A stretch of DNA of 64,000 nt from Clostridia bacterium (GTDB lineage Bacteria > Bacillota_A > Clostridia > Oscillospirales > CAG-272), in contig JAFTUD010000015.1 of NCBI GenBank assembly GCA_017466455.1, forward strand, positions 1 to 64,000, given 5' to 3'. This document shows, piece after piece, positions 1-64,000 of this stretch (its first letter is position 1; each line of letters begins with the position of its first letter). Below the pieces are notes generated by a model. That model was not told the DNA's origin. It worked only from the letters and a program-made list of their open reading frames with translations, and ran no database searches. A program made the translations under genes and the position numbers.

Positions 1-140
1 ATTTTAGGAAATGTTTCCTCGGCTTGTCTGTAGTAGTTTTGACATTCATTACAATCACATAAGGTTCTTGTTGCGTAGTATTCTTTTGTTTTTTCTATGT
101 CAACATCAAAGATGTAATCTTCTTTTTCTATGATTGCCAT
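1..140 (-). CDS. Small conserved hypothetical protein, N-terminal part
   Basis: This reading frame runs off the left edge. The visible 46 residues begin at an ATG (position 140) preceded by a GGCGG-type ribosome site. They include a Cys-Asp-Cys-Asn-Glu-Cys stretch about residue 30, then a Tyr-Tyr and a charged run. Short proteins with this CDCxxC pattern occur as uncharacterised proteins in Firmicutes. I know of no function, and the spaced cysteines could bind metal. Only the start is present, so total length is unknown. Confidence 0.6.
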   Translation of the reverse strand, partial: MAIIEKEDYIFDVDIEKTKEYYATRTLCDCNECQNYYRQAEETFPK

Positions 141-193
141 GCCGTCACCGCCTTTCTTGAAACAATTATATCATACTTTCGATTAAAAATCAA

Positions 194-407
194 CAACATT
201 TCAGCGCACAGAGCGAACGGGTTTGTTCCGTTTTCGCGAAGCGCAACATCGTTGGGCGCAAGCCCACATCATTTGCCGAAGGCAACTTCATTTGAGGCAA
301 CGCCTCAACATCGTTCATTTGTGCCACGAGGAGAATGATGTTTTCGCTTCGCTCAAAATGATGTTGCGTGTGCCACGCAAATGATGTTGTGCCTAACTGC
401 ACAAATG
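194..407. repeat. Array of short palindromes with ACATCATT-like spacers
   Basis: This stretch holds no gene. At least six short perfect or near-perfect palindromes of different sequence stand in a row: 236-244, 254-265, 274-284, 292-308, 364-380 and 387-404. They are separated by a nearly constant 8-9 base spacer, ACATCATT and variants. In the left half the spacer reads ACATCATT or ACATCGTT; in the right half it reads AATGATGTT, its reverse complement, so the array flips orientation near 320-335. The open frame across it is a by-product of the repeats. It lies just downstream of the tRNA terminator. Confidence 0.8.
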
Positions 408-439
408 AAAAAATCCAACTCTTTCAAGTCGGATTTTTT

Positions 440-440
<1 letters not shown>
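408..440 (-). terminator. Terminator of the tRNA pair
   Basis: AAAAAATCC pairs with GGATTTTTT around a partly paired centre, and on the minus strand the stem ends in a T run. It begins directly after the encoded CCA of tRNA-fMet, as expected for a Rho-independent terminator. Confidence 0.8.
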
Positions 441-517
<77 letters not shown>

Positions 518-522
518 ATATA

Positions 523-610
523 TGGTGCCGATAACCGGACTCGAACCGGTACGGGAATTACTTCCCAACGGATTTTAAGTCCGTGGCGTCTACCATTCCG
601 CCACATCGGC
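523..610 (-). tRNA. tRNA-Leu (anticodon UAA)
   Basis: The reverse complement gives a type II tRNA of 88 nt. It has a 7-bp acceptor stem (GCCGAUG/UAUCGGC), a long variable arm with a GGGAA/UUCCC stem, anticodon UAA, T loop UUCGAGU and an encoded CCA. It lies 5 nt upstream of tRNA-fMet in transcription order and shares its promoter. Confidence 0.96.
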
Positions 611-641
611 TTATTCAATACCTCTCTTACAAGGCTCACTC

Positions 642-670
642 ATTATATCACGGAAATTTTGACTTGTCAA
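642..670 (-). promoter_or_regulatory. Promoter of the tRNA operon
   Basis: Read on the minus strand, a perfect TTGACA (665-670) and a perfect TATAAT (642-647) are separated by 17 bp. The site sits about 30 bp before tRNA-Leu. Confidence 0.9.
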
Positions 671-753
671 TACCTTTTTTGAAAAAATTAAAAAATATAA
701 ACCGCAATATGTGACAAAAAAGCGCACTTAGCCCACCAACTTACTTTAAAATA

Positions 754-782
754 TTGACTTTTCCCTATAAATGCGTTAAAAT
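754..782 (+). promoter_or_regulatory. Promoter of the SGNH-SGNH-cysK operon
   Basis: TTGACT (754-759) and TAAAAT (777-782) are separated by 17 bp, 31 bp before the first start codon. Confidence 0.8.
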
Positions 783-813
783 ATTTACATAATGAACCAA
801 AACGGAGAAGCAT

Positions 814-1905
814 ATGAATAATATTTCTCAAATTGATGAAAATTTCAAAATAGAAACAAAAATAAACAAATCCGACATAGAGTTCCATAACGCAAGAAGC
901 GCACCGTTTAAAATCTATGGAGTATTTTACGAAAACGGAAAATTCAGAAGAATGCCCGAGGCGGTAGCGGGTAGAGTTAGCGATGGAGTGCGCTTCCTTC
1001 ACTCAAACACCGCAGGCGGAAGAGTAGCCTTCAAAACCGATAGCCCCTATGTCGCTATTCACGCAAAAATGGCAAATATCGGCAAAATGTCCCACTTCAC
1101 CTTAGCAGGCTCGGCAGGCTTTGATATCTACCTAAGAAACCCCAAAACAGGCAAGAACGAGGACTATTTTGCGACACTTGTCCCACCCTATGACATAAAT
1201 GACGGCTATGAGGGCGTGGTTGACTTTTCGGAAGCTAAGCTAAGAGAGGTCGTTATAAACCTACCGCTTTATAGCGATGTTACCGAGCTTTATATAGGGC
1301 TTAGTAAGAGCGCAATAATCAAGCCCCCAACCGATTACGAAACAAAAGAGCCGATTGTGTACTATGGCTCATCAATCACCCAAGGCGGTTGCGCCTCGCG
1401 AGCAGGAATGTCATATCAAGCAATCCTTTCGCGAAGGCTTAGTGCCGACCACATAAACCTCGGCTTTTCGGGCAACGCAAGGGCTGAGGATGAAATGATA
1501 AGCTATATAAAGGACCTTGAAATGAGCGCATTCGTGCTTGATTACGACCATAACGCCCCAAGCACGGAGCATCTTGAAAAAACTCACGAAAAAATGTTCA
1601 AGGCAGTAAGACAAGCCCACCCCACAATCCCAATTATCATAATGCCACGCCCCAAGGCGTCCTTAAATAAGGATGAGAAAAAGCGCGAAAAAATCATCAA
1701 AGCAACCTATAAAAACGCCATAAAGAGTGGCGATAAAAATGTGTATTTTCTCAGCGGAGTAGGGCTTACAAGGCTTTCAAAGGCGGACGGCACAGTTGAT
1801 GGCACTCACCCAACCGACCTTGGCTTTTGTAGTATGGCAATGGCGCTTTACCCAATTCTGAAAAAAGCATTAAGGGCTCAAAAAAAAGAGAAAGGGAGCA
1901 AATAA
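814..1905 (+). CDS. SGNH/GDSL hydrolase, GxDLY-type N-domain (paralogue 1)
   Basis: Probable cytoplasmic carbohydrate esterase or related acyl hydrolase of 363 residues, with no signal peptide. About residues 30-175 form a beta-rich domain with the GFDIY variant of the GxDLY motif. The rest is an SGNH fold: block I YYGSSIT holds the nucleophile serine, block II is LGFSGNA, block III DYDHNAPS, and block V DGTHPTD carries the Asp-His pair. The start has a GGAGA ribosome site. The stop overlaps the next ATG by one base. Relatives with this architecture are linked to deacetylation of plant polysaccharides, but the substrate cannot be read from the sequence. It is a clear tandem paralogue of the next gene. 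Confidence 0.85.
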   Translation: MNNISQIDENFKIETKINKSDIEFHNARSAPFKIYGVFYENGKFRRMPEAVAGRVSDGVRFLHSNTAGGRVAFKTDSPYVAIHAKMANIGKMSHFTLAGSAGFDIYLRNPKTGKNEDYFATLVPPYDINDGYEGVVDFSEAKLREVVINLPLYSDVTELYIGLSKSAIIKPPTDYETKEPIVYYGSSITQGGCASRAGMSYQAILSRRLSADHINLGFSGNARAEDEMISYIKDLEMSAFVLDYDHNAPSTEHLEKTHEKMFKAVRQAHPTIPIIIMPRPKASLNKDEKKREKIIKATYKNAIKSGDKNVYFLSGVGLTRLSKADGTVDGTHPTDLGFCSMAMALYPILKKALRAQKKEKGSK

Positions 1906-2909
1906 TGAGGACATATAGCTTTAAAAATCCCCCTCTCAAAATCCACGGTGCATCGCTAAATAAAGACGGTCGTCTTGTAAGAATGGATGATGAGGTAGCA
2001 AAAACAGTAAATGAATACACAGGTGTGCGTATTTTTTCGGGCGCAGGTGTTAGAATAAGGTTTAAAACCGACGCAAAAAGCTTCACAATAAAAGCAAAGC
2101 TCGAGTCAAACGGCATAGACTGGGCAATTCCGCTTAGTGGCTCTGCAGGAATGGACATTTTTGAGGAAAATGAGCGCATCGCCCTTGTAAACCCCAAAAA
2201 TTATGGAATTCTCGATGTGTGCGAGACCGTTAAAAAGAGTGACAAAATGTCAAATATAACGATACTTCTCCCAAGAAATGAGCCTGTTATTGACCTTGAA
2301 ATATCCGTAGATGATGAATATACCGTCTTGCCCCCCGACCCATATACCTACGAAAAGCCAATCGTGTTTTATGGCTCATCAATCACCGAGGGCGGATGCT
2401 CTTCAAGCGTGTCAAAATGCTACACAGCCCTCGTTACAAGGTGGCTTGATAGCGATTATATCAACCTCGGCGTTTCGGGCAACGCAAGAGGCGAAACAAA
2501 TATGGCAAACTATATCAAAAATCTTGATATGAGCATTTTCGTGCTTGACTACGACCATAATGCCCCAAGCGTTGAGCATCTAAAAGCAACACACGAGCCG
2601 TTTTTCAAAATCATAAGGGAGAAAAACCCCACCCTTCCGATAGTTATGATGTCAAAGCCCGATTTTGACAGCAATGTAGAGGAAAACACCGCCCGTCGAG
2701 AAATCATCAGGCAAACCTATGAAAATGCCCTTGCATGTGGCGATAAAAATGTATATTTCATAGACGGAGAGTCCTTCTTTGGCGATACTGATCGTTCAAT
2801 TTGCACCGTTGAGGGGTGTCATCCAACCGACCTTGGATTTATGCGCATAGCAGAGAAGGTTTATCCCGTTTTAAAATCAATTTTGGAGAAAAATAATGAA
2901 AATTTATAA
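1905..2909 (+). CDS. SGNH/GDSL hydrolase, GxDLY-type N-domain (paralogue 2)
   Basis: Second SGNH hydrolase, 334 residues, with the same two-domain layout. The N-terminal domain carries SAGMDIF in place of GxDLY. The catalytic domain has FYGSSIT with the nucleophile serine, LGVSGNA, DYDHNAPS and the final GCHPTD block with the catalytic histidine. It starts within the stop codon of paralogue 1 (TAATG), which suggests translational coupling. Its own end overlaps cysK by 14 bases. It is about 30 residues shorter than paralogue 1, mainly at the N-terminus. The pair probably arose by duplication and may act on related esters. Confidence 0.85.
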   Translation: MRTYSFKNPPLKIHGASLNKDGRLVRMDDEVAKTVNEYTGVRIFSGAGVRIRFKTDAKSFTIKAKLESNGIDWAIPLSGSAGMDIFEENERIALVNPKNYGILDVCETVKKSDKMSNITILLPRNEPVIDLEISVDDEYTVLPPDPYTYEKPIVFYGSSITEGGCSSSVSKCYTALVTRWLDSDYINLGVSGNARGETNMANYIKNLDMSIFVLDYDHNAPSVEHLKATHEPFFKIIREKNPTLPIVMMSKPDFDSNVEENTARREIIRQTYENALACGDKNVYFIDGESFFGDTDRSICTVEGCHPTDLGFMRIAEKVYPVLKSILEKNNENL

Positions 2910-3822
2910 TTCAGTAGCTGACCTCGTTGGAAGGACCCCGCTTGTTGAAATCTCACGCTTTGCAAAAAAGCATCAAATCAACGCCCGCCTTCTTGTCAAG
3001 CTTGAAATGCTAAATCCCGCAGGCTCGGCAAAGGACAGAGTAGCGCTAAATATGATTGAAAGTGCCGAAAGGGACGGAAAATTAACCGAGGGTAGCGTCA
3101 TAATTGAGCCGACCTCGGGAAATACAGGCATTGCCCTGTCTGCAATTTCAAGGGCAAAGGGCTATAAATGTATCATCGTAATGCCCGATACAATGTCCGA
3201 GGAAAGGCGCAAGCTAATGCTCGCCTACGGGGCAGAGCTTGTCCTCACCGACGGTAAAAACGGAATGAAGGGCGCGATAGAAAAGGCGACCGAGCTTGCA
3301 AGCACAATTCCGAATTCCTTTATCCCCTCTCAATTTGATAATCCCGCAAACCCCGAGGCGCATAAATTAACTACAGGCCCCGAAATTTGGCAGGATACTG
3401 AGGGATGTGTCGATGCTTTCGTTGCAAGCGTAGGCACAGGCGGCACTCTTTCGGGTACAGGCGAATACCTAAAGAGCAAAAATCCAACCGTCAAGGTAAT
3501 CGCAGTTGAGCCAAGCGCTTCGCCACTTATCTCGCAGGGAGTTAGCGGAGCGCACAAGATCCAAGGCATAGGCGCAAACTTTATTCCTAAAAACCTGAAT
3601 TCCGAAATCTATGATGAGGTCGTAGCCGTTACCGATGAGGAGGCATACGCCTACGCAAGAGAGCTTTCCCTCACCGAGGGACTCTTTGTTGGAATTTCAT
3701 CAGGCGCGACCCTGTGTGCGCTTACTAAGGTGGCACAGCGTGAGGAATATAAGGGTAAAACGCTCGTTGCAATCCTCACAGATGGCGGAGAAAGATATCT
3801 TTCAACCCCAGACTTTATATGA
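2896..3822 (+). CDS. cysK: Cysteine synthase (O-acetylserine sulfhydrylase)
   Basis: PLP enzyme making L-cysteine from O-acetylserine and sulfide, last step of cysteine biosynthesis, cytosolic. Its 308 residues match the usual CysK length. Visible motifs are the PLP lysine in SAKDR (near residue 45), the PTSGNTG loop that binds substrate, the GTGGT phosphate-binding loop, and the SSGA serine near the C-terminus that contacts the pyridine nitrogen. It starts inside the second SGNH gene with a GGAG site there, so it is co-transcribed and probably coupled. No cysE serine acetyltransferase lies in the window. Why an esterase pair is joined to cysK is unclear. Confidence 0.95.
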   Translation: MKIYNSVADLVGRTPLVEISRFAKKHQINARLLVKLEMLNPAGSAKDRVALNMIESAERDGKLTEGSVIIEPTSGNTGIALSAISRAKGYKCIIVMPDTMSEERRKLMLAYGAELVLTDGKNGMKGAIEKATELASTIPNSFIPSQFDNPANPEAHKLTTGPEIWQDTEGCVDAFVASVGTGGTLSGTGEYLKSKNPTVKVIAVEPSASPLISQGVSGAHKIQGIGANFIPKNLNSEIYDEVVAVTDEEAYAYARELSLTEGLFVGISSGATLCALTKVAQREEYKGKTLVAILTDGGERYLSTPDFI

Positions 3823-3852
3823 AAAAATCGAGGTACTTGCCTCGATTTTTTT
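3822..3852. terminator. Bidirectional terminator between cysK and araC-type gene
   Basis: AAAAAATCGAGG and CCTCGATTTTTT flank a 6-nt loop. It follows the cysK stop directly and overlaps the stop codon of the convergent AraC gene, so it can serve both. Confidence 0.9.
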
Positions 3853-4630
3853 AAAACAACGGAATAATAGGCTTAGAGGCTCTGTATTCGCTTGGGGTTG
3901 TTTTACATATTTCCTTGAAATTTCTTATGAACGAATAAACCGAGGAATAGCCTACCTCCATAGAGCATTCCAATATAGAAATATCTGTATTTTTTAGCAA
4001 ATAGCAGGCTCTACTTATTCTAAATTGATTTACAAAGGAATTAAAGGGTATTCCAACGCTTCGCTTAAAATGTCTTGAAATGTAGGAATAAGAATAGCCA
4101 AGCTGCTTGGAAGCTGCTGATAGTGAACAATTTGTACTGTAATTTCTCTCTAAAAACGAGAGCATTTTGTTTATAAAGGCATTTTCTGTAGAATCTTTTT
4201 CTATATATTCGGCACTCTCATCAAATTCTGCACATAATGAGTAAAGAGCGCCCTTTTTCTTGAATATGTTATCAGCATCGTAGGTCTTACATAGTATATT
4301 TAAAATTTCGGCAGAGGGTGCGAATTTGTTACTTTTAGGCACCAAGCCTGAAACCTGAGAGGAAAACGCCTTTACTAATTCTTGCGAAAAAATCCAATAA
4401 GTATGCTTTTCCTTAGTACTGGAAAACGAGTGCTTTTGGTTAGGAAAAATTAGAATTGCCTCTCCCTTGTGAAGAGTGTAGCACGTATTTTCTACAAGCA
4501 CATTCATCTCACCATCAAAAATCACCATAAGCTCGAAGGATTGATGCATATGTGTATAGAAGCTTAAATCGTTACCGCTTTGCATATGATAATATTCGGT
4601 TGTTCCAAAGTTCGAAAATTCGTAAATCAT
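3851..4630 (-). CDS. AraC-family regulator with N-terminal cupin (module 1)
   Basis: Cytoplasmic transcription factor of 259 residues. The N-terminal half is a cupin-like sensor with a THMHQSFEL histidine-rich strand and a FPNQKH segment. The C-terminal 100 residues carry two HTH motifs, including a GYSYSYISRHFKR recognition helix and the GYSSVYSFIRNFK signature. I chose the ATG at 4630, which has a GAGG site 6 nt upstream, over a TTG 18 bases earlier. The gene is divergent from the secreted LRR_5 protein at 4743 and probably controls it. Other genes in the window repeat this arrangement. The ligand is unknown. Confidence 0.9.
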   Translation of the reverse strand: MIYEFSNFGTTEYYHMQSGNDLSFYTHMHQSFELMVIFDGEMNVLVENTCYTLHKGEAILIFPNQKHSFSSTKEKHTYWIFSQELVKAFSSQVSGLVPKSNKFAPSAEILNILCKTYDADNIFKKKGALYSLCAEFDESAEYIEKDSTENAFINKMLSFLERNYSTNCSLSAASKQLGYSYSYISRHFKRSVGIPFNSFVNQFRISRACYLLKNTDISILECSMEVGYSSVYSFIRNFKEICKTTPSEYRASKPIIPLF

Positions 4631-4661
4631 AAAGTACCTCAAGGACAAATTTTGTAAATAA

Positions 4662-4690
4662 ATTATACATTATATGACAAGAAAAGTCAA
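4662..4690 (-). promoter_or_regulatory. Promoter of the module-1 AraC gene
   Basis: On the minus strand TTGACT (4685-4690) and TATAAT (4662-4667) have a 17-bp spacer. This strong promoter suggests the regulator is made constitutively. Confidence 0.8.
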
Positions 4691-4697
4691 GACGCAT

Positions 4698-4726
4698 TTG
4701 ATATAATTAGATTATAGAACTATATT
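4698..4726 (+). promoter_or_regulatory. Candidate promoter of secreted protein 1
   Basis: TTGATA (4698-4703) and TATATT (4721-4726) are 17 bp apart, just before the AAAGGAG ribosome site. It is weaker than the divergent araC promoter, which would fit activation by the AraC protein (inference). Confidence 0.5.
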
Positions 4727-4742
4727 TAAAGGAGAAAATCAA

Positions 4743-6542
4743 ATGAAAAAAAGACAATTATTCTTTATTCTCACATTGATAAGTGTAATGTTCGTTTTTG
4801 CTATGTCGGCAGGTGCTACGGAAATCACAACCTATACAGATGCCGAGTCTAAGCCGTTGCTTACATATGTAGAAACAGAGCTTGTAACCTTTACCGATGG
4901 CTTTGTGTGCCCCTCGTATTACATTTTTGAAAACAGCACAGAATTTAAAACTAATTACGAATGGTTAAATACCAAGGCAAGTAAAAGCTATACAGATGCA
5001 GATGTAAAGGAACTTTGCATTCCTACGGGAGTATTGACAGGAGGATATTTCAAAAAGGATTCCTCATTTACAGCCTTGACAAAGCTGAACACAGGTAAAA
5101 CTCTTACTAAAACAAACGGTGATTTTTGGAACAACCAAACTCTTGAAATTGTTATTTTTGGAGAGGGCTTTACTAATGCCGGCTTAGGAGCGTATTTTAT
5201 TACTGGTGGAAAGGCAACTCATATAATATTTGCTGATAATTCAAGTGTCACAACTCTTCCGGCAAAATTTTTTGCAGGATTAAGTACCCTGCAGGGAATA
5301 TATTTTGGAAATTCAATAACTAATATAGGCTCTGGAACATTTCAAGATATGGGCTCATCTAACGTCTATTTGATGAACACACCGGAGGATAGAGAAGCCC
5401 CAAGTGTTTATTATTTCAAGACAAATTTGCTTGAGGGCAATTTCTATGGCTTTAAAACAAACGCAACGACAATTGCTTGGGTATTCCCACAGGAGCAAAA
5501 AGGCATTGGCTCAGGCTGGAATGTTGATAACTCATCAAATATACCTGAAAATCTTGTATTTTTGACAAATGAAGCAGATAGTGTTGTGATTAATGATACC
5601 ATAGGCTCATCAAAGCTAAAAAATTATAATATGTATTTTCCAAATCTTAAATCTACAGATGCTGGAAGCATAACCATTACTCCAAATGTAAGCTGTTATT
5701 TTGGTGATGCTAAAAAAATCGCATATAACGGAAGCTGGGGAAACGCAACAGATATGCTTGAGGCAGAACATATTATTGAAGCTCCAAAAACAACTGCCCC
5801 CACCTGTGAGCAAAATTCATATACAATTGAGGCTTGCTTCTGTAAGACTATAAGCTCAAGCGTTGAAAACAAAGGCACAGCCCTTGGTCACGATTATGTT
5901 GATGATAAAAATTGTATAACCGATAATAAATGCTCAAGATGCGAGGCAATTGAAAAGGCACTGTATTCTTCACACAATATGCTCGAAAGCTATTCATATC
6001 CAAACGGCTACGACAAGGTTGGCTTATATGTGTGTGAGTGTACAAACGGAGCCTGCACAGCAATAAATATAAATGATGGTGACTACGAGTCTGTTCTCAA
6101 GCCAATTATTAAAGCACTTGGATATTCCGTCAAGGAGAGCACCAATGACGGTCTTTATGTTGGCTATGAAATAAATATATCAGCATTAAATGAATATAAC
6201 TCTTATCTTGGAGATGGAAATGAGCTTCAATTAGGTGTTATTATAGCAAATTCATCTACCTTTGGAAACGAGTTTATGTCTTTGATAGACGGCGAATATA
6301 CCCTTCAGTCAAGCAAGGGCATTCAGGTTGAAATAAGTGGCACAAGCTACAGCATAATAAACTGTAAAATCACAGGCTTTGATACTGATGAAAAAAGAAG
6401 CCTATCACTTGTAATGGCTATGTATGTTGTTGATAAAAAAGGAGTTAGCTATGTGCAAAGCCAAAATACAAGTGCTGTTACAGTTACAAAGAACGATATA
6501 ACACTTAATACTGTAACCATAAGCTCTGTTATAAGTGGATAG
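4743..6542 (+). CDS. Secreted LRR_5 (BspA-like) protein with shared C-terminal domain (secreted protein 1)
   Basis: Exported protein of 599 residues. Residues 1-25 form a signal peptide with a Lys-Lys-Arg start, hydrophobic core and a cut near Ala-Gly-Ala-Thr. Residues about 90-330 contain LRR_5-type repeats such as LSTLQGIYFGNSITNIG. Residues about 345-440 hold cysteine-rich segments with a CSRC pair. The last 150 residues (from about 6090) are the C-terminal domain also found in the proteins at 54202 and 62241, though more diverged here. I see no LPxTG, S-layer or choline-binding anchor. LRR_5 proteins are usually surface adhesins or glycan binders. Function is not established. It stands alone opposite an AraC regulator. 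Confidence 0.8.
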   Translation: MKKRQLFFILTLISVMFVFAMSAGATEITTYTDAESKPLLTYVETELVTFTDGFVCPSYYIFENSTEFKTNYEWLNTKASKSYTDADVKELCIPTGVLTGGYFKKDSSFTALTKLNTGKTLTKTNGDFWNNQTLEIVIFGEGFTNAGLGAYFITGGKATHIIFADNSSVTTLPAKFFAGLSTLQGIYFGNSITNIGSGTFQDMGSSNVYLMNTPEDREAPSVYYFKTNLLEGNFYGFKTNATTIAWVFPQEQKGIGSGWNVDNSSNIPENLVFLTNEADSVVINDTIGSSKLKNYNMYFPNLKSTDAGSITITPNVSCYFGDAKKIAYNGSWGNATDMLEAEHIIEAPKTTAPTCEQNSYTIEACFCKTISSSVENKGTALGHDYVDDKNCITDNKCSRCEAIEKALYSSHNMLESYSYPNGYDKVGLYVCECTNGACTAININDGDYESVLKPIIKALGYSVKESTNDGLYVGYEINISALNEYNSYLGDGNELQLGVIIANSSTFGNEFMSLIDGEYTLQSSKGIQVEISGTSYSIINCKITGFDTDEKRSLSLVMAMYVVDKKGVSYVQSQNTSAVTVTKNDITLNTVTISSVISG

Positions 6543-6549
6543 CATTTTG

Positions 6550-6577
6550 AAAAACGCTCAAATGGGCGTTTTTCTTT
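6550..6577 (+). terminator. Terminator of secreted protein 1
   Basis: AAAAACGC and GCGTTTTT flank an 8-nt loop, followed by CTTTTT, 8 bases after the stop codon. Confidence 0.85.
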
Positions 6578-6596
6578 TTAAAATTTTAACAACCTC

Positions 6597-6625
6597 TTGA
6601 ATTATAAAATACTTTGTGCTAATAT
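6597..6625 (+). promoter_or_regulatory. Promoter of azlCD
   Basis: TTGAAT (6597-6602) and TAATAT (6620-6625) have a 17-bp spacer. This TTG is not a translation start: it has no ribosome site. Confidence 0.6.
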
Positions 6626-6665
6626 ATGTAACGAACTTTTAATAAGAACGAAAGGAAGTGATACG

Positions 6666-7397
6666 GTGAGAGAGCAAAATAACTTTTTCGCAGGCATAAA
6701 GGACGGCTTCCCGATTTGCCTTGGCTATTTGTCCGTTGCCTTCGCCTTTGGAATTACCGCAAAAAACGCAGGACTTGATATATGGCAGGCGGTGCTTATC
6801 TCAATGCTCAATGTCACATCGGCGGGTCAGCTCGCAGGCGTGCCAATCATAGTTGGCGGCGGCTCACTCCTGGAGCTTGGCGCAACTCAGCTAATAATCA
6901 ACCTTCGCTATGCGCTGATGTCCGTATCCCTATCCCAAAAGTTCGGTAAGAGCATGCGCCTTGTTGATAAATTTCTCGTATCCTTCGTAAACACCGATGA
7001 GGTGTTTGCCGTATCATCATCAAAGGGAATGGAGCTCGGCAGAAGGTATATGTACGGAATTACCCTTACCCCCTTCCTCGGTTGGTCATTCGGCACACTC
7101 CTTGGCGCTATTGCAGGAAACATTTTACCCTCTATCGTAATTTCCGCCCTCGGTATTGCAATTTACGCAATGTTCGTGGCAATCGTTACCCCTGTCGCAA
7201 GGAAGGAGCGCCCCGTGCTTCTTTGCTCACTTGTCGCAATAGCACTTAGCTGTATCTTTAGCTATGTTCCTATCCTTAAGGAAAATATATCAAGCGGATT
7301 TGTGATAATTATATGTACCGTAATTACGAGCATAATATTCGCACTTATATTCCCACTCCCACCCGAAAAAGAGCAGGAGGTAGAAATCGATGGTTAA
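6666..7397 (+). CDS. azlC: AzlC-family branched-chain amino acid exporter, large subunit
   Basis: Inner-membrane protein of 244 residues that works with AzlD to export branched-chain amino acids, giving azaleucine resistance in Bacillus. The family's opening features are present: FFAGIKDGFPICLGYLSVAFAFG, shown here only in short, then an N-V-T-S-A-G-Q segment and several hydrophobic helices. I chose the GTG at 6666, preceded by GGAAG, rather than an upstream TTG that lies within the promoter. It overlaps azlD by 8 bases, so the two subunits are translationally coupled. No local regulator of the AzlB/Lrp type is visible. Confidence 0.88.
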   Translation: MREQNNFFAGIKDGFPICLGYLSVAFAFGITAKNAGLDIWQAVLISMLNVTSAGQLAGVPIIVGGGSLLELGATQLIINLRYALMSVSLSQKFGKSMRLVDKFLVSFVNTDEVFAVSSSKGMELGRRYMYGITLTPFLGWSFGTLLGAIAGNILPSIVISALGIAIYAMFVAIVTPVARKERPVLLCSLVAIALSCIFSYVPILKENISSGFVIIICTVITSIIFALIFPLPPEKEQEVEIDG

Positions 7398-7713
7398 GCC
7401 GGCTGAATTTTTCCTCTACCTACTCGTAATGGCAGGAGTTACCTACCTTGTGCGTATGCTCCCAATGGTGCTCGTGCGCAAAAAAATCAAAAATACCTTT
7501 ATTCGCTCGTTCCTTTACTATGTACCGTACGCGGTTTTGTCAGTTATGACAATTCCCGCAATATTCTATTCTACATCATATCTTGTAAGCGCAATATGCG
7601 GATTTGCGGTAGCCCTTGTGCTATCCTATTTCAACCGTAGCCTGCTCACCGTTGCCGCCAGTGCCTGCGGAGCCGTACTTGTAGTAGAGCTAATAATTAA
7701 ATACTTGATTTAA
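7390..7713 (+). CDS. azlD: AzlD-family branched-chain amino acid exporter, small subunit
   Basis: Small membrane protein of 107 residues with about four hydrophobic helices. It contains the family features TYLVRMLP near residue 20 and a conserved Ala/Val-rich helix ending in Asn-Arg-Ser near residue 83. It starts inside azlC with a GGAGG site there and ends just before a terminator, so azlCD is a two-gene operon. The predicted role is the partner of AzlC in amino acid efflux. Confidence 0.88.
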   Translation: MVKPAEFFLYLLVMAGVTYLVRMLPMVLVRKKIKNTFIRSFLYYVPYAVLSVMTIPAIFYSTSYLVSAICGFAVALVLSYFNRSLLTVAASACGAVLVVELIIKYLI

Positions 7714-7738
7714 AAAGCTGACAAATGTCGGCTTTTTT
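7712..7738 (+). terminator. Terminator of azlCD
   Basis: AAAAAGCTGAC and GTCGGCTTTTTT pair around an AAAT loop directly after the azlD stop. Confidence 0.88.
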
Positions 7739-7745
7739 CTCTTAC

Positions 7746-7774
7746 TTGACATTACATAATAAATATGATAAAAT
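7746..7774 (+). promoter_or_regulatory. Promoter of the glycosyltransferase-ABC-F operon
   Basis: Perfect TTGACA (7746-7751) and TAAAAT (7769-7774) have a 17-bp spacer. An untranslated leader of about 105 nt follows, containing a T-rich stretch. Confidence 0.8.
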
Positions 7775-7886
7775 AATAACTTAGAGTGACAGGCAAAAGA
7801 CTTTCAATTTTCATATTAGCTTTTTTGGTTCTTTTTCTTTTTAGCAAAAAAGAATGATAAATGATAAAGCAAGCAAGGAGGAATTT

Positions 7887-10502
7887 ATGTATAAATATAA
7901 AATATCCGTAATAATGCCCGTATACAATTCCGCCTTGTATATAAAAGAGGCGATAGAGAGCGTTATTGCCCAAACCGTCGGCATAGAGCATATTCAGCTC
8001 ATAATAGTCAACGATGGCTCAACCGATAATAGCGCAGAAATTGCTAAAGCCTACGCTGAAAAATATCCAAGCATTATTCTTGTAAATAAAGAAAACGGCG
8101 GTGTTTCAAGCGCAAGAAACGAGGCGCTAAAGCACATAGAGGGCAAATATACCGCATTTTTAGACCCCGATGATAAGATAAGCCCCACCACCTATGCCCA
8201 AGCCTACGAATTTTTTGAGAATAATTACGATAAAACAAGCGTCGTGTCCTTCCCAATCTACTTCTTTGGCTCAACACAGGGAGAGCATCCACTAAACGAA
8301 AAATTCAAGTCAGGCGCAAGGGTGATAAGCCTAAGAGAAACGGGCGATTTTCAGCTTCATATCACCTCAAGCCTTATAAAAAGCGAGATAGCCAAGGATA
8401 TGCACTTCAAGCCACTTGCAACCTCGGAGGATGCGGAGGCGCTTTTGCGCGTATTGATAGATTTTCCATATCTCGGACTTGTGCCGGGCGCGCGATATGA
8501 GTATAGAAAGCATACTGTGTCCCTTATTACCAACGCACCGGACAAAAAGGAATGGTATACCCCCCACCTTGATGAATATTTTTACTCGGTCGCAGACTAC
8601 GCAGTAAAGAAATATGGCGAAATCCCAAGCTTTGTCCAAAACGCAATAATGTACGACCTCTCTTGGAAAATGGCTCACGCCAAAAGACCCGAGGGACTAA
8701 GCGATGAGGAGCTTTGTGAGTTCTTTGAAAGGTTCTACGAAATAATATCGAGGCTTGATGGTAGCGTGATAAGGAACGCTCCAAATCTGTCCGAGTCGCA
8801 AAAGCACCACCTGCTTATCGCAAAAAATAAAAATAGCGAGGCGATTGACCCGAGTGAATATGTATATAAACTTGAATTTATAGACACATCAAGCGCTGAA
8901 ACAACAATTTCATGTCGTACTCTTGTGCCCGCAGGGGCAGGGGAAATAGATAGAGGCGTTATTTTCGTAAACGGTGAAAAAATCTACTCATCACCACCGA
9001 AGAAGGAGCGAAAAAGCGCATTTCTCGGCAAGGAAATCGTGACATCATATATCCTTGAATTTAAAATACCTCACGCATCTCTTGGCGAGCATGCAACAGT
9101 ATATTTCGGCTTTGAGCGCGAGGAAAAATTAACGCTTTGCAATACCCTTACCTTTGGTAAGCATTTCCCGCTTGCCGATTATTCATCAGCCTTTACAGGA
9201 CAGGGAAATTATATCATAACTCATGAGCAAAACGCGCTCATTTTTGAAAAATCAACTAAGAAAAAGCTAAAAAAGTGCCATCATGTGTTTGAAAAGGAGC
9301 TTTGGAGGTCAAATGCCTTTGCAGAAAGAAAGGCAGTTCTTGCAAGGATTCTTGCAAGAATTTATAAAAAGCTCCATAAAAAGCCCCTGTGGATTATCTC
9401 CGACCGCCTCTCAAGCGCAGGAGATAACGGTGAGGCGTTTTTTGAGCATCTTAATAAAATCAAATTCAAGCAATCCGACTACCGCTTTGCGATAAGAAGG
9501 GGTAGCGACTACAATAGGCTTAAAAAGCAGGGAAAGGTGGTAAATCGCGCCTCCCTTAAATACAAAATACTACACCTGTGTGCGGATTTTATCATTTCAT
9601 CACAGGGCGAGGACTTTGTTACCGACCCATTTGATTACTATGGCAAGCCCTATAAGGACATCTTAAACCAAAAGAAATTCATCTTCCTTCAGCACGGAGT
9701 AATAAAGGATGACCTTAGCGCTTGGCTAAATCGGTATAACAAAAACATTGCAGGCTTTGTAACCTCTGCAAGAGCCGAGGCACAGTCAATCATAAATAAC
9801 GAAAAATATCACTACACTAAGGAGCGTGTGTGGCAAACAGGACTTCCAAGATTTGATAAGCTTGAAAATGACAGCGAAAAAATCATTACCGTATGCCCTA
9901 CATGGCGCAGATATCTGACAGGCAGAATAGATCCTTCAACGGGAAAATGGCGAAACGGCGAGGATATCCAGGGCAGTGAGTATGTCCAATTTTGGACAAG
10001 CCTTTTAAAGGATGAGAGGCTTTTATCTGCTCTTGAAAATCACGGATATAAAATCCTTTTTGTCCCACACCCCAATATGCCCGAAATATGCAATTTTATT
10101 GATACATCACCGCTGATTTTGATAGAAAGAAATCCAAATTACACCGAAATCTACAAAAAATCCGCACTCATGCTCACGGATTATTCCTCAGCAGTCTTTG
10201 ACTTTGCATACCTTGGAAAGCCGATAATTTACGCGCAATTTGATAGTGATAAATTCTTCAGTGGGGCGCACACCTACTCCAAGGGATATTTTGATTACGG
10301 TAAAAATGGCTTCGGAAAAGTTGTTCTAACCCTTGACGGAGCAGTAGAGAGTGTGATACAATGTATCGAAAACGGATGCAAGAGCGAAAAAGCTTACCTT
10401 GACAGGGTAAATGAATTTTTCACATACCGTGATAGGAATAACAGCGCTCGTGTCCTTGAAAAAATACTTGAATTAGGAGCAAAAAATGATAACAGTAAAT
10501 AA
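7887..10502 (+). CDS. GT2 glycosyltransferase fused to TagF/TagB-like polyol-phosphate transferase
   Basis: Two-domain enzyme of 871 residues, probably making a wall or capsule polymer at the inner face of the membrane. Residues 1-240 form a GT-A fold: VIMPVYN, VNDGSTDNS and the metal-binding DPDD near residue 103. Residues about 490-860 match CDP-glycerol/ribitol glycerophosphotransferases: LQHGVIKDD, VCPTWRR, VPHPNM and TDYSSAVFDFAYL. The ATG at 7887 follows AAGGAGG; an upstream in-frame ATG lacks one. The last 17 bases overlap the ABC-F gene. Such fusions build teichoic-acid-like chains in Firmicutes. The sugar and polyol used cannot be told, and no other polymer genes are adjacent. Confidence 0.85.
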   Translation: MYKYKISVIMPVYNSALYIKEAIESVIAQTVGIEHIQLIIVNDGSTDNSAEIAKAYAEKYPSIILVNKENGGVSSARNEALKHIEGKYTAFLDPDDKISPTTYAQAYEFFENNYDKTSVVSFPIYFFGSTQGEHPLNEKFKSGARVISLRETGDFQLHITSSLIKSEIAKDMHFKPLATSEDAEALLRVLIDFPYLGLVPGARYEYRKHTVSLITNAPDKKEWYTPHLDEYFYSVADYAVKKYGEIPSFVQNAIMYDLSWKMAHAKRPEGLSDEELCEFFERFYEIISRLDGSVIRNAPNLSESQKHHLLIAKNKNSEAIDPSEYVYKLEFIDTSSAETTISCRTLVPAGAGEIDRGVIFVNGEKIYSSPPKKERKSAFLGKEIVTSYILEFKIPHASLGEHATVYFGFEREEKLTLCNTLTFGKHFPLADYSSAFTGQGNYIITHEQNALIFEKSTKKKLKKCHHVFEKELWRSNAFAERKAVLARILARIYKKLHKKPLWIISDRLSSAGDNGEAFFEHLNKIKFKQSDYRFAIRRGSDYNRLKKQGKVVNRASLKYKILHLCADFIISSQGEDFVTDPFDYYGKPYKDILNQKKFIFLQHGVIKDDLSAWLNRYNKNIAGFVTSARAEAQSIINNEKYHYTKERVWQTGLPRFDKLENDSEKIITVCPTWRRYLTGRIDPSTGKWRNGEDIQGSEYVQFWTSLLKDERLLSALENHGYKILFVPHPNMPEICNFIDTSPLILIERNPNYTEIYKKSALMLTDYSSAVFDFAYLGKPIIYAQFDSDKFFSGAHTYSKGYFDYGKNGFGKVVLTLDGAVESVIQCIENGCKSEKAYLDRVNEFFTYRDRNNSARVLEKILELGAKNDNSK

Positions 10503-12084
10503 CTTAACCTTCAACTTCGGCGGACAGGTGCTGTTTAAGGATGTAAATCTCAAATTCACCCCGGGCAACTGCTATGGCGTAATCGGTGCAAACGGAGCAG
10601 GAAAGAGTACATTCCTTCGTATCCTTTGCGGAGAACTTGAGCCAAGCAAGGGCGATGTTTCAATCCCCGACACTGTAAGAATGTCAGTTCTGAAGCAAAA
10701 CCACTTCGCCTTTGACGAATACTCGGTCCTTGATACAGTAATCCAAGGAAACGAAAGGCTTTACGCCATAATGAAGGAAAAGGACGCACTCTACGCCAAG
10801 GAGGATTTTACCGACGAGGACGGAATCAGAGCGTCTGAGCTTGAGGCGGAGTTTGCGGAGATGAATGGCTGGGAGGCGGAAAGCGAGGCTTCAAAGCTCA
10901 TTCAAGGACTCGGACTTAGCGAGGATATTCTTTATGACCAAATGTCAACCCTTAAGGAGAGCGAAAAGGTAAAAATCCTTCTTGCGCAAGCCCTTTTCGG
11001 CAACCCCGATATCATTCTTCTTGATGAGCCAACAAACGGTCTTGACATAGACGCAATCACATGGCTTGAGGACTTCCTTAGCGATTATTTCGGCACAGTC
11101 CTTGTTGTATCTCATGACCGTCACTTCCTAAACGATGTATGCACAAATATCGTTGATATTGACTTCACAGGCATCAAGATGTATGTAGGTAACTACGAGT
11201 TTTGGTACGAATCAAGCCAGCTTATCCAAAGAATGATAAAGCAACAAAATAAAAAGAACGAGGAAAAGATTAAGGAGCTTCAAAGCTTCATTTCCCGCTT
11301 TAGCGCAAACAAATCGAAATCAAGACAGGCAACCTCAAGAAGAAAGCTTCTCGATAAGCTTTCAATAGAGGAGCTTCCCGCCTCAAGCAGAAGATATCCG
11401 TTTATCGGCTTTGATATGGACAGAGAGGCAGGAAAGGATATCTTGACTGTTAAGGAGCTTTCTAAGACACAGGGTGATGTGTCGCTCTTTAAGAATGTTT
11501 CCTTTACAGTGCTTAAGGGAGATAAGATTGCAGTTGTGGGTAACGAAATGGCAGTAACCGCCCTTCTTAATATTCTTATGGAGGAGGACGAGCCAAGTAG
11601 CGGAAGCTTCAAATGGGGCGTAAGCATCTCAAAATCATATTTCCCACACGATAACACCTCATTCTTCGAGGGCTGTCACGATAGTATTCTTGACTGGATG
11701 CGCAGATACTCCAAGGACCAAACCGAAAGCTACCTCCGTGGCTTCCTCGGAAGAATGCTTTTCTCGGGAGATAGTATTTTCAAGGAGGTAAATGTCCTCT
11801 CAGGAGGCGAAAAGGCAAGATGTATGTTTTCGCGAATGATGCTCTTCGGCTCAAACTTCCTACTCCTTGACCAGCCTACCGACCATCTTGACCTTGAAAG
11901 CATCACCGCGGTAAATAACGGACTTGCCGACTTCAAGGGCAATATAATCTTCACCTCTCACGACTACGAAATGGTAAATACAGTGGCTAACAGAATTATT
12001 GAGCTTTGTGAGGACGGAATAATTGATTACAGCGGAACATACGAGCAGTTTATCGAATACAAAAAGCAAAGAGGGCTACTCTAA
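10486..12084 (+). CDS. ABC-F ATPase, YkpA/YbiT-like
   Basis: Ribosome-associated ABC-F protein of 532 residues with two ATPase domains and no membrane part. Domain 1 has a full Walker A (GANGAGKST) and Walker B (LLDEPTNGLD). Domain 2 has a good signature (LSGGEKAR) but a Walker A without the lysine, a feature I recall also in YkpA itself. Here the second Walker B reads LLDQPTDHLD, replacing the catalytic glutamate by glutamine, and the first has Gly where His is usual after PTN. ABC-F members resolve stalled ribosomes or protect against antibiotics; which applies is unknown. It is coupled to the upstream glycosyltransferase by a 17-base overlap. Confidence 0.88.
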   Translation: MITVNNLTFNFGGQVLFKDVNLKFTPGNCYGVIGANGAGKSTFLRILCGELEPSKGDVSIPDTVRMSVLKQNHFAFDEYSVLDTVIQGNERLYAIMKEKDALYAKEDFTDEDGIRASELEAEFAEMNGWEAESEASKLIQGLGLSEDILYDQMSTLKESEKVKILLAQALFGNPDIILLDEPTNGLDIDAITWLEDFLSDYFGTVLVVSHDRHFLNDVCTNIVDIDFTGIKMYVGNYEFWYESSQLIQRMIKQQNKKNEEKIKELQSFISRFSANKSKSRQATSRRKLLDKLSIEELPASSRRYPFIGFDMDREAGKDILTVKELSKTQGDVSLFKNVSFTVLKGDKIAVVGNEMAVTALLNILMEEDEPSSGSFKWGVSISKSYFPHDNTSFFEGCHDSILDWMRRYSKDQTESYLRGFLGRMLFSGDSIFKEVNVLSGGEKARCMFSRMMLFGSNFLLLDQPTDHLDLESITAVNNGLADFKGNIIFTSHDYEMVNTVANRIIELCEDGIIDYSGTYEQFIEYKKQRGLL

Positions 12085-12089
12085 CTAAG

Positions 12090-12116
12090 GCAGGCGAAAT
12101 TTCGCCTGTTTTTTTT
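12090..12116 (+). terminator. Terminator after the ABC-F gene
   Basis: A perfect palindrome, CAGGCGAAATTTCGCCTG (12091-12108), is followed by eight T residues. Confidence 0.92.
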
Positions 12117-12165
12117 GAACGCCGTAAAAAATCCTACTTTAAATTATATTGTAATAATTAAATTA

Positions 12166-12194
12166 TTGACAAGCGCGCATTTGTGTGCTATAAT
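12166..12194 (+). promoter_or_regulatory. Promoter of the flavoprotein-cmk-ispH operon
   Basis: Perfect TTGACA (12166-12171) and perfect TATAAT (12189-12194) have a 17-bp spacer, about 30 bp before the start codon. Confidence 0.92.
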
Positions 12195-12222
12195 ATAAAA
12201 GATGTTGTATAAGGAGGAGAAT

Positions 12223-13470
12223 ATGGACGGCTTCAAGCAAAAAAGAGTTGCTGTAATCGGCGCAGGACCTGCGGGAATGATGTCGGCAATTTACTCGGCA
12301 TATAATGGCGCGTTAGTCACCGTATTTGAGAAAAATCAAAGCGTCGGACGCAAGCTCGCCATAACAGGCAAGGGCAGATGCAATGTTACAAACGACTGTG
12401 ATAATGCCGAATTTTTGAAAAATGTCGTAGCCAATCCAAAATTTCTCTACGCATCTATAAATAATTTCAATACGCAGGACACAAAGGCGTTCTTTGAAAA
12501 TCTTGGAGTCGCTCTTAAGACCGAGCGTGGCAGGCGTGTTTTCCCCGTATCCGATGATGCACACGATATCGTTCGCGCGCTTGAAAGGGCAATGCGCGAT
12601 GCAGGCTGTGTCTTAAAAAGGGAAAGGGTGCTGTCCATTGTCACCGAAGGCGAAAGGGCTTGCGGACTCAAAACCGCAGTCGGCGAGTACGAATTTGATG
12701 CGGTAATTCTCGCAACGGGCGGAATTTCATATCCAAGGACAGGTAGCGATGGCGACGGATTTAAAATGGTAAAGCCTCTTGGCATTACAGTTACCGAGCT
12801 TACTCCCTCACTTGTTCCCGTTGAAACTACCGAACCGCTTGCCGAAATAATGGGGCTTTCTCTTAAAAATGTCACCTTGACCGTCGTAAATACGGAAACA
12901 GGTAAAAGCGTGTATTCCGAGCTTGGAGAGATGATGTTTACCCACTTTGGGCTCACAGGACCTCTTGTCCTTTCGGCTTCATCTCATATGCTCGGCATGA
13001 AAAAGGGAAAGTATAAGGCAATAATTGACTTTAAGCCCGCACTTGATGAAAAAGAACTTGATAAGCGTATCCTATCCGATTTTTCAAAGCAACAAAATAA
13101 GGATTTTCAAAATTCCTTAGGCGCACTTCTGCCCTCTAAAATTATCCCCTATATCGTAAGGCGTAGCGGAATAAACGGAAGCACAAAGATAAACGAAATC
13201 ACTAAGGAAATGAGAAAGGGGCTTGTGTCACTTCTTAAAGGACTTGATTTTGAAATAAAGGGCTTCCGCCCAATCAGCGAGGCAATTATTACCTGTGGCG
13301 GTATTAGCACCGTGGAAATCAATCCCTCAACAATGCAGTCAAAGAAGATAAAGGGACTTTACTTCGCAGGCGAAATTATAGACACTCACGCATATACAGG
13401 CGGTTATAATTTGCAAATCGCATTCTCCACAGGCGCGCTTGCAGGCACGCATAGCGCATGGGATGACTGA
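12223..13470 (+). CDS. HI0933/YhiN-type FAD-dependent oxidoreductase
   Basis: Soluble flavoprotein of 415 residues. The dinucleotide-binding motif GAGPAGMMSA lies near residue 14, followed by the family hallmark GRKLAITGKGRCNVTN. A second FAD contact, FAGEIID, and GGYNLQIAFSTG close the C-terminus. I chose the ATG at 12223 with an AAGGAGGAG site 5 nt upstream. Proteins of this family reduce double bonds in some substrates (BaiN in bile-acid metabolism), but most have no known role. It is the first gene of an operon with cmk-plsC and ispH-rpsA, an order I recall as common in Clostridia. Confidence 0.9.
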   Translation: MDGFKQKRVAVIGAGPAGMMSAIYSAYNGALVTVFEKNQSVGRKLAITGKGRCNVTNDCDNAEFLKNVVANPKFLYASINNFNTQDTKAFFENLGVALKTERGRRVFPVSDDAHDIVRALERAMRDAGCVLKRERVLSIVTEGERACGLKTAVGEYEFDAVILATGGISYPRTGSDGDGFKMVKPLGITVTELTPSLVPVETTEPLAEIMGLSLKNVTLTVVNTETGKSVYSELGEMMFTHFGLTGPLVLSASSHMLGMKKGKYKAIIDFKPALDEKELDKRILSDFSKQQNKDFQNSLGALLPSKIIPYIVRRSGINGSTKINEITKEMRKGLVSLLKGLDFEIKGFRPISEAIITCGGISTVEINPSTMQSKKIKGLYFAGEIIDTHAYTGGYNLQIAFSTGALAGTHSAWDD

Positions 13471-13507
13471 TTTTAATTCCCCAAATTCTTAAAAAAGGAG
13501 TTAACCT

Positions 13508-14809
13508 ATGAAAATAGCACTTGACGGACCAAGCGGTGCAGGTAAAAGCACAGTAGCTAAGGCAGTCGCAAAAAGACTTGGTATAGTTTATGTAGATACA
13601 GGCGCGCTTTATCGCTCAATAGGACTCTATGTTCAAAGAAAGGGCGTTAGCAAGGATGATAGTGAAAAAATCATTCCAATGCTTGATGAAATAAAGCTTG
13701 ACCTCGTTTTCCAGAATAATATACAAAGCGTTATTCTGAACGGCGAGGATGTAAGCGGTCTTATCCGCACGGGCGAAATCGCAATGTACGCGTCAGCCGT
13801 GTCGGCAATTCCCGAGGTTAGGTCATTCCTTCTTGAAACCCAACGCAAAATAGCGAGAGAAAACAGCGTTATTATGGACGGTCGTGACATCGGTACGGTA
13901 ATTCTTCCCGATGCTGAGGTTAAAATCTTCCTCGTAGCCTCTGCCGAGGCAAGGGCGCAGAGAAGATATAAGGAGCTTATCGAAAAGGGCGAGAGCTGTA
14001 CTCTTGATAGCGTTCTTAAGGACATAAAGGAAAGAGATAATAACGATTCTACAAGAAAGGTCGCTCCCGCAGTCCCTGCCGAGGACGCAATCTTCCTTGA
14101 TAACTCCGAGCTTGACGCAGAGCAAACCGTCAATAGAGTTATTGAAATTATTGAGGAAAAAACTAAAAAAAAACCTAAAAAGAAGCTAAATCGCTTTTAT
14201 AAGGTGATGAAGGCGATTTTTGGCGGACTTTTCAAGCTCCTTTTGAGAGTGAAGCCGGTAAATCGTGAAAAAGAGGTTTTTGATAAGCCGTTTATCGTAG
14301 TCGCTAACCATACCGCGCTTATGGATGTTGTAGCGATAGCAATAGCTATGAAAAATCAAATTCGCTATATGGCGAAGAAGGAAATATTCAGCGTTCCCGT
14401 GCTGAACTGGTTCGCAAAGTCAATGGGCGCGTTCCCCGTTGACCGCAAGCGCGGAGATGTGCATGCGATTAAGCAAACAATATCAATGCTGAAAAACGGA
14501 GAGTGCGTTGGAATTTTCCCACAGGGCACCCGTATGCCGTATGTAAACCCAAGAGAAACCGAGGTTAAGGACGGAGTCGGAATGATTGCAAGCCGTGCAG
14601 GCGTTGGAATTATCCCCGTGTTCATAAAGAATAAATCGGGCAAGCTCAAGTTCTTCCGTCGCAATACCGTAATCATCGGTGATTATATCCCACCCGAGGA
14701 AATCGCATTTCCGGAGCTTACGGGCAAGGAAAAATACAAGAAAATCTCCGAGTACGCCTTTGATAAGGTCTGCACCCTTGGCGAGGAATGGGAGGATAAG
14801 CGGAAATGA
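13508..14809 (+). CDS. cmk-plsC: Cytidylate kinase fused to 1-acylglycerol-3-phosphate acyltransferase
   Basis: Bifunctional protein of 433 residues. Residues 1-218 are cytidylate kinase, phosphorylating CMP and dCMP: Walker A GPSGAGKST, the DTGALYR nucleotide-binding segment and the DGRDIGTV loop. A lysine-rich linker (about 219-235) leads to a PlsC-type acyltransferase, which makes phosphatidic acid: NHTALMD carries the catalytic His-x4-Asp and FPQGTR the phosphate-binding block, with Gln where Glu is standard. The fusion would place the PlsC half at the membrane. It overlaps ispH-rpsA by 4 bases (ATGA). This domain combination is known in Clostridia. Confidence 0.93.
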   Translation: MKIALDGPSGAGKSTVAKAVAKRLGIVYVDTGALYRSIGLYVQRKGVSKDDSEKIIPMLDEIKLDLVFQNNIQSVILNGEDVSGLIRTGEIAMYASAVSAIPEVRSFLLETQRKIARENSVIMDGRDIGTVILPDAEVKIFLVASAEARAQRRYKELIEKGESCTLDSVLKDIKERDNNDSTRKVAPAVPAEDAIFLDNSELDAEQTVNRVIEIIEEKTKKKPKKKLNRFYKVMKAIFGGLFKLLLRVKPVNREKEVFDKPFIVVANHTALMDVVAIAIAMKNQIRYMAKKEIFSVPVLNWFAKSMGAFPVDRKRGDVHAIKQTISMLKNGECVGIFPQGTRMPYVNPRETEVKDGVGMIASRAGVGIIPVFIKNKSGKLKFFRRNTVIIGDYIPPEEIAFPELTGKEKYKKISEYAFDKVCTLGEEWEDKRK

Positions 14810-16872
14810 TTACGCTTAGTGCCTTCGCAGGCTTTTGCTTCGGTGTTAGGCGTGCAACGGATAATGCCGAGGCGCTCATATCCCAAAAGGGAGAAAATAC
14901 CCTTATTTGCACTCTTGGCAAGCTTATTCACAATGAGCAGTATAGCGAGCATCTTGCCAAAAACGGCGTAAAAGAGGTCACAAGCAAGGATATCGAGGCT
15001 CTTTACGAAAAGGCGAAAAACGGCGCCTTAGTAACTCTTATAACGAGGACACACGGAATTGAAAAGGAAACACAAAAAACGCTCGAGGCGTATGCCAAAG
15101 CGTGTAGCAATTTTAAGATTGTCGATAGCACTTGTCCGTATGTTAAGAAAATACACAAAATCGCGAAAGAGGAATCAGGCAAGGGAAGTGTAATTTTCGT
15201 AATAGGACAAAAGGACCACCCCGAGGTTCTCTCCATAAAAAGCTATATTGAGGGCGAGGATCATATCTTTGCCAGCGCCGATGAGCTTGAAAATCACCTG
15301 AAAAGCGGAAATTACACCGAAAAATCGGTCGTAATGGTTGCTCAAACGACACAAAAGCTCTCGGAATGGAAAAAATGTCAAGAAATTATCAAAAAATACT
15401 GTACAAATGCAAAAATTTTTGATACAATATGTAATGTGACCGAGGAAAGACAGGCTGAGGCGGAAAAATTAAGTCAGGAAAGCGACCTTATGATTGTCAT
15501 CGGCGGAAGGGATAGCTCAAATACATCAAAGCTATACCAGATATGCAGGGCGCAGTCCGATAATGTTTATTGGATACAAACCAAGCATGACCTTCCCATC
15601 GATAAAATATCGGCACTCTACGAAGAGGGAAAAATAAATAAAATAGGAATAACTGCCGGAGCCTCAACTCCGGATAGTATAATACAGGAGGTAAAAAAAA
15701 CTATGACGGAAATCATGGAAAACTTCGCTGAGCTTTTTGAAGCAAGCGAAAAAGAAAGACCAAGAATATATAAAGGAGCAGTTGTCAAGGGTATTGTTAT
15801 GTCTATCTCGGAAAACGAGATATGTCTTGATTTGGGTGTAAAGCAAACTGGTAGCATCAAACGCGACGAGATTACATCCGATAGCGATGTGAACCTGAAT
15901 GACCTTTTCAAGATCGGTGACGAGATTGAAGCAAAGGTTCTCACCACAAGCGACAAGGATGGCGAAATCACCCTTTCTAAGAAAGCGGTTGACGACATCA
16001 AGAACTGGGATAAAATCGTTGAATATCAAGCAAACGGCGATGTTGTTGAGGCAGTAATATCCAGAGAAGTTAAGAGTGGCGTTATTGCTGTTGTTGACGG
16101 TGTTGATGTATTCGTTCCTGCATCTATGAGTGGTGTTTCTAAGGACGGCTCACTTTCAACTCTCGTAAAGACAACTCAAAAGCTTAAGATTGTAGAGATT
16201 AAGGCGGACAAGCGTCGCGCAATCGGCTCAATCAAGGAGGTTTTGAAGGCTGAAAGAAAGCAGGCTCAGGACGAATTCTGGGCAAGCCTTGAGGAGGGCA
16301 AGTCCTTCCAAGGACCGGTTAAGAGTGTAACAAAGTACGGCGCGTTTGTTGATCTTGGCGCAGTTGACGGACTTGTACATATCACCGAGCTTTCATGGAA
16401 GAAGATTAAGCATCCTTCCGAGGTTGTAAATGTTGGCGATGTTATCAATGTATTTGTAAAATCCTTTGATAAGGAAACAAAGAGAATTTCTCTCGGCTAT
16501 AAGACCGAGGAGGATAACCCATGGAACATCTTCAAGGCTCAATATGCCGACGGCGATGTTGTAAGCGTTAAGATTGTAAGCCTTGCAAGCTATGGCGCAT
16601 TCGCTGAAATCATTTCAGGCGTTGACGGACTTATCCACATCAGCCAAATCGCTGATAAGAAGATTGAAAAGGTTGAGGACATTCTCAAGAAGGACGATGT
16701 AGTTGAGGCTAAGATCGTTGGTATTGACGATGAAAAGCAAAAGGTTAGCCTTTCAATAAGAGCCCTTCTTCCCGAAGCACCAAAGGCTGAGGATGCCGAG
16801 GAGTTTTCTCCCGAGGATCTTACAACCGAGGTAGTAAGTGAAGAGTCTACCGAAGGCACCGACGAGGAATAA
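14806..16872 (+). CDS. ispH-rpsA: HMBPP reductase (IspH) fused to ribosomal protein S1
   Basis: Fusion of 688 residues. Residues 1-290 are IspH, the iron-sulfur enzyme that makes IPP and DMAPP in the last step of the MEP isoprenoid pathway. Its three cluster cysteines appear in GFCFGV, STCPYV and TICNVT. Residues from about 318 hold four S1 RNA-binding repeats, for example TKYGAFVDLG and ASYGAFAEI, as in 30S protein S1, with an acidic tail. An in-frame ATG at codon 300 with a strong ribosome site could yield free S1. The fusion is known in Clostridia. It is last in the operon and closed by a terminator. Confidence 0.94.
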   Translation: MITLSAFAGFCFGVRRATDNAEALISQKGENTLICTLGKLIHNEQYSEHLAKNGVKEVTSKDIEALYEKAKNGALVTLITRTHGIEKETQKTLEAYAKACSNFKIVDSTCPYVKKIHKIAKEESGKGSVIFVIGQKDHPEVLSIKSYIEGEDHIFASADELENHLKSGNYTEKSVVMVAQTTQKLSEWKKCQEIIKKYCTNAKIFDTICNVTEERQAEAEKLSQESDLMIVIGGRDSSNTSKLYQICRAQSDNVYWIQTKHDLPIDKISALYEEGKINKIGITAGASTPDSIIQEVKKTMTEIMENFAELFEASEKERPRIYKGAVVKGIVMSISENEICLDLGVKQTGSIKRDEITSDSDVNLNDLFKIGDEIEAKVLTTSDKDGEITLSKKAVDDIKNWDKIVEYQANGDVVEAVISREVKSGVIAVVDGVDVFVPASMSGVSKDGSLSTLVKTTQKLKIVEIKADKRRAIGSIKEVLKAERKQAQDEFWASLEEGKSFQGPVKSVTKYGAFVDLGAVDGLVHITELSWKKIKHPSEVVNVGDVINVFVKSFDKETKRISLGYKTEEDNPWNIFKAQYADGDVVSVKIVSLASYGAFAEIISGVDGLIHISQIADKKIEKVEDILKKDDVVEAKIVGIDDEKQKVSLSIRALLPEAPKAEDAEEFSPEDLTTEVVSEESTEGTDEE
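15686..15705 (+). promoter_or_regulatory. Internal ribosome site and start for the S1 half
   Basis: Inside ispH-rpsA, AGGAGGT (15686-15692) lies 10 nt before an in-frame ATG at 15703 (codon 300), exactly at the linker between the IspH and S1 domains. It would give a separate 389-residue S1 protein. Confidence 0.55.
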
Positions 16873-16883
16873 TTCACAAATAA

Positions 16884-16916
16884 AAAAGCACCCACAAGTT
16901 ATCTTGTGGGTGTTTT
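16884..16916 (+). terminator. Terminator of the ispH-rpsA operon
   Basis: AAAAGCACCCACAAG and CTTGTGGGTGTTTT pair around a short loop 12 bases after the stop. Confidence 0.92.
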
Positions 16917-16932
16917 AAAAGTAAATTTTGCG

Positions 16933-16989
16933 TAATCATTCCGCGGGGAATGATTAGTGGCTGTAAGCTCCTTGTAAGCGGGGAGCTTA
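16933..16989. other. Two adjacent perfect hairpins between convergent genes
   Basis: TAATCATTCC / GGAATGATTA (16933-16956, GCGG loop) and TAAGCTCC / GGAGCTTA (16964-16989) stand side by side. The second begins, on the minus strand, with the stop codon of the 33-residue peptide gene. Neither has a T run, so a role in termination or mRNA stability is only possible. Confidence 0.6.
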
Positions 16990-17088
16990 TCTGCCACAAC
17001 CGCCACAACAGCAGTTAAGCACGATTATCGCAATGATAATGAGCCAAAGCACCTCGTTGTCAAAAAGACCGCATAAACAGTTATTCAT
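16987..17088 (-). CDS. 33-residue cysteine-rich membrane peptide
   Basis: Very short protein. It has an N-terminal Cys-Leu-Cys, an aspartate, one hydrophobic helix (about residues 14-25), then a Cys-Cys-Cys-Gly-Gly-Cys tail. I placed the start at the ATG at 17088, which has an AAGG site 8 nt upstream. A longer frame reaches 17220 but adds a charged extension without a ribosome site and overlaps the next gene's end. Short hydrophobic peptides ending in a Cys-Gly cluster are frequent in Firmicutes, some spore-associated. The function here is unknown. Confidence 0.6.
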   Translation of the reverse strand: MNNCLCGLFDNEVLWLIIIAIIVLNCCCGGCGR

Positions 17089-17176
17089 AGTAATACCTTG
17101 CCTTTTCTGAATTGAGGAAATATCCTCTACTCTCATACTATGTCGTTTCCTGTCGTTTGCTACCTGTTTTTTAGGA

Positions 17177-17812
17177 TTATTTAAGCACAAGCTTGTCCGC
17201 TTCAAGAAAATCGTGCGCAAACATCGTGCTGTTAGTCGGAATATCGGCGCTCGCCTCGCATTTTGAGCATCTTACAGTAATGTGGTCATCATAAATGTCA
17301 CAGCAGTAGTCGCCCTTTTCCTCACATTCGCAGTAAATCTTGCCCTCATCATTCAAATCGCTTATAACAAAGCGGATAATGTCAACCACCTGCGGGTCGC
17401 ATAAATCCTCTCTGTCCTTTTCGCGGTTTTGAAGCTCGGCAAGCTCGTTTTCGCCAAGCATGCTGAGTAGCTCGGCGTTTGATGCCTCAATGGCATCGCT
17501 TACCTTGTCCTCCTTGCCGATAAAGCAAATGTCAACACCCGAAAGTGAGCAGGGAATTACAAAAATATCACTGTTAAAGAAAACCGAGCTTGAAATAACA
17601 TGACTGTGCTTTGTAGCGCACACAAGGCAGGGCACCTCAAGACGCATCCTTCCGTCGGGTAGCTTTTCAACGCTCATATCGCTTCCCTTGCAGGGGCATT
17701 TTAGCTTGAATAGGCTTCCGCTAAGTGAAAACGCGCCGACCATGCTTGTGGTAACACCGCCACAGCTCGGACATCTATATGCAAGTGTAGCTTGCTTTTG
17801 ATTTAAAACCAT
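17177..17812 (-). CDS. Conserved zinc-ribbon-like protein of unknown function
   Basis: Soluble protein of 211 residues with several cysteine pairs. CPSCGG lies near residue 14, CPC near 39, CLVC near 62, a CECEEKGDYCC cluster near 167 and CSKC near 182. This suggests two or more zinc or metal sites. The middle is acidic and probably helical. The start has a perfect AGAGGTGA site. It has its own promoter and no operon partner apart from the small peptide downstream. I recall similar uncharacterised proteins in Clostridia, but no known function. Confidence 0.7.
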   Translation of the reverse strand: MVLNQKQATLAYRCPSCGGVTTSMVGAFSLSGSLFKLKCPCKGSDMSVEKLPDGRMRLEVPCLVCATKHSHVISSSVFFNSDIFVIPCSLSGVDICFIGKEDKVSDAIEASNAELLSMLGENELAELQNREKDREDLCDPQVVDIIRFVISDLNDEGKIYCECEEKGDYCCDIYDDHITVRCSKCEASADIPTNSTMFAHDFLEADKLVLK

Positions 17813-17843
17813 TAAAAATCACCTCTTTAAGAAATTCAATTAA

Positions 17844-17872
17844 AGTATACTACAAAAAAATCAAATTGTCAA
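17844..17872 (-). promoter_or_regulatory. Promoter of the zinc-ribbon-like protein gene
   Basis: On the minus strand TTGACA (17867-17872) and TATACT (17844-17849) have a 17-bp spacer. Confidence 0.85.
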
Positions 17873-17956
17873 CTGATAATTAAAATAAGAATATAACCAT
17901 TCATTTACGCCCGTTACCGTAAGTGAAGATACATAAATTTAAGAAGGGAGAAGGGT

Positions 17957-20356
17957 ATGAGCGCTGTATATGATTCATCAAGGCACGCAGTTTATGTTAG
18001 CGCATACGATCTTTGCGCCTATGTTTTGCGTGGCGGAGATATAAATAGCCGTGATTACAGGCGCGGAAACAAATATGGCGGAGCAATCGTTTCGCATGTA
18101 ATGAAGACAACGAAGCCAAATATTGCCGATGCCTTGTGCTTTACCGAAATGTATGACGGAATTACCCTTGTTGTATATACCTATCCCGAGGGTATTTTGC
18201 AGGACGAAAACGGAGTCTATGCAATAGAAAAAATTCATACTGTGCCCTATGAGCTTGACTTTATCCAAAATGGCGAGCTTGAAATATCAATAGAATCAAC
18301 CGTTGCCACCGCATATATAGCAATGCGTAGCCTTGGCGGATCTCAAATGGACGCGCGCCTGACCTTTATTGAGGAGGGCGGAGAGGAATCTCGTACCTTT
18401 GCGCAAACCCTGTCGTTTAAGGAAGCGGAAATGCGCTTCAAATCAATCGTTGAAATGTTCGTTCCCTTTATGAACATTCTTTACAGTCGCTCGGGAAAAT
18501 GCGTAAAACAGCTTGCCGACCTGAAATTCCCCTTCAAGGGCGGAGTGCGCGAGGGACAAAAGGAATTTGTCCTTGAATTCTTCAGAGCCATAAGGTCCAA
18601 GAAAAGACTAATGGTTCAAGCCCCCACGGGAACAGGAAAAACGATGGCATCTCTCTATCCCGCGCTAAAATCAATAGGCGAGGGCTATGCGGACAAAATC
18701 TTCTACTTCACAGGCAAGGCAACCACTGCCTACTCCGCGCTGAACGCAGTAGAGATTATGAGAGAAAGCCTGCCCGATTTTCGCTCAATCCTTATCACCT
18801 CAAAGGAGAAATGCTGTACGAGCTTCAAGCCGGGAGAGCATAGGAGGTGTGAGCCTAAGTATTGTGAGCGTACCCCTGCATTTTACGATAAAATAAATGT
18901 CGCGCTCATTGAGCTTTTGGAAAATTACCGCACATATACAAGCGATATTATTGAGGCAGTAGCGAAGAAATATTCCGTTTGCGCATATGAGCTTTCACTC
19001 GAGCTTTCAGAATGGTGTGAGCTTGTCGTGTGCGATTATAACTATCTTTTTGACCTTCAGGTCTACCTTAGAAGATATTTTACCGCACCCGACGCAAAAT
19101 ATGTATTTTTAATAGACGAGGCGCATAACCTTCCCGATAGAGCAAGGGAAATGTACTCCGCAACGCTCGAGCGCTCTATGTTTAAAAAATTACAGGCAAA
19201 ATTCCCAAATAACAGACACATATCCGCACGAATTGATAGTGTGCTTGCGAAATTTGATGAGTTTTATGAGCTTGCAATGACTGAAAAAAGAGAGCATGAG
19301 GGTCACTTCTACGGCTTCTATATCACCTCTCAGCTCCCCGATAATATAACCGATGAATTTAGAGAGCTCTTGAAGGGCTGTGAAAAGCTCTTTAATAATA
19401 ACATCAACGATGATGATTTAATGGACGCATATTACGATGTCAAGCATATGATAAAGGTGTGCGACATCTTTGATAAGCGCTTTACGATGTATATCGAGGC
19501 AGTAGACGACAGCGTCAAGCTACGCATTTTGTGCCTTGATGTGTCTAAATTGCTTGATATTTCAATGAAAAAGGGCACATCAACCGCGCTTTTCTCTGCA
19601 ACTCTTACCCCACCGGACTACTTTGCCGATATCTTGGGCTGTGAAAAGACCGAAGCATTGACACTCCCCTCGCCGTTTGAGAGGGAAAACCTCTGCCTTC
19701 TCGGCATAAGCAACCTTAGCACAAGATATGAGGACAGGCAAAGCAGTGCCTCAAATGTCGCAAATGTAATAAGAGCGACAATAGCGGGCAAGCAGGGTAA
19801 CTATATCGTTTACTTCCCGTCATACGCTTACCTTAGCGAGGTTAAGGAGGTGTTTGAGAAGCGCTATCCGAAAATAAATATAACCGCCCAAAGCCGAAGC
19901 ATGTCGGAAAATGCCAAAAAGGAATTTCTCGACTCCTTTGATGCTAAAAAGGAAGGCACTCTTGTCGGCTTTTGCGTTCTTGGCGGTAGCTTTTCCGAGG
20001 GTATTGACCTTCGCGGAGAAAGGCTGATCGGTGCAATCATTGTCGGCGTTGGCTTGCCTACAATAAGCACCGAGCTTAATATCGTCAAGGAATACTTTGA
20101 TAAAACCCGCGAAAATGGATACGCCTACGCCTATACCTATCCGGGAATGATAAAGGTTCTTCAAGCCGCGGGCCGTGTTATCCGTAGCGAGGAGGAAAGG
20201 GGAGTCGTCGTTTTAATTGACGACCGCTTTGCCACCCTCGAATACCGTGAGCTAATGCCCGAGCACTGGTCGCATCTGAAGCTCCTTACAAATGCTAACG
20301 ACCTTCTCAAAGAGGTAACCGATTTTTGGAAGGGCACACCCCCACCGCAGGACTAA
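17957..20356 (+). CDS. XPD/DinG-family superfamily 2 DNA helicase with iron-sulfur cluster
   Basis: ATP-dependent 5'-3' helicase of 799 residues, probably in DNA repair or structure resolution. After an N-terminal domain of about 190 residues come motif I (APTGTGKTM), four cysteines placed as in the XPD/DinG iron-sulfur domain (around residues 290-340), motif II DEAH, a GSFSEGIDL motif in the second helicase half, and motif VI QAAGRVIRS. The N-terminal extension resembles nuclease-like domains seen in some clostridial relatives but has no motif I can name. It is a single gene with a GGGAGAAGGG site, just before asnS. Confidence 0.88.
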   Translation: MSAVYDSSRHAVYVSAYDLCAYVLRGGDINSRDYRRGNKYGGAIVSHVMKTTKPNIADALCFTEMYDGITLVVYTYPEGILQDENGVYAIEKIHTVPYELDFIQNGELEISIESTVATAYIAMRSLGGSQMDARLTFIEEGGEESRTFAQTLSFKEAEMRFKSIVEMFVPFMNILYSRSGKCVKQLADLKFPFKGGVREGQKEFVLEFFRAIRSKKRLMVQAPTGTGKTMASLYPALKSIGEGYADKIFYFTGKATTAYSALNAVEIMRESLPDFRSILITSKEKCCTSFKPGEHRRCEPKYCERTPAFYDKINVALIELLENYRTYTSDIIEAVAKKYSVCAYELSLELSEWCELVVCDYNYLFDLQVYLRRYFTAPDAKYVFLIDEAHNLPDRAREMYSATLERSMFKKLQAKFPNNRHISARIDSVLAKFDEFYELAMTEKREHEGHFYGFYITSQLPDNITDEFRELLKGCEKLFNNNINDDDLMDAYYDVKHMIKVCDIFDKRFTMYIEAVDDSVKLRILCLDVSKLLDISMKKGTSTALFSATLTPPDYFADILGCEKTEALTLPSPFERENLCLLGISNLSTRYEDRQSSASNVANVIRATIAGKQGNYIVYFPSYAYLSEVKEVFEKRYPKINITAQSRSMSENAKKEFLDSFDAKKEGTLVGFCVLGGSFSEGIDLRGERLIGAIIVGVGLPTISTELNIVKEYFDKTRENGYAYAYTYPGMIKVLQAAGRVIRSEEERGVVVLIDDRFATLEYRELMPEHWSHLKLLTNANDLLKEVTDFWKGTPPPQD

Positions 20357-20400
20357 ACCCTAAAAAATCACAAATTTCTTAAAAAGATAACAAAAAACTA

Positions 20401-20429
20401 TTGAATAATTATAATATTAGTGATAAAAT
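20401..20429 (+). promoter_or_regulatory. Promoter of asnS-aminotransferase
   Basis: TTGAAT (20401-20406) and TAAAAT (20424-20429) have a 17-bp spacer. No T-box is seen in the short leader. Confidence 0.7.
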
Positions 20430-20480
20430 ATAATGAAATATTTTTAAAGCACTAATCATTATGCAAAAGAGGATGAAAAA

Positions 20481-21875
20481 ATGGAAAGAATAACTGTCAA
20501 GGAAATTTTTGCGTCACCAAGCACCTTTGCCGATAAGGAAATTACCGTATGTGGCTGGGCAAGAACGATAAGGGCAAGCAATGCCTTTGGCTTTATTGAG
20601 CTTAATGACGGAAGCTATCATACAAGCCTTCAGATCGTTTTTGAGGAGGCATTCCTTGAAAATTATAAGGAAATCGCAAAGCAAAATGTTGGATGCGCGC
20701 TTGTGGTAAAGGGCGTTTTGGTTCTCACTCCCGAGGCAAAGCAGCCATTTGAAATAAAGGCAAGGAGCATTGAGGTTGAGGGCGCGTCAGCTCCCGAATA
20801 TCCGCTTCAAAAGAAAAGACATAGCCTTGAATACCTAAGGACAATCGCTCACCTTCGCCCAAGGACCAATCTTTTCAGCGCAGTGTTCAGAGTTCGCTCT
20901 GTTGCCGCCTTTGCAATTCATAAGTTCTTTAACGAAAGAAACTTCATCTATGTTCATACACCGATAATCACAGGCTCCGACTGTGAGGGCGCAGGCGAAA
21001 TGTTCCGCTTGACCACCCTTGATATGGAAAATCTCCCTCGCACCGAGGACGGTAAGGTTGATTATTCCAAGGACTTCTTCGGTAAGAGCGTAAATCTCAC
21101 CGTATCGGGTCAGCTCAGCGCCGAAACCTACGCAATGGCATTTGCAAATGTTTATACCTTCGGTCCTACCTTTAGAGCCGAGAGGTCAAACACCGCCCGT
21201 CACGCCGCAGAGTTTTGGATGATGGAGCCCGAAATCGCCTTTGCCGACCTTAACGATGATATGCGTCTTGCAGAGGATATGATCAAGTTCGTTGTAAAAT
21301 ATGTAATGGACAACTGCCCGGCAGAGATTGAATTTTTCAATAAATTCGTTGACACAACCCTCGTTGAAAGGCTTACAAACCTTCTTGATAACGAGTTCGG
21401 CCATGTAACCTATACCGAGGCTATTGAAATTCTCAAAAACAGCGGTGAGAAGTTTGACTATCCCGTTGAATGGGGAATAGATATGCAAACCGAGCATGAA
21501 AGATACCTCACCGAAAAGGTGTTTGGTAAGCCCGTATTCGTAACCGATTATCCCGCCGACATTAAGGCGTTCTATATGCGTCTGAACGATGACGGTAAGA
21601 CCGTTGCCGCAATGGATATGCTCGTACCGGGCGTTGGTGAGCTTATCGGTGGCTCTCAGCGTGAGGAAAGACTTGATATGCTGCTTAAGGCAATGGAGAA
21701 ATTCCACCTTAATGAAGAGGACTACTGGTGGTACCTTGAGCTTAGAAAGTATGGCGGAACAAAGCACGCAGGCTTCGGCCTTGGCTTCGAGCGACTCATT
21801 ATGTATATCACAGGCGTTTCTAATATTAGAGATGTTGAGTCCTATCCAAGAACAACAGGTAGCGCAGAATTCTAA
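20481..21875 (+). CDS. asnS: Asparaginyl-tRNA synthetase
   Basis: Class IIb aminoacyl-tRNA synthetase of 464 residues that charges tRNA-Asn. The N-terminal OB-fold anticodon-binding domain (about 1-110, starting with VCGWARTIR) is followed by the class II core. Motif 2 is visible as [15 protein letters not shown] and motif 3 as [13 protein letters not shown] near the end. Length and motif order are those of AsnRS rather than AspRS. A ribosome site AGAGGATG precedes the ATG. The next gene follows after 19 bases and is probably co-transcribed. Confidence 0.95.
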
Positions 21876-21894
21876 TATCCTTTAAGGAGAAATT

Positions 21895-23181
21895 ATGAAA
21901 AAATATATAGAACTTACTAAAGAGGAGCTTCTTAGCCTGAAGGCGGAGCTTACCTCAAAATACAAGGAATATCAGGCTAAGGACCTGAAGCTCAATATGG
22001 CAAGAGGAAAACCGTGCGTTGAACAGCTTAACCTCTCAATGGGCATGATGGATGTGCTTAGTAGCGATGATGATCTCACCTGTGAGGACGGGACTGATTG
22101 CCGTAACTATGGCGTTCTTGATGGCGTGCATGAGGCAAAGGTGCTTCTTGCCGATATGATGGAGGTTGGCGTGGATAATGTCATTATCTACGGTAACTCA
22201 AGCCTCAATGTAATGTATGATACCATTGCTCGCTCAATGACTCACGGAGTTATGGGTTCAACCCCATGGTGCAAGCTTGATAAGGTGAAATTCCTTTGCC
22301 CTGTCCCCGGTTATGACAGGCACTTTAAAATCACCGAATACTTCGGCATTGAAATGATAAATGTTCCAATGACCAAAGACGGCCCCGATATGGATATGGT
22401 TGAGGACCTCGTTTCCAAGGATGAAAGCATTAAGGGAATTTGGTGCGTGCCAAAGTATTCTAACCCGCAGGGCTATTCATACTCCGCCGAAACGGTAAAG
22501 CGCTTTGCATCACTTAAGCCAAAGGCGAAGGACTTTAGAATTTACTGGGATAACGCATATACTGTTCATCACCTCTACGATGATGACCAAGACCAACTTG
22601 AAGAAATTCTTGAAGCGTGCAAAAAGGCAGGCAACCCCGATATGGTTTATAAGTTTGCCTCAACCTCAAAAATCAGCTTCCCGGGCTCGGGAGTCAGCGT
22701 TCTTGCATCATCTCTTAATAACCTTCAGGATATTAAGAAACAGCTTAGCATTCAAACAATCGGACACGATAAGGTAAATCAGCTTCGTCATGTAAGATAC
22801 TTCAAGAATATTGACGGAATAAAGGAGCATATGCGCCTTCACGCCGATATTCTTCGCCCGAAATTTGAGGCGGTGCTTGAAATTCTTGAAAGAGAGCTTG
22901 GCGGTCTTGGAATAGGCGAATGGACAAAGCCCAAGGGTGGCTACTTCATTTCCTTTGATTCCCTTGACGGATGCGCTAAGGACATCGTTGCAAGATGTAA
23001 AAAGGCAGGCGTTGAAATGACAGGAGCAGGCGCAACCTATCCATACGGAAAGGACCCACACGATAGCAATATCCGTATCGCTCCTTCATACCCACCAATT
23101 TCCGACCTTATCACCGCGGCAGAGCTTTTCACCCTTTGCGTAAAGCTTTCAAGCATTGAAAAAATCCTTAAAACAAAATAA
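21895..23181 (+). CDS. Aspartate aminotransferase, subgroup Ic (PLP fold type I)
   Basis: PLP enzyme of 428 residues interconverting aspartate and oxaloacetate with glutamate/2-oxoglutarate. It matches the unusual subgroup of large aspartate aminotransferases (PF12897). NMARGKPC stands near residue 37. GNSSLNVMYD is the cofactor phosphate region, PKYSNPQGYSY the substrate loop, and STSKISFPG carries the PLP lysine. RIAPSYPP near the C-terminus holds the substrate-binding arginine. It is co-transcribed with asnS, so supply of aspartate for asparagine may be the link (inference). Confidence 0.87.
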   Translation: MKKYIELTKEELLSLKAELTSKYKEYQAKDLKLNMARGKPCVEQLNLSMGMMDVLSSDDDLTCEDGTDCRNYGVLDGVHEAKVLLADMMEVGVDNVIIYGNSSLNVMYDTIARSMTHGVMGSTPWCKLDKVKFLCPVPGYDRHFKITEYFGIEMINVPMTKDGPDMDMVEDLVSKDESIKGIWCVPKYSNPQGYSYSAETVKRFASLKPKAKDFRIYWDNAYTVHHLYDDDQDQLEEILEACKKAGNPDMVYKFASTSKISFPGSGVSVLASSLNNLQDIKKQLSIQTIGHDKVNQLRHVRYFKNIDGIKEHMRLHADILRPKFEAVLEILERELGGLGIGEWTKPKGGYFISFDSLDGCAKDIVARCKKAGVEMTGAGATYPYGKDPHDSNIRIAPSYPPISDLITAAELFTLCVKLSSIEKILKTK

Positions 23182-23185
23182 CAGA

Positions 23186-23214
23186 AAGCAAGAGGGTATA
23201 CCTCTTGCTTTTTT
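23186..23214 (+). terminator. Terminator of asnS-aminotransferase
   Basis: AAGCAAGAGG and CCTCTTGCTT flank a 5-nt loop, followed by TTTT. Confidence 0.92.
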
Positions 23215-23221
23215 GTAGCAA

Positions 23222-23250
23222 AAAGCAGGCGCTTTTAGCACCTGCTTTAT
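23222..23250 (-). terminator. Terminator of the MFS transporter gene
   Basis: On the minus strand AAAGCAGGTGC and GCGCCTGCTTT pair and are followed by a T run. It overlaps the stop codon of the gene. Confidence 0.85.
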
Positions 23251-24485
23251 TCGTTTAAAAATTTCGTGTATTTCTTAAAGGCAAGCATAGCGAATATAAC
23301 GCCAAGCGCGCAAATTCCTATCCAAAACAGCACAGTCGCACTCCAGCCAAGATGCTTTGATACAAGCGCGATTCCGTACATTGAGCCCGCAGCTCCGATA
23401 TATGTGCATGCGTTGCAAAATCCGCCAACCGTTGAAGCCCTGCCCGTTTTTGCGAGTCGCCCTGGCACGCAAGAAATCAGTAAGAAATTACATGAGTGCA
23501 TGCAAGCGCATACAAGCCCCGCAAGAAGCAAGCATAAAATCCTGCATGCAGTGCTTTCAAGCGAAATCAAAATGCTAAGCGGAATGCAAAGCACCACCGA
23601 AATAGCAAATAAAATTCCGGCACCCCGTGCCTCGTTGTTGAATACCTTGCCCTTGTGAATTATTCTCACTACAAAAAGACTGATTATGGAGAATATAGGA
23701 AGCGCCACGGAAACGAGAATAGACTCCGAGCTGTCCCTGCCAAACGCCTCACTGTATAGAGTAGGTAGCCATGACTCAATTCCGTCACGCAAAAAGCCCA
23801 TAGCAATAATGCAAACGAAAATCATAAGCACGCCCGAGCGCTTGAAAACTCCAAAAAGAGGCTCCTTGCTCATAGCGTTATCGGGAGTGTTAAGCTCCGC
23901 CTTTTCCTTTTCTCCGCTTACAATGAACGACATTGCAATAAGAAAAATAACACCAACAACCACACAAAAAACAGTAGATGTGAAAAATACGCTCTCCCAC
24001 GACATAAACGAAATACATATCGGGGCATATAGGTATAGAATTATCGTAGAAACATGCGCACCGCAGGTGACAATAAGATTAGCCGTAACATATTTTTCGT
24101 GACTCAAATTGTCCGATAAAATGCGAACAATCGGTGGCCATAAAAGCGCCTGCGCAAATCCGTTTACCGCCCATATAGGAATCATCAAATATTGATTTTC
24201 ACAAAGCGGAAGTAAAAGGTTGCAAACCGCCGAAACCATAAGTCCCGAAAACATAAGATACTTTGGTGAAATCTTGTCCCCGAGATAACCGCTTATCAGC
24301 TGACCGAGTCCGTAAAAAACGAAAAGAGCAGTGCCAACCATTCCGGCAACCCCGCGGTCAATAGCTCCCTTTTCAAGCATCTCAACCATTACCACAGCAA
24401 AGGTCTTTCTTGAAAAGTAGCTTGCAAAATATGCAATCGTGCAAAGAGTAACTATTCCTTTTTTGGAATAGCGAGCCTTAATCAT
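23247..24485 (-). CDS. MFS transporter, organophosphate:phosphate antiporter-like
   Basis: Membrane carrier of 412 residues with about 12 hydrophobic helices. The first helix ends in YFSRKTFAVV and the loop between helices 2 and 3 reads SGYLGDKISPKYLM. Both resemble GlpT/UhpC-type organophosphate antiporters, as does the ALLWPPIVRIL segment in helix 4. The substrate is probably a phosphorylated small molecule but cannot be fixed. I chose the ATG at 24485 with a GGAG site; the frame is open 24 codons further without one. It is convergent with the aminotransferase gene and downstream of valS on the same strand. Confidence 0.8.
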   Translation of the reverse strand: MIKARYSKKGIVTLCTIAYFASYFSRKTFAVVMVEMLEKGAIDRGVAGMVGTALFVFYGLGQLISGYLGDKISPKYLMFSGLMVSAVCNLLLPLCENQYLMIPIWAVNGFAQALLWPPIVRILSDNLSHEKYVTANLIVTCGAHVSTIILYLYAPICISFMSWESVFFTSTVFCVVVGVIFLIAMSFIVSGEKEKAELNTPDNAMSKEPLFGVFKRSGVLMIFVCIIAMGFLRDGIESWLPTLYSEAFGRDSSESILVSVALPIFSIISLFVVRIIHKGKVFNNEARGAGILFAISVVLCIPLSILISLESTACRILCLLLAGLVCACMHSCNFLLISCVPGRLAKTGRASTVGGFCNACTYIGAAGSMYGIALVSKHLGWSATVLFWIGICALGVIFAMLAFKKYTKFLNE

Positions 24486-24566
24486 AAAAAATTCTCCGTA
24501 AATTAACCGTTTAATATAACATATGGAAATATTAGCACAAAAGAACCGTAAAATCAATACAAAAAT

Positions 24567-24598
24567 AAAAAAATGGCGAAAAATTTCGCCATTTTTTT
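24567..24598. terminator. Terminator of valS
   Basis: AAAAAAATGGCGAAA and TTTCGCCATTTTTTT form a long symmetrical stem 7 bases after the valS stop. Confidence 0.92.
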
Positions 24599-24604
24599 AT
24601 TAAA

Positions 24605-27229
24605 TCAGAGTGCCTTTAAGGCATCAAGAATACCTTGCTTTGTGCTTTCGTATCTTGCAAGCTTTTCCTTTTCGAGATTTACAACCTTTTCGGGAGCCTT
24701 CTTAACAAACTCCTTGTTGGAAAGCTTTTTAACAAGTCGGTCAATCTCGCCCTGTACCTTTTCAAGCTCGGCATTTAGGCGCGCCCTTTCCTTTTCTGTG
24801 TCAACCATCTCCGCCATAGGAATGTAAGCAGTTCCTGCGTGAGTGATGATTTGCACCGCGCCCTCGCTTGAATACTCATCAACAACCTCAACCTCAGATG
24901 CCGAGGCAAGCGCCTTGAAGAAGTCATATGTGTCAGGAGTAAATGCGTTTTTGTAAGGAGTAGTGATGAAAATCTTTGCCTTTCTTGATGGCGGAACATT
25001 CATCTCGCTTCTTCTTGTTCTTACCGCATCAATTACTGAAATTATCTTTTCCATCATCTCGCACTCAGTGCTGAAATCAAATTCATCATTTACATCGGGA
25101 TATGTGGAAATCATAATGCTCTCGCAGTCCTCAAAATGAGGAAGAGATCCGTAAATCTCCTCAGTAATAAACGGAATGAAAGGATGAAGTAGCTTCAAAA
25201 TGCTCTCAAGCACATAAATAATAACATTTTGAGAAACCGCATTTTGCTCGCTTCCCTTAGCCATGAACGCAGGCTTTGAAAGCTCAATGTACCAACTGCA
25301 AAATACATCCCAAACGAACTTGTAAAGCTCATCAAGAGCAATGCCAAGCTCATAAGACTCAATTTGAGTGCGAACATTCTTAATAAGAGCATTGAGCTTG
25401 CTAAGAATCCACTTGTCCGCAATTCCAAGCTTGTCACTTGAGGGAAGCTCCACCTTGTCAATGTCAATGTTCATCATAACAAATCTTGACGCATTCCAAA
25501 GCTTGTTTACAAAGTTACGCGCACTCTCAATCTTTTCATCGGAGAAGCGCATATCATTTCCTGGCGAGTTACCTGTTGCAAGCGCAAAGCGAAGCGCGTC
25601 AGCGCCGTATTTTTCTATAATAAGAAGCGGGTCAATTCCGTTTCCAAGAGATTTTGACATCTTTCTGCCAAGCGCATCACGAACAAGTCCGTGAATAAGC
25701 ACCGTGTCAAACGGCTTTTCACCCATATATTCAAGTCCCGAGAAAATCATTCTTGAAACCCAGAAGGTGATAATGTCATATCCCGTTACAAGAGTGTTGG
25801 TAGGATAGAAGTATTCAAGGTCCTCTGTCTTTTTTGGCCAACCAAGAGTGGAGAAGGGCCAAAGCGCACTTGAAAACCATGTGTCAAGCGTGTCAGGGTC
25901 CTGACGCATTTCCTTACCGCACTTAGGACACTTAGCCGTCGCATCCTTCGTTACAGCAATCTCACCGCAGTCATCGCAGTAGAACGCAGGAATTCTGTGT
26001 CCCCACCAAAGCTGACGGGAAATACACCAGTCGCGAATATTCTCCATCCAGTGGAAGTAGTTCTTGTCAAATCGCTCGGGAACGAACTTAATCTCACCCG
26101 TGCGTACAGCCTCAATCGCAGGCTTAGCAAGCTCCTCCATAGCAACGAACCATTGAAGCGAAACTCTTGGCTCAACGGTTGTGCCACAGCGATAGCATGT
26201 ACCAACATTGTGCGCATAATCCTCAACCTTGATAAGATATCCGAGCCTTTCAAGGTCCGCTACGATAGCCTTGCGCGCCTCAAAACGGTCCATACCGGCA
26301 TAAGCAGGGTAGTCCTCGGTAATCTTGGCATCATCGGTCATTACATTGATAATAGGAAGATTATGGCGTCTGCCAACCTCAAAGTCGTTAGGGTCGTGCG
26401 CAGGCGTAATCTTAACAACGCCCGTGCCGAAATCCATTTCAACATATTCATCGGCAATGATAGGAATTTCACGGTTTACAAGAGGAATAATCAGCGTTTT
26501 TCCAATAAGGTGAGTATATCTTTCGTCCTTAGGATTTACCGCAACCGCCGTATCACCAAGCATTGTTTCGGGACGGGTAGTAGCAAACTCCAAATATCCG
26601 CTTCCGTCGGAAAGAGGATACTTAATGTGCCAGAAATGACCGTTTTGCTCCTCATACTCAACCTCAGCGTCGGAAATAGATGTAAGACAGTGAGGACACC
26701 AGTTTATAATTCTCTCACCGCGGTAAATAAGCCCCTTGTTGTAAAGACGGACAAAGACCTCCTTAACCGCCTCAGAACAGCCCTCATCCATAGTAAATCT
26801 CTCTCTTGACCAGTCGCAGGATGAGCCAAGCTTCTTAAGCTGAGAAATAATTCTTCCGCCGTATTGCTCCTTCCAAGCCCACGCGCGCTCAAGAAATCCG
26901 TCACGGCCGATGTCGTCCTTGGTAACGCCTTCCTTGCGCATAGCCTCAACAATCTTTGCCTCGGTAGCAATAGATGCGTGGTCAGTTCCGGGTAGCCAAA
27001 GCGTACAGTAGCCATTCATTCTCTTATAACGAATAAGAATGTCCTGAAGCGTGTTATCAAGGGCGTGACCCATATGGAGCTGACCCGTGATGTTTGGCGG
27101 TGGAATAACTATTGAGAAGTGAGGCTTTGAACGGTCAATTACAGGTGTGAAATATTTTTTCTCGCACCAATTTTGATAAATTCTTTCCTCAAATTCGCTC
27201 GGCGAATAGGTTTTAGCAAGCTCTTTCAT
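24605..27229 (-). CDS. valS: Valyl-tRNA synthetase
   Basis: Class Ia aminoacyl-tRNA synthetase of 874 residues that charges tRNA-Val and edits mischarged threonine. The HIGH motif appears as HMGH within [14 protein letters not shown] near residue 50, and KMSKS near residue 525. The editing domain holds [14 protein letters not shown] zinc-like CDDCG and CPKC pair lies near residue 400. The C-terminal coiled coil, about the last 65 residues, is rich in Glu and Lys. The start is supported by an AAGGAG site. Expression is probably controlled by the T-box upstream and by an unusual spacer between T-box and start codon. Confidence 0.97.
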
Positions 27230-27400
27230 AATAAAATCTCCTTAAAAGATAAATTTAACAAAAAATAGTGGTTTCAAAATGCCTTGGGGCAAGCTGTCAC
27301 TTCGTGACATAAATTGACCTGCGGTCATGAATTGCCTTCGGCGTTAGAATATCACTCCGAACTCCGAACTCCGCATTCCGCACTTTGTTTTCATTTATGA
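27230..27400 (-). repeat. valS leader spacer: hairpin array and 7-bp tandem repeats
   Basis: Between the T-box terminator and the valS ribosome site lie about 170 untranslated bases. They contain four short palindromes in a row (27280-27291, 27295-27309, 27315-27327, about 27332-27342) separated by AAATTGA/GAATTG-like spacers. A 7-base tandem repeat, ACTCCGA with variants, runs through about four units at 27354-27383. The build resembles the array at 194-407, but the sequences differ. Confidence 0.7.
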
Positions 27401-27630
27401 AAATAAAAAATCACCCTGAAAAAATCAGGGTGCAAGCGCACGGTACCACCTGAATTCGTATCACAGATACGCACTCAAAATCCTTAACGCGGATAAACGC
27501 CACAGGCTACTAAGCTCACCCGTGAAGCTCCAAAGCTACCTTCATTTCCCATACCTACCGCCTTCACACCATCGACAGCTCTCTTTGAGGAAGAGGGGAA
27601 ATTACTCCTCTTTTTCATCGCTTTGAGTGT
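27401..27630 (-). promoter_or_regulatory. T-box riboswitch controlling valS
   Basis: On the minus strand, after the promoter, a leader of about 220 nt carries T-box hallmarks. These are an AGAGAG segment, a candidate Stem I, and the conserved T-box AGGTGGTACCGTGCG (near 27438-27452). The terminator GCACCCTGA / TCAGGGTGA with a T run ends near 27407. Uncharged tRNA-Val would bind and prevent termination. A GTA codon at 27537-27539, followed by a purine, is the likeliest specifier, but this needs folding. Confidence 0.92.
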
Positions 27631-27659
27631 ATTTTATCACACCAAAGGGGGCTTGTCAA
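27631..27659 (-). promoter_or_regulatory. Promoter of the valS T-box leader
   Basis: On the minus strand TTGACA (27654-27659) and TAAAAT (27631-27636) have a 17-bp spacer. Confidence 0.88.
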
Positions 27660-27681
27660 TAGTTTTTTATATTTTATATTA

Positions 27682-27710
27682 TTGACACAGGCTAATTATT
27701 GTGTTAAAAT
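27682..27710 (+). promoter_or_regulatory. Promoter of the unknown 221-residue protein gene
   Basis: TTGACA (27682-27687) and TAAAAT (27705-27710) have a 17-bp spacer. It is divergent from the valS promoter, with only 22 bp between the two -35 boxes. Confidence 0.85.
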
Positions 27711-27748
27711 CAGTGTATAAGCAAGAGCAAAAGGAGAGAAATACCGTA

Positions 27749-28414
27749 ATGAAATATAAGGTAATAGGCTGGACTGATTACGATGACATCTTCTACGATG
27801 TTGAAATAGGACATGCGTCCGATGCCGCAACCCAAGCAATAATTGATGATATAATAGCGCATAAATACTCTTTTTCGGGCTATGACCATCAAGAAAGTGT
27901 TTGCTGTGTGCCCGTTTTAAACGACGGTAAAAAGCGTCTTTATACTCAAAGAGGCTTCGGCGGACTTATGGCGGAGGCTCACGGATATCGCGGTTCAATG
28001 GATTATGCGCTCTTTTCATATACCGCCCGTGATGCAAGAGGGAAAAAGAGCCGTCGTGGAATGCCCTCACTAAAGCTTCAATTCAACCCCGAAGGCTTCA
28101 CCCCCGAGGATATTACCGAGGACTATACAATAGAGGTTGGTGAAGAAATATATAAACAAGCCACCGAGGCTGGCAAAATCGTAATTGATGATACACCGTA
28201 TATTCGCTTTATGGACCAAGGGGATAGAGTAACCCTCGTTTGCGGTGAAAATAGCGTAACATACACGGTTCATCGTGTGGTAAAAGATAAAGATTTAACC
28301 GAAGACGACATGATAAACCTCTATATGAAGGCGCAAGGCGCAGAAGAAAAATGGCAAAACGCCAAAATCATCGCCAAAATCTACTTCCCCCACTTCACCC
28401 CCGATAATGACTAA
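27749..28414 (+). CDS. Hypothetical soluble protein, 221 residues
   Basis: I do not recognise this protein. It begins MKYKVIGWTDYDD at an ATG with an AAGGAGAG site, rather than at an upstream in-frame TTG. It has no signal peptide or membrane segment. It is acidic, with a mixed alpha/beta look, a Gly-rich FGGLMAEAHGY segment near residue 70 and a basic RGKKSRRGMP loop near 95. The C-terminal half has short hydrophobic strands. It is a single gene with its own promoter and terminator next to valS. Nothing in the context gives a role. Confidence 0.7.
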   Translation: MKYKVIGWTDYDDIFYDVEIGHASDAATQAIIDDIIAHKYSFSGYDHQESVCCVPVLNDGKKRLYTQRGFGGLMAEAHGYRGSMDYALFSYTARDARGKKSRRGMPSLKLQFNPEGFTPEDITEDYTIEVGEEIYKQATEAGKIVIDDTPYIRFMDQGDRVTLVCGENSVTYTVHRVVKDKDLTEDDMINLYMKAQGAEEKWQNAKIIAKIYFPHFTPDND

Positions 28415-28442
28415 CAAAAAAGGATGCGTTAGCATCCTTTTT
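28415..28442. terminator. Terminator of the unknown protein gene
   Basis: AAAAAAGGATGC and GCATCCTTTTT flank a 5-nt loop directly after the stop. It could also serve the convergent LRR gene. Confidence 0.9.
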
Positions 28443-28461
28443 GCTTTTATAAGATGAAGAA

Positions 28462-31400
28462 TTACTCATCAACACGGTAAAAATGCTTTTCACTGCCAAC
28501 GAAGAATAAGGTTGCATTCGCATTTGATTTGTCCGTAACATCAAACAAAACCGCATTACCACTCTCCGAGCGATACCAGCCGTCAGTATTTTCAAAGGTC
28601 ACATCGCTAAAATCAAGACTACGGCATTGATTAAACGCACCCCTTCCAATGTAGCAAACATCCTTTGAAATTACCGCCTCGGTAAGAGGATAGCAGTAGT
28701 AAAAGGCATAGTCGTTTATCTTGCTTACCCCCTCGGGAACAACCAACGATGTTAATACATCATCGTTTATATATAGCTTTTGCGCATACATCATCGGGTT
28801 TGTACGACCGCCTGCAAATGATATATTAAGATATCCCTTTATGCTTTTTGCCTCAACCCGTGAAATTTTATCACAGCCGTAAAACGCATCCTCACCAATT
28901 TCAAGAGGCGTATTTTCGGTCTTAAAAATCACCGTTCTTATGTGTGGAGAAATTCCGCCAACCGTAGATGTCGGATAAAACATAAACGAGGGCAATTTTG
29001 AAACTCCGTCGTTAATTGTAACAGTGACACCCGTAGTGCCTGTTCCAACATACGCAAAGGCGTAATTGTGCGCTTCAAGGTCGTCAAGCGCAAGGGAATT
29101 GACAGTAATTTCAAACACATCATAGCAACCGTAAAATGCGTATTTGCCAATCTTAGTTAGATTTTTATTAAGCGTAATGCTTTTTATTCTTGCGCACTCA
29201 TAAAATGCGAAATCGCCAATGACTGCGCAAGCGCTATCTTCCTCAAATGTAACGGATTTTGTCCATTGCGGATTAGAATAAAGCATGTATGACGGCACCC
29301 TTGTCGCATCCTTGCCGATTATTACCTCAACTCCGCCAACATCCTTTCCAACATCTTTGAAGACGTTGTTTCCGTAAGCAAGATCCTCAACCGATTTTGA
29401 ATTGAAAATCAACTTGCTGACATTTACACAACCGCAAAATGCCTTTGCGCCGATTTTTGTAATTTCGCTTGAAAGGTTAATTCCGCTAAGCCCCTCACAG
29501 TTTATAAGCGCGTAATCTCCTATTTGCGTGATTGATGTGTCGTAAAACACCTGAAGTGGCTCACTGCTTAAATGCAGGCTTTTGGAGCAATATACAGGAT
29601 TTGATTGCTCGCTTTTAAAGGTCATTTCGCACCATTCCTTCAGCGTGCCGTAGAAATTAACAACAGCGATAGATGAGCAGTTAGTAAATGCGCCAAAGCC
29701 AATCGTTTTACCGGCGCCATATATTTCAACCGATATTAAAGAAACGCATTGATAAAAAGCCCCGTCGCCTATTTCCGTTGTGTCCTCGCTGATTTTAATG
29801 GTCACAAGCTTGTCAAATCCCGCAAAGCAATGCTTCGGTATTTTTTTAATACCCTCGGTAACGAGATTAGTAAGAGCCTTGTCGCCCACTATAAATTCAT
29901 CTGTATAATGATAAAGCGGATTTGCATATTTGTCCTCAAATTCAATCTCACACCAATCGGTAAGAGAGGGACAAAATACCCGTTCAATGCTCGTGGAGTG
30001 AAAAGCCGAGGACTCCATTTTTTCAACGCCTGAGCCTATGTAAACATCCTTAAGCGAAGGGCAATCATAAAACGCGTAAGCTCCTATAACCTTGACGCTT
30101 GAAGGGATTTCTATTTTTGAAATGAACGATAATCTGAAAGCATTAGCGCCGATTTTCTCAATTCCCGCAGGGATAGTAATAGCTGTCGCCTTGCACCCGC
30201 TAAATGCGCCGTCTCCGATTTCCTTGACAGGAAGAGAATTGTAGGTGCTTGGAATATCGATTTTATCGCCTGTTACCGTGCCAAGACCTATTACCCTGTA
30301 ATATCCGTTGTCCGCTTCGCCAACCAATTCAAGCTCAAGACACTCATCAGCCTTTAAAAATCCACAGCTAAGACAAACCCCGTCAGAGTAGGAGTGCCCC
30401 TTTGCGGGAATCGGCGCAGAGGTTTTTAATTCCGTTTGACAAACCTCACAAAATATCACCTCTGTAACGCCCTCGGTCGTGCAGGTGGCAGGGATTTCTG
30501 GTATTATTTTTTCGGAGTGAGGTAGCATTTCAATTATCTCGGGGAATGAAAACATATGACCGCAATACGCGCACTCCTCATAAGCGCTTTCACCGTAGCT
30601 CTCGCAGGTCGGCTCAACTCGCTCGTGAGTTAGTCTTTGTGAGTGTGAGCATTCTTGACCGGGATTGACAATAATATCATCACTTGTAAAATTATTTAGC
30701 TTGTCGCAACCCTCAAAGGCATTTTTATCCTTCTTTGCGACCTCGCCGTGAGCAGTGAAAGCAACAAGAGCTTTACAGTTGTAAAAGGCCCTGTATCCAA
30801 TTTCTCCGACATTTGACATAAGCTCAACTCGCTTGAGTGAGGTGCAACTTGCAAAAGCATTGCTTCCAATAGAATATAGCTCATGCTCAAATACGATGCT
30901 CTCAAGCGCCCTGCATTCAAGAAACGCCTTACCGCCCACAAAATCAACCCTGTTCCCAAGGTCAATGCTTTTTAAATTTATACAGCCCTCAAATGCGGAA
31001 ACGCCAACTCCGCCAACACCGTCAGGTAAAACGCATTTTGTTATGTAGGAGCATCTGTAAAAGGCGAAATCCTCTATGTAGTGCGTTCCGTTTGGTACGC
31101 TAACCTCGTTGTTATTCCTGCCAACAGGGTATTTTTTCAGTCTTGTTTTAGCCTTGTTGTATAGTATTCCGTCAACGGATGAAAAATCTTGATTTTCCTC
31201 ACTAACCTCAAAACCCAAAAGAGAAGGACATTCGTTAAACGCGGACACATCTATGTAGCTTATGCTTGACGGAAGCTTGACATAGCTTAGCGCAGTACAG
31301 CCGTAAAACATATCCTTATCAATAGATGTAATTCCCTCGGGCAGGCTCACACTCGTTATTGCAGAGTTGCCCTTGAAAGCATCATTGTATATCGCAACAA

Positions 31401-31992
31401 CAGGCTTTCCGTTATAATGAGATGGAACCTCAACTGCTCCACCGCCAACAACCGCTTTTAAGGCATATGTATCCCCTAAATCATCAAATTCAAGAAGGGG
31501 AGTGGCTCCTTGCCCCGCACTCTCGCTTTCACTCGTGCTGCCACTCTCATAGCCTGACTCACTGTCATCTGATAATGCGGAAGCAATGAGAAAGACAACA
31601 AGAGCAAGTAAAATCACGCCAACCGCTAAAAAAGCTATAAGAAGCCTGCCTTTATCCTGTGCATTGCCTCTTTGCCTTTCTTTTTTGGGGGAGTCTTGAT
31701 TTTTCTCGCAGGCTAAATCACCATCGGTAGCTCTTTCACCTACTGATAAATCATCTTCATTCGCTTCAATATTAAGGGTAGCGCTTGTAATATCTATATC
31801 ATCATTTAAAAGGTCATCACAGCTAAGACCGTAAATTTTTGATAGCTTTCGTAGCTTATCTATTTCGGGTAGACATATGCCAGCTTCCCACTTGTATATA
31901 GCTTGCCTTGAAATGTCAAGCTTTATGGAAAGCTGCTCTTGACTCCACCCCTTTTTCTTTCTGAGATAAGTGATTTTTTCGGGAAATGTCAT
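28462..31992 (-). CDS. Membrane-spanning XRE-type DNA-binding protein with extracellular LRR_5 repeats
   Basis: Large protein of 1176 residues with an unusual order. Residues 5-62 are a Cro/CI-type HTH (SQEQLSIKLDISRQAIYKWE). After an acidic, then basic linker, residues about 118-140 form one hydrophobic transmembrane helix. The rest, over 1000 residues, consists of LRR_5/BspA-like repeats (FYGCTALSYVKLPSSI type), split near residues 445-550 by cysteine pairs such as CAYCG, CEVCQ and CLSCG. With the basic side inward, the HTH lies in the cytoplasm and the repeats outside. It could therefore sense an external ligand and act on DNA directly. The target genes are unknown. It has its own promoter overlapped by dyads. 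Confidence 0.88.
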   Translation of the reverse strand: MTFPEKITYLRKKKGWSQEQLSIKLDISRQAIYKWEAGICLPEIDKLRKLSKIYGLSCDDLLNDDIDITSATLNIEANEDDLSVGERATDGDLACEKNQDSPKKERQRGNAQDKGRLLIAFLAVGVILLALVVFLIASALSDDSESGYESGSTSESESAGQGATPLLEFDDLGDTYALKAVVGGGAVEVPSHYNGKPVVAIYNDAFKGNSAITSVSLPEGITSIDKDMFYGCTALSYVKLPSSISYIDVSAFNECPSLLGFEVSEENQDFSSVDGILYNKAKTRLKKYPVGRNNNEVSVPNGTHYIEDFAFYRCSYITKCVLPDGVGGVGVSAFEGCINLKSIDLGNRVDFVGGKAFLECRALESIVFEHELYSIGSNAFASCTSLKRVELMSNVGEIGYRAFYNCKALVAFTAHGEVAKKDKNAFEGCDKLNNFTSDDIIVNPGQECSHSQRLTHERVEPTCESYGESAYEECAYCGHMFSFPEIIEMLPHSEKIIPEIPATCTTEGVTEVIFCEVCQTELKTSAPIPAKGHSYSDGVCLSCGFLKADECLELELVGEADNGYYRVIGLGTVTGDKIDIPSTYNSLPVKEIGDGAFSGCKATAITIPAGIEKIGANAFRLSFISKIEIPSSVKVIGAYAFYDCPSLKDVYIGSGVEKMESSAFHSTSIERVFCPSLTDWCEIEFEDKYANPLYHYTDEFIVGDKALTNLVTEGIKKIPKHCFAGFDKLVTIKISEDTTEIGDGAFYQCVSLISVEIYGAGKTIGFGAFTNCSSIAVVNFYGTLKEWCEMTFKSEQSNPVYCSKSLHLSSEPLQVFYDTSITQIGDYALINCEGLSGINLSSEITKIGAKAFCGCVNVSKLIFNSKSVEDLAYGNNVFKDVGKDVGGVEVIIGKDATRVPSYMLYSNPQWTKSVTFEEDSACAVIGDFAFYECARIKSITLNKNLTKIGKYAFYGCYDVFEITVNSLALDDLEAHNYAFAYVGTGTTGVTVTINDGVSKLPSFMFYPTSTVGGISPHIRTVIFKTENTPLEIGEDAFYGCDKISRVEAKSIKGYLNISFAGGRTNPMMYAQKLYINDDVLTSLVVPEGVSKINDYAFYYCYPLTEAVISKDVCYIGRGAFNQCRSLDFSDVTFENTDGWYRSESGNAVLFDVTDKSNANATLFFVGSEKHFYRVDE

Positions 31993-32026
31993 TGTAAGCT
32001 CCTTGTGCGACTTGTATTATGTGCTT

Positions 32027-32079
32027 ATTGTAGCACATTCGGCTCCGTTTGTAAACTAACTTTGATTTACAAGTGTAAA
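32027..32079 (-). promoter_or_regulatory. Promoter with overlapping dyads of the HTH-LRR gene
   Basis: On the minus strand TTTACA (32050-32055) and TACAAT (32027-32032) have a 17-bp spacer. The -35 lies in GTTTGTAAAC (32047-32056), and a perfect dyad TTTACA-AG-TGTAAA is at 32066-32079. Both share the TGTAAA half-site and may be operators for self-control by the HTH. Confidence 0.65.
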
Positions 32080-32164
32080 CCTTAGGTTGCTTTTCTTAAA
32101 AAATAGAGTATATGCGCGTAAATTTTAATAATAATCATTGCATAAACACGCTATGTAGTAAAAC

Positions 32165-32193
32165 TAAGACTCGCCAAGGCTTAGCGAGTCTTA
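32165..32193 (-). terminator. Terminator of the GH43 operon
   Basis: TAAGACTCGC and GCGAGTCTTA form a 10-bp stem; on the minus strand a short T run (AGTTTT) follows. Confidence 0.82.
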
Positions 32194-32200
32194 AAATTTA

Positions 32201-33661
32201 TTAGCTAAAGGAAACTTCAATCACATCAACTGCACCTTGACCGACATATCTGAAATAAAGTGCGCTTTTGCCCGAAATATCGATACAGCACGCGCTGTTT
32301 TTCCACTCGGCAGACGGAGAAATCTCGATTTTTTCAAGGGCAACGCCGTTTTCGTCGGTCAAAACCTCAAGCGCACCGCAGGGCGTAATATCACCCGAGC
32401 GATACTTGACTGAAATTTTCGTCTTGCCCTTGAAATCAAAATACTTGTAGCCGAAAAGCGAGCCATTTTCAATCTCACAAAGAAATCTTTCATCATTTCT
32501 GCAAATTATGTGCGGAAGTCGCCTGTCCTGACAAGGACCGTAGCGCATAGCACCGTTAGTCAGCGCACAGCAAATAATTGCAGGATATGCCCCCTGTGCC
32601 GCCAAAGGACCGCCATTAAGACCGCAGGAGGTAATTTCCACCTGTGGGATAAAACCGTTTGGCAAAATCTCAATTTTCTCGGCACACCCCTGCCTTGAAA
32701 GCTCGGTTTTTGTCGTGTGCCTGTGGTAGAAAATGTACCACTCCCCGTTGATTTTCTCAATGCTTCCGTGGTTATTTCCCGTTCTCATTATTTGATTTTC
32801 ATAGGTTCTTCCGTTATATCCGATGTCCCCATTAGAAACGATAACACCGCCGTATGTAAAGTCCTTGTCGGGGTAGTCGCTTGTCGCATATGCAAGCTCG
32901 TGTCCGTTAAATGTAGAGTAGATAAAGTAGTATTTTTCACCCACCTTACGCATTGAACTTGCCTCAAAAAACTCATGTCCCTCAAACGAAGTGCCACGCA
33001 TATCCCGCGGAAAAATTCTTGTTGGTATAGTCTTAACCGTTAGCATATCATCATATAGCTCAACGGTAAACGGACCCATGACGCCGTCTGGTGCGCCCTC
33101 AATTTCCTCTTTTGTCTTTTTAAATGTGGAAATTTGATGCTTGATGCCCTCATCGTAGTCAAAATCACGCTCGAAATTCCACCACATTCCGTAGTATAGG
33201 CGGATAGCTCCGTTGTCATTTATCACCGCAGGGTCAAAGATTACACCGCTTTGAAACGGAGTGCCGTGCGGATTTTTAACATGCCCGTGAAACTTAAACT
33301 CACCGCAGGGCGTGTCACATACCGCAACGCTCAAAATGTATGAGCAGTCGGGATAATGGTTAGCAAGCGAGTAAAAAAGATAATACCGCCCATCATTTCC
33401 CTTGACCGTGTCAGGGGCGAACATGTATCTGTAATTTGGGTAAAGCGGGTCGTTCTTCGCTTTGTAAATTACCCCCTCGTACCGCCAATTTTTCAAATCG
33501 TCAACGGGCGCGGAGTAGCATACATAGTCAAGCATGCAAAACGCATCGCCGTTTTCCTTATCGTGTGAGCCGTAAACATACACCCTGTCCCCGAAAACAT
33601 GAGGCTCACCGTCGGGCACATATTCATTAAGTGGCATATAAGGATTAAAAACCTGCTTCAT
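32201..33661 (-). CDS. GH43 family beta-xylosidase / alpha-L-arabinofuranosidase
   Basis: Five-bladed beta-propeller glycosidase of 486 residues, likely cleaving xylose or arabinose from imported oligosaccharides. It has no signal peptide, so is probably cytoplasmic. The N-terminus carries PDGEPHVFGDRVYVYGSHD, the first-blade region with the catalytic Asp. FDPAVI near residue 145 gives the pKa-modulating Asp, and HEFFEASS near 233 the acid Glu. The last 130 residues are a beta-sandwich like a CBM6 (YKYFDFKGKTKISVKYRSG). It is third gene of an operon with an unknown hydrolase and GH3. The exact specificity is not readable. Confidence 0.85.
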   Translation of the reverse strand: MKQVFNPYMPLNEYVPDGEPHVFGDRVYVYGSHDKENGDAFCMLDYVCYSAPVDDLKNWRYEGVIYKAKNDPLYPNYRYMFAPDTVKGNDGRYYLFYSLANHYPDCSYILSVAVCDTPCGEFKFHGHVKNPHGTPFQSGVIFDPAVINDNGAIRLYYGMWWNFERDFDYDEGIKHQISTFKKTKEEIEGAPDGVMGPFTVELYDDMLTVKTIPTRIFPRDMRGTSFEGHEFFEASSMRKVGEKYYFIYSTFNGHELAYATSDYPDKDFTYGGVIVSNGDIGYNGRTYENQIMRTGNNHGSIEKINGEWYIFYHRHTTKTELSRQGCAEKIEILPNGFIPQVEITSCGLNGGPLAAQGAYPAIICCALTNGAMRYGPCQDRRLPHIICRNDERFLCEIENGSLFGYKYFDFKGKTKISVKYRSGDITPCGALEVLTDENGVALEKIEISPSAEWKNSACCIDISGKSALYFRYVGQGAVDVIEVSFS

Positions 33662-33670
33662 AGTAGCTCC

Positions 33671-35551
33671 TTAAAATTTAACAGTTATCGTCTCGCCGAC
33701 ACGCACAAAAATCTTCTTGAAATCAACAAGCTCGGGATGTGGCTCACTCTTGAACTTAAGCACAGAGTAAGGCGTGTCCATTCCGCCCCTGTTGCTTACC
33801 TCAACCGTGTCACTGTCAATCCACCTCTCGGAAATGTCACCGTAGGTAAGACCGTGACCGAATGGATAAAGAGGCGACCCCTTAAAGAATTTGTATGTGC
33901 GATTTTTCATACTGTAATCTTTGAATGGCGGAAGGTCATCAGTCGAACGATAGAAGGTAACAGGCAAGCGACCGCTTGGTGAAACCTTACCGAAAAGTAT
34001 ATCGGCAAGCGCATTACCGCCCTGCGCACCGGGATAGAAGCATTGAATAACCGCGTCACATTTTTCGTCCTGCTCACAAAGAGAAACACAGCTACCGCTA
34101 ATGTTTACAAAAATGGTAGGCTTGCCAAGCTTTATAATCTCATCAAAGAGCTTTTTTTGTGGCGCGGGAAGCTCAATGTCCTTTTTATCACCCGCCACAT
34201 CGCCATTAAATGCGTCGCCCTCCTCTCCCTCTATTCCGGGATTCAGTCCCATACACATAATAACAAGATCCGCCTTGTCCGCGCAAATTATTCCCTCGCG
34301 CAATGGATATCCACTCCACATGCACGAGCCGATGTCATTCGGATGACAGCCTGCCGCAAAAATGACCTTGCCGTCAAATTCTTCCTGAATAGCTCGAAGA
34401 GGAGTAACATATTTAGAAGGATTTCCGTTATAGTTACCTATCAAAACACTAAATCTGTCACTGTTAGGACCGATTACCGCAATAGTCTTGTACTTTTTTC
34501 TGTCAAGAGGCAAAATGCCATTGTTTTTAAGTAAAACAATACTCTCCTGAGCCATCTTGCGATTAAGTGCAGTATGCTCATCACACTCAACAATCTCAAA
34601 GGGAATATTGTCATATTCGCAATCGTCATCGAACATTCCAAGGCGGAAGCGCGCCTCAAACAGCTTTGTCACCGCCTCAGTAATCGTTTCCTCTGTAATA
34701 AGGTCCATTTCATAAGCCTCGTGCAGGCTGAGATAAGCATCGCCACAGTTAAGCTGACAGCCATTATTTAGCGCAAGCGCAACGCTCTCAGGCTCACTGT
34801 CAGTAATGTGATGCCCTGCGTGAATATCTCTTATCGCACCGCAGTCCGAAACTACATAGCCCTTAAAGCCAAGCTCGCCATAGAGAATATCACCAAGAAG
34901 TCTCTTGCTGGCACAGCACGCTTCACCGTTTACTCGGTTGTAAGCGCCCATTACCGCGGACGGATCAGCATTGTCAATGCAGTATTTGAATGCGCTAAGA
35001 TAAGTTTCATAAAGGTCGGCATCAGATACAATCGCATCAAAGCTATGACGCTCACTCTCAGGACCGCTGTGAACAGCATAATGCTTTATTGTAGCATCAA
35101 GCTTTCTGTACTTGCCTTCACCCTGTAAGCCCTTTATAAACGCAACTCCCATCTTGCCTGTAAGAAGCGGGTCCTCGCCGTATGTTTCGTGACCGCGACC
35201 CCATCTTGGATCTCTGAAGATGTTTATGTTAGGCGACCAGAAGGTAAGCCCTTGATATTGCTCAGTAGAGCCAAACTTCTTAAATTCGTTATATTTTGCT
35301 CTCGCCTCGTCTGAAATGGCGGTTGCAACCTCGTTCATAAGCTCGGTATTAAAGCTTGATGCAAGACCGATAGCCTGCGGAAAAACAGTAGCACAGCCTT
35401 GACGGGCAACACCGTGTAAGCACTCGTTCCACCAGTTGTACGCAGGCACACCGAGGCGCTCAATAGCAGGCGCATCATACCTCATTTGCGCCATCTTCTC
35501 CTCAATGGTCATCTTTGAAACAAGCTCCCTTGCTCTTTCCAAAAAAGTCAT
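33671..35551 (-). CDS. GH3 family beta-xylosidase / beta-glucosidase
   Basis: Glycosidase of 626 residues without signal peptide. YNWWNECLHGVAR near residue 37 is typical of GH3 xylosidases. Further features are the DPRWGRGHETYGEDP block, KHYAVH, and the nucleophile Asp in VVSDCGAI near residue 235. The second domain (about 330-570) has the PGAQGGNALADILFG and SGRLPVTF segments. The usual C-terminal fibronectin-like domain is cut short: only about 50 residues follow the YPFGHGLTY motif, yet the frame and stop are clean. It lies 9 bases from GH43, so the two probably complete arabinoxylan oligosaccharide degradation together. Confidence 0.9.
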   Translation of the reverse strand: MTFLERARELVSKMTIEEKMAQMRYDAPAIERLGVPAYNWWNECLHGVARQGCATVFPQAIGLASSFNTELMNEVATAISDEARAKYNEFKKFGSTEQYQGLTFWSPNINIFRDPRWGRGHETYGEDPLLTGKMGVAFIKGLQGEGKYRKLDATIKHYAVHSGPESERHSFDAIVSDADLYETYLSAFKYCIDNADPSAVMGAYNRVNGEACCASKRLLGDILYGELGFKGYVVSDCGAIRDIHAGHHITDSEPESVALALNNGCQLNCGDAYLSLHEAYEMDLITEETITEAVTKLFEARFRLGMFDDDCEYDNIPFEIVECDEHTALNRKMAQESIVLLKNNGILPLDRKKYKTIAVIGPNSDRFSVLIGNYNGNPSKYVTPLRAIQEEFDGKVIFAAGCHPNDIGSCMWSGYPLREGIICADKADLVIMCMGLNPGIEGEEGDAFNGDVAGDKKDIELPAPQKKLFDEIIKLGKPTIFVNISGSCVSLCEQDEKCDAVIQCFYPGAQGGNALADILFGKVSPSGRLPVTFYRSTDDLPPFKDYSMKNRTYKFFKGSPLYPFGHGLTYGDISERWIDSDTVEVSNRGGMDTPYSVLKFKSEPHPELVDFKKIFVRVGETITVKF

Positions 35552-35585
35552 AATAAATTCTCCTTAAATAAAATTTCTATTGTAA

Positions 35586-37526
35586 TTATTTCTCTATAAA
35601 CAAAACTACAGGGTCAAGCGTAGCGCAGGGAATATCAAGAATGTACCTGTCCCCAAAGCGCTCAAAGCCAACCGCAGAGCACGACCCGTCGGGCATCAAC
35701 CTATCAAAGCCCGTAGCCTCAAAATCGCACACAAGCTCCAGCTTTTCAATAGGGTCAAGACCAATGTTGAATACCGCGCAAAATACACGGCCATCAGCCA
35801 TATCGGCACATCTGAAATAAACCTCTTCATCGTTAGGATAATAAACAGGTAGCTCGCCCATCTCGGAGGCTATATCTATAAGCTGTTGCTTTCTTGAATA
35901 GCTAAGGAACGAAAATGCCGTGTCAAGCCTAAATTCAGCCACAGGGCTACCGCAAAATACCGCAACACTACCACCAAGCTCGTTTTTGTAAACCGTTACC
36001 GCAGGGAATAGCCTTTCAAAATTCGTGTCATCATTACTGTTGCAAGCATACGATTTAACCGCCACATCATCGGATATAGGATAAAGCGCCATTGTCTTTT
36101 GTTGCACAGGCAAAATAGCACCGCTTTCAAGAATTTCACGGTATGGCGTTTTTCCGTTCCACCTGTCAACGGTAACGCCTAAATACTTGGAAAAACCGCG
36201 CTCACAGAGGTTTTTCGCCGTGTCCGAGGCAAGAATTACAGGATGAGATAAAAGCTCCAAAAGCTCCGCATCTGAAAATCTCGTGTCCACATCACCCTCA
36301 AGACAGGTAATGCCCCCCATTTCACTTGAAAAATACATAGGAAGTCCAAGCCTTTCAAGCACACAGTAGCTCCAGCCGTCCCATTCCTCCTTTACACGAC
36401 CGTATGTAAAGTCAGGCGTTGACGGCACAAAAATCCTACACCCTCTCCACCGTAGCGTTGGCTGTAGCTCGGCAAGACGCTCGTAAAAGCCAAAATTTTT
36501 CGCAAGCACACGCCGATAAGCACGACCGCTTTCGGGCTCATAAGTAACAAGGCGAGTTATCCAATGCTTAGCACCGTTAGTGCCCTCTAAAATTGAGCCC
36601 GTGTAATGCGTGTGTAGCGACATTGCCCCAGTGCTGTATCTGTTTTGCGGGCATGTGTCTGTTTCTGCAAGAAGCACATCTGCCTTACCCTTAAGCTTCG
36701 CAATTTGCGTTGAAGCACGGTGAAACGCGCGTGAAAAGAATCTTGCTCCTGCAGGTGTGTAATTTCCGTTGTTAATGCGCACGGTTACAGGGTTACCCTC
36801 GCCGGCAAGCTCGCTTGCAATCTCATATGCAAACTCCGCATTGTTTCCGCAACAGCAGTATGATGCGGGAAGGGAGGGGTCAACGGCATCAATTCCTGCC
36901 CTCATTATCTTGGCAGTATGCACAAGTGACTCCATTTGCGTTTGAATATAAATATCCGTGTATTCCTTGTATTTTTCGCCCCTTGCATTTACAATCTCCC
37001 AAAGCTCCGAGCGAGAAAGAGAAGTGCCGGCGCGCTCATTAAACAATTGCATATGCAAAGGACACGCACAGCCCTCGCCCTTGTACCATATCGTGCGAAA
37101 ATCATCATCTATCATAATATGCTCGGGCTGACACGACGCAATCGTTTTCATTACATTGTAAATATAGTCCTGAAATCCCGTGTCACAGGGACAGCATACC
37201 CTTGTTGCCACTCCGTCGCAAAAGTTTACATGTGTTTGATACGGAAACATCTCTCCAAGCACCCAGCCGTGTCCAACCGATGCCTGAACAAGAATACCGC
37301 ACGAAAGACCCATAGATGCAAGCCTTTCCTTAAAAAGCATATATTTTTCGCAAAGCATTCCCGCCTTGTCAGATGGCGGATTGCCCTCGGGCACAAGCGT
37401 CATTTTAAATAAAGCACACGACGCAATCCCATTCTCATATTGCTCCTTAATATCCTGACAAATCTCATCAATATGCGCTACATCAAGTGGCATAATGCTA
37501 TATGAATAAAGCTTCCCCTTTTCCAT
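35586..37526 (-). CDS. Putative glycoside hydrolase-like protein of unknown family
   Basis: Protein of 646 residues, first gene of the GH3-GH43 operon. Residues 1-370 look like a TIM barrel: alternating strands and helices with QPEHIMIDDDFR near residue 135 and VLLAETDTCP near 285, both at strand ends where catalytic acids would sit. A middle region (about 375-520) resembles the amidotransferase-like domain of GH42 enzymes. A small beta domain (FCAVFNIGLDPIEKLEL) ends the protein. There are many cysteines and no signal peptide. I cannot assign it to a known family. The context suggests a glycosidase acting on xylan-derived oligosaccharides (inference). Confidence 0.6.
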   Translation of the reverse strand: MEKGKLYSYSIMPLDVAHIDEICQDIKEQYENGIASCALFKMTLVPEGNPPSDKAGMLCEKYMLFKERLASMGLSCGILVQASVGHGWVLGEMFPYQTHVNFCDGVATRVCCPCDTGFQDYIYNVMKTIASCQPEHIMIDDDFRTIWYKGEGCACPLHMQLFNERAGTSLSRSELWEIVNARGEKYKEYTDIYIQTQMESLVHTAKIMRAGIDAVDPSLPASYCCCGNNAEFAYEIASELAGEGNPVTVRINNGNYTPAGARFFSRAFHRASTQIAKLKGKADVLLAETDTCPQNRYSTGAMSLHTHYTGSILEGTNGAKHWITRLVTYEPESGRAYRRVLAKNFGFYERLAELQPTLRWRGCRIFVPSTPDFTYGRVKEEWDGWSYCVLERLGLPMYFSSEMGGITCLEGDVDTRFSDAELLELLSHPVILASDTAKNLCERGFSKYLGVTVDRWNGKTPYREILESGAILPVQQKTMALYPISDDVAVKSYACNSNDDTNFERLFPAVTVYKNELGGSVAVFCGSPVAEFRLDTAFSFLSYSRKQQLIDIASEMGELPVYYPNDEEVYFRCADMADGRVFCAVFNIGLDPIEKLELVCDFEATGFDRLMPDGSCSAVGFERFGDRYILDIPCATLDPVVLFIEK

Positions 37527-37568
37527 AAAAACCTCAAAAGCTTAAATTTGAGCGTAGCTCATGTCTAA

Positions 37569-37597
37569 AGTATACCATGCCATATTCCAAACTTCAA
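37569..37597 (-). promoter_or_regulatory. Promoter of the hydrolase-GH3-GH43 operon
   Basis: On the minus strand TTGAAG (37592-37597) and TATACT (37569-37574) have a 17-bp spacer. Confidence 0.75.
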
Positions 37598-37645
37598 TAT
37601 AAAAACAAAAAAATAATCCCGCAATAATACCTTTTTCTTATCCCC

Positions 37646-37674
37646 TTGACATCTTGCGCCGACTTATGTATAAT
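37646..37674 (+). promoter_or_regulatory. Promoter of the second ABC-F gene
   Basis: Perfect TTGACA (37646-37651) and perfect TATAAT (37669-37674) have a 17-bp spacer. Confidence 0.92.
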
Positions 37675-37707
37675 ATAAAGGAATAAAAACAGCAAAAGGA
37701 GGGAAAT

Positions 37708-39606
37708 ATGCTTTACCAAATCAAAAACGGAGCAGTAGAGCTCGGCGCAAGCACAATCCTAAAAAGGATTGATTTTGAAATCCGTGATACGGAGAAAATC
37801 GCCATAGTAGGAAGAAACGGTTGCGGTAAAACAACCCTTCTTAAGCTCATCTTAGGCGAGGTTGACTTAACTCGAAACGGCGAGGACACGCAGATTATAA
37901 AAAGCGCAAAACTCACCGTAGGTTGCCTTAACCAAGGCGCATTTAAAAGCCTTGATAAAACCGTAGATGAGGAAATTAGCGAGGTGTTCGCCCCCCTTAT
38001 CGCAAAGAAGAAAAGACTTGATAGCCTTCTTGAGCAAATGCAAAGCTCAAGTGACATAAAAATAATGGACGAATATACACGCCTTCAGGGCGAATTTGAA
38101 TCACAGGATGGCTATTTTTACGAAAAGGAGTATAATCTTCTGTTCCAAAAATTCGGCTTTTTGCCCGAGGATAAGAAAAGACCCTTAAGCACCTTTTCGG
38201 GCGGTCAGCTTACAAAGCTTGCATTTATAAAGCTACTTTTGGAGCGCCCCGATGTGCTTCTTCTCGATGAGCCTACAAACCATCTTGATATAACAACCCT
38301 TGAATGGCTTGAGGAATACCTTAAATCGTATAAAAAAGCGGTTGTAATCGTATCTCACGATAGAATGTTCCTTGATAAAATTGCCGATGTTGTGTATGAA
38401 ATAGAGCACGGAATAACAAAGCGATATGTAGGAAATTATTCCTCATTTGTCAAGCAAAAGGAGGAAAATTACGAGCGTGAGCTAAAGGCATATAAGGCGC
38501 AAAGGGCGGAAATCGCCCGTCTTGAGGCGCTTATTGAGCGCTTCCGTGATACGCCAACTAAGGTTGCCATGACCGACTCCAAAATGAAACAAATTGAGCA
38601 TATGGAGAAGCTCGAGGAGCCGAGGCGCTTTGATACAAGAGCCTTCAAGGCATCATTTACCCCAAATCGCGATACAGGTAAGGATGTTTTGACGGTAAAT
38701 AACCTGAAAATCGGATATGGTGAGCCACTTGCAACCGTATCCTTTAAGCAATATAAAAAGCAAAGAATAGGCATAATAGGCGGTAACGGTCTTGGTAAGT
38801 CAACCCTGCTCAAAACCCTCGTTGGAGCGCTCCCTAAGATAAGCGGAGATTTTTCCTTCGGTCATCAGGTTGATGTTGGATACTTTGATCAGCAAATGAT
38901 GCAAATCTCCTCAAATAAAACAGTCCTTGATGAGTTTTGGGATGAGTTTCCTAAGCTCAGTGAAACCGAGGCAAGGAGCGCACTTGGCGCATTCTTGTTC
39001 ACGGGTGATGATGTGTTTAAGCAAATCAGCATGCTCTCAGGCGGTGAGCGCGTGCGCCTTGCCCTTGTCAAAATCCTTCAAACAAAGCCTAATTTCCTAA
39101 TCCTTGATGAGCCAACCAACCATATGGATATGATAGGTAAGGAGGCTCTTGAAAATATGCTTCTTGCCTTTGACGGCACACTCCTGTTTGTTTCTCACGA
39201 TAGATACTTTGTGAAAAAGCTTGCCGAAAGCCTTATCGTATTTGACGGAAGCGAGGCAAAGCACCTGCCGTATACCTATGAGGAATATCTTGAAAAGCGC
39301 GATACATTACCCACCCAAATTCAAAAAGCGGTAAGGATAGAGCAGGAAGCGCCAAGTAAGGGTAAGGATGACTATAATCGCTCTAAGGAAAGGTCAAAGA
39401 ACGAAAGGCGTCTTGCCAAGGTAAGGGAGCTTATCGCAGAGGTTGAAAATAAAATTGATGAAAAAGCCAAGCAGAGCGCCCTTGATGAAAACCAAAGCAA
39501 CTATACACTCCTTTGCCAAATCTCAAACGAAATTGAAGAGCTTGAGGAAAAGCTCCTTGCTCTTATGGAGGAGTGCGAAACACTTGAAAAAATTCTGAAT
39601 TCCTAA
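37708..39606 (+). CDS. ABC-F ATPase with C-terminal coiled coil (YfmR/Uup/YdiF-like)
   Basis: Ribosome-acting ABC-F protein of 632 residues with two complete ATPase domains. Walker A is GRNGCGKTT in the first and GGNGLGKST in the second. Signatures are FSGGQLTK and LSGGERVR, and both Walker B motifs are LDEPTNH. The interdomain linker (about 240-310) is highly charged. The last 90 residues form a Lys/Glu-rich coiled coil as in Uup/YdiF types. Unlike the other ABC-F protein in this window, all catalytic residues are intact. It has its own strong promoter and terminator. The role is probably rescue of stalled translation; antibiotic protection cannot be excluded. Confidence 0.9.
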   Translation: MLYQIKNGAVELGASTILKRIDFEIRDTEKIAIVGRNGCGKTTLLKLILGEVDLTRNGEDTQIIKSAKLTVGCLNQGAFKSLDKTVDEEISEVFAPLIAKKKRLDSLLEQMQSSSDIKIMDEYTRLQGEFESQDGYFYEKEYNLLFQKFGFLPEDKKRPLSTFSGGQLTKLAFIKLLLERPDVLLLDEPTNHLDITTLEWLEEYLKSYKKAVVIVSHDRMFLDKIADVVYEIEHGITKRYVGNYSSFVKQKEENYERELKAYKAQRAEIARLEALIERFRDTPTKVAMTDSKMKQIEHMEKLEEPRRFDTRAFKASFTPNRDTGKDVLTVNNLKIGYGEPLATVSFKQYKKQRIGIIGGNGLGKSTLLKTLVGALPKISGDFSFGHQVDVGYFDQQMMQISSNKTVLDEFWDEFPKLSETEARSALGAFLFTGDDVFKQISMLSGGERVRLALVKILQTKPNFLILDEPTNHMDMIGKEALENMLLAFDGTLLFVSHDRYFVKKLAESLIVFDGSEAKHLPYTYEEYLEKRDTLPTQIQKAVRIEQEAPSKGKDDYNRSKERSKNERRLAKVRELIAEVENKIDEKAKQSALDENQSNYTLLCQISNEIEELEEKLLALMEECETLEKILNS

Positions 39607-39611
39607 AAACA

Positions 39612-39642
39612 AAAGGCTCGGAGCACAGCTCTGAGCTTTTTT
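39612..39642 (+). terminator. Terminator of the second ABC-F gene
   Basis: GCTCGGAGC and GCTCTGAGC pair around an ACA loop, flanked by AAAA and TTTTTT. Confidence 0.9.
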
Positions 39643-39705
39643 CGCATGGAGAAAATTAAGCGCACAAAAAGTACTCGTAATTTTAATAAAATTTCCTTTA
39701 TAATA

Positions 39706-39734
39706 TTGAAATGTGCTAACCTTTATGATATACT
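39706..39734 (+). promoter_or_regulatory. Promoter of the isomerase-oxidoreductase pair
   Basis: TTGAAA (39706-39711) and TATACT (39729-39734) have a 17-bp spacer. Confidence 0.75.
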
Positions 39735-39738
39735 AAGC

Positions 39739-39763
39739 TTAGCAATGATACTTGTATTGCTAA
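39739..39763. promoter_or_regulatory. Perfect 8-bp dyad just downstream of the -10 box
   Basis: TTAGCAAT (39739-39746) and ATTGCTAA (39756-39763) are exact inverted repeats 9 bp apart, centred near +11 relative to the expected transcription start. Position and symmetry suggest a repressor operator; no regulator gene is adjacent. Confidence 0.65.
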
Positions 39764-39785
39764 TATTTAAACAGAGGTACATAGA

Positions 39786-40607
39786 ATGAAACTTGGAACA
39801 ATGGTTCACCTTGGTGACAATGTGATTCAAAAAATCAAGGATGTTAAGAAAATGGGCTTTGAGTCCTTTCAGCTTTGTTGCTGGAATTTTGATTATTTCA
39901 CTCAGGAATGGGCAGATAAGGTAAAGGCTTGCACGGATGAGCAGGGGCTTGAAATCAGTGCTGTATGGTGCGGATGGGAAGGCGAGGCATGCTGGGACTT
40001 CACAAGAGGACCGATAACTCTTGGAATCGTTCCTGTGTATTTCAGAGAAAAGAGAATTGCTAACCTCAAAAAGGGCTCTGACTTCACAAAAATGCTCGGC
40101 GTTACCGATATGGCAACTCATATGGGCTTCATTCCCGAAAATCCAAATACAGATGATTACCGCGGAGTTGTTTCCGCTATTAGGGAGATTGCCGAGTATT
40201 GCAAGGCAAACGGACAATATCTCCTTTTTGAAACAGGACAGGAAACACCAATTACACTTAAAAGGACTATTGAAACAGTTGGCACAGGTAACCTTGGAAT
40301 AAACCTTGACCCTGCAAACCTTCTCTTGTACGGAAAGGCTAATCCGTGCGATGCCGTTGACATCTTCGGCGATTATGTAAGAGGCGTGCACGCAAAGGAC
40401 GGAGAATACCCAACTGACCCTCGTTGGCTCGGATGCGAAAAGCGTATCGGTGACGGCAGGGCGAATTTCTCGGTTCTTATTCCAAAGCTCATTAAGGAGC
40501 ACGGCTACGATGGCTCAATCACCATTGAGCGCGAGATTGACGGCGACAAGCAAATTGAAGATATACTGTATGCAAAAAAATTCTTGGAGGATATTATCAA
40601 TGGCTGA
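39786..40607 (+). CDS. Sugar phosphate isomerase/epimerase (xylose isomerase-like TIM barrel)
   Basis: Cytosolic TIM-barrel protein of 273 residues of the AP-endonuclease-2/xylose-isomerase-like superfamily. Metal-binding residues are expected in LFETGQE (Glu, near residue 155), NLDPANLL (Asp, near 178), VHAKDGE (His/Asp, near 205) and TIERE (Glu near 250). Members isomerise or epimerise keto sugars or inositol derivatives, often with a Gfo/Idh oxidoreductase, which is the next gene here. It overlaps that gene by 8 bases. The substrate is unknown. An operator-like dyad covers its transcription start. Confidence 0.85.
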   Translation: MKLGTMVHLGDNVIQKIKDVKKMGFESFQLCCWNFDYFTQEWADKVKACTDEQGLEISAVWCGWEGEACWDFTRGPITLGIVPVYFREKRIANLKKGSDFTKMLGVTDMATHMGFIPENPNTDDYRGVVSAIREIAEYCKANGQYLLFETGQETPITLKRTIETVGTGNLGINLDPANLLLYGKANPCDAVDIFGDYVRGVHAKDGEYPTDPRWLGCEKRIGDGRANFSVLIPKLIKEHGYDGSITIEREIDGDKQIEDILYAKKFLEDIING

Positions 40608-41574
40608 TATCAGAGTAGGACTTATCGGCATCGGCGGAATGGGCGGATGCCACTATGGAAATTACAAGGAAGTAAAGGGCGCGAAAATCGTTGCGGTTGC
40701 CGATGTTCGTGTGGATATGGCAAAGGAAAAGACTAAGGACGACGGCGTTAAGGTTTATGCCGATTATAAGGAAATGCTTGCAAATGAGGAGCTTGATATG
40801 GTTGACATTTGCACACCGAGCTTCCTTCACGCCGAAATGGCAATAGAGTGCCTTGAAAAGGGATATCATGTGCTTTGCGAAAAGCCTATGACACTTACAA
40901 GCGATGAGGCTAAAAGCGTTCTTGAGGCAAGCAAAAGGACTGATAAAAACTTTATGGCAGCCCATGTTGTAAGATTTATGACTCCTTATGTATATTTGAG
41001 AGAGATAATCAAAAGCGGTGAGCTCGGTAAGCTCATGCGCCTTGATATGAAGCGTATTTCATCAATCCCCGTATGGAGCTGGGAGGACTGGATGAGAGAT
41101 GAAAAGCGTAGTGGCGGAGTAATCACTGACCTTTCAATCCACGATATCGACTATGTTCAAAGCCTTCTTGGTATGCCTGATGAAATCTCAAGCTATCGCT
41201 ACGGTCTTAAAAACAATAACGACTTTGCACAAACCGAAATGCTCTACGGCGAAACACTCGTTAGCTGTGAGGGAACATGGTATAACGCGCCAATTCCGTT
41301 CCACGCAACCTACCTTGCAGTGTTTGAAAACGGATATGTGGAAAGCACCGATAAGATTTATAAGAACGGAAAGGCGGTTGAGCTTCAAAAGGAGCAGGCA
41401 AAGGAGCTTGACCTCGGCATAAATGTAGGCAACGATAACGGATACCTTAACGAAATCCAATATTTCGTTGATTGTATTCATAACGGAACAAAGCCAACGC
41501 TTGTAACCCCTGAAAGCTCGGCACAAACAATGGCACTCGTTGACGAAATTAAATCAAAGGCAAGAAAAATATAA
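40600..41574 (+). CDS. Gfo/Idh/MocA-family NAD(P)-dependent oxidoreductase
   Basis: Soluble dehydrogenase of 324 residues. The Rossmann motif GIGGMGGCHYG is at residue 9. The family motif CEKPMTL, with the catalytic Lys near residue 93, and the DLSIHDIDYVQSLLG segment with the catalytic His near 175, are present. I chose the ATG at 40600, preceded by GGAGG and overlapping the isomerase stop, over an upstream frame inside the isomerase gene. With the isomerase it probably oxidises and reshapes a sugar or inositol. No transporter or kinase is adjacent, so the substrate stays open. Confidence 0.88.
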   Translation: MADIRVGLIGIGGMGGCHYGNYKEVKGAKIVAVADVRVDMAKEKTKDDGVKVYADYKEMLANEELDMVDICTPSFLHAEMAIECLEKGYHVLCEKPMTLTSDEAKSVLEASKRTDKNFMAAHVVRFMTPYVYLREIIKSGELGKLMRLDMKRISSIPVWSWEDWMRDEKRSGGVITDLSIHDIDYVQSLLGMPDEISSYRYGLKNNNDFAQTEMLYGETLVSCEGTWYNAPIPFHATYLAVFENGYVESTDKIYKNGKAVELQKEQAKELDLGINVGNDNGYLNEIQYFVDCIHNGTKPTLVTPESSAQTMALVDEIKSKARKI

Positions 41575-41584
41575 ATAAATTCAA

Positions 41585-41609
41585 GGGGGTGCTTTAAAAG
41601 CACCCCTTT
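41585..41609 (+). terminator. Weak terminator or hairpin between oxidoreductase and SPFH gene
   Basis: GGGGGTGC and GCACCCC pair around TTTAAAA, but only TTTG follows, so termination may be partial. Confidence 0.55.
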
Positions 41610-41628
41610 GCGAAAACGGAGGAATATT

Positions 41629-42948
41629 ATGGGACTTATTAAAGCATTAGTAGGCGCAACGGGCGGAGTGCTCGGCGACCAATGGAAGGAATATTTTTAC
41701 TGTGACGCACTTGATGCCGATACCATAATGGTAAAGGGTCAGAAGCGCACAAACAAAAAGCGCTCATCAAATAAAAACGGTGAGGAAAATATCATCTCAA
41801 ACGGCTCAGCCATCGCAGTTGCCGACGGACAGTGCATGCTCATTGTAGAGCAGGGAAAGGTTGTTGAGGTTTGCGCCGAGGCAGGAGAATTTGTATGGGA
41901 TAACTCAACTGAGCCAAGCATCTTCGCAGGTAAGTTTGGAAAGGGCCTTATTGACTCCTTCAAGGCAATCGGCAGACGCTTTACCTTCGGTGGCGATACA
42001 GGAAAGGATCAAAGAGTTTACTACATAAATACAAAGGAGCTTATCGGAAATAAATATGGAACAGCAAGCCCTGTTCCGTTCCGTGTAGTTGATAAGAATA
42101 TCGGTCTTGACCTTGATATTTCAATCAGATGTAACGGTGAATATTCGTACAGAGTATGCAACCCAATCCTTTTCTACACAAATGTGTGCGGAAATGTAGA
42201 GGACCAATATACAAGATATAACCTTGATAGTCAGCTAAGGAGCGAGCTTTTGACTGCGCTTCAGCCCGCATTTGCAAAAATTTCCGCAATGGGTGTGCGT
42301 TATAGCGCGCTTCCGGGCTATACAAGCGAAATTGCCGACGCACTTAATGAGGAGCTATCAGGCAAGTGGAGAGATCTTAGAGGAATTGAAATCGCATCCT
42401 TCGGTATGAACACCGTAAACGCTTCTAAGGAAGACGAGGATATGATTAAGGAGCTTCAAAGAAGAGCAGTTATGCGTGACCCGTCAATGGCAGCCGCAAC
42501 ACTCGTTGGCGCTCAGGCTGATGCTATGAAGTCCGCCGCAGCAAACGAAAACGGAGCAATGATGGGCTTTATGGGACTTGGAATGGCTCAAAACGCGGGC
42601 GGAATGAACGCAAATTCACTTTATCAAATGGCGCAGGCTCAACAGCAACAGCCACAAAACGCACCGCAACAGCCAAGCGCTAATACATGGACCTGCTTCT
42701 GCGGACATCAAAATACAGGAAACTTCTGCATAGAATGTGGCGCTAAAAAGCCTGATCAAGTGGGCTGGAAATGCTCATGCGGAGCAGTAAATAAGGGTAA
42801 ATTCTGCCCCGAATGCGGAGCTAAAAAGCCACAAAATGAGCCACTTTATAAATGCGATAAGTGCGGATGGGAGCCGGCTGACCCCAAAAATCCACCGCGC
42901 TTCTGCCCCGAATGTGGCGATCCATTCAATGATGACGATATTAAATAA
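41629..42948 (+). CDS. SPFH-domain protein with C-terminal zinc ribbons (YdjI-like)
   Basis: Protein of 439 residues. Residues about 30-285 are an SPFH/virion-core-like domain, as in Bacillus subtilis YdjI (opening GLIKALVGATGGVLGDQWKE). A Gln-rich linker (about 330-350) leads to three zinc ribbons with CFCGHQN/CIECG, CSCGAVN/CPECG and CDKCGW/CPECG. SPFH proteins scaffold membrane microdomains; in B. subtilis YdjI links the phage-shock protein PspA to the membrane together with YdjG and YdjH. Here the two following genes look like YdjG and YdjH, but no PspA gene is present. The ATG at 41629 has a GGAGG site. Confidence 0.85.
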   Translation: MGLIKALVGATGGVLGDQWKEYFYCDALDADTIMVKGQKRTNKKRSSNKNGEENIISNGSAIAVADGQCMLIVEQGKVVEVCAEAGEFVWDNSTEPSIFAGKFGKGLIDSFKAIGRRFTFGGDTGKDQRVYYINTKELIGNKYGTASPVPFRVVDKNIGLDLDISIRCNGEYSYRVCNPILFYTNVCGNVEDQYTRYNLDSQLRSELLTALQPAFAKISAMGVRYSALPGYTSEIADALNEELSGKWRDLRGIEIASFGMNTVNASKEDEDMIKELQRRAVMRDPSMAAATLVGAQADAMKSAAANENGAMMGFMGLGMAQNAGGMNANSLYQMAQAQQQQPQNAPQQPSANTWTCFCGHQNTGNFCIECGAKKPDQVGWKCSCGAVNKGKFCPECGAKKPQNEPLYKCDKCGWEPADPKNPPRFCPECGDPFNDDDIK

Positions 42949-42963
42949 TAGAGAGAGTATACT

Positions 42964-44061
42964 ATGAGCGATACACTTGTAGAATATAAATGCCCGTGTT
43001 GCTCCGGACTGATTGCCTTTGATTCCGAGGCGCAAAATCTCGTGTGCCAGCATTGCCAAACGGAATTTACCGTTGAAGCAATTAAAATGCACCACGAGGC
43101 AGAGAATGAAAAGGGCAATGAAACCGAGCCTGAATGGGATGAATATAACGAAAACAGCGGAAATGGCGACTGGCGCGAAAATGAGGAGCTGAACCTCTAT
43201 CTATGTAGCTCGTGCGCGGGTGAAATCGTAGCCGATGAAACAACATCTGCCACCATGTGCCCGTATTGTGGCTCTCCCGTTATGCTTAAGGGAAGGCTAT
43301 CAGGCGCATATAGACCCGACTATGTTATCCCGTTTAGAATTAGCCGTGATGAGGCAAAGCAGGGCTTTGAGAAGTTTATGAAAAATAAGCTCCTGTTGCC
43401 AAACGACTTTAAAAAGGCGCATAAGGTTGATAAAATGGAGGGCGTGTATGTCCCATTTTGGCTTTACGACTGCAATACCTTTTCAAAAATAAAGTATAGA
43501 GCAACCCGTAAATCAGTATGGTCCGACAGCCGATATACATACACCAAAACCTCGCATTACCTCTTGTCAAGAGAGGGAAATCTCGCATTTGAGCGCGTTC
43601 CTGCCGATGGCTCAACTAAAATGAACGATACATATATGCAGGCAATAGAGCCGTTTGATTATTCTCAAATGGTAGATTTTGAAATGCCGTATCTCATTGG
43701 CTACTTGGCGGAAAAATACGATGTGGACGCAAAGACCGCATCGGCTACCGTAAACGAAAGAATAAAGGCAAGCACTCTTGCAAGATTTAACCAAACAACA
43801 GGCGGATACGCAACTGTTGTAAGAAGTAGCTATAACATTAAGCTCCTTGACAGAAGCACCTCATATGCGTTGCTTCCCGTGTGGACAATAAATACAAGGT
43901 ATAACGATAAAATTTATACCTTCGCAATGAACGGACAGACAGGAAAGTTCGTTGGTGAGCTTCCTATAAGCACAAAGAAATGCTTCAAATGGTTTGGTAT
44001 ATTCGCAGGGGCGAGCGCGCTCCTTGGCGCAGTTATATCAATCATTGCAAGCCTGCTATAA
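42964..44061 (+). CDS. TFIIB-type zinc-ribbon membrane protein (YdjG-like)
   Basis: Protein of 365 residues. Zinc ribbon 1 is CPCCSG with CQHC (residues 10-31) and ribbon 2 CSSCAG with CPYCGS (about 81-102). A YVPFWLYDC segment near 165 is typical of the YdjG family. One hydrophobic helix closes the C-terminus (about 345-364, SALLGAVISIIASLL), placing the bulk in the cytoplasm. It lies 15 bases after the SPFH gene and 12 before the TPM gene, in the same operon. It probably forms a membrane complex with its neighbours. Confidence 0.83.
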   Translation: MSDTLVEYKCPCCSGLIAFDSEAQNLVCQHCQTEFTVEAIKMHHEAENEKGNETEPEWDEYNENSGNGDWRENEELNLYLCSSCAGEIVADETTSATMCPYCGSPVMLKGRLSGAYRPDYVIPFRISRDEAKQGFEKFMKNKLLLPNDFKKAHKVDKMEGVYVPFWLYDCNTFSKIKYRATRKSVWSDSRYTYTKTSHYLLSREGNLAFERVPADGSTKMNDTYMQAIEPFDYSQMVDFEMPYLIGYLAEKYDVDAKTASATVNERIKASTLARFNQTTGGYATVVRSSYNIKLLDRSTSYALLPVWTINTRYNDKIYTFAMNGQTGKFVGELPISTKKCFKWFGIFAGASALLGAVISIIASLL

Positions 44062-44073
44062 GGAGGGGAATGT

Positions 44074-44856
44074 ATGCGTAAATCAATAAAAATACTCATT
44101 TTCACCCTTGTAGTAATTATGCTTGCATCAGCTCTTTGCATCGTCGCTAACGCATCAAGCTCACTAATAGTTGACCTTGACAATGTCTTTACAAGCCTCG
44201 AGGAAGCAAATCTTGGAAATAGGCTTACCGATGTGTCGTTTGAATATAATTGCGAAATCGCCATTGTTACCGTGCCAAGCTTTAACGGTAAAGAGCCTGA
44301 TGTGTATGCCGAGGGCTATTACGATAGACAAGGCTACGGATACGGAAGTGATAGAGCAGGCGCGCTTTTCATCTTTTCGGAGAGCGAAAGACAGTACGCC
44401 ATCGTTCTAAACGGTAAGGTAAACGATGCGTTTACTAATAGTAGATTTAATAAGCTTCTTGACTCCGTAGAGGATGAGCTGCGCGTAAACGACTTCTACG
44501 CAGGCGCATGCGCTTATATTGACATCGTTGAGGAGCGACTTGAAAATTACGAGTCAAATGGCGGTAAAAGAGGAATGGATACCGATAAATTAACCACAGG
44601 TATTATAATTTCCGTAATTATCGCAGTAATCGTTGGCGTCGTTGCGGTTCTCATAATGAGAAGTAAAATGAATAACGCAAAGCCACAAAAGGGCGCTGCA
44701 TATTACGAAAAGAAAAATTCATTCTTGCTTGATATAAACCACGATGCGTACCTGTATAGCACCGTTACAAAGCGCCCAAGACCCCAAAGCAATTCAAGTG
44801 GCAGTCGCGGTGGCAGAAGCGGTGGCTCACGCCGTAGCGGCGGTGGAAGATTTTAA
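44074..44856 (+). CDS. TPM-domain membrane protein (YdjH-like)
   Basis: Protein of 260 residues. A signal peptide or anchor (about 1-28) is followed by an extracytoplasmic TPM domain (about 29-155; VDLDNVFTSLEEANLGNRL). One transmembrane helix follows (about 172-196, Ile/Val-rich). The cytoplasmic tail ends in a run of Gly, Ser and Arg, a common ending in this family. The ribosome site is AAGGAGGGG. It completes the YdjI-YdjG-YdjH-like operon. TPM proteins act in membrane or photosystem maintenance; the bacterial role is thought to be envelope stress. Confidence 0.83.
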   Translation: MRKSIKILIFTLVVIMLASALCIVANASSSLIVDLDNVFTSLEEANLGNRLTDVSFEYNCEIAIVTVPSFNGKEPDVYAEGYYDRQGYGYGSDRAGALFIFSESERQYAIVLNGKVNDAFTNSRFNKLLDSVEDELRVNDFYAGACAYIDIVEERLENYESNGGKRGMDTDKLTTGIIISVIIAVIVGVVAVLIMRSKMNNAKPQKGAAYYEKKNSFLLDINHDAYLYSTVTKRPRPQSNSSGSRGGRSGGSRRSGGGRF

Positions 44857-44881
44857 TCTCATAAAATCAAAAATAAATAAC

Positions 44882-44919
44882 AAAAAACGAGAGAAGGATA
44901 AACCCATCTCTCGTTTTTA
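44882..44919. terminator. Bidirectional terminator between TPM and GH51 genes
   Basis: AAAAAACGAGAGA and TCTCTCGTTTTT flank a 12-nt loop, between convergent genes. Confidence 0.92.
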
Positions 44920-44925
44920 TTTTAA

Positions 44926-46395
44926 TTATTTCTTAAATACAAGCATATTCCACGAATGCTTTTTAAGCTTGATGCTATCGCCGATTTCACGCTTAGTGGG
45001 CGAAACCGCCTCGCTTGCAAGCGTGTTTACAGCATTCAAATCATCACAGTATAGCTCAGTATGCTCGGCAAGAGTATACCCCTCAAAGCCCTCAAGCTCA
45101 ATTGATAGCTCGATGTCCTCACTTAGTGAGCGATTAGTCGCAAAAACAATAACATCATCGCCATTTTCAATAACTGAGGTGTAAAGATAAGGCACATTCC
45201 AGCCTTCCTTTGACTTGTACGAGTCAACCTCAACGCTTGCCTTAAGCGTACTGCCGTTTCCGTAAAGCGAGGCATAATAGTAGGGATAATAAATAGTTTG
45301 TCGCCAAGCACCACCGCCATTTTCGGTCATAATCGGCGCAATAACATTTATAAGCTGTGCAAGACAGCCGATTTTTACCCTGTCACAGTGGTTTTGTAAG
45401 GAGGAAAGCATACAGCCAACGAGTAGCGCATCCTCAAAATTGAATTTTTCCTCAAGAAGATGCGGAGCAACAAGCCACCTTTCGGCAGTTTTTTCCTCAT
45501 CCTTGGTCCTGTACCATACATTCCACTCGTCAAAGGAAAGATTTACGACCCTGTCGCTACCCTTTTTAGCCTTTATTTCATCACAAATGTCGGCAGTTTT
45601 TTGGATAAAGCGATCCATGTCCTCGGCTCTTGCGAGGAAATCCTCAGTTCCGTTGTAATTTCCGTAATAGCAGTGTAGGGAAAGATAATCAACATAGTCA
45701 TATGTATGGTCAAGCACAGTCCTTTCCCACTCGCCGTATGTCGGCATATCCGAGCTTGAGCTGCCACACGCCACAAGCTCAATAGAAGGGTCAACCCACT
45801 TTAAAACCTTTGCCGTTTCAGTAGCAATTCTACCGTACTCATCAGCCGTCTTGTGACAAATCTGCCACCAACCGTCCATCTCGTTTCCAAGACACCAAAG
45901 CTTTATTCCAAATGGCTTTTCAAAGCCGTTAGCTCGGCGCAAATTAGCATAGTATGTGTCCGTTGTAGCGTTGCAATACTCAATGAGATTACGCGCCTCA
46001 TCAGGACCTCTTGTGCCAAGATTTACCGCCATCATAACCTCAGTGCCGGCACGCCTTGCCCACTCCTGAAATTCATCAATTCCAACCTCGTTTGTCTCAA
46101 CGGAAAGCCAAGCAAGCTCAAGCTTACGCGGACGCCTTGACCTGTCGCCAATTCCGTCCTCCCAGTTGTAGCCCGAAACGAAATTTCCACCGGGATAGCG
46201 CACAATAGGAACTCTTAGCTCCCTTGTCATCTCAATCGTATCAGTGCGAAAGCCCATGTCGTCAGCATTTTCGTGCGTAGGCTCATAAATACCGCCATAA
46301 ACCGCACGGCCAAGATGCTCAATAAACGAGCCGTAAATTCGTCTGTCAATCTCTCCGATTTGCTCGCCTCGGCGAGCCTTTATTTTTGCAATCAT
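44926..46395 (-). CDS. GH51 alpha-L-arabinofuranosidase
   Basis: Retaining glycosidase of 489 residues releasing arabinose from arabinoxylan or arabinan oligosaccharides. It has no signal peptide, as is usual for intracellular GH51. RYPGGNFVSGYNWEDGIG lies near residue 66, the acid/base Glu in LGNEMDG near 171, and the nucleophile Glu in FDEWNVWY near 290. A C-terminal beta-sandwich follows from about 375. I chose the ATG at 46395. Its promoter, leader hairpin and start codon are copied almost exactly in front of the GH106-like gene, so the two are probably co-regulated. Confidence 0.95.
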   Translation of the reverse strand: MIAKIKARRGEQIGEIDRRIYGSFIEHLGRAVYGGIYEPTHENADDMGFRTDTIEMTRELRVPIVRYPGGNFVSGYNWEDGIGDRSRRPRKLELAWLSVETNEVGIDEFQEWARRAGTEVMMAVNLGTRGPDEARNLIEYCNATTDTYYANLRRANGFEKPFGIKLWCLGNEMDGWWQICHKTADEYGRIATETAKVLKWVDPSIELVACGSSSSDMPTYGEWERTVLDHTYDYVDYLSLHCYYGNYNGTEDFLARAEDMDRFIQKTADICDEIKAKKGSDRVVNLSFDEWNVWYRTKDEEKTAERWLVAPHLLEEKFNFEDALLVGCMLSSLQNHCDRVKIGCLAQLINVIAPIMTENGGGAWRQTIYYPYYYASLYGNGSTLKASVEVDSYKSKEGWNVPYLYTSVIENGDDVIVFATNRSLSEDIELSIELEGFEGYTLAEHTELYCDDLNAVNTLASEAVSPTKREIGDSIKLKKHSWNMLVFKK

Positions 46396-46512
46396 AATCA
46401 ATCCGCCTGAATTTAAAAATTATCAATTAAAGCACGGCATGCGCTTTGACCGCCAAAGCATGCCAATGTTCGTTACCTTTATTCTAATATAATATATCAA
46501 AAAAGTCAATAA
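46391..46512 (-). promoter_or_regulatory. Duplicated promoter/leader, copy A (GH51)
   Basis: On the minus strand TTGACT and TAGAAT have a 17-bp spacer that contains TTTTGATATATT. A leader follows with a strong hairpin (GGCATGCTTTG / CAAAGCGCATGCC with a 5-nt loop and a 2-nt bulge), then the ribosome site and start codon. The 122 bp differ from copy B (48822-48943) at about five positions, without gaps. Confidence 0.88.
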
Positions 46513-46528
46513 GTAACTCGAATAACCG

Positions 46529-48826
46529 TTATTGAATTTTGAAAAATATTTTTGATATACCAAACGGAATGTTAGAGGTTGAGGGCGTTTTTCTCCAACC
46601 GCATTCCTTAATTTCCTTGTCCCAAAATTCAACATCTCCGAAAATCGGAGCAAGGCTTGACCTTTGCACAATTCTAAGGCATGCACGCTTCCCCCATAGT
46701 GAGGAGGGAATTTCATACACAAATGGCGAAAACGCTTTACTGCCAAGCGGTATTTCGTTAATAAATACCTTGGTAAATAGATAAGCGCCCTCAAGCTCAA
46801 TTTGTGAAGCGCCATGCGGTATTTCTATGTCCGCTAAAAGCTCAATCGTGCCATAATCATAAAGCCTGTTGCCACATAAAAGCTCATTTGCGCGCTTTTG
46901 TATTTGTATAGAGCAAATATCTCCCGATACACTCTCATAGCTAAAATCTCCAATTAAAAGCACGCTTGGCAAATACTTAAGGTCGTTTTCAGCCTGTATT
47001 GTGCTAAGTCCTTTTTTGAGTGTAATTTTGTCCGAGCATCTATATAATTTTCTCATTCCGCTTGGTAGCATGCTCGTGTCAGAGAAAAGCGAAATTTCAT
47101 CACCGTTTAGTAGCGCCCTTACCCCATCACGAACCGCAAGACGCACTGTAATGTCCCTGTCGCATACTGCATTTGCCACCCCTTGCCCGTTAAGATACAT
47201 AAATCTTGCAATATTGTCATTTCCGTATCTTACGCTAAATTTAGGCGAAATCTCAATACATTCCCCTCTAAAATCATTGCTTTTAGAGAAGTAGACATCA
47301 TGCTCCCTTAAAAATACGCGCTCTTTGTTTATAAGATACTCATCTGCAGGCGCAAATAGGTTTAGAACGATAAATTCTCCGTCTGAAAAACGACGGACAA
47401 AAATTCCCCGTGGTAAATTTCCATAAGCATCAGTAACGCTCACCTTGTGCGCAATTTGCGATACATCAAGGGGATTTTTGTCAATTGTAAAGCAAAAATT
47501 CTCATCAAGCTCTATAACAGGTGCGTCCTCGGAGTCCTTTAATGTGTACTTCCATTGTATTTGATTGTAGGTTAGCGCGTTTATCATTTCCGAAAATCTA
47601 TTACCGTCAAATCCACCCGTAATATAGCGATAGGTAAGCTCAAGCGGGTATTTTACATACACATCAGGCACAAAATCCTTTTTCGCAAGAAGGGAGGCGT
47701 GGCTCGCCGCCTTTCCAAGCTCCTTCATTCCCTCAAAATTAGGCTGTGAAATGCTAAAATCACTAAAGAAGTCCTTTACAAGCGCATTTCCACGCATATC
47801 CAAATGAGATATGGCAAGAAAGTAATGATCTATTTTGTGACAGGCGCAAAGATATATCATCAAGCGCCTTTTTTGATATGTCATATCACAAGGACCAAGG
47901 GCAAAAAGCTCCGCCATAGCTCCATTTTCACGCCCTGCATACTCCGCAAGACCAAAAAGCGTCATTTCATTAAAATCATCAAATGATGTCTCTATTTCAT
48001 CAATTCCGGGAAGCGAAAGGCGTGAGAGATTTTCTAACATATTCCCACTGTGCGAAGCTCCCCAAAACGGATTGCAGTCGCACATAAAATGCCCTGTCAT
48101 AAGTATTCCGTGTGAGTCGCACCATTTGCGGATTTTATCAATATAGCATGCTTGAAACCTGCTTGAAATTACCGAAAGCGCATTATGATAAAAGTCCTTT
48201 TCCTGCCCCCTCATATCCAAGTCAAAGTCACGACCGCAAAGTGCAAGATAGTCCTCTCTTATCCCATCATAGTAGGGAATGTATTCATCATAACAGCAAT
48301 AGCCTATTGATGGCTCATCGGTGAATATGCCCTTAATCACCGTGCCAAACGAGTCGCCAAAGCGCCTGAAATACTCCTCGTGCGTGCAATTTATAAAGTA
48401 GTCAACCGCATCGCTTGATAGCAAGCTCGGAAAATACTTTTCACCAAAAAGTCCTGAGTTATGTCGAGATTTCACGCTGATTTGACCGATTTTCTCACCT
48501 CTTGTCGCAATAGCGCAAAGGCGAAAATCCTTGGAAGCAGAAACACGGCCACCCGCATCACCGGAGGGCCAGTTGAAGTCATCATATAGCCAAATGCTCA
48601 TTCCAAGGCTCTTAGCACTGCTTATAAAATGCCCAATTACACAAAACCACTCATCACTTAGATATTCTATCTCACAGCCCGAGCGTGGATAGAGCAAGGC
48701 TTGATAAATTCCGTTATCCCTAAGCGATATCATATATTCGTGTATTTCATCTGCACTTGGCTTGCCAACGACAGCAGTCATTACAATAAGCGGACAATTC
48801 ACAAAATCCCCCCAATCAAATATCAT
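46529..48826 (-). CDS. GH106-like alpha-L-rhamnosidase family protein
   Basis: Large glycosidase-like protein of 765 residues with no signal peptide. WLYDDFNWPSGDAGG near residue 78 and IFTDEPSIGY near 165 match the (beta/alpha)8 barrel of the GH106 group (PF17132), which cleaves alpha-L-rhamnose from pectin and related glycans. The last 150 residues form a jelly-roll typical of sugar-binding domains in these enzymes (VFINEIPLGSKAFSPFVYEI). At 765 residues it is shorter than many GH106 members, so a related subfamily is possible. The start is at 48826. It shares its control region with GH51, and an AraC regulator lies just upstream on the same strand. Confidence 0.72.
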   Translation of the reverse strand: MIFDWGDFVNCPLIVMTAVVGKPSADEIHEYMISLRDNGIYQALLYPRSGCEIEYLSDEWFCVIGHFISSAKSLGMSIWLYDDFNWPSGDAGGRVSASKDFRLCAIATRGEKIGQISVKSRHNSGLFGEKYFPSLLSSDAVDYFINCTHEEYFRRFGDSFGTVIKGIFTDEPSIGYCCYDEYIPYYDGIREDYLALCGRDFDLDMRGQEKDFYHNALSVISSRFQACYIDKIRKWCDSHGILMTGHFMCDCNPFWGASHSGNMLENLSRLSLPGIDEIETSFDDFNEMTLFGLAEYAGRENGAMAELFALGPCDMTYQKRRLMIYLCACHKIDHYFLAISHLDMRGNALVKDFFSDFSISQPNFEGMKELGKAASHASLLAKKDFVPDVYVKYPLELTYRYITGGFDGNRFSEMINALTYNQIQWKYTLKDSEDAPVIELDENFCFTIDKNPLDVSQIAHKVSVTDAYGNLPRGIFVRRFSDGEFIVLNLFAPADEYLINKERVFLREHDVYFSKSNDFRGECIEISPKFSVRYGNDNIARFMYLNGQGVANAVCDRDITVRLAVRDGVRALLNGDEISLFSDTSMLPSGMRKLYRCSDKITLKKGLSTIQAENDLKYLPSVLLIGDFSYESVSGDICSIQIQKRANELLCGNRLYDYGTIELLADIEIPHGASQIELEGAYLFTKVFINEIPLGSKAFSPFVYEIPSSLWGKRACLRIVQRSSLAPIFGDVEFWDKEIKECGWRKTPSTSNIPFGISKIFFKIQ

Positions 48827-48943
48827 AATCAATTCACCTGAATTTAAAAATTATCAATTAAAGCACGGCATGCGCTTTGACCGCCAAAGCATGCCAATGT
48901 TCGTTGCCTTTATTCTAATGTAATATATCAAAAATGTCAATAA
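48822..48943 (-). promoter_or_regulatory. Duplicated promoter/leader, copy B (GH106-like)
   Basis: This is the same 122-bp unit as 46391-46512: promoter, leader hairpin, ribosome site and start codon of the GH106-like gene. The hairpin is identical. Changes fall at the ribosome site (AGGTGA for AGGCGG) and in the promoter spacer. Confidence 0.88.
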
Positions 48944-48985
48944 TTTTGATTATTATGAGCGAAAAACAGCTTAAAAGCAACCACA

Positions 48986-49828
48986 TTATCCCTTGTCAAG
49001 CCGATTTTTAATCAAGCCTCTGTAATCCTTAGGCGTCATATTCGTAAAGCCTTGGAATATTTTTATAAAATAGCTCGTAACGGAAAATCCGCATTCCAAT
49101 CCGATTTCCGTTATGCTTTTGTCAGTCAGGGTAAGAAGCCTTTTGGCGTTTTCAATTCGTACTTGATTGACATATTTTGTAAATGTTATGTGCCTGTATC
49201 TTTGAATAGCCTTCGCTAAGCTACTGTAGCTCATATGAAATTGCCTTGCAATTTCATATGGAGAAAGCTCTTCCATATAATGTGCTTCAATATGCTTGTA
49301 TATTTTTGACATAGCCTTGCTTTGCGTGCCTAAATCAAGGTCAATTCCTTGACTTGCCCAATGCTGTGTCAAAATGGAGTATATTTGTAGCAAAATAGCC
49401 CTTGCCATCAAATCCTCGGAGTAGCTTAGACCAGTCCTTGCAAGCTCGTTGAATTCCTTGATAAGAGTCGGTAAGCGTGTGCTATCAAGCTTATGTAATA
49501 CGCAAAACCGCAATACGTCACTCGGAAGGGAAAGCCCTACGCCACCCGTGCCAAGACATTTTTCCTTAAATCCAAGCACAATTTTCTCGGCAGTATCGTC
49601 CTCACAATTACAGCAGTGTAATTGCTTTGGCGGAATAAAAACCATAGAGCCCCCTTCTAATGTGTGCCAAGAATCGTTAAACATTATACCAACCCTGCCC
49701 TTAACGACAAAGATGATTTCAGCACCGCTGTGCCAATGAGGTAGAGTTTTGTTCGTTCCGTATTGATAGTCACTGCAATAGCTATCGTTTACATCAAGGT
49801 CAAATGCCTTAGGCAAAAACTTATCCAT
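48986..49828 (-). CDS. AraC-family regulator with N-terminal cupin
   Basis: Transcription factor of 280 residues. The cupin half has LPHWHSGAEIIFVVKG (residues 29-44) and a PPKQLHCCNC loop. The C-terminal HTH pair includes EIARQFHMSYSSLAKAIQRY and IGLECGFSVTSYFIKIFQG. It lies upstream of the GH106-like gene on the same strand and is divergent from the EamA transporter. A TTTTTTGATATATT motif before this gene also occurs in both copies of the duplicated promoter, so it may regulate GH51, GH106-like and itself (inference). The ribosome site is TTGAGG before the ATG at 49828. Confidence 0.9.
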   Translation of the reverse strand: MDKFLPKAFDLDVNDSYCSDYQYGTNKTLPHWHSGAEIIFVVKGRVGIMFNDSWHTLEGGSMVFIPPKQLHCCNCEDDTAEKIVLGFKEKCLGTGGVGLSLPSDVLRFCVLHKLDSTRLPTLIKEFNELARTGLSYSEDLMARAILLQIYSILTQHWASQGIDLDLGTQSKAMSKIYKHIEAHYMEELSPYEIARQFHMSYSSLAKAIQRYRHITFTKYVNQVRIENAKRLLTLTDKSITEIGLECGFSVTSYFIKIFQGFTNMTPKDYRGLIKNRLDKG

Positions 49829-49861
49829 ATAAACCTCAAATTATAGATTTGTTGCATTTTT

Positions 49862-49880
49862 TGATATATTTATTATATCA
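49862..49880. promoter_or_regulatory. Dyad between AraC gene and EamA transporter gene
   Basis: TGATATA (49862-49868) and TATATCA (49874-49880) are perfect inverted repeats 5 bp apart. It lies in the divergent intergenic region and overlaps a TATAAT on the minus strand. Confidence 0.55.
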
Positions 49881-49952
49881 TAAATTCTTTTGAAATGCTA
49901 TAATAATCTTGAATAAATATAACAAATTTTGTCATAAGGTTATCAAAATTCA

Positions 49953-50846
49953 GTGTATAAATATTATATTTTAGCATTTTCAACCCTGTTAGCTACCGGA
50001 AAGGCGCTGTTTTGTAAGGCGTTGGGAACAGGGCAATATTCAAAAAAGGAAACAGCCGTCTTAAATTTCAAAGCGCTTTTTGTTGCATTTGCGATTTCGT
50101 TACTTTTCATTGCCGATGAATTTTATAAGCTATTTGAAATATCTGCATTTTCCGTAATTCTTTCCGTGTTTTTCGGCATATCCGTCGCCCTAACTCAGAT
50201 TATGCAATCGAAGGCAATGGGAAACGGTCCTGCATCCTTAGTATCGCTTGTATATTCCTGTGGCTTTTTAGTGCCTATTTTCTACGGACTGATTTTTTGG
50301 AATGAGGGCGTGTCCGTTTATCAATGGCTCGGCATCGTTTTAATTGTAGTGGCACTATGCTTGATAGTGTTCAAAGGAGAAAAGGGAGGAAGGCTTCTTG
50401 CTTGGCTTCCGTTTGTAGCCTTAGCAATGCTTGGCTCAGGTGCTAACGCAATATTCCAAAAAACTCACCAATATTCCGCCTTTGCTGATGAGCTACAATT
50501 CTTTTTGGTGTACTCCTTGTTCTTTTCATCATTGTTTACAGGCATAGTGTCCTTGGTAATCCGCAAAAGCAAAGAGGCTGAGCCTGATTTGTCCAAAAAA
50601 CAGCGAGTAATAAAAAAAGTAGTAGTTCCCCTATGCCTTGGCGTATGCGTTGGACTACTAAACTTCTTAAATCTAAGCTTGTCGGGAAAGCTCCCCTCAA
50701 TAATACTTTTCCCCGTCTACAATGTGGGAAGCATGCTTTTGTCAAGCCTTATATCAGCACTCATATATAAGGATAAGCCAACAAAAAGGCAAGGCATCGG
50801 CTTCGCCATAGGAATAGTGGCAATTTTAATAGTTGGAGCTTTTTAA
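49953..50846 (+). CDS. EamA/DMT-superfamily permease
   Basis: Membrane protein of 297 residues with about ten hydrophobic helices in two similar halves (residues 1-140 and 150-297), as in drug/metabolite transporters. Segments MQSKAMGNGPASLVSLVYS in the first half and PVYNVGSMLLSSLISAL in the second are at equivalent places. The start is a GTG with AAGG 13 nt upstream, a weak site. The substrate is unknown; from its position beside glycosidases it could be a sugar, but amino acid or metabolite export is equally likely. It is 12 bases before the GH20-like gene. Confidence 0.8.
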   Translation: MYKYYILAFSTLLATGKALFCKALGTGQYSKKETAVLNFKALFVAFAISLLFIADEFYKLFEISAFSVILSVFFGISVALTQIMQSKAMGNGPASLVSLVYSCGFLVPIFYGLIFWNEGVSVYQWLGIVLIVVALCLIVFKGEKGGRLLAWLPFVALAMLGSGANAIFQKTHQYSAFADELQFFLVYSLFFSSLFTGIVSLVIRKSKEAEPDLSKKQRVIKKVVVPLCLGVCVGLLNFLNLSLSGKLPSIILFPVYNVGSMLLSSLISALIYKDKPTKRQGIGFAIGIVAILIVGAF

Positions 50847-50858
50847 TAGGAGAGGCTT

Positions 50859-51881
50859 ATGAATTCATCTTGGAAAATTAAAGGTATAGTGTTGACCGCC
50901 CCGCTTAGCGAGGAAATAGATGATGTTATAAAATTCATTGATGAATATTTAGCACCTCGTGGCTTCAATATGATAGTTATGCAGGTGAGATATCGCTATC
51001 AGTTTAAGCGCCACACAGAGGTGTGGGGATATGACCCACTTTCCCTTAGTGATGTAAAAAGATTGCTTGCAGTATGTAGAAAAAATAACATAAAATTAGT
51101 CCCCAAAATGAACCTAATAGGTCATCAGTCAGGCTTTCCCAATGAGCCAACCGATGGCATACTACACGGTCATAACGAGGTCTTAGCCGATATAAGCGAC
51201 GGGCTTTTAAGAGCCTATCCCGATTTTGACGAGCAATGCGGAATAAAGGAAATTCTTTATTCGAGAAGCATATGCCTAAGCAGTAAGGGCGCAAAAATCG
51301 TTGTATGCGAGCTCATAGATGAGCTAATGGACGCATTTGAAGCAGACACAATACACCTCGGCTGTGATGAGGTGTTTAACGCAGGACTGTGCCCCAAATG
51401 CTCAAAAAAATCAAGAGCAGAGCTTATTTCAAGCTGGATTAACTCACTAAATGAGCATATAAAAATGCGAGGTGGAAAAGCCCTTATATGGGGAGATAGA
51501 CTCCTTTCCACCGAGGAAACAGGCTATAATAGATGGGAAGCCTCTGACAACGGTAGTAATAGCGCCATTGATATGCTCTCCAAGGACATTGTAATATGCG
51601 ACTGGCATTATGATAAATACGAAAAATACCCCTCGGTAGACATTTTTGCAAAAAAAGGCTTCAAAATGATGATAAGCCCTTGGAGAGATAAAAATAATTT
51701 TGAGGCATTTGTAGACTATGCAACCAAGCACGATAAGGGTCATATAGACGGACTTTTAATGACAACATGGTGCGCCTCTGGCGATTTAGCCAAAAGATTA
51801 CTGTATGGTAAGAAGGGAAGATGGCTTCACACCGAGCAAATAGCAAGCACAATTAACGAGAAATTCCCGCTGATTAACTAA
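50859..51881 (+). CDS. GH20-like beta-N-acetylhexosaminidase catalytic domain protein
   Basis: TIM-barrel protein of 340 residues, no signal peptide. HLGCDEVFNAG near residue 165 carries the Asp-Glu pair that in GH20 serves as stabiliser and acid/base. Flanking features are LVPKMNLIGHQ near 85, ALIWGDR near 210 and TTWCASGD near 305, placed like other GH20 barrel strands. It lacks the usual N-terminal GH20b domain, as do some short family members. It is co-transcribed with the permease (ribosome site AGGAGAGG). The expected product is GlcNAc or GalNAc from glycoconjugates, unproven here. Confidence 0.72.
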   Translation: MNSSWKIKGIVLTAPLSEEIDDVIKFIDEYLAPRGFNMIVMQVRYRYQFKRHTEVWGYDPLSLSDVKRLLAVCRKNNIKLVPKMNLIGHQSGFPNEPTDGILHGHNEVLADISDGLLRAYPDFDEQCGIKEILYSRSICLSSKGAKIVVCELIDELMDAFEADTIHLGCDEVFNAGLCPKCSKKSRAELISSWINSLNEHIKMRGGKALIWGDRLLSTEETGYNRWEASDNGSNSAIDMLSKDIVICDWHYDKYEKYPSVDIFAKKGFKMMISPWRDKNNFEAFVDYATKHDKGHIDGLLMTTWCASGDLAKRLLYGKKGRWLHTEQIASTINEKFPLIN

Positions 51882-51922
51882 TACCAAGATCGGCGAAAAT
51901 ACCGCCCGACTTAGCCTTGATT

Positions 51923-52780
51923 TTAAATACCCTGCATATCTCTGTATTTCTTAGGCGAAATGCCGTATTTGCTCTTGAATGCGGTTGAAAAATAATTTGA
52001 ATCTGAAAATCCGCACGCAAGGGCAATGCTTGTTATACTCGCGTGAGAATTTGATAAAAGATACCTTGCCTGATTTAACCGCACATTATTTATGTACGCC
52101 TTTATTGTGGTGTTACCCTCTTTTTTGAATATGTACTGCATATAAGAGGTCGAGTAATTGAATTTTGCGGATATAGAATCACAGGAGATTTGTTGCATAT
52201 AATTCTCGTTAATGTAACGCAGTGCTTCTATAAATATTTGCTTTGTAGGAGAATTTTCCCTGTTATTCTCAGCTATACTCTGACAATGCTTGTATAGCTC
52301 TATAATCATATATTTTAAAGGGGCAATAAACCTCATAATCTCATCAAGCGTCGGCGGAGAAGGAGATAATTCCATATATAGCTGAGGAAAAAGGCTGTCG
52401 CATTTTAAAGAAATGTGCTCCATAAATTTTTTTGACTTCGTAAGCGTGCCTCTGAAGCCCGAAATGTTGATTCTTAAAATAGATTCACCCTCATACATAA
52501 CAGGAATAACAAATTCCTCAACCCCCGCATAACAGCACGAATAATACGGCTCGGTTATTTTTGAGTCGTTCAGCCGGTTTTTGTTCAGAACGCATTTGTC
52601 AAAAGTGCTATTGTTTTGCTTAAGATAAAAGCATACGCTGTGAAGATGAATTTCATAGCTCAATAGCTTGTCAATGTAAGGGTCAAGCTTGGAGCTAAAT
52701 CCGCTTAAGGAAACAAAATATCCTAAGCTTTTTAAAAAATCAATATAGCTCAAGCAGTCCTGTAAAATAGAACAATTCAT
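51923..52780 (-). CDS. AraC-family regulator with PocR-like sensor domain (module 2)
   Basis: Transcription factor of 285 residues. The N-terminal 165 residues contain SCCYAGVEEFVIPVMYEG and a following GFRG, resembling the PocR ligand-binding domain, not a cupin. The C-terminal HTH pair includes KFNYSTSYMQYIFKKEG and ACGFSDSNYFSTAFKSK. I chose the ATG at 52780 with an AGAGGAAA site instead of upstream ATGs. It is divergent from the FAD oxidoreductase and secreted protein 2, making the second AraC module. Its promoter lies against the target gene's ribosome site, which would allow mutual interference. Confidence 0.88.
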   Translation of the reverse strand: MNCSILQDCLSYIDFLKSLGYFVSLSGFSSKLDPYIDKLLSYEIHLHSVCFYLKQNNSTFDKCVLNKNRLNDSKITEPYYSCCYAGVEEFVIPVMYEGESILRINISGFRGTLTKSKKFMEHISLKCDSLFPQLYMELSPSPPTLDEIMRFIAPLKYMIIELYKHCQSIAENNRENSPTKQIFIEALRYINENYMQQISCDSISAKFNYSTSYMQYIFKKEGNTTIKAYINNVRLNQARYLLSNSHASITSIALACGFSDSNYFSTAFKSKYGISPKKYRDMQGI

Positions 52781-52851
52781 ATAATTTCCTCTCATCATAG
52801 TTGTTTTTTAAAGAAATCAAGTTGAAAAGTAAAGGTTTTCTGTTATTTTCT

Positions 52852-52880
52852 ATTATATAATAAAGTTAGAACAATGTCAA
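52852..52880 (-). promoter_or_regulatory. Promoter of the module-2 AraC gene
   Basis: On the minus strand TTGACA (52875-52880) and TATAAT (52852-52857) have a 17-bp spacer. The opposite-strand promoter has a TATAAT but no good -35, fitting activator dependence (inference). Confidence 0.85.
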
Positions 52881-52895
52881 GGAGGGTATGACACA

Positions 52896-54188
52896 TTGAA
52901 TTATATAGATGAAAAAAATCAAGTTCCCGTAATAGCGGATGTGGATGTTTTAGTTTGCGGAGCAGGACCTGCGGGAATCGGAGCCTCAATTATGGCAGCT
53001 CGCCTCGGCGCAAGCGTTATGCTTGTAGAGTCGCAGGGATGCCTTGGCGGAATTGCAACCGCAGGAATGATGTCACACTGGGGCGGACGCTCATCGAGCA
53101 AAATTATGCCCGAAATATGGGATTTAGCATATGAAAAGGCTAAGGACATCGGCTGGGCGCAGGAAAATAAATGCGGTAAGGATACAATTTACCACGATAT
53201 ACAAAAAATCGTACTTGAGGAAATGGTCCTGAAGGAAAAAATAAGGGTGCTTTATTATACTCTTGTATGTAAGGCGGTAGTCGAGGACGGAGCAATTGTC
53301 GGCGTAATAGTGGAAAATAAAAGTGGCCGTGGCTTTATAAAGGCTAAGCGCGTAATAGATTCCACAGGAGACGGAGATGTTGCCGCATCCGCAGGCGTTC
53401 CGTATACCAAGGGCAGAGAGACAGATAATAGAATGCAGCCCTGCACAATTATGTTTAATGTTGGCGGAGTCGACTTTGAAAGGGCTGTTTTCCCGCCATC
53501 CTTTGAAACAACCGTTGAAACAGAAAAGGGCGAGCTTCAAGCTCTTGCAAAAAAGCTTTTACCGTTCCCGGCAGGCCATGTTCTGCTTTATAAGCAACCA
53601 ATGCCAGGTACAGTATGCTGTAATATGACAAACGCAATAGAAATTGACGGAACAGATGGCGAAAGCCTTACAAAAGGCGTGCTTACCTGTCGCTCTCAAA
53701 TCGTGCCGATCATTAAATTCCTGCGTGAATATGTACCCGGCTATGAAAATTGCTGGCTTATGAGTAGCGCATCGTTAGTAGGCGTTCGTGAAACCCGTCA
53801 TTTTGAGGGAATAGAATCACTTAGCAAGGATGATATTCTTGAGGCGAAATATTACGAAAACTGGATTGTCCGTCGTGGATGGTTTAATTTTGATGTTCAT
53901 AATTTGACAGGCGCAAGCCTTGATAAAACAGGTGTTCAACACGGCTGGAAGCAGAACAAAGAATACACAATCCCATATGGATGCTTGCTTCCAAAAGGAG
54001 TAGAGGGATTGCTTCTTTCGGGAAGAAATATAAGTGGCTCACACCTCGCTCATTCAAACTTCAGAATTATGTCCGTGTGTATCGCACTTGGTGAGGCTGC
54101 CGGAGTTGCCGCAGCACTGTCCGTAAAGCAAAATGTAAAATTATCCCTTGTTGATGTAAAGGAAATACAAAAGCATTTGGGAGAATAA
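52896..54188 (+). CDS. FAD-dependent oxidoreductase (FAD_oxidored family)
   Basis: Flavoprotein of 430 residues without signal peptide. The FAD motif GAGPAGIGAS is near residue 22, followed by GCLGGIATAGM and STGDGDVAASAG near 155. The C-terminus has LLSGRNISGSHLAHSNFRIM with further FAD contacts. Members of PF12831 are often found among carbohydrate-use genes in gut bacteria, but their reaction is mostly unknown. The start is TTG, ten bases after AAGGAGG; the ATG just upstream leads to an immediate stop. Secreted protein 2 follows after 13 bases, so both are one operon under the divergent AraC regulator. Confidence 0.85.
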   Translation: MNYIDEKNQVPVIADVDVLVCGAGPAGIGASIMAARLGASVMLVESQGCLGGIATAGMMSHWGGRSSSKIMPEIWDLAYEKAKDIGWAQENKCGKDTIYHDIQKIVLEEMVLKEKIRVLYYTLVCKAVVEDGAIVGVIVENKSGRGFIKAKRVIDSTGDGDVAASAGVPYTKGRETDNRMQPCTIMFNVGGVDFERAVFPPSFETTVETEKGELQALAKKLLPFPAGHVLLYKQPMPGTVCCNMTNAIEIDGTDGESLTKGVLTCRSQIVPIIKFLREYVPGYENCWLMSSASLVGVRETRHFEGIESLSKDDILEAKYYENWIVRRGWFNFDVHNLTGASLDKTGVQHGWKQNKEYTIPYGCLLPKGVEGLLLSGRNISGSHLAHSNFRIMSVCIALGEAAGVAAALSVKQNVKLSLVDVKEIQKHLGE

Positions 54189-54201
54189 ATAGGAGGAAAG
54201 C

Positions 54202-56241
54202 ATGAAAAAATATCTTTTAACCTTAGTGCTTACAATATTGTGTGTGTTCGTGTTCGCAATCTCGGCAAGCGCGCAAACATATACAGTATCAAGCAACGAC
54301 GAGTATGAGCAGGCGTATCAAAACGCAGTAAGCGGAGATACAATCATAGTTGACTCAAAGCTTACCTGCGACATCTACGCAAACAAAAGCATAACCTATG
54401 TCCTGAAGGCAGACTGGGAAAGCTCTAAGCTCGTTGTAAATCAAGCAAATGTAGAGGTGTCCTTTATCGCCGATGGCGGTGACTACAGGATTATGCCCAC
54501 TAATTATTCTACAACCGATGGTTGGCTGAATCTTACCACAGTATATGAAAATGTAGTTATCAATTTGGGCGGAATGAATGGCGGAACACTTACAATTGAC
54601 GGTTCAAACGCAACTCATGACAGAGTTACATATGTTACCGCAGCATATATAACCTTAAATTTGCTAAGTGGCTCTGCTATTGCTAATTTCAATACTACAG
54701 AAAATGACAGTAGCCAACAAGCGTGTATAATCTATGCAGAAACCGTCAATATGTACGACGGAAGCAAAATTTACGGAAACAGAGTAAGCGGCGCTCCGCT
54801 TATCAAGTCAATTGATTTTAACCTCTACGGTGGCGAAATCTTTGGTAATTTGCTTACAAGCACAAGGATAGAGCTAAGCGGTGTAGGCTTTATATTTGCA
54901 TATACTCAATTCACAATGTATGGTGGCAGGATATATGACAATATCTTTAATGCAACAAACGGACCAAGTGGTACTAATGTTGTAGGATTTATTTCTGTTA
55001 GCTATGGCTATTTGAAGGGAAAGATGGTTGTATATGATGGCGAGTTGGGTGATAACTATGTAAGCGGAAACGGGAGTTACGAAGTAAGCGCTATGTTTGG
55101 CATCAATAATAGCAGTAATGCCGAAAGCCATTTCTACTATAACACAGCTGTAAAGGGAACAAGATATAAATTTACAGATACACCAACTCTTGAGCTTGAC
55201 AGCGAAACAGGAAAAACCTTGTGGAAGGTAAAGAATTACACTCTTTTGTCAGAAGACTGGAATGGCTGGTGCTGGAGGCAAACGAAGGTGTCGGGCGACA
55301 AAGTGGCGATATTCCTTAAAGCGCAAAAAAAGACTATTGCCGGAAATAATTTCAACCAACATACAGTTATCAACGCATATATTGACGGTGTTTATGTGCA
55401 CTCTGGCTCAAATAAAACTATCGCAATCCCAAGTGGCTATGATAAGTGGTCAACAGATGGCAACAAGTTCTGCCATACAGGAAGAGCATACACTCTTGAT
55501 GAGGTAAAGGCGGCTCAAGTGATTACACTCTATTCCGCATATGATGCCGAAAGAGTAACAATAGACGGAATAACAATGTGCGCAGGCTGTAAGACAAGAT
55601 ATACATGTAATGACCCTACACACGATTTAGAGGTTGTGTCAATTTCCTATACTAACTTTTCCGAAAACGGTGTAAAGGTGCTAAAATGTAATACCTGTGG
55701 CTTGGAAAAGGCAACAGAGGTAATCGCCGAACCAATATTCACCTGCCTCGGCTATTCAACAAATGATGACAATAGCGGAATTGCAACAGGCTTTAGCATA
55801 AATCACGATAATCTATCGGAGTATGAAAGAATCAGCGGTAAAAAGATTACCTTCGGCGTTGTAGTATTCAATCCAAAATACCTTAACTCCGATACAGTAT
55901 TCACCGCAGACGGAAAAATCAACGCGGCAAAGGGCGCGCTTCAGGTAGAGCTTGACCTCGCATACGCGCACTGTAAGCTCTGCGTTTCGGGAATGAGCCT
56001 TGATAATGAGGAGCATACCGCACTCGAGCTTGTTTTCGCAGGCTACGCCTACGAGGGAGAGGATAAGGCAAATATCCAAGTCTTCCAAAAGGAATACCTC
56101 GGCACACAGGAAGCCCCCGCCCACTCACCAATGGCAAGTAAGGTAACAAGAGGAAATAATGTCCTCTATACAATCAAGCTCCAAACAGTTCTAACCCCAA
56201 CCCAAATCACAACAGGCAAGGAAGACCTGTTAGAATTCTAA
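54202..56241 (+). CDS. Secreted beta-helix-like protein with shared C-terminal domain (secreted protein 2)
   Basis: Exported protein of 679 residues. A signal peptide covers residues 1-24 (cut after Ala-Ser-Ala). Residues about 70-330 show repeated short strands (LYGGEIFGN, MYGGRIYDN, VYDGELGDN), the pattern of a right-handed parallel beta-helix as in pectate lyase-like or adhesin folds. Cysteine pairs CAGC and CNTC follow near 455-495. The last 170 residues are the shared C-terminal domain. From about residue 515 the DNA, including the terminator, is nearly identical to that of secreted protein 3. No catalytic residues can be named. It is co-transcribed with the FAD oxidoreductase. Confidence 0.8.
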   Translation: MKKYLLTLVLTILCVFVFAISASAQTYTVSSNDEYEQAYQNAVSGDTIIVDSKLTCDIYANKSITYVLKADWESSKLVVNQANVEVSFIADGGDYRIMPTNYSTTDGWLNLTTVYENVVINLGGMNGGTLTIDGSNATHDRVTYVTAAYITLNLLSGSAIANFNTTENDSSQQACIIYAETVNMYDGSKIYGNRVSGAPLIKSIDFNLYGGEIFGNLLTSTRIELSGVGFIFAYTQFTMYGGRIYDNIFNATNGPSGTNVVGFISVSYGYLKGKMVVYDGELGDNYVSGNGSYEVSAMFGINNSSNAESHFYYNTAVKGTRYKFTDTPTLELDSETGKTLWKVKNYTLLSEDWNGWCWRQTKVSGDKVAIFLKAQKKTIAGNNFNQHTVINAYIDGVYVHSGSNKTIAIPSGYDKWSTDGNKFCHTGRAYTLDEVKAAQVITLYSAYDAERVTIDGITMCAGCKTRYTCNDPTHDLEVVSISYTNFSENGVKVLKCNTCGLEKATEVIAEPIFTCLGYSTNDDNSGIATGFSINHDNLSEYERISGKKITFGVVVFNPKYLNSDTVFTADGKINAAKGALQVELDLAYAHCKLCVSGMSLDNEEHTALELVFAGYAYEGEDKANIQVFQKEYLGTQEAPAHSPMASKVTRGNNVLYTIKLQTVLTPTQITTGKEDLLEF

Positions 56242-56340
56242 TAAATAAAAGGGCACTCAAAAGAGTGCCCTTTCTTTGCAAAAGCAAGCGAGAAGAACGC
56301 AGAGCCTTTTTCTTGCAATCCGTGAAGCTCAAAACTTATA
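55745..56340 (+). repeat. Long direct repeat, copy 1 (C-terminal domain, terminator, flank)
   Basis: This segment is repeated at 63283-63878 with no gap through the coding part (constant offset 7538). It covers the C-terminal domain of secreted protein 2, the terminator and about 70 bp beyond. Identity rises toward the 3' end. The copy breaks off near 56336, and its expected continuation, a gene remnant, reappears at 59385. Confidence 0.85.
56248..56273 (+). terminator. Terminator of secreted protein 2
   Basis: AAAGGGCACTC and GAGTGCCCTTT flank an AAAA loop; the same element follows secreted protein 3. Confidence 0.92.
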
Positions 56341-56369
56341 AGGAAAAGTGTAAAAATTTTAAAAAACAC

Positions 56370-56400
56370 TTGACATTGACCTAGGGTTATAGTGTATGAT
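56370..56400 (+). promoter_or_regulatory. MerR-type promoter with 19-bp spacer
   Basis: TTGACA (56370-56375) and TATGAT (56395-56400) are separated by 19 bp instead of 17. The spacer contains the dyad-like ACCTAGGGT. Overlong spacers of 19-20 bp with a central dyad are the mark of promoters that MerR proteins activate by DNA distortion. The gene it serves encodes a MerR domain. Confidence 0.75.
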
Positions 56401-56448
56401 AAAATTAAAATATAAAAGCACTGACTTTAATAAATGCGAGGTGTTGAA

Positions 56449-58170
56449 ATGAAGATAAATGATGTAGAAAAAATAACAGGCTTGACAGCTAAGGCAATCC
56501 GTTTATATGAAAGCAAGGGACTAATTAATGTTTCAAGAGAGGAAAACGGCTATCGTAATTATAGTGAAAATGATGTTGAAATATTAAAGAAAATAAAGCT
56601 TTTTAGAAGGATTGGTATAGCTATATCCGACATTAAGCTATACTTGTTTGGTGTTGTTAGCTTAGAGGAGCTAATAGAAAAAAGAAAGGCTGAAATCATA
56701 AAGGAAAGTGGCAAAAACTCTGAAATATATGGCATTTGCGAAAGCATTTTTGCAAAGAACTCACTTGAATTCCTTGAAAATAATGAAAGCTTTACCGAAA
56801 ATGAAAAAGCAAGAAGCAGTGGTTATGGCACACCAAGTGTGGGTATTGACATCGGCACAACAACTATAAGTGCCCTTGTGTACGATATTGATAACAAGGT
56901 GCAAATAGAAGCATATACCCTGCCACATAGCTCTTACACTCAAAGGGGAACATTTTCAGAGCAGGATGTGTCGGTAATTATAGAAAAAGCCAAAAAGCTT
57001 TTGTACCACATTCTTTCAATCTATGACAATATAGTAAGCATTGGCATAACAGGTCAAATGCACGGAATTGTGTATATAGATAAAAATGGACAGGCTGTAT
57101 CTAACCTTATAAATTGGCAGGATAAGCGCGCGGACCAAATAATAAAGGACGAAAAAACCACCTGTGACTTGATTTACGATATAACAAAAGAGCATATTTC
57201 AACAGGCTATGGCATAGCGACACATTATTACAATATGCTAAATGGGCTTGTGCCAAAGGGTGCGTGCGGTATTTGCACAATAATGGATTTGTTTGCTATG
57301 GAAATATGTGGCAATAAAAAGGTTATAACTCACACATCCTTAGGTAGTAGTCTTGGAATGCTTGATGTGAAAAACGGTAGCTTTAAATATGATAAGTTAG
57401 CCCTACTTGGAATAGAGAAGGAGCTTTTGCCACAGGTAAGTGATAAGAGCCTAATTATAGGTAAGTGCAGGGGTATACCGGTAGCTATTCCAATAGGAGA
57501 TAACCAAGCAAGCTTTTTAGGCTCGGTTAGTAAAAATGAGGACAGTATGCTTATAAATATAGGCACAGGGTCCCAAATTTCCTATGCAACCAACGAATAT
57601 CAAGAGATAGATAGGGAGCTGGAATTGCGTCCACTCATTGAGGGTAAATACATGGTTTGTGGCTCCGCCCTTTGTGGTGGCTTTGCGTATTCAATGGTTG
57701 AGGAATTTTTCAGAAGCTACATGGTAAGCGCAGGAGCACAGGAAAAATCTCAATATAGCATAATAAATCAGTTAGCTAAAGAGGCATATGAAAATGGAGA
57801 AGAGGGACTTTTAGTGGACGCCTTTTTCTGCGGAAAGCGTAGCGACCCTAACCTAAGAGGCTCTATTAAAAACATAGATAGAAACAGCTTTACTCCGCAA
57901 GCCCTTGTTTTAGGAGTGCTTAAGGGAATGTGTAATGAGCTATATGAGCTTTATGAAAAGGTCCCTTGTAAAAAGTCGCACATAGTTGCATCCGGTGGAG
58001 CTATTAAGAGAACAGAAATTTTAAAGGACATAATAGCTAAGCGCTTTGGAGCAACTGTTTCAGCTAATAGCGTTGATGAGGAGGCATCAACAGGTGCTGC
58101 CCTTTTCTCGGCATTAGCAGCAGGAAAAATTAAGTATAATAATGGCTTTTCGGAGTATGTAGGAGGGTAA
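56449..58170 (+). CDS. MerR DNA-binding domain fused to FGGY-family sugar kinase
   Basis: Cytoplasmic protein of 573 residues. Residues 1-70 are a MerR winged HTH (ITGLTAKAIRLYESKGLI, then GYRNYSENDVE). A helical linker (about 75-125) replaces the MerR dimerisation arm. Residues about 130-560 are a complete FGGY kinase: GIDIGTTT phosphate loop, GITGQMHG, NWQDKR, catalytic-base region GDNQASF, NIGTGSQIS and the nucleotide motif ASGGAIKR. The kinase part most resembles sedoheptulokinase-like members. The kinase motifs look intact, so it may both phosphorylate and sense its sugar. I chose the ATG at 56449 (GAGGTG site). It is one base from the GH32-like gene, in one operon. Confidence 0.9.
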   Translation: MKINDVEKITGLTAKAIRLYESKGLINVSREENGYRNYSENDVEILKKIKLFRRIGIAISDIKLYLFGVVSLEELIEKRKAEIIKESGKNSEIYGICESIFAKNSLEFLENNESFTENEKARSSGYGTPSVGIDIGTTTISALVYDIDNKVQIEAYTLPHSSYTQRGTFSEQDVSVIIEKAKKLLYHILSIYDNIVSIGITGQMHGIVYIDKNGQAVSNLINWQDKRADQIIKDEKTTCDLIYDITKEHISTGYGIATHYYNMLNGLVPKGACGICTIMDLFAMEICGNKKVITHTSLGSSLGMLDVKNGSFKYDKLALLGIEKELLPQVSDKSLIIGKCRGIPVAIPIGDNQASFLGSVSKNEDSMLINIGTGSQISYATNEYQEIDRELELRPLIEGKYMVCGSALCGGFAYSMVEEFFRSYMVSAGAQEKSQYSIINQLAKEAYENGEEGLLVDAFFCGKRSDPNLRGSIKNIDRNSFTPQALVLGVLKGMCNELYELYEKVPCKKSHIVASGGAIKRTEILKDIIAKRFGATVSANSVDEEASTGAALFSALAAGKIKYNNGFSEYVGG

Positions 58171-58171
58171 T

Positions 58172-59374
58172 ATGAAGGACTTTAAAATAGCATTTGAAAT
58201 TGCGAAAAATCCAATTTATGCCGTGTCAGTTAAAAATGGAAGAAAAGCTCTTGAAATACAAGCCCTTGAAGGCACTCTTACCATATCGGCACAGTATGAT
58301 TTCAACGAGCGTCCTCTTGAATTGAGCTGCGAAATAAATGAAGGGGACAAAATAGAGGCTGTATTCCTTGATTACAGAATAGAGCTATATGTAAACGGCA
58401 CAATAATGGATGAGGAGTGGCCCTGTGGCACAAGGCTTTTTGAAATTAGTGATACATTTGTAGGTAGCATAGATATACAAGTAACCGAATATAAAGCAAA
58501 AGAAAAGGAAGAGCCAAGTATAATAGGCACCTTTGAAAATGCGCAGGGCTGGCGTCCCGGAAACGGAGTGTTTGTAGGAGATTGTATGCCATATGTAAAA
58601 AATGGCGAATATCATGTTTTGTATTTAAAGGACAGGCACCACCATAAAAGCAAATGGGGAATGGGCGCACACCAATGGGAGCATATCTCCACCACCGACT
58701 TCAAAAAATGGAGCATACATCCTATGGCTGTCCCTATTACCAAAAAGGAAGAATGCTCTATATGTACAGGCTCTTGGATAAGAAAAGGAAACGAGGAGCA
58801 TTTATACTACACAATAAGGCGTAGTGGCTTGCCTGCAATAATCGCAAGGAGCATATCCTATGATGGCTATCATTTTAAAAAGGATGAGACCTTTGGCTTT
58901 ACCCTTTCTGAAAAATACAACGGACCCGTTACAAGAGACCCTAAGGTAATAATGGGCGAGGACGGATTATATCATATGTTTTTGACAACCGTGCTTGTCA
59001 AAGAAAATAAGGGCTGTCTTGCTCACTGCATATCACAGGATTTAGAAAAATGGGAAGAGGCAAAAAATCCCATATATGTGGTTGAAAATAGCGATCATCC
59101 CGAGTGCCCCGATTACTTCAAATATAACGGAAAATACTACCTCGTTTTTAGTATTCGTGGACGCGCACGCTACCTCGTGTCAAATAATCCCTTTGATGGC
59201 TTTGTGTCCGTAACTGATGAGCTAATCCCTTGCGCAGGCGTGCCAAAATGCGCCGAGTGGAACGGAAAGCTTGTATTTACAGGCTTTGAACCAATAGATG
59301 GCTATGCAGGTATAATGACCTTTAAATGCGCCACCGCCAAGGGAAACGGAGAGCTTATATTTGAGGACCTTTAA
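58172..59374 (+). CDS. GH32-like glycoside hydrolase with N-terminal beta-sandwich
   Basis: Protein of 400 residues, no signal peptide. Residues 1-115 form a beta-sandwich (IELYVNGTIMDEEWPCG), before rather than after the catalytic part as in classic GH32. Residues 120-400 are a five-bladed propeller with GH32 marks: GDCMPYVKNGEYHVLY with the probable nucleophile Asp, WEHISTTDFKKW, TRDPKVI (the RDP stabiliser) and ECPDYF (acid/base Glu). The standard NDPNG start is altered to GDCMP. It would cleave fructosides or a related sugar. It is coupled to the MerR-kinase gene, whose sugar may be its product (inference). Confidence 0.78.
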   Translation: MKDFKIAFEIAKNPIYAVSVKNGRKALEIQALEGTLTISAQYDFNERPLELSCEINEGDKIEAVFLDYRIELYVNGTIMDEEWPCGTRLFEISDTFVGSIDIQVTEYKAKEKEEPSIIGTFENAQGWRPGNGVFVGDCMPYVKNGEYHVLYLKDRHHHKSKWGMGAHQWEHISTTDFKKWSIHPMAVPITKKEECSICTGSWIRKGNEEHLYYTIRRSGLPAIIARSISYDGYHFKKDETFGFTLSEKYNGPVTRDPKVIMGEDGLYHMFLTTVLVKENKGCLAHCISQDLEKWEEAKNPIYVVENSDHPECPDYFKYNGKYYLVFSIRGRARYLVSNNPFDGFVSVTDELIPCAGVPKCAEWNGKLVFTGFEPIDGYAGIMTFKCATAKGNGELIFEDL

Positions 59375-59380
59375 TAAAAA

Positions 59381-59502
59381 TTCAATTTGAGGAATACACA
59401 GACCTATACCGTGAATGCTCAAGCATATTACAAGAAACAGCCTTTACATACGGAATGAAACTGGGCATAAAAATATTGCTTGATGCTCTAACTAACAACT
59501 AA
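59381..59502 (+). pseudogene. Gene remnant, C-terminal end of a short helical protein (copy 1)
   Basis: A frame without a start codon ends at TAA 59500-59502. It encodes about 40 residues beginning with FEEYTDLYRECSS and ending in YGMKLGIKILLDALTNN. This resembles the C-terminus of small DUF6809-type proteins. The sequence recurs at 63911-64000, where it continues directly from the long repeat. Here it is cut off from that repeat by the MerR-kinase and GH32-like genes. Confidence 0.65.
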
Positions 59503-59508
59503 TACTCC

Positions 59509-59534
59509 AAAGCCGTTAAAAAAATAACGGCTTT
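59509..59534. terminator. Terminator between gene remnant and AraC gene
   Basis: AAAGCCGTTA and TAACGGCTTT pair around an AAAAAA loop. It can serve both converging directions. Confidence 0.8.
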
Positions 59535-59580
59535 AAGTTTTGCTTTGAAAAGATTTTATCACTCACTGAACATACTAAAA

Positions 59581-60399
59581 TCAGTTTTTATTATGGGTAA
59601 CTGTGTTTTTATTTGATATATTTCTATGCTCCAAAGGTGTTTTGCCATATTTTTTCTTATACATTTTGCAGAAGTAGCCAACATTAAAAAAACCACATTG
59701 ATTTGCCACATCTGTTGTTGTTATATCGAAAAAATTTTGAAAAAGAGCATGAGCGTGCTGTAATCTAACATTCATAATGTACTCAAACACAGAAACGGAG
59801 AAGACTTTTTTGAAATCGTGACAAAGCTTGGATACTGAAACATATGTATGTTGTGCTATTTCTTCGAGAGTAAGTTTTTTATCAAAGTGTACATTAATAT
59901 ATCTTACTGCCTCGTTTAACCATTGCGGGGAGTTTGAATCGCGTTGTGACAGAAAGTCTACAAAAATTGAATATGCCTGAACAGAAAGTTTTCCTTGATC
60001 ACAGTCGTTGTGATAGTCATATAATAATTGCTTGATTAAGGAAACATATTTATCAAGATTCGAGTTTGCTATAAAAAGCAAGCCGTTATCGGTAAATTCC
60101 TCTGAAAGCTTGTCAGCAGCTAAACCCTTTACGGTCAAAAAAGCACTGATAAGTCCACCGTCATTAGTATATGCGGTCGGGGTGTGCTTTGCCGTGAAAA
60201 AAGCACAGCCTCTTTTGAGTGGGTAGCTTTTATCTCCAAAGTGCAGCGTTCCTTTTCCATCTAAAACCAAGAGTATTTGATGAAATGGCATATTTCGTCC
60301 TTCTACATTTTCCTGTTCATAATAATCGTTAGCAGTGAAAAATGCGATGGGGTAAGCAAGTGCGTCCTGTATCCCCATATTTAGTGTAAATCGTCTCAC
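59581..60399 (-). CDS. AraC-family regulator (module 3)
   Basis: Transcription factor of 272 residues. The N-terminal sensor has a cupin-like strand pattern (FHQILLVLDGKGTLHFGDKSYPL). The C-terminal HTH pair includes IAQHTYVSVSKLCHDFKKVF and CGFFNVGYFCKMYKKKYGKTP. The start is GTG with an AGGAG site. It is divergent from the heparinase-like lyase and secreted protein 3, making the third AraC module. The intergenic region holds four copies of a TTGCAA-ATAA motif that are likely its binding sites. Confidence 0.9.
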   Translation of the reverse strand: MRRFTLNMGIQDALAYPIAFFTANDYYEQENVEGRNMPFHQILLVLDGKGTLHFGDKSYPLKRGCAFFTAKHTPTAYTNDGGLISAFLTVKGLAADKLSEEFTDNGLLFIANSNLDKYVSLIKQLLYDYHNDCDQGKLSVQAYSIFVDFLSQRDSNSPQWLNEAVRYINVHFDKKLTLEEIAQHTYVSVSKLCHDFKKVFSVSVFEYIMNVRLQHAHALFQNFFDITTTDVANQCGFFNVGYFCKMYKKKYGKTPLEHRNISNKNTVTHNKN

Positions 60400-60409
60400 G
60401 AGCGCTCCT

Positions 60410-60500
60410 TTGCAAGATAATTATATCTTTTTGCAACATAATTTATTTACTGTGATATATTTTTGCAATATAATTATATTAACATACATTGCAAGATAAG
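60410..60500 (+). promoter_or_regulatory. Four direct repeats, likely AraC operators, with candidate promoter
   Basis: The motif TTGCAAGATAATTATAT and variants starts at 60410, 60431, 60463 and 60489, all in the same direction, with start-to-start steps of 21, 32 and 26 bp. Direct half-sites are the rule for AraC-family proteins. A TTTACT (60446-60451) and TATAAT (60469-60474), 17 bp apart, give a candidate plus-strand promoter that overlaps the third copy. Confidence 0.75.
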
Positions 60501-60533
60501 TCAAGAGCAAACTTTTGTTCTAAGGAGGTTTTT

Positions 60534-62228
60534 GTGTTTGAAATTGTAAAAGACTTTCATTTTTGGGAGCGTGTAAGGAATGATACAGCATATGCCCGCC
60601 ACAGAAATGAAATAAAGGAAAAATACGAGAGGGTTTTCAAACAAAGACCAAGGGCGCACAGTGCTTGGGAAATTTTAGACTACCCCAATGTACCTGAACC
60701 AAACGACATAAGAATATGGCACAGTCAGCTTCAAGTCTCTGCACTTATGACCTTAATTTATCCGGACAATGAGGAATATTATAAAAGTTTAGTTGAAACT
60801 ATTTGGGAAATTTGCAATGAATATTCCTGGGCACCCTTAGGACATTATAATAATTATTACAATAGGACTCCTCAGGATTTTGATCCGGGACTAATTGATA
60901 TTTTTGCGGCTTCTATTGCGTTCTCCTTAGCTGAAATCAAAAGCTTATTGGGACATAGATTTCCAAGGCTGTTAAACGATAGAATTTCATATGAATTAAG
61001 AAAACATACAATAGAGCCATATCTTACTCGAAAGTTCTTTTGGGAAACGCACAACAACAATTGGACTGCTGTTTGCACAGGTGCAGTTGGCGGCGTTTTA
61101 ATGTATGAGGACCCACAGGAGTTTAAAAAGCAGCTCACCCGTCTGCTATCGTCAATGGACTGTTATCTAAACAGCTACGGGGACGATGGAATGTGCGTTG
61201 AAGGCACGGGATATTGGTGCTTCGGCTTCGGATTTTTCTCTGTTTTTGCTATGTTGCTTTCTGAGCATACAAAGGGAGAAATAAACCTGTTTGACAATCC
61301 AAAGGTGAAGAATATTGCACAGTTTTTGCAAAAAATGTACCTTCAATCCAATGTGCTTGCTATGTTCAGCGATGTGAATGTCAAGGAGGGCTATCTTTTA
61401 TTCCTGCCGCATATGCTAAAATCCATTTACGGCGATGCTATAGAAAGTCTTCCATTAGATAGGGCAACCGTTGTCGCAAATGGGCACTGGGCATTTGCCA
61501 TCCGTGCTGTAGCATATTACAATCCCGATTATGTGTCTGACAGACTTGAAAACAATACATATTATGCACCGAACTCTAACTATTTTGTAAAAAGAACGGA
61601 CAACTATGGCTTTGCTTTCAAGGGCGGAAATCAATGGGAGAGCCACAATCACCAGGATGTAGGCTCATTCATTCTTGCAAGGAATAACAAGCAAATTTTT
61701 TGTGACTTTGGTTATATGGGACCGGGGAAGTGGAACCCTTCCCGATACGAAAACTTTCAACCCTCGTCATTTTCTCATAATGTACCTTATTTTGATGGTA
61801 AGGGTCAAGGGGGAGACGATGAAAATAATGCAAGGGCAGTTTACGATGAAAAAACAGGTTGGGTTTATATGGACTTTACCCTAGGGTACAGTAAAAATGA
61901 CCATCCGAGCCTTGAAAAAGCCGAAAGAAGCTTTAAGCCACAAGATGACAAAATTGAAATGCACGACAAATTTACATTTAGTAGTGATGTCAAAATTACA
62001 GAACGCTTTGTAACGACAATTAAGCCTAAAAAAGAAGGTACTACTGTAATCATTGACGATGTTAGATTAAGCACACCAAGCAATGTGACTTTAGATATTA
62101 TCGAACAGACATATGTTGACCAGCTTCCAAATGAAAATGGTAGTTATGATAAGATTTGTTATCTTATTGACTACACTTTAAATGGTGATACAACTGATTT
62201 TTATGCAACAATAGATTTTTTAAAATAA
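60534..62228 (+). CDS. Heparinase II/III-like polysaccharide lyase family protein
   Basis: Protein of 564 residues, no signal peptide. Residues about 30-300 form an all-alpha toroid with HNNNWTAVCTGAVGG (near residue 180), where Asn/His/Trp residues bind or neutralise uronic acid. Residues from about 350 are a beta-sandwich with SHNHQDVGSFIL, a hallmark of PF07940 proteins with catalytic or metal-binding His. These lyases act on heparin, alginate or related oligosaccharides by beta-elimination. The start is GTG five bases after AAGGAGG. It is co-transcribed with secreted protein 3. Without a secretion signal it probably acts on imported oligomers. Confidence 0.82.
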   Translation: MFEIVKDFHFWERVRNDTAYARHRNEIKEKYERVFKQRPRAHSAWEILDYPNVPEPNDIRIWHSQLQVSALMTLIYPDNEEYYKSLVETIWEICNEYSWAPLGHYNNYYNRTPQDFDPGLIDIFAASIAFSLAEIKSLLGHRFPRLLNDRISYELRKHTIEPYLTRKFFWETHNNNWTAVCTGAVGGVLMYEDPQEFKKQLTRLLSSMDCYLNSYGDDGMCVEGTGYWCFGFGFFSVFAMLLSEHTKGEINLFDNPKVKNIAQFLQKMYLQSNVLAMFSDVNVKEGYLLFLPHMLKSIYGDAIESLPLDRATVVANGHWAFAIRAVAYYNPDYVSDRLENNTYYAPNSNYFVKRTDNYGFAFKGGNQWESHNHQDVGSFILARNNKQIFCDFGYMGPGKWNPSRYENFQPSSFSHNVPYFDGKGQGGDDENNARAVYDEKTGWVYMDFTLGYSKNDHPSLEKAERSFKPQDDKIEMHDKFTFSSDVKITERFVTTIKPKKEGTTVIIDDVRLSTPSNVTLDIIEQTYVDQLPNENGSYDKICYLIDYTLNGDTTDFYATIDFLK

Positions 62229-62240
62229 AGGAGAAAAAGA

Positions 62241-63779
62241 ATGAAAAAGAAATTATTTTTACTTGCATTAATGGTAGCCCTTTTTGCTTGCCTCCTTGCA
62301 ATTTCAGTTAGCGCTAAGGACATAAGCACAGGATATTCCGACCTTGAAGGGAACGAAATAGTTGTTCCTACCTATGATAGCGAAGGAAACTCTCTCGTTT
62401 GGGTACGCTCTACAATGTTAAATAGAGCAGAGCAATATGGAATAGCGCTAACAAATGGCAAAAACTATTATGAAATCAGTGACAATGGGACTACATACTA
62501 CATATTTGGACAAAAATCAAAAGAAGCCTTTTCAGTTAACGACAGCTACATTTTAGGAATTGTAAAAAGCAGAGGTGTATCATCTGATACCATTTTAGTT
62601 GCAAATTTTGACGGCCTTGTTCATAAGGATGGAACAGGAGCTCAGCAGTTCGGCTTTTCAATGAGAAATAACATTATCAAATATGTATACATTCAGTCCA
62701 GCTTCAAATCTACAAAAAATCCAAACGACAGTAACAAACAAATATTTTTAGGAAGCACTGCTTTAGAGGTGGTTGAATTTGCGCCAGGTTCCCAAATAAC
62801 AGAGCTTGGTGCGTCCGCATTCAAACAATGTGCAATAGCTGAAATAGTTCTCCCCGAGGGGCTTACATATATTGATGAGAGAGCCTTTGATGCTTGCACA
62901 AGCCTAAAAAAGATTTATATCCCGAGAACAGTTACATTCATTGATGAAATTGCATTTAATGGCGTTACAGATGCGGAATATTATTTTACAGGCTCCGAGG
63001 AAACAACAAGTGGCTGGGAAATTACCAATGAAATACAGTATGTAAACCATTGTGATGTTTATTATGGTGGGGAGCATGCTTGTGAGGACGACGGAGATTG
63101 CACAACCCCATTAATTTGCGACACATGTGGTAAGGTATTTGAAGCCGATATAAGCATACACAAGCTTCAAATGGAAGTTAAATACGATAATGGCTACGCA
63201 AACGAGGGCTATAAAAGAAACGCATGCACAATATGTAATTCCTTCGTTGCGAGCGAAGAGAAGTTAACACCTATCTTTGAGTGCCTCGGCTACTCAACAA
63301 ATGATGATAATAGCGGAATTGCAACAGGCTTTAATATAAATCATGATGCCCTTTCAGAATATGAGGAAATTAGCGGTAAAAAGATTACCTTTGGTATAGT
63401 TGTATTTAATCCAAAATACCTCGGCACTGATACAATATTTAACGCCGACGGAAAAATCAACGCATCTAAGGGCGCACTTCAGGTAGAGCTTGACCTTGCA
63501 TACGCACATTGTAAGCTCTGTGTTTCGGGAATGAGCCTTGATAATGAGGAGCATACCGCACTCGAGCTTGTTTTCGCAGGCTACGCCTACGAGGGAGAGG
63601 ATAAGGCAAATATCCAAGTGTTCCAAAAGGAATACCTCGGCACACAGGAAGCCCCCGTTGACTCACCAATGGCAAGCAAGGTAACAAGAGGAAATAATGT
63701 CCTCTATACAATCAAGCTCCAAACAGTTCTAACCCCAACCCAAATCACAACAGGCAAGGAAGACCTGTTAGAATTCTAA
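62241..63779 (+). CDS. Secreted LRR_5 protein with shared C-terminal domain (secreted protein 3)
   Basis: Exported protein of 512 residues. A signal peptide covers residues 1-25 (cut after Val-Ser-Ala). Residues about 165-250 hold LRR_5 repeats (LEVVEFAPGSQITELGASAF, CTSLKKIYIPRTV). Cysteine pairs CDTC and CTIC follow near 295-335. Residues about 341-512 are the shared C-terminal domain, almost identical to that of secreted protein 2 and clearly related to that of secreted protein 1. There is no recognised cell-wall anchor. It lies 12 bases after the lyase gene with an AAAGGAG site, so both are made together under the divergent AraC regulator. Confidence 0.82.
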   Translation: MKKKLFLLALMVALFACLLAISVSAKDISTGYSDLEGNEIVVPTYDSEGNSLVWVRSTMLNRAEQYGIALTNGKNYYEISDNGTTYYIFGQKSKEAFSVNDSYILGIVKSRGVSSDTILVANFDGLVHKDGTGAQQFGFSMRNNIIKYVYIQSSFKSTKNPNDSNKQIFLGSTALEVVEFAPGSQITELGASAFKQCAIAEIVLPEGLTYIDERAFDACTSLKKIYIPRTVTFIDEIAFNGVTDAEYYFTGSEETTSGWEITNEIQYVNHCDVYYGGEHACEDDGDCTTPLICDTCGKVFEADISIHKLQMEVKYDNGYANEGYKRNACTICNSFVASEEKLTPIFECLGYSTNDDNSGIATGFNINHDALSEYEEISGKKITFGIVVFNPKYLGTDTIFNADGKINASKGALQVELDLAYAHCKLCVSGMSLDNEEHTALELVFAGYAYEGEDKANIQVFQKEYLGTQEAPVDSPMASKVTRGNNVLYTIKLQTVLTPTQITTGKEDLLEF

Positions 63780-63878
63780 TAAATAAAAGGGCACTCAAAA
63801 GAGTGCCCTTTGCTTTGCAAAGCAAGCGAGAAGAACGATGAGCCTTTTTCTTGCAATCCGTGAAGCTCAAAACTCATA
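63283..63878 (+). repeat. Long direct repeat, copy 2
   Basis: Partner of 55745-56340: C-terminal domain of secreted protein 3, terminator and flank. Here the repeat continues after about 40 bp into the gene remnant at 63911. Confidence 0.85.
63786..63811 (+). terminator. Terminator of secreted protein 3
   Basis: AAAGGGCACTC and GAGTGCCCTTT with an AAAA loop, identical in stem and loop to the one at 56248. Confidence 0.92.
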
Positions 63879-63910
63879 TTTCGTTTTTGACACAGAAGTA
63901 AAAGCGACAA

Positions 63911-64000
63911 TTTGAGGAATACACAGACCTATACTGTGAATGCTCAAGCATATTACAAGAAACAGCCTCTACATACGGAATGAAACTGGGCATAAAAATA
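63911..64000 (+). pseudogene. Gene remnant, copy 2, running off the window
   Basis: About 30 residues starting QFEEYTDLYCECSS are the second copy of the remnant at 59381, with a few base changes (Arg to Cys, Phe to Ser). The 40 bases before it encode DTEVKAT in another frame, which could be the preceding residues of the same gene after a frameshift. No start codon is visible. Confidence 0.6.

Follow-up and report, generated by a model that had tools for sequence, protein, structure and literature searches.

A MerR DNA-binding domain joined to an FGGY sugar kinase in gut Clostridia: a candidate trigger enzyme with a MerR-type promoter

The stretch of Clostridia DNA analysed here (64 kb, hereafter the window) contains at 56449..58170 a gene for a 573-aa protein in which a MerR DNA-binding domain is joined to a whole FGGY sugar kinase. 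This MerR-FGGY fusion is real and conserved. Both of its parts look intact, and they are coupled by sequence to a promoter element of the MerR type. The protein is probably a trigger enzyme, in other words a competent FGGY ketose kinase that would also serve as the MerR regulator of its own operon, by substrate-gated self-induction. The features of the window located below between 56250 and 59374 lie on the + strand.

The fusion gene and its relatives

The 573-aa open frame matched three Pfam families, all passing that database's cut-offs: MerR_1 (E 3e-16), a winged helix-turn-helix at residues 1-66 (56449..56646), FGGY_N (E 3e-25; residues 131-355, 56839..57513) and FGGY_C (E 2e-7; residues 368-558, 57550..58122), the last two in the order expected of an FGGY carbohydrate kinase. 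An earlier note on this DNA had read a complete MerR helix-turn-helix and an apparently intact FGGY kinase in a single chain, outside the ROK superfamily. Both points are borne out: the domains share one frame, and a Pfam scan of the fusion protein (E up to 0.001) returned no ROK family. The two-domain architecture, which the note had proposed to search for in protein databases, was present in all of the 120 best of 3596 database matches: these carry the MerR and FGGY_N Pfam domains, at 59-93% identity. The FGGY_C call is missing in 8 of the 120, and some of them are named 'MerR family transcriptional regulator'. One match, P0057, is a 654-aa fusion with a partial PfkB domain at its C-terminus, probably from a chimeric metagenome contig. 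The conserved start of the fusion is at 56449 (MKIND...); an alternative in-frame ATG at 56434 sits just 5' of the apparent ribosome-binding site.

AlphaFold2 predicted the whole fusion chain with a mean pLDDT of 90.4 and a pTM of 0.89, and with a pLDDT of 60-78 across residues 101-130. At the place where the MerR dimerisation helix would be, the secondary structure of both AlphaFold2 models (single chains) has two helices, residues 72-86 and 92-103 (56662..56757). They are followed by a tether, residues 104-128 (56758..56832), which is poorly conserved and delimited by conservation and pLDDT; when five segments were compared for conservation, residues 113-128 ranked lowest, the most frequent residue having a mean frequency of 0.52. 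Because the coiled-coil helix of MerR proteins is short and broken in these models, classical coiled-coil dimerisation of the fusion is not assured.

Twenty-two loci from GTDB genomes were compared for fusion architecture. The full fusion is present in one frame in 16 of them, and three (L016, L017, L019) have the kinase without MerR. In L018 (7992-9718), MerR and kinase occupy two overlapping frames behind a kept promoter element, due either to a natural split or to an assembly frameshift. The last two loci have only the MerR part in common; these are Lachnospiraceae MerR proteins (L021:7923-9335, L022:7995-9332) with a similar helix-turn-helix and a long, apparently membrane-spanning C-terminal part, and their genes have a similar promoter element with 3 mismatches. 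The assemblies that carry the fusion are titled Clostridia or Oscillospiraceae, and the same gene recurs in separate assemblies whose source, where named, is the gut of roe deer, water deer, sheep or goat. In the order, 245 genomes were sampled (E up to 1e-40), yielding five intact fusions plus an apparently decayed copy in G110, where the match covers residues 1-270 with an internal stop. One fusion was found in a sample of 398 genomes of the phylum (E up to 1e-50). The fusion is therefore narrow in range.

Thirteen genomes of the order sample are kinase-only, one with a close kinase (G109, 56% identity) and twelve with distant ones (34-42%). Among the twelve, the kinase of G251 is cut by a contig end, its N-terminus lying beyond it; in the kinase-only genomes other than G251, no MerR-like sequence was found before the kinase. 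Kinase-only orthologues are found inside the fusion clade, at L016:7959-9338, L017:7956-9365, L019:5531-6940 and in L028 (genomes G016, G017, G019 and G109). Since such relatives without MerR exist, the fusion is dispensable. A PFL-like gene (glycyl radical enzyme type) adjoins or lies near the distant kinase-only relatives L031, L032, L034, L035 and L037, assigned by Pfam in L031 and by sequence cluster in the four others.

The kinase motifs are retained in the kinase-only relatives as well as in the fusions. Residues G136, T137, T138, G202, Q203, M204, W223, D225, G350, D351, N352, T373, G374 and Q376, which belong to the GT, GQM, W.D, GDN and TG.Q motifs, are invariant in 137/137 aligned fusions, a set which includes near-identical copies. 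It contains 118 of the 120 matches, P0020 (433 aa) and P0057 (654 aa) having been removed by a length filter. GDNQAS is present in 120/120 of the best-listed matches, and its Asp351 (57499..57501) is the predicted catalytic base, the roles given to it and to the other motifs being those general in FGGY kinases. Such invariance makes a degenerate kinase unlikely. In five pairs, dN/dS (Nei-Gojobori) ranged over 0.06-0.17 in MerR, 0.05-0.41 in the linker and 0.08-0.12 in the kinase, and 27/70 MerR columns are conserved at 95% or more. Judged from these sequences, both the MerR and the kinase parts are under purifying selection, and the kinase is presumably catalytically competent.

The promoter element and its further sites

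The gene upstream of the fusion (54202-56241) is followed at 56250..56277 by an inverted repeat and a T-rich stretch, probably its intrinsic terminator, read by eye as AGGGCACTC-aaaa-GAGTGCCCT then TTCTTT. Further downstream, at 56370-56400, lies the promoter TTGACA-TTGACCTAGGGTTATAGTG-TATGAT, whose 3' end is 48 bp before the gene. It is made of a -35 element (TTGACA, 56370..56375), a 19-bp spacer with an imperfect dyad (56376..56394), the putative operator of the MerR domain, and a -10 element (TATGAT, 56395..56400). Two papers describe a spacer of 19 or 20 bp that contains a palindrome as a hallmark of MerR promoters (PMC1526738; PMC9909328).

The 19-bp arrangement was found in 19/19 upstream regions (the window and 18 loci), with the top score in 18 of them; in L018 it ranks second, outscored by 16- and 17-bp readings. 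The 18 distinct elements have in common a CC-N3-GG core with a T/A pair further out, both arranged about a single centre. The imperfection of the dyad is reflected in its complementarity, which at the best centre reaches 68% for six positions on each side, a value given with no chance control. In the 64 kb of the window, the 31-bp element occurs once at up to 3 mismatches, with no second element, against an average of 0.01 in shuffled sequences.

Allowing up to 2 mismatches, the 31-bp pattern had 25 sites in 17/20 genomes, and a reversed control pattern had 0. Seventeen of these sites are the fusion kinase's own promoter, so that 17/17 MerR-bearing genomes have one, a count that is partly by construction since the pattern was derived from these promoters. 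At the same threshold, the element was found nowhere in the whole genomes of the three (3/3) that have the kinase without MerR. The order sample contained it 32 times in 23 of its 245 genomes (control: 2), namely in 5/5 intact fusion genomes and in 18 others. There it was absent from G110 and from all 13 kinase-only genomes (one close, twelve distant, among them G251 with its N-terminus off the contig). The 0/3 and 0/13 counts are not by construction, and concern small groups of related genomes. In particular, the pattern has no match in G016, G017, G019 or G109, the genomes with kinase-only orthologues inside the fusion clade.

We inspected 22 of the 24 sites located in non-fusion genomes. 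Twelve precede other MerR-type genes (9 recognized by motif search, 3 by eye), which argues that the element is of the MerR class; the other 10 have no MerR-type gene after them. As far as sequence can establish it, the promoter of the fusion has MerR-type architecture and is coupled in occurrence to the MerR domain, giving independent support to the role of regulator that the earlier note had proposed for the protein. Since element and MerR domain co-occur, we infer that the 19-bp-spacer element is the target of the fusion protein. A survey of kinase-only promoters comprised 16 rows, 10 of which (L028, L029, L031, L033-L035, L037, L038, L040, L041) were uninformative, the gene being on the minus strand of the stored locus. 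Among the kinases without MerR, L016 shows a 17-bp-spacer promoter with 2 mismatches, and no clear promoter was seen in the upstream regions of L017 and L019.

Eight of the 25 sites in the 20 genomes lie away from the fusion promoter. In L001, L002, L003 and L018, the element precedes the gene located 3' of the GH32-like gene described below, an LRR gene. Pfam assigns this gene to LRR_5 in L001 and L002; the copies of L003, which is in pieces, and of L018 were recognized by sequence cluster. L004 has the same LRR arrangement with a weaker site, detected by a local scan. Read by eye from its N-terminus, the LRR protein looks secreted. Further sites precede a GH38-like gene in L003 and GH4 genes in G011 (L096:5127-5157) and G001 (L095:496-526, GH4 being judged from an identical-looking start), and one, in G005, is at a contig end (L094:4268-4298). 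The G001, G005 and G011 sites are near-identical and have a variant with TTTACC; another regulator might act on them. A search for this variant element returned these three variant sites and 13 already-found ones (12 own promoters and the LRR site of G003). We propose that in some relatives the regulon of the fusion may comprise the LRR gene and glycoside hydrolase genes.

The GH32-like partner gene and its neighbourhood

One bp past the kinase stop begins, in the same direction, a gene for a 400-aa GH32-like glycosidase (58172..59374; Pfam GH32N, E 2e-19), in line with the GH32-like gene that the earlier note took to be co-transcribed. Its triad Asp137, Asp256 and Glu311 (nucleophile Asp, RDP Asp and EC Glu, the roles usual in GH32) is invariant in 152/152 aligned relatives. 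Each of the 20 genomes (20/20) has exactly one GH32-like gene (E up to 1e-15), placed directly behind the kinase in 18; the two exceptions are G016, where it is ~7 kb away on the same contig, and G019, where it is on another contig. The distant kinase-only relatives in G035, G204, G214 and G251 adjoin a GH32-like gene too. The pair formed by the kinase and the GH32-like gene may thus predate the fusion, and this adjacency in several kinase-only relatives speaks for the kinase part being an enzyme independently of any MerR domain.

The association is looser in the order sample, where 19 genomes have a GH32-like gene, 19 have a kinase match and 8 have both, 11/19 of the GH32-like genomes being without a kinase match at E 1e-40. 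Moreover, G172, one of the five intact fusion genomes, has no GH32-like partner, its best matches being at E 1e-7 and weaker; its fusion (L056:5241-7046) has the N19 promoter and is followed by a gene for a 1904-aa protein whose start is signal-like. On account of these genomes, the kinase and the GH32-like enzyme do not make up a constant pathway. G172 detracts from the case for the partner gene but not from the promoter coupling, which G172 shows too. The GH32-like enzyme may supply the sugar of the kinase, as the earlier note had suggested. GH4 together with the GH32-like enzyme would suggest a raffinose- or fructan-type sugar, and GH38 a mannoside; no FGGY fructokinase is known to us.

The nearest plasmid relatives of the GH32-like gene are a Kosakonia plasmid GH32 gene (26% identity, 66% of length) and GH32 genes of E. 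coli plasmids such as pHP62_scFOS, a short-chain fructooligosaccharide plasmid (25% over 66%). In the fos locus of pHP62_scFOS, as here, a glycosidase is encoded together with a sugar kinase, but the kinase there carries the annotation aminoimidazole riboside kinase, and the regulator is of the LacI type. Other neighbours of the fusion vary: the LRR gene recurs in several loci, and GH38, GH2, UxuA, GH4, PFL-like and other genes are found once or in few loci. Between 51923 and 63779, the window contains AraC regulators, FAD oxidoreductase, and heparinase-like and LRR proteins, and resembles carbohydrate-use islands. In L042 and L045, from genomes without a close kinase, the GH32-like gene adjoins a gene for a protein of 533 aa that contains sigma-70 regions (seen in a Pfam scan of L042).

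A candidate trigger enzyme, its precedents and the ancestry of its kinase

MerR regulators are described as distorting promoter DNA with 19-20 bp spacers (PMC9909328 and PMC1526738, in passages of each), and a sugar-driven closure of the two FGGY kinase domains is noted in a passage of a family study (PMC3245297). Such a closure could drive the promoter switch. In the proposed mechanism, the MerR domain would dimerise and bind the promoter with the 19-bp spacer that serves its own operon (kinase and GH32-like glycosidase), and in some relatives the same dimer would also bind the promoters of the LRR and glycoside hydrolase genes. Without sugar, the over-long promoter would be held inactive. 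The signal would come from closure of the kinase domain on its sugar, or from its turnover of sugar and ATP; it would be relayed through the short linker of helices, and the MerR dimer would then distort the spacer so that RNA polymerase can use the promoter. The GH32-like enzyme, where present, would free the sugar that the kinase both consumes and senses, and kinase and glycosidase would rise as long as substrate lasts. We infer, in this scheme, dimerisation, catalysis, sugar identity, activation by distortion and the direction of the switch. The narrower proposal, an active kinase acting as ligand sensor, its closure or turnover leading to DNA distortion at its own promoter, and a small regulon of glycoside hydrolases and the LRR protein, has in our opinion slightly better than even chances.

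The MerR part could also answer to a signal other than the kinase's sugar (ATP/ADP, the sugar phosphate product or a partner protein), perhaps with repression as the outcome. The effector is not fixed by sequence, MerR proteins both repress and activate according to a passage of PMC9909328, metabolites can control FGGY kinases, as with E. coli glycerol kinase and fructose bisphosphate (from the title of a database entry), and the fusion of G172 has no GH32-like partner. Nevertheless, the usual glycosidase partner and the presence of the element before glycoside hydrolase genes suggest a sugar signal, and we consider this alternative unlikely.

Alternatively, the kinase domain might be a sensor only, binding sugar and ATP to control DNA binding, its useful catalysis lost. 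ROK regulators offer a precedent, many ROK repressors being without useful catalysis, and the 2-9 FGGY_N matches per genome (20 genomes, fusion counted) mean that other kinases could do the metabolic work. Yet the residues of all five kinase motifs are invariant in the aligned fusions, kinase-only relatives retain these motifs and several of them the partner gene, and the dN/dS of the kinase is about 0.1, all of which makes a loss of catalysis distinctly unlikely. That the MerR domain is a passive relic, or a mere DNA tether for the enzyme, agrees with its absence from several relatives of the same clade (L016, L017, L019, L028), but is very improbable given its low dN/dS, its conserved columns and the lack of the N19 element where the kinase has no MerR. 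Finally, an assembly or frame error joining two genes, feared in the earlier note and not excludable from the window alone, is ruled out for practical purposes by the 120/120 best matches with MerR and FGGY_N and by the agreement of many separate assemblies.

The trigger enzyme with substrate-gated self-induction, which we prefer, can be compared with several known systems. Like the MerR regulators CueR, CadR and BmrR, the fusion has an N-terminal winged helix-turn-helix, and the element before its own operon has a 19-bp spacer and a dyad; unlike them, its effector part is a whole FGGY kinase, and in the model its dimerisation helix is broken and short. A review of the MerR family deals with metal, redox and multidrug groups, its main text containing no words beginning with kinase or sugar (PMC9909328). 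Enzymes that gained a DNA-binding domain are a known kind, according to passages of two papers (PMC8249747; PMC6978683), and an E. coli list of trigger enzymes in the first of these includes BirA, NadR, PepA, PutA and PyrH, and no sugar kinase. The fusion resembles PutA, BirA and NadR, DNA-binding trigger enzymes, in combining a metabolic enzyme with a DNA-binding part that would regulate the pathway of this enzyme, whereas the DNA-binding parts and the enzymes themselves are different. In the ROK regulators (NagC, Mlc, XylR), a helix-turn-helix is likewise joined to a sugar-kinase fold, but ROK is a different kinase family, and promoter distortion is not known to be their mode of action.

No description of the MerR-FGGY architecture was found in the open-access PubMed Central papers searched, nor anything there on FGGY with sedoheptulokinase, or on fos; the words fusion, fused, MerR and transcription are absent from the main text of the 2011 FGGY family study (PMC3245297). 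The proposal of the earlier note, an independent invention of a kinase-sensor regulator, is supported in part: of the two outcomes that the note had named as refuting, neither occurred, the fusion being no assembly error and no described family having turned up in these searches. DNA-binding enzymes are already known as a general kind. If our reading is true, this would be, to our knowledge, the first MerR regulator with a whole kinase as sensor, and a further route, beside ROK and the PutA/BirA-type enzymes, from metabolic enzyme to transcription factor, in which a single polypeptide would sense a ketose, consume it and induce its use. With FGGY closure and MerR distortion joined in one chain, the passage from substrate binding to promoter opening would be directly testable, and the natural relatives, some having and some lacking MerR or the N19 promoter, already provide a set for comparison.

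The ancestry of the kinase part was examined on a tree of 69 rows, including seven E. coli FGGY kinases and 27 paralogue rows from the same genomes. The latter come from 30 paralogue loci, of which two gave no usable frame and one, L077 (a fusion), was left out, as was L039, which a contig end truncates. The kinases of the fusions group with the kinase-only relatives in one set (98/94), apart from the E. coli FGGY kinases and from 25/27 paralogues; the remaining two rows (L063, L068) are on branches over 5, their frames having probably been wrongly taken. Within this set, the fusions and five close kinase-only rows make one clade (99/100), with several switches of the MerR label inside it; on the tree, five changes of the fusion label are required when L018 is counted as kinase-only. 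The tree is compatible with one gain of MerR and several losses, or with more than one gain.

When a kinase-only protein was used as query, 9 of the 120 matches listed were MerR fusions, with 45-49% identity to the query. The kinase part itself has 41% identity over 441 columns with P0334 (471 aa), which resembles it in this part and has no MerR Pfam domain. P0334 bears the JGI name sedoheptulokinase, an annotation and not a test, and the best reading of the sequences is that the kinase belongs to a sedoheptulokinase-like branch. Residues 1-62 of P0334 align with the MerR part at 29% identity over 62 columns (E 0.009 in a single comparison), perhaps by chance.
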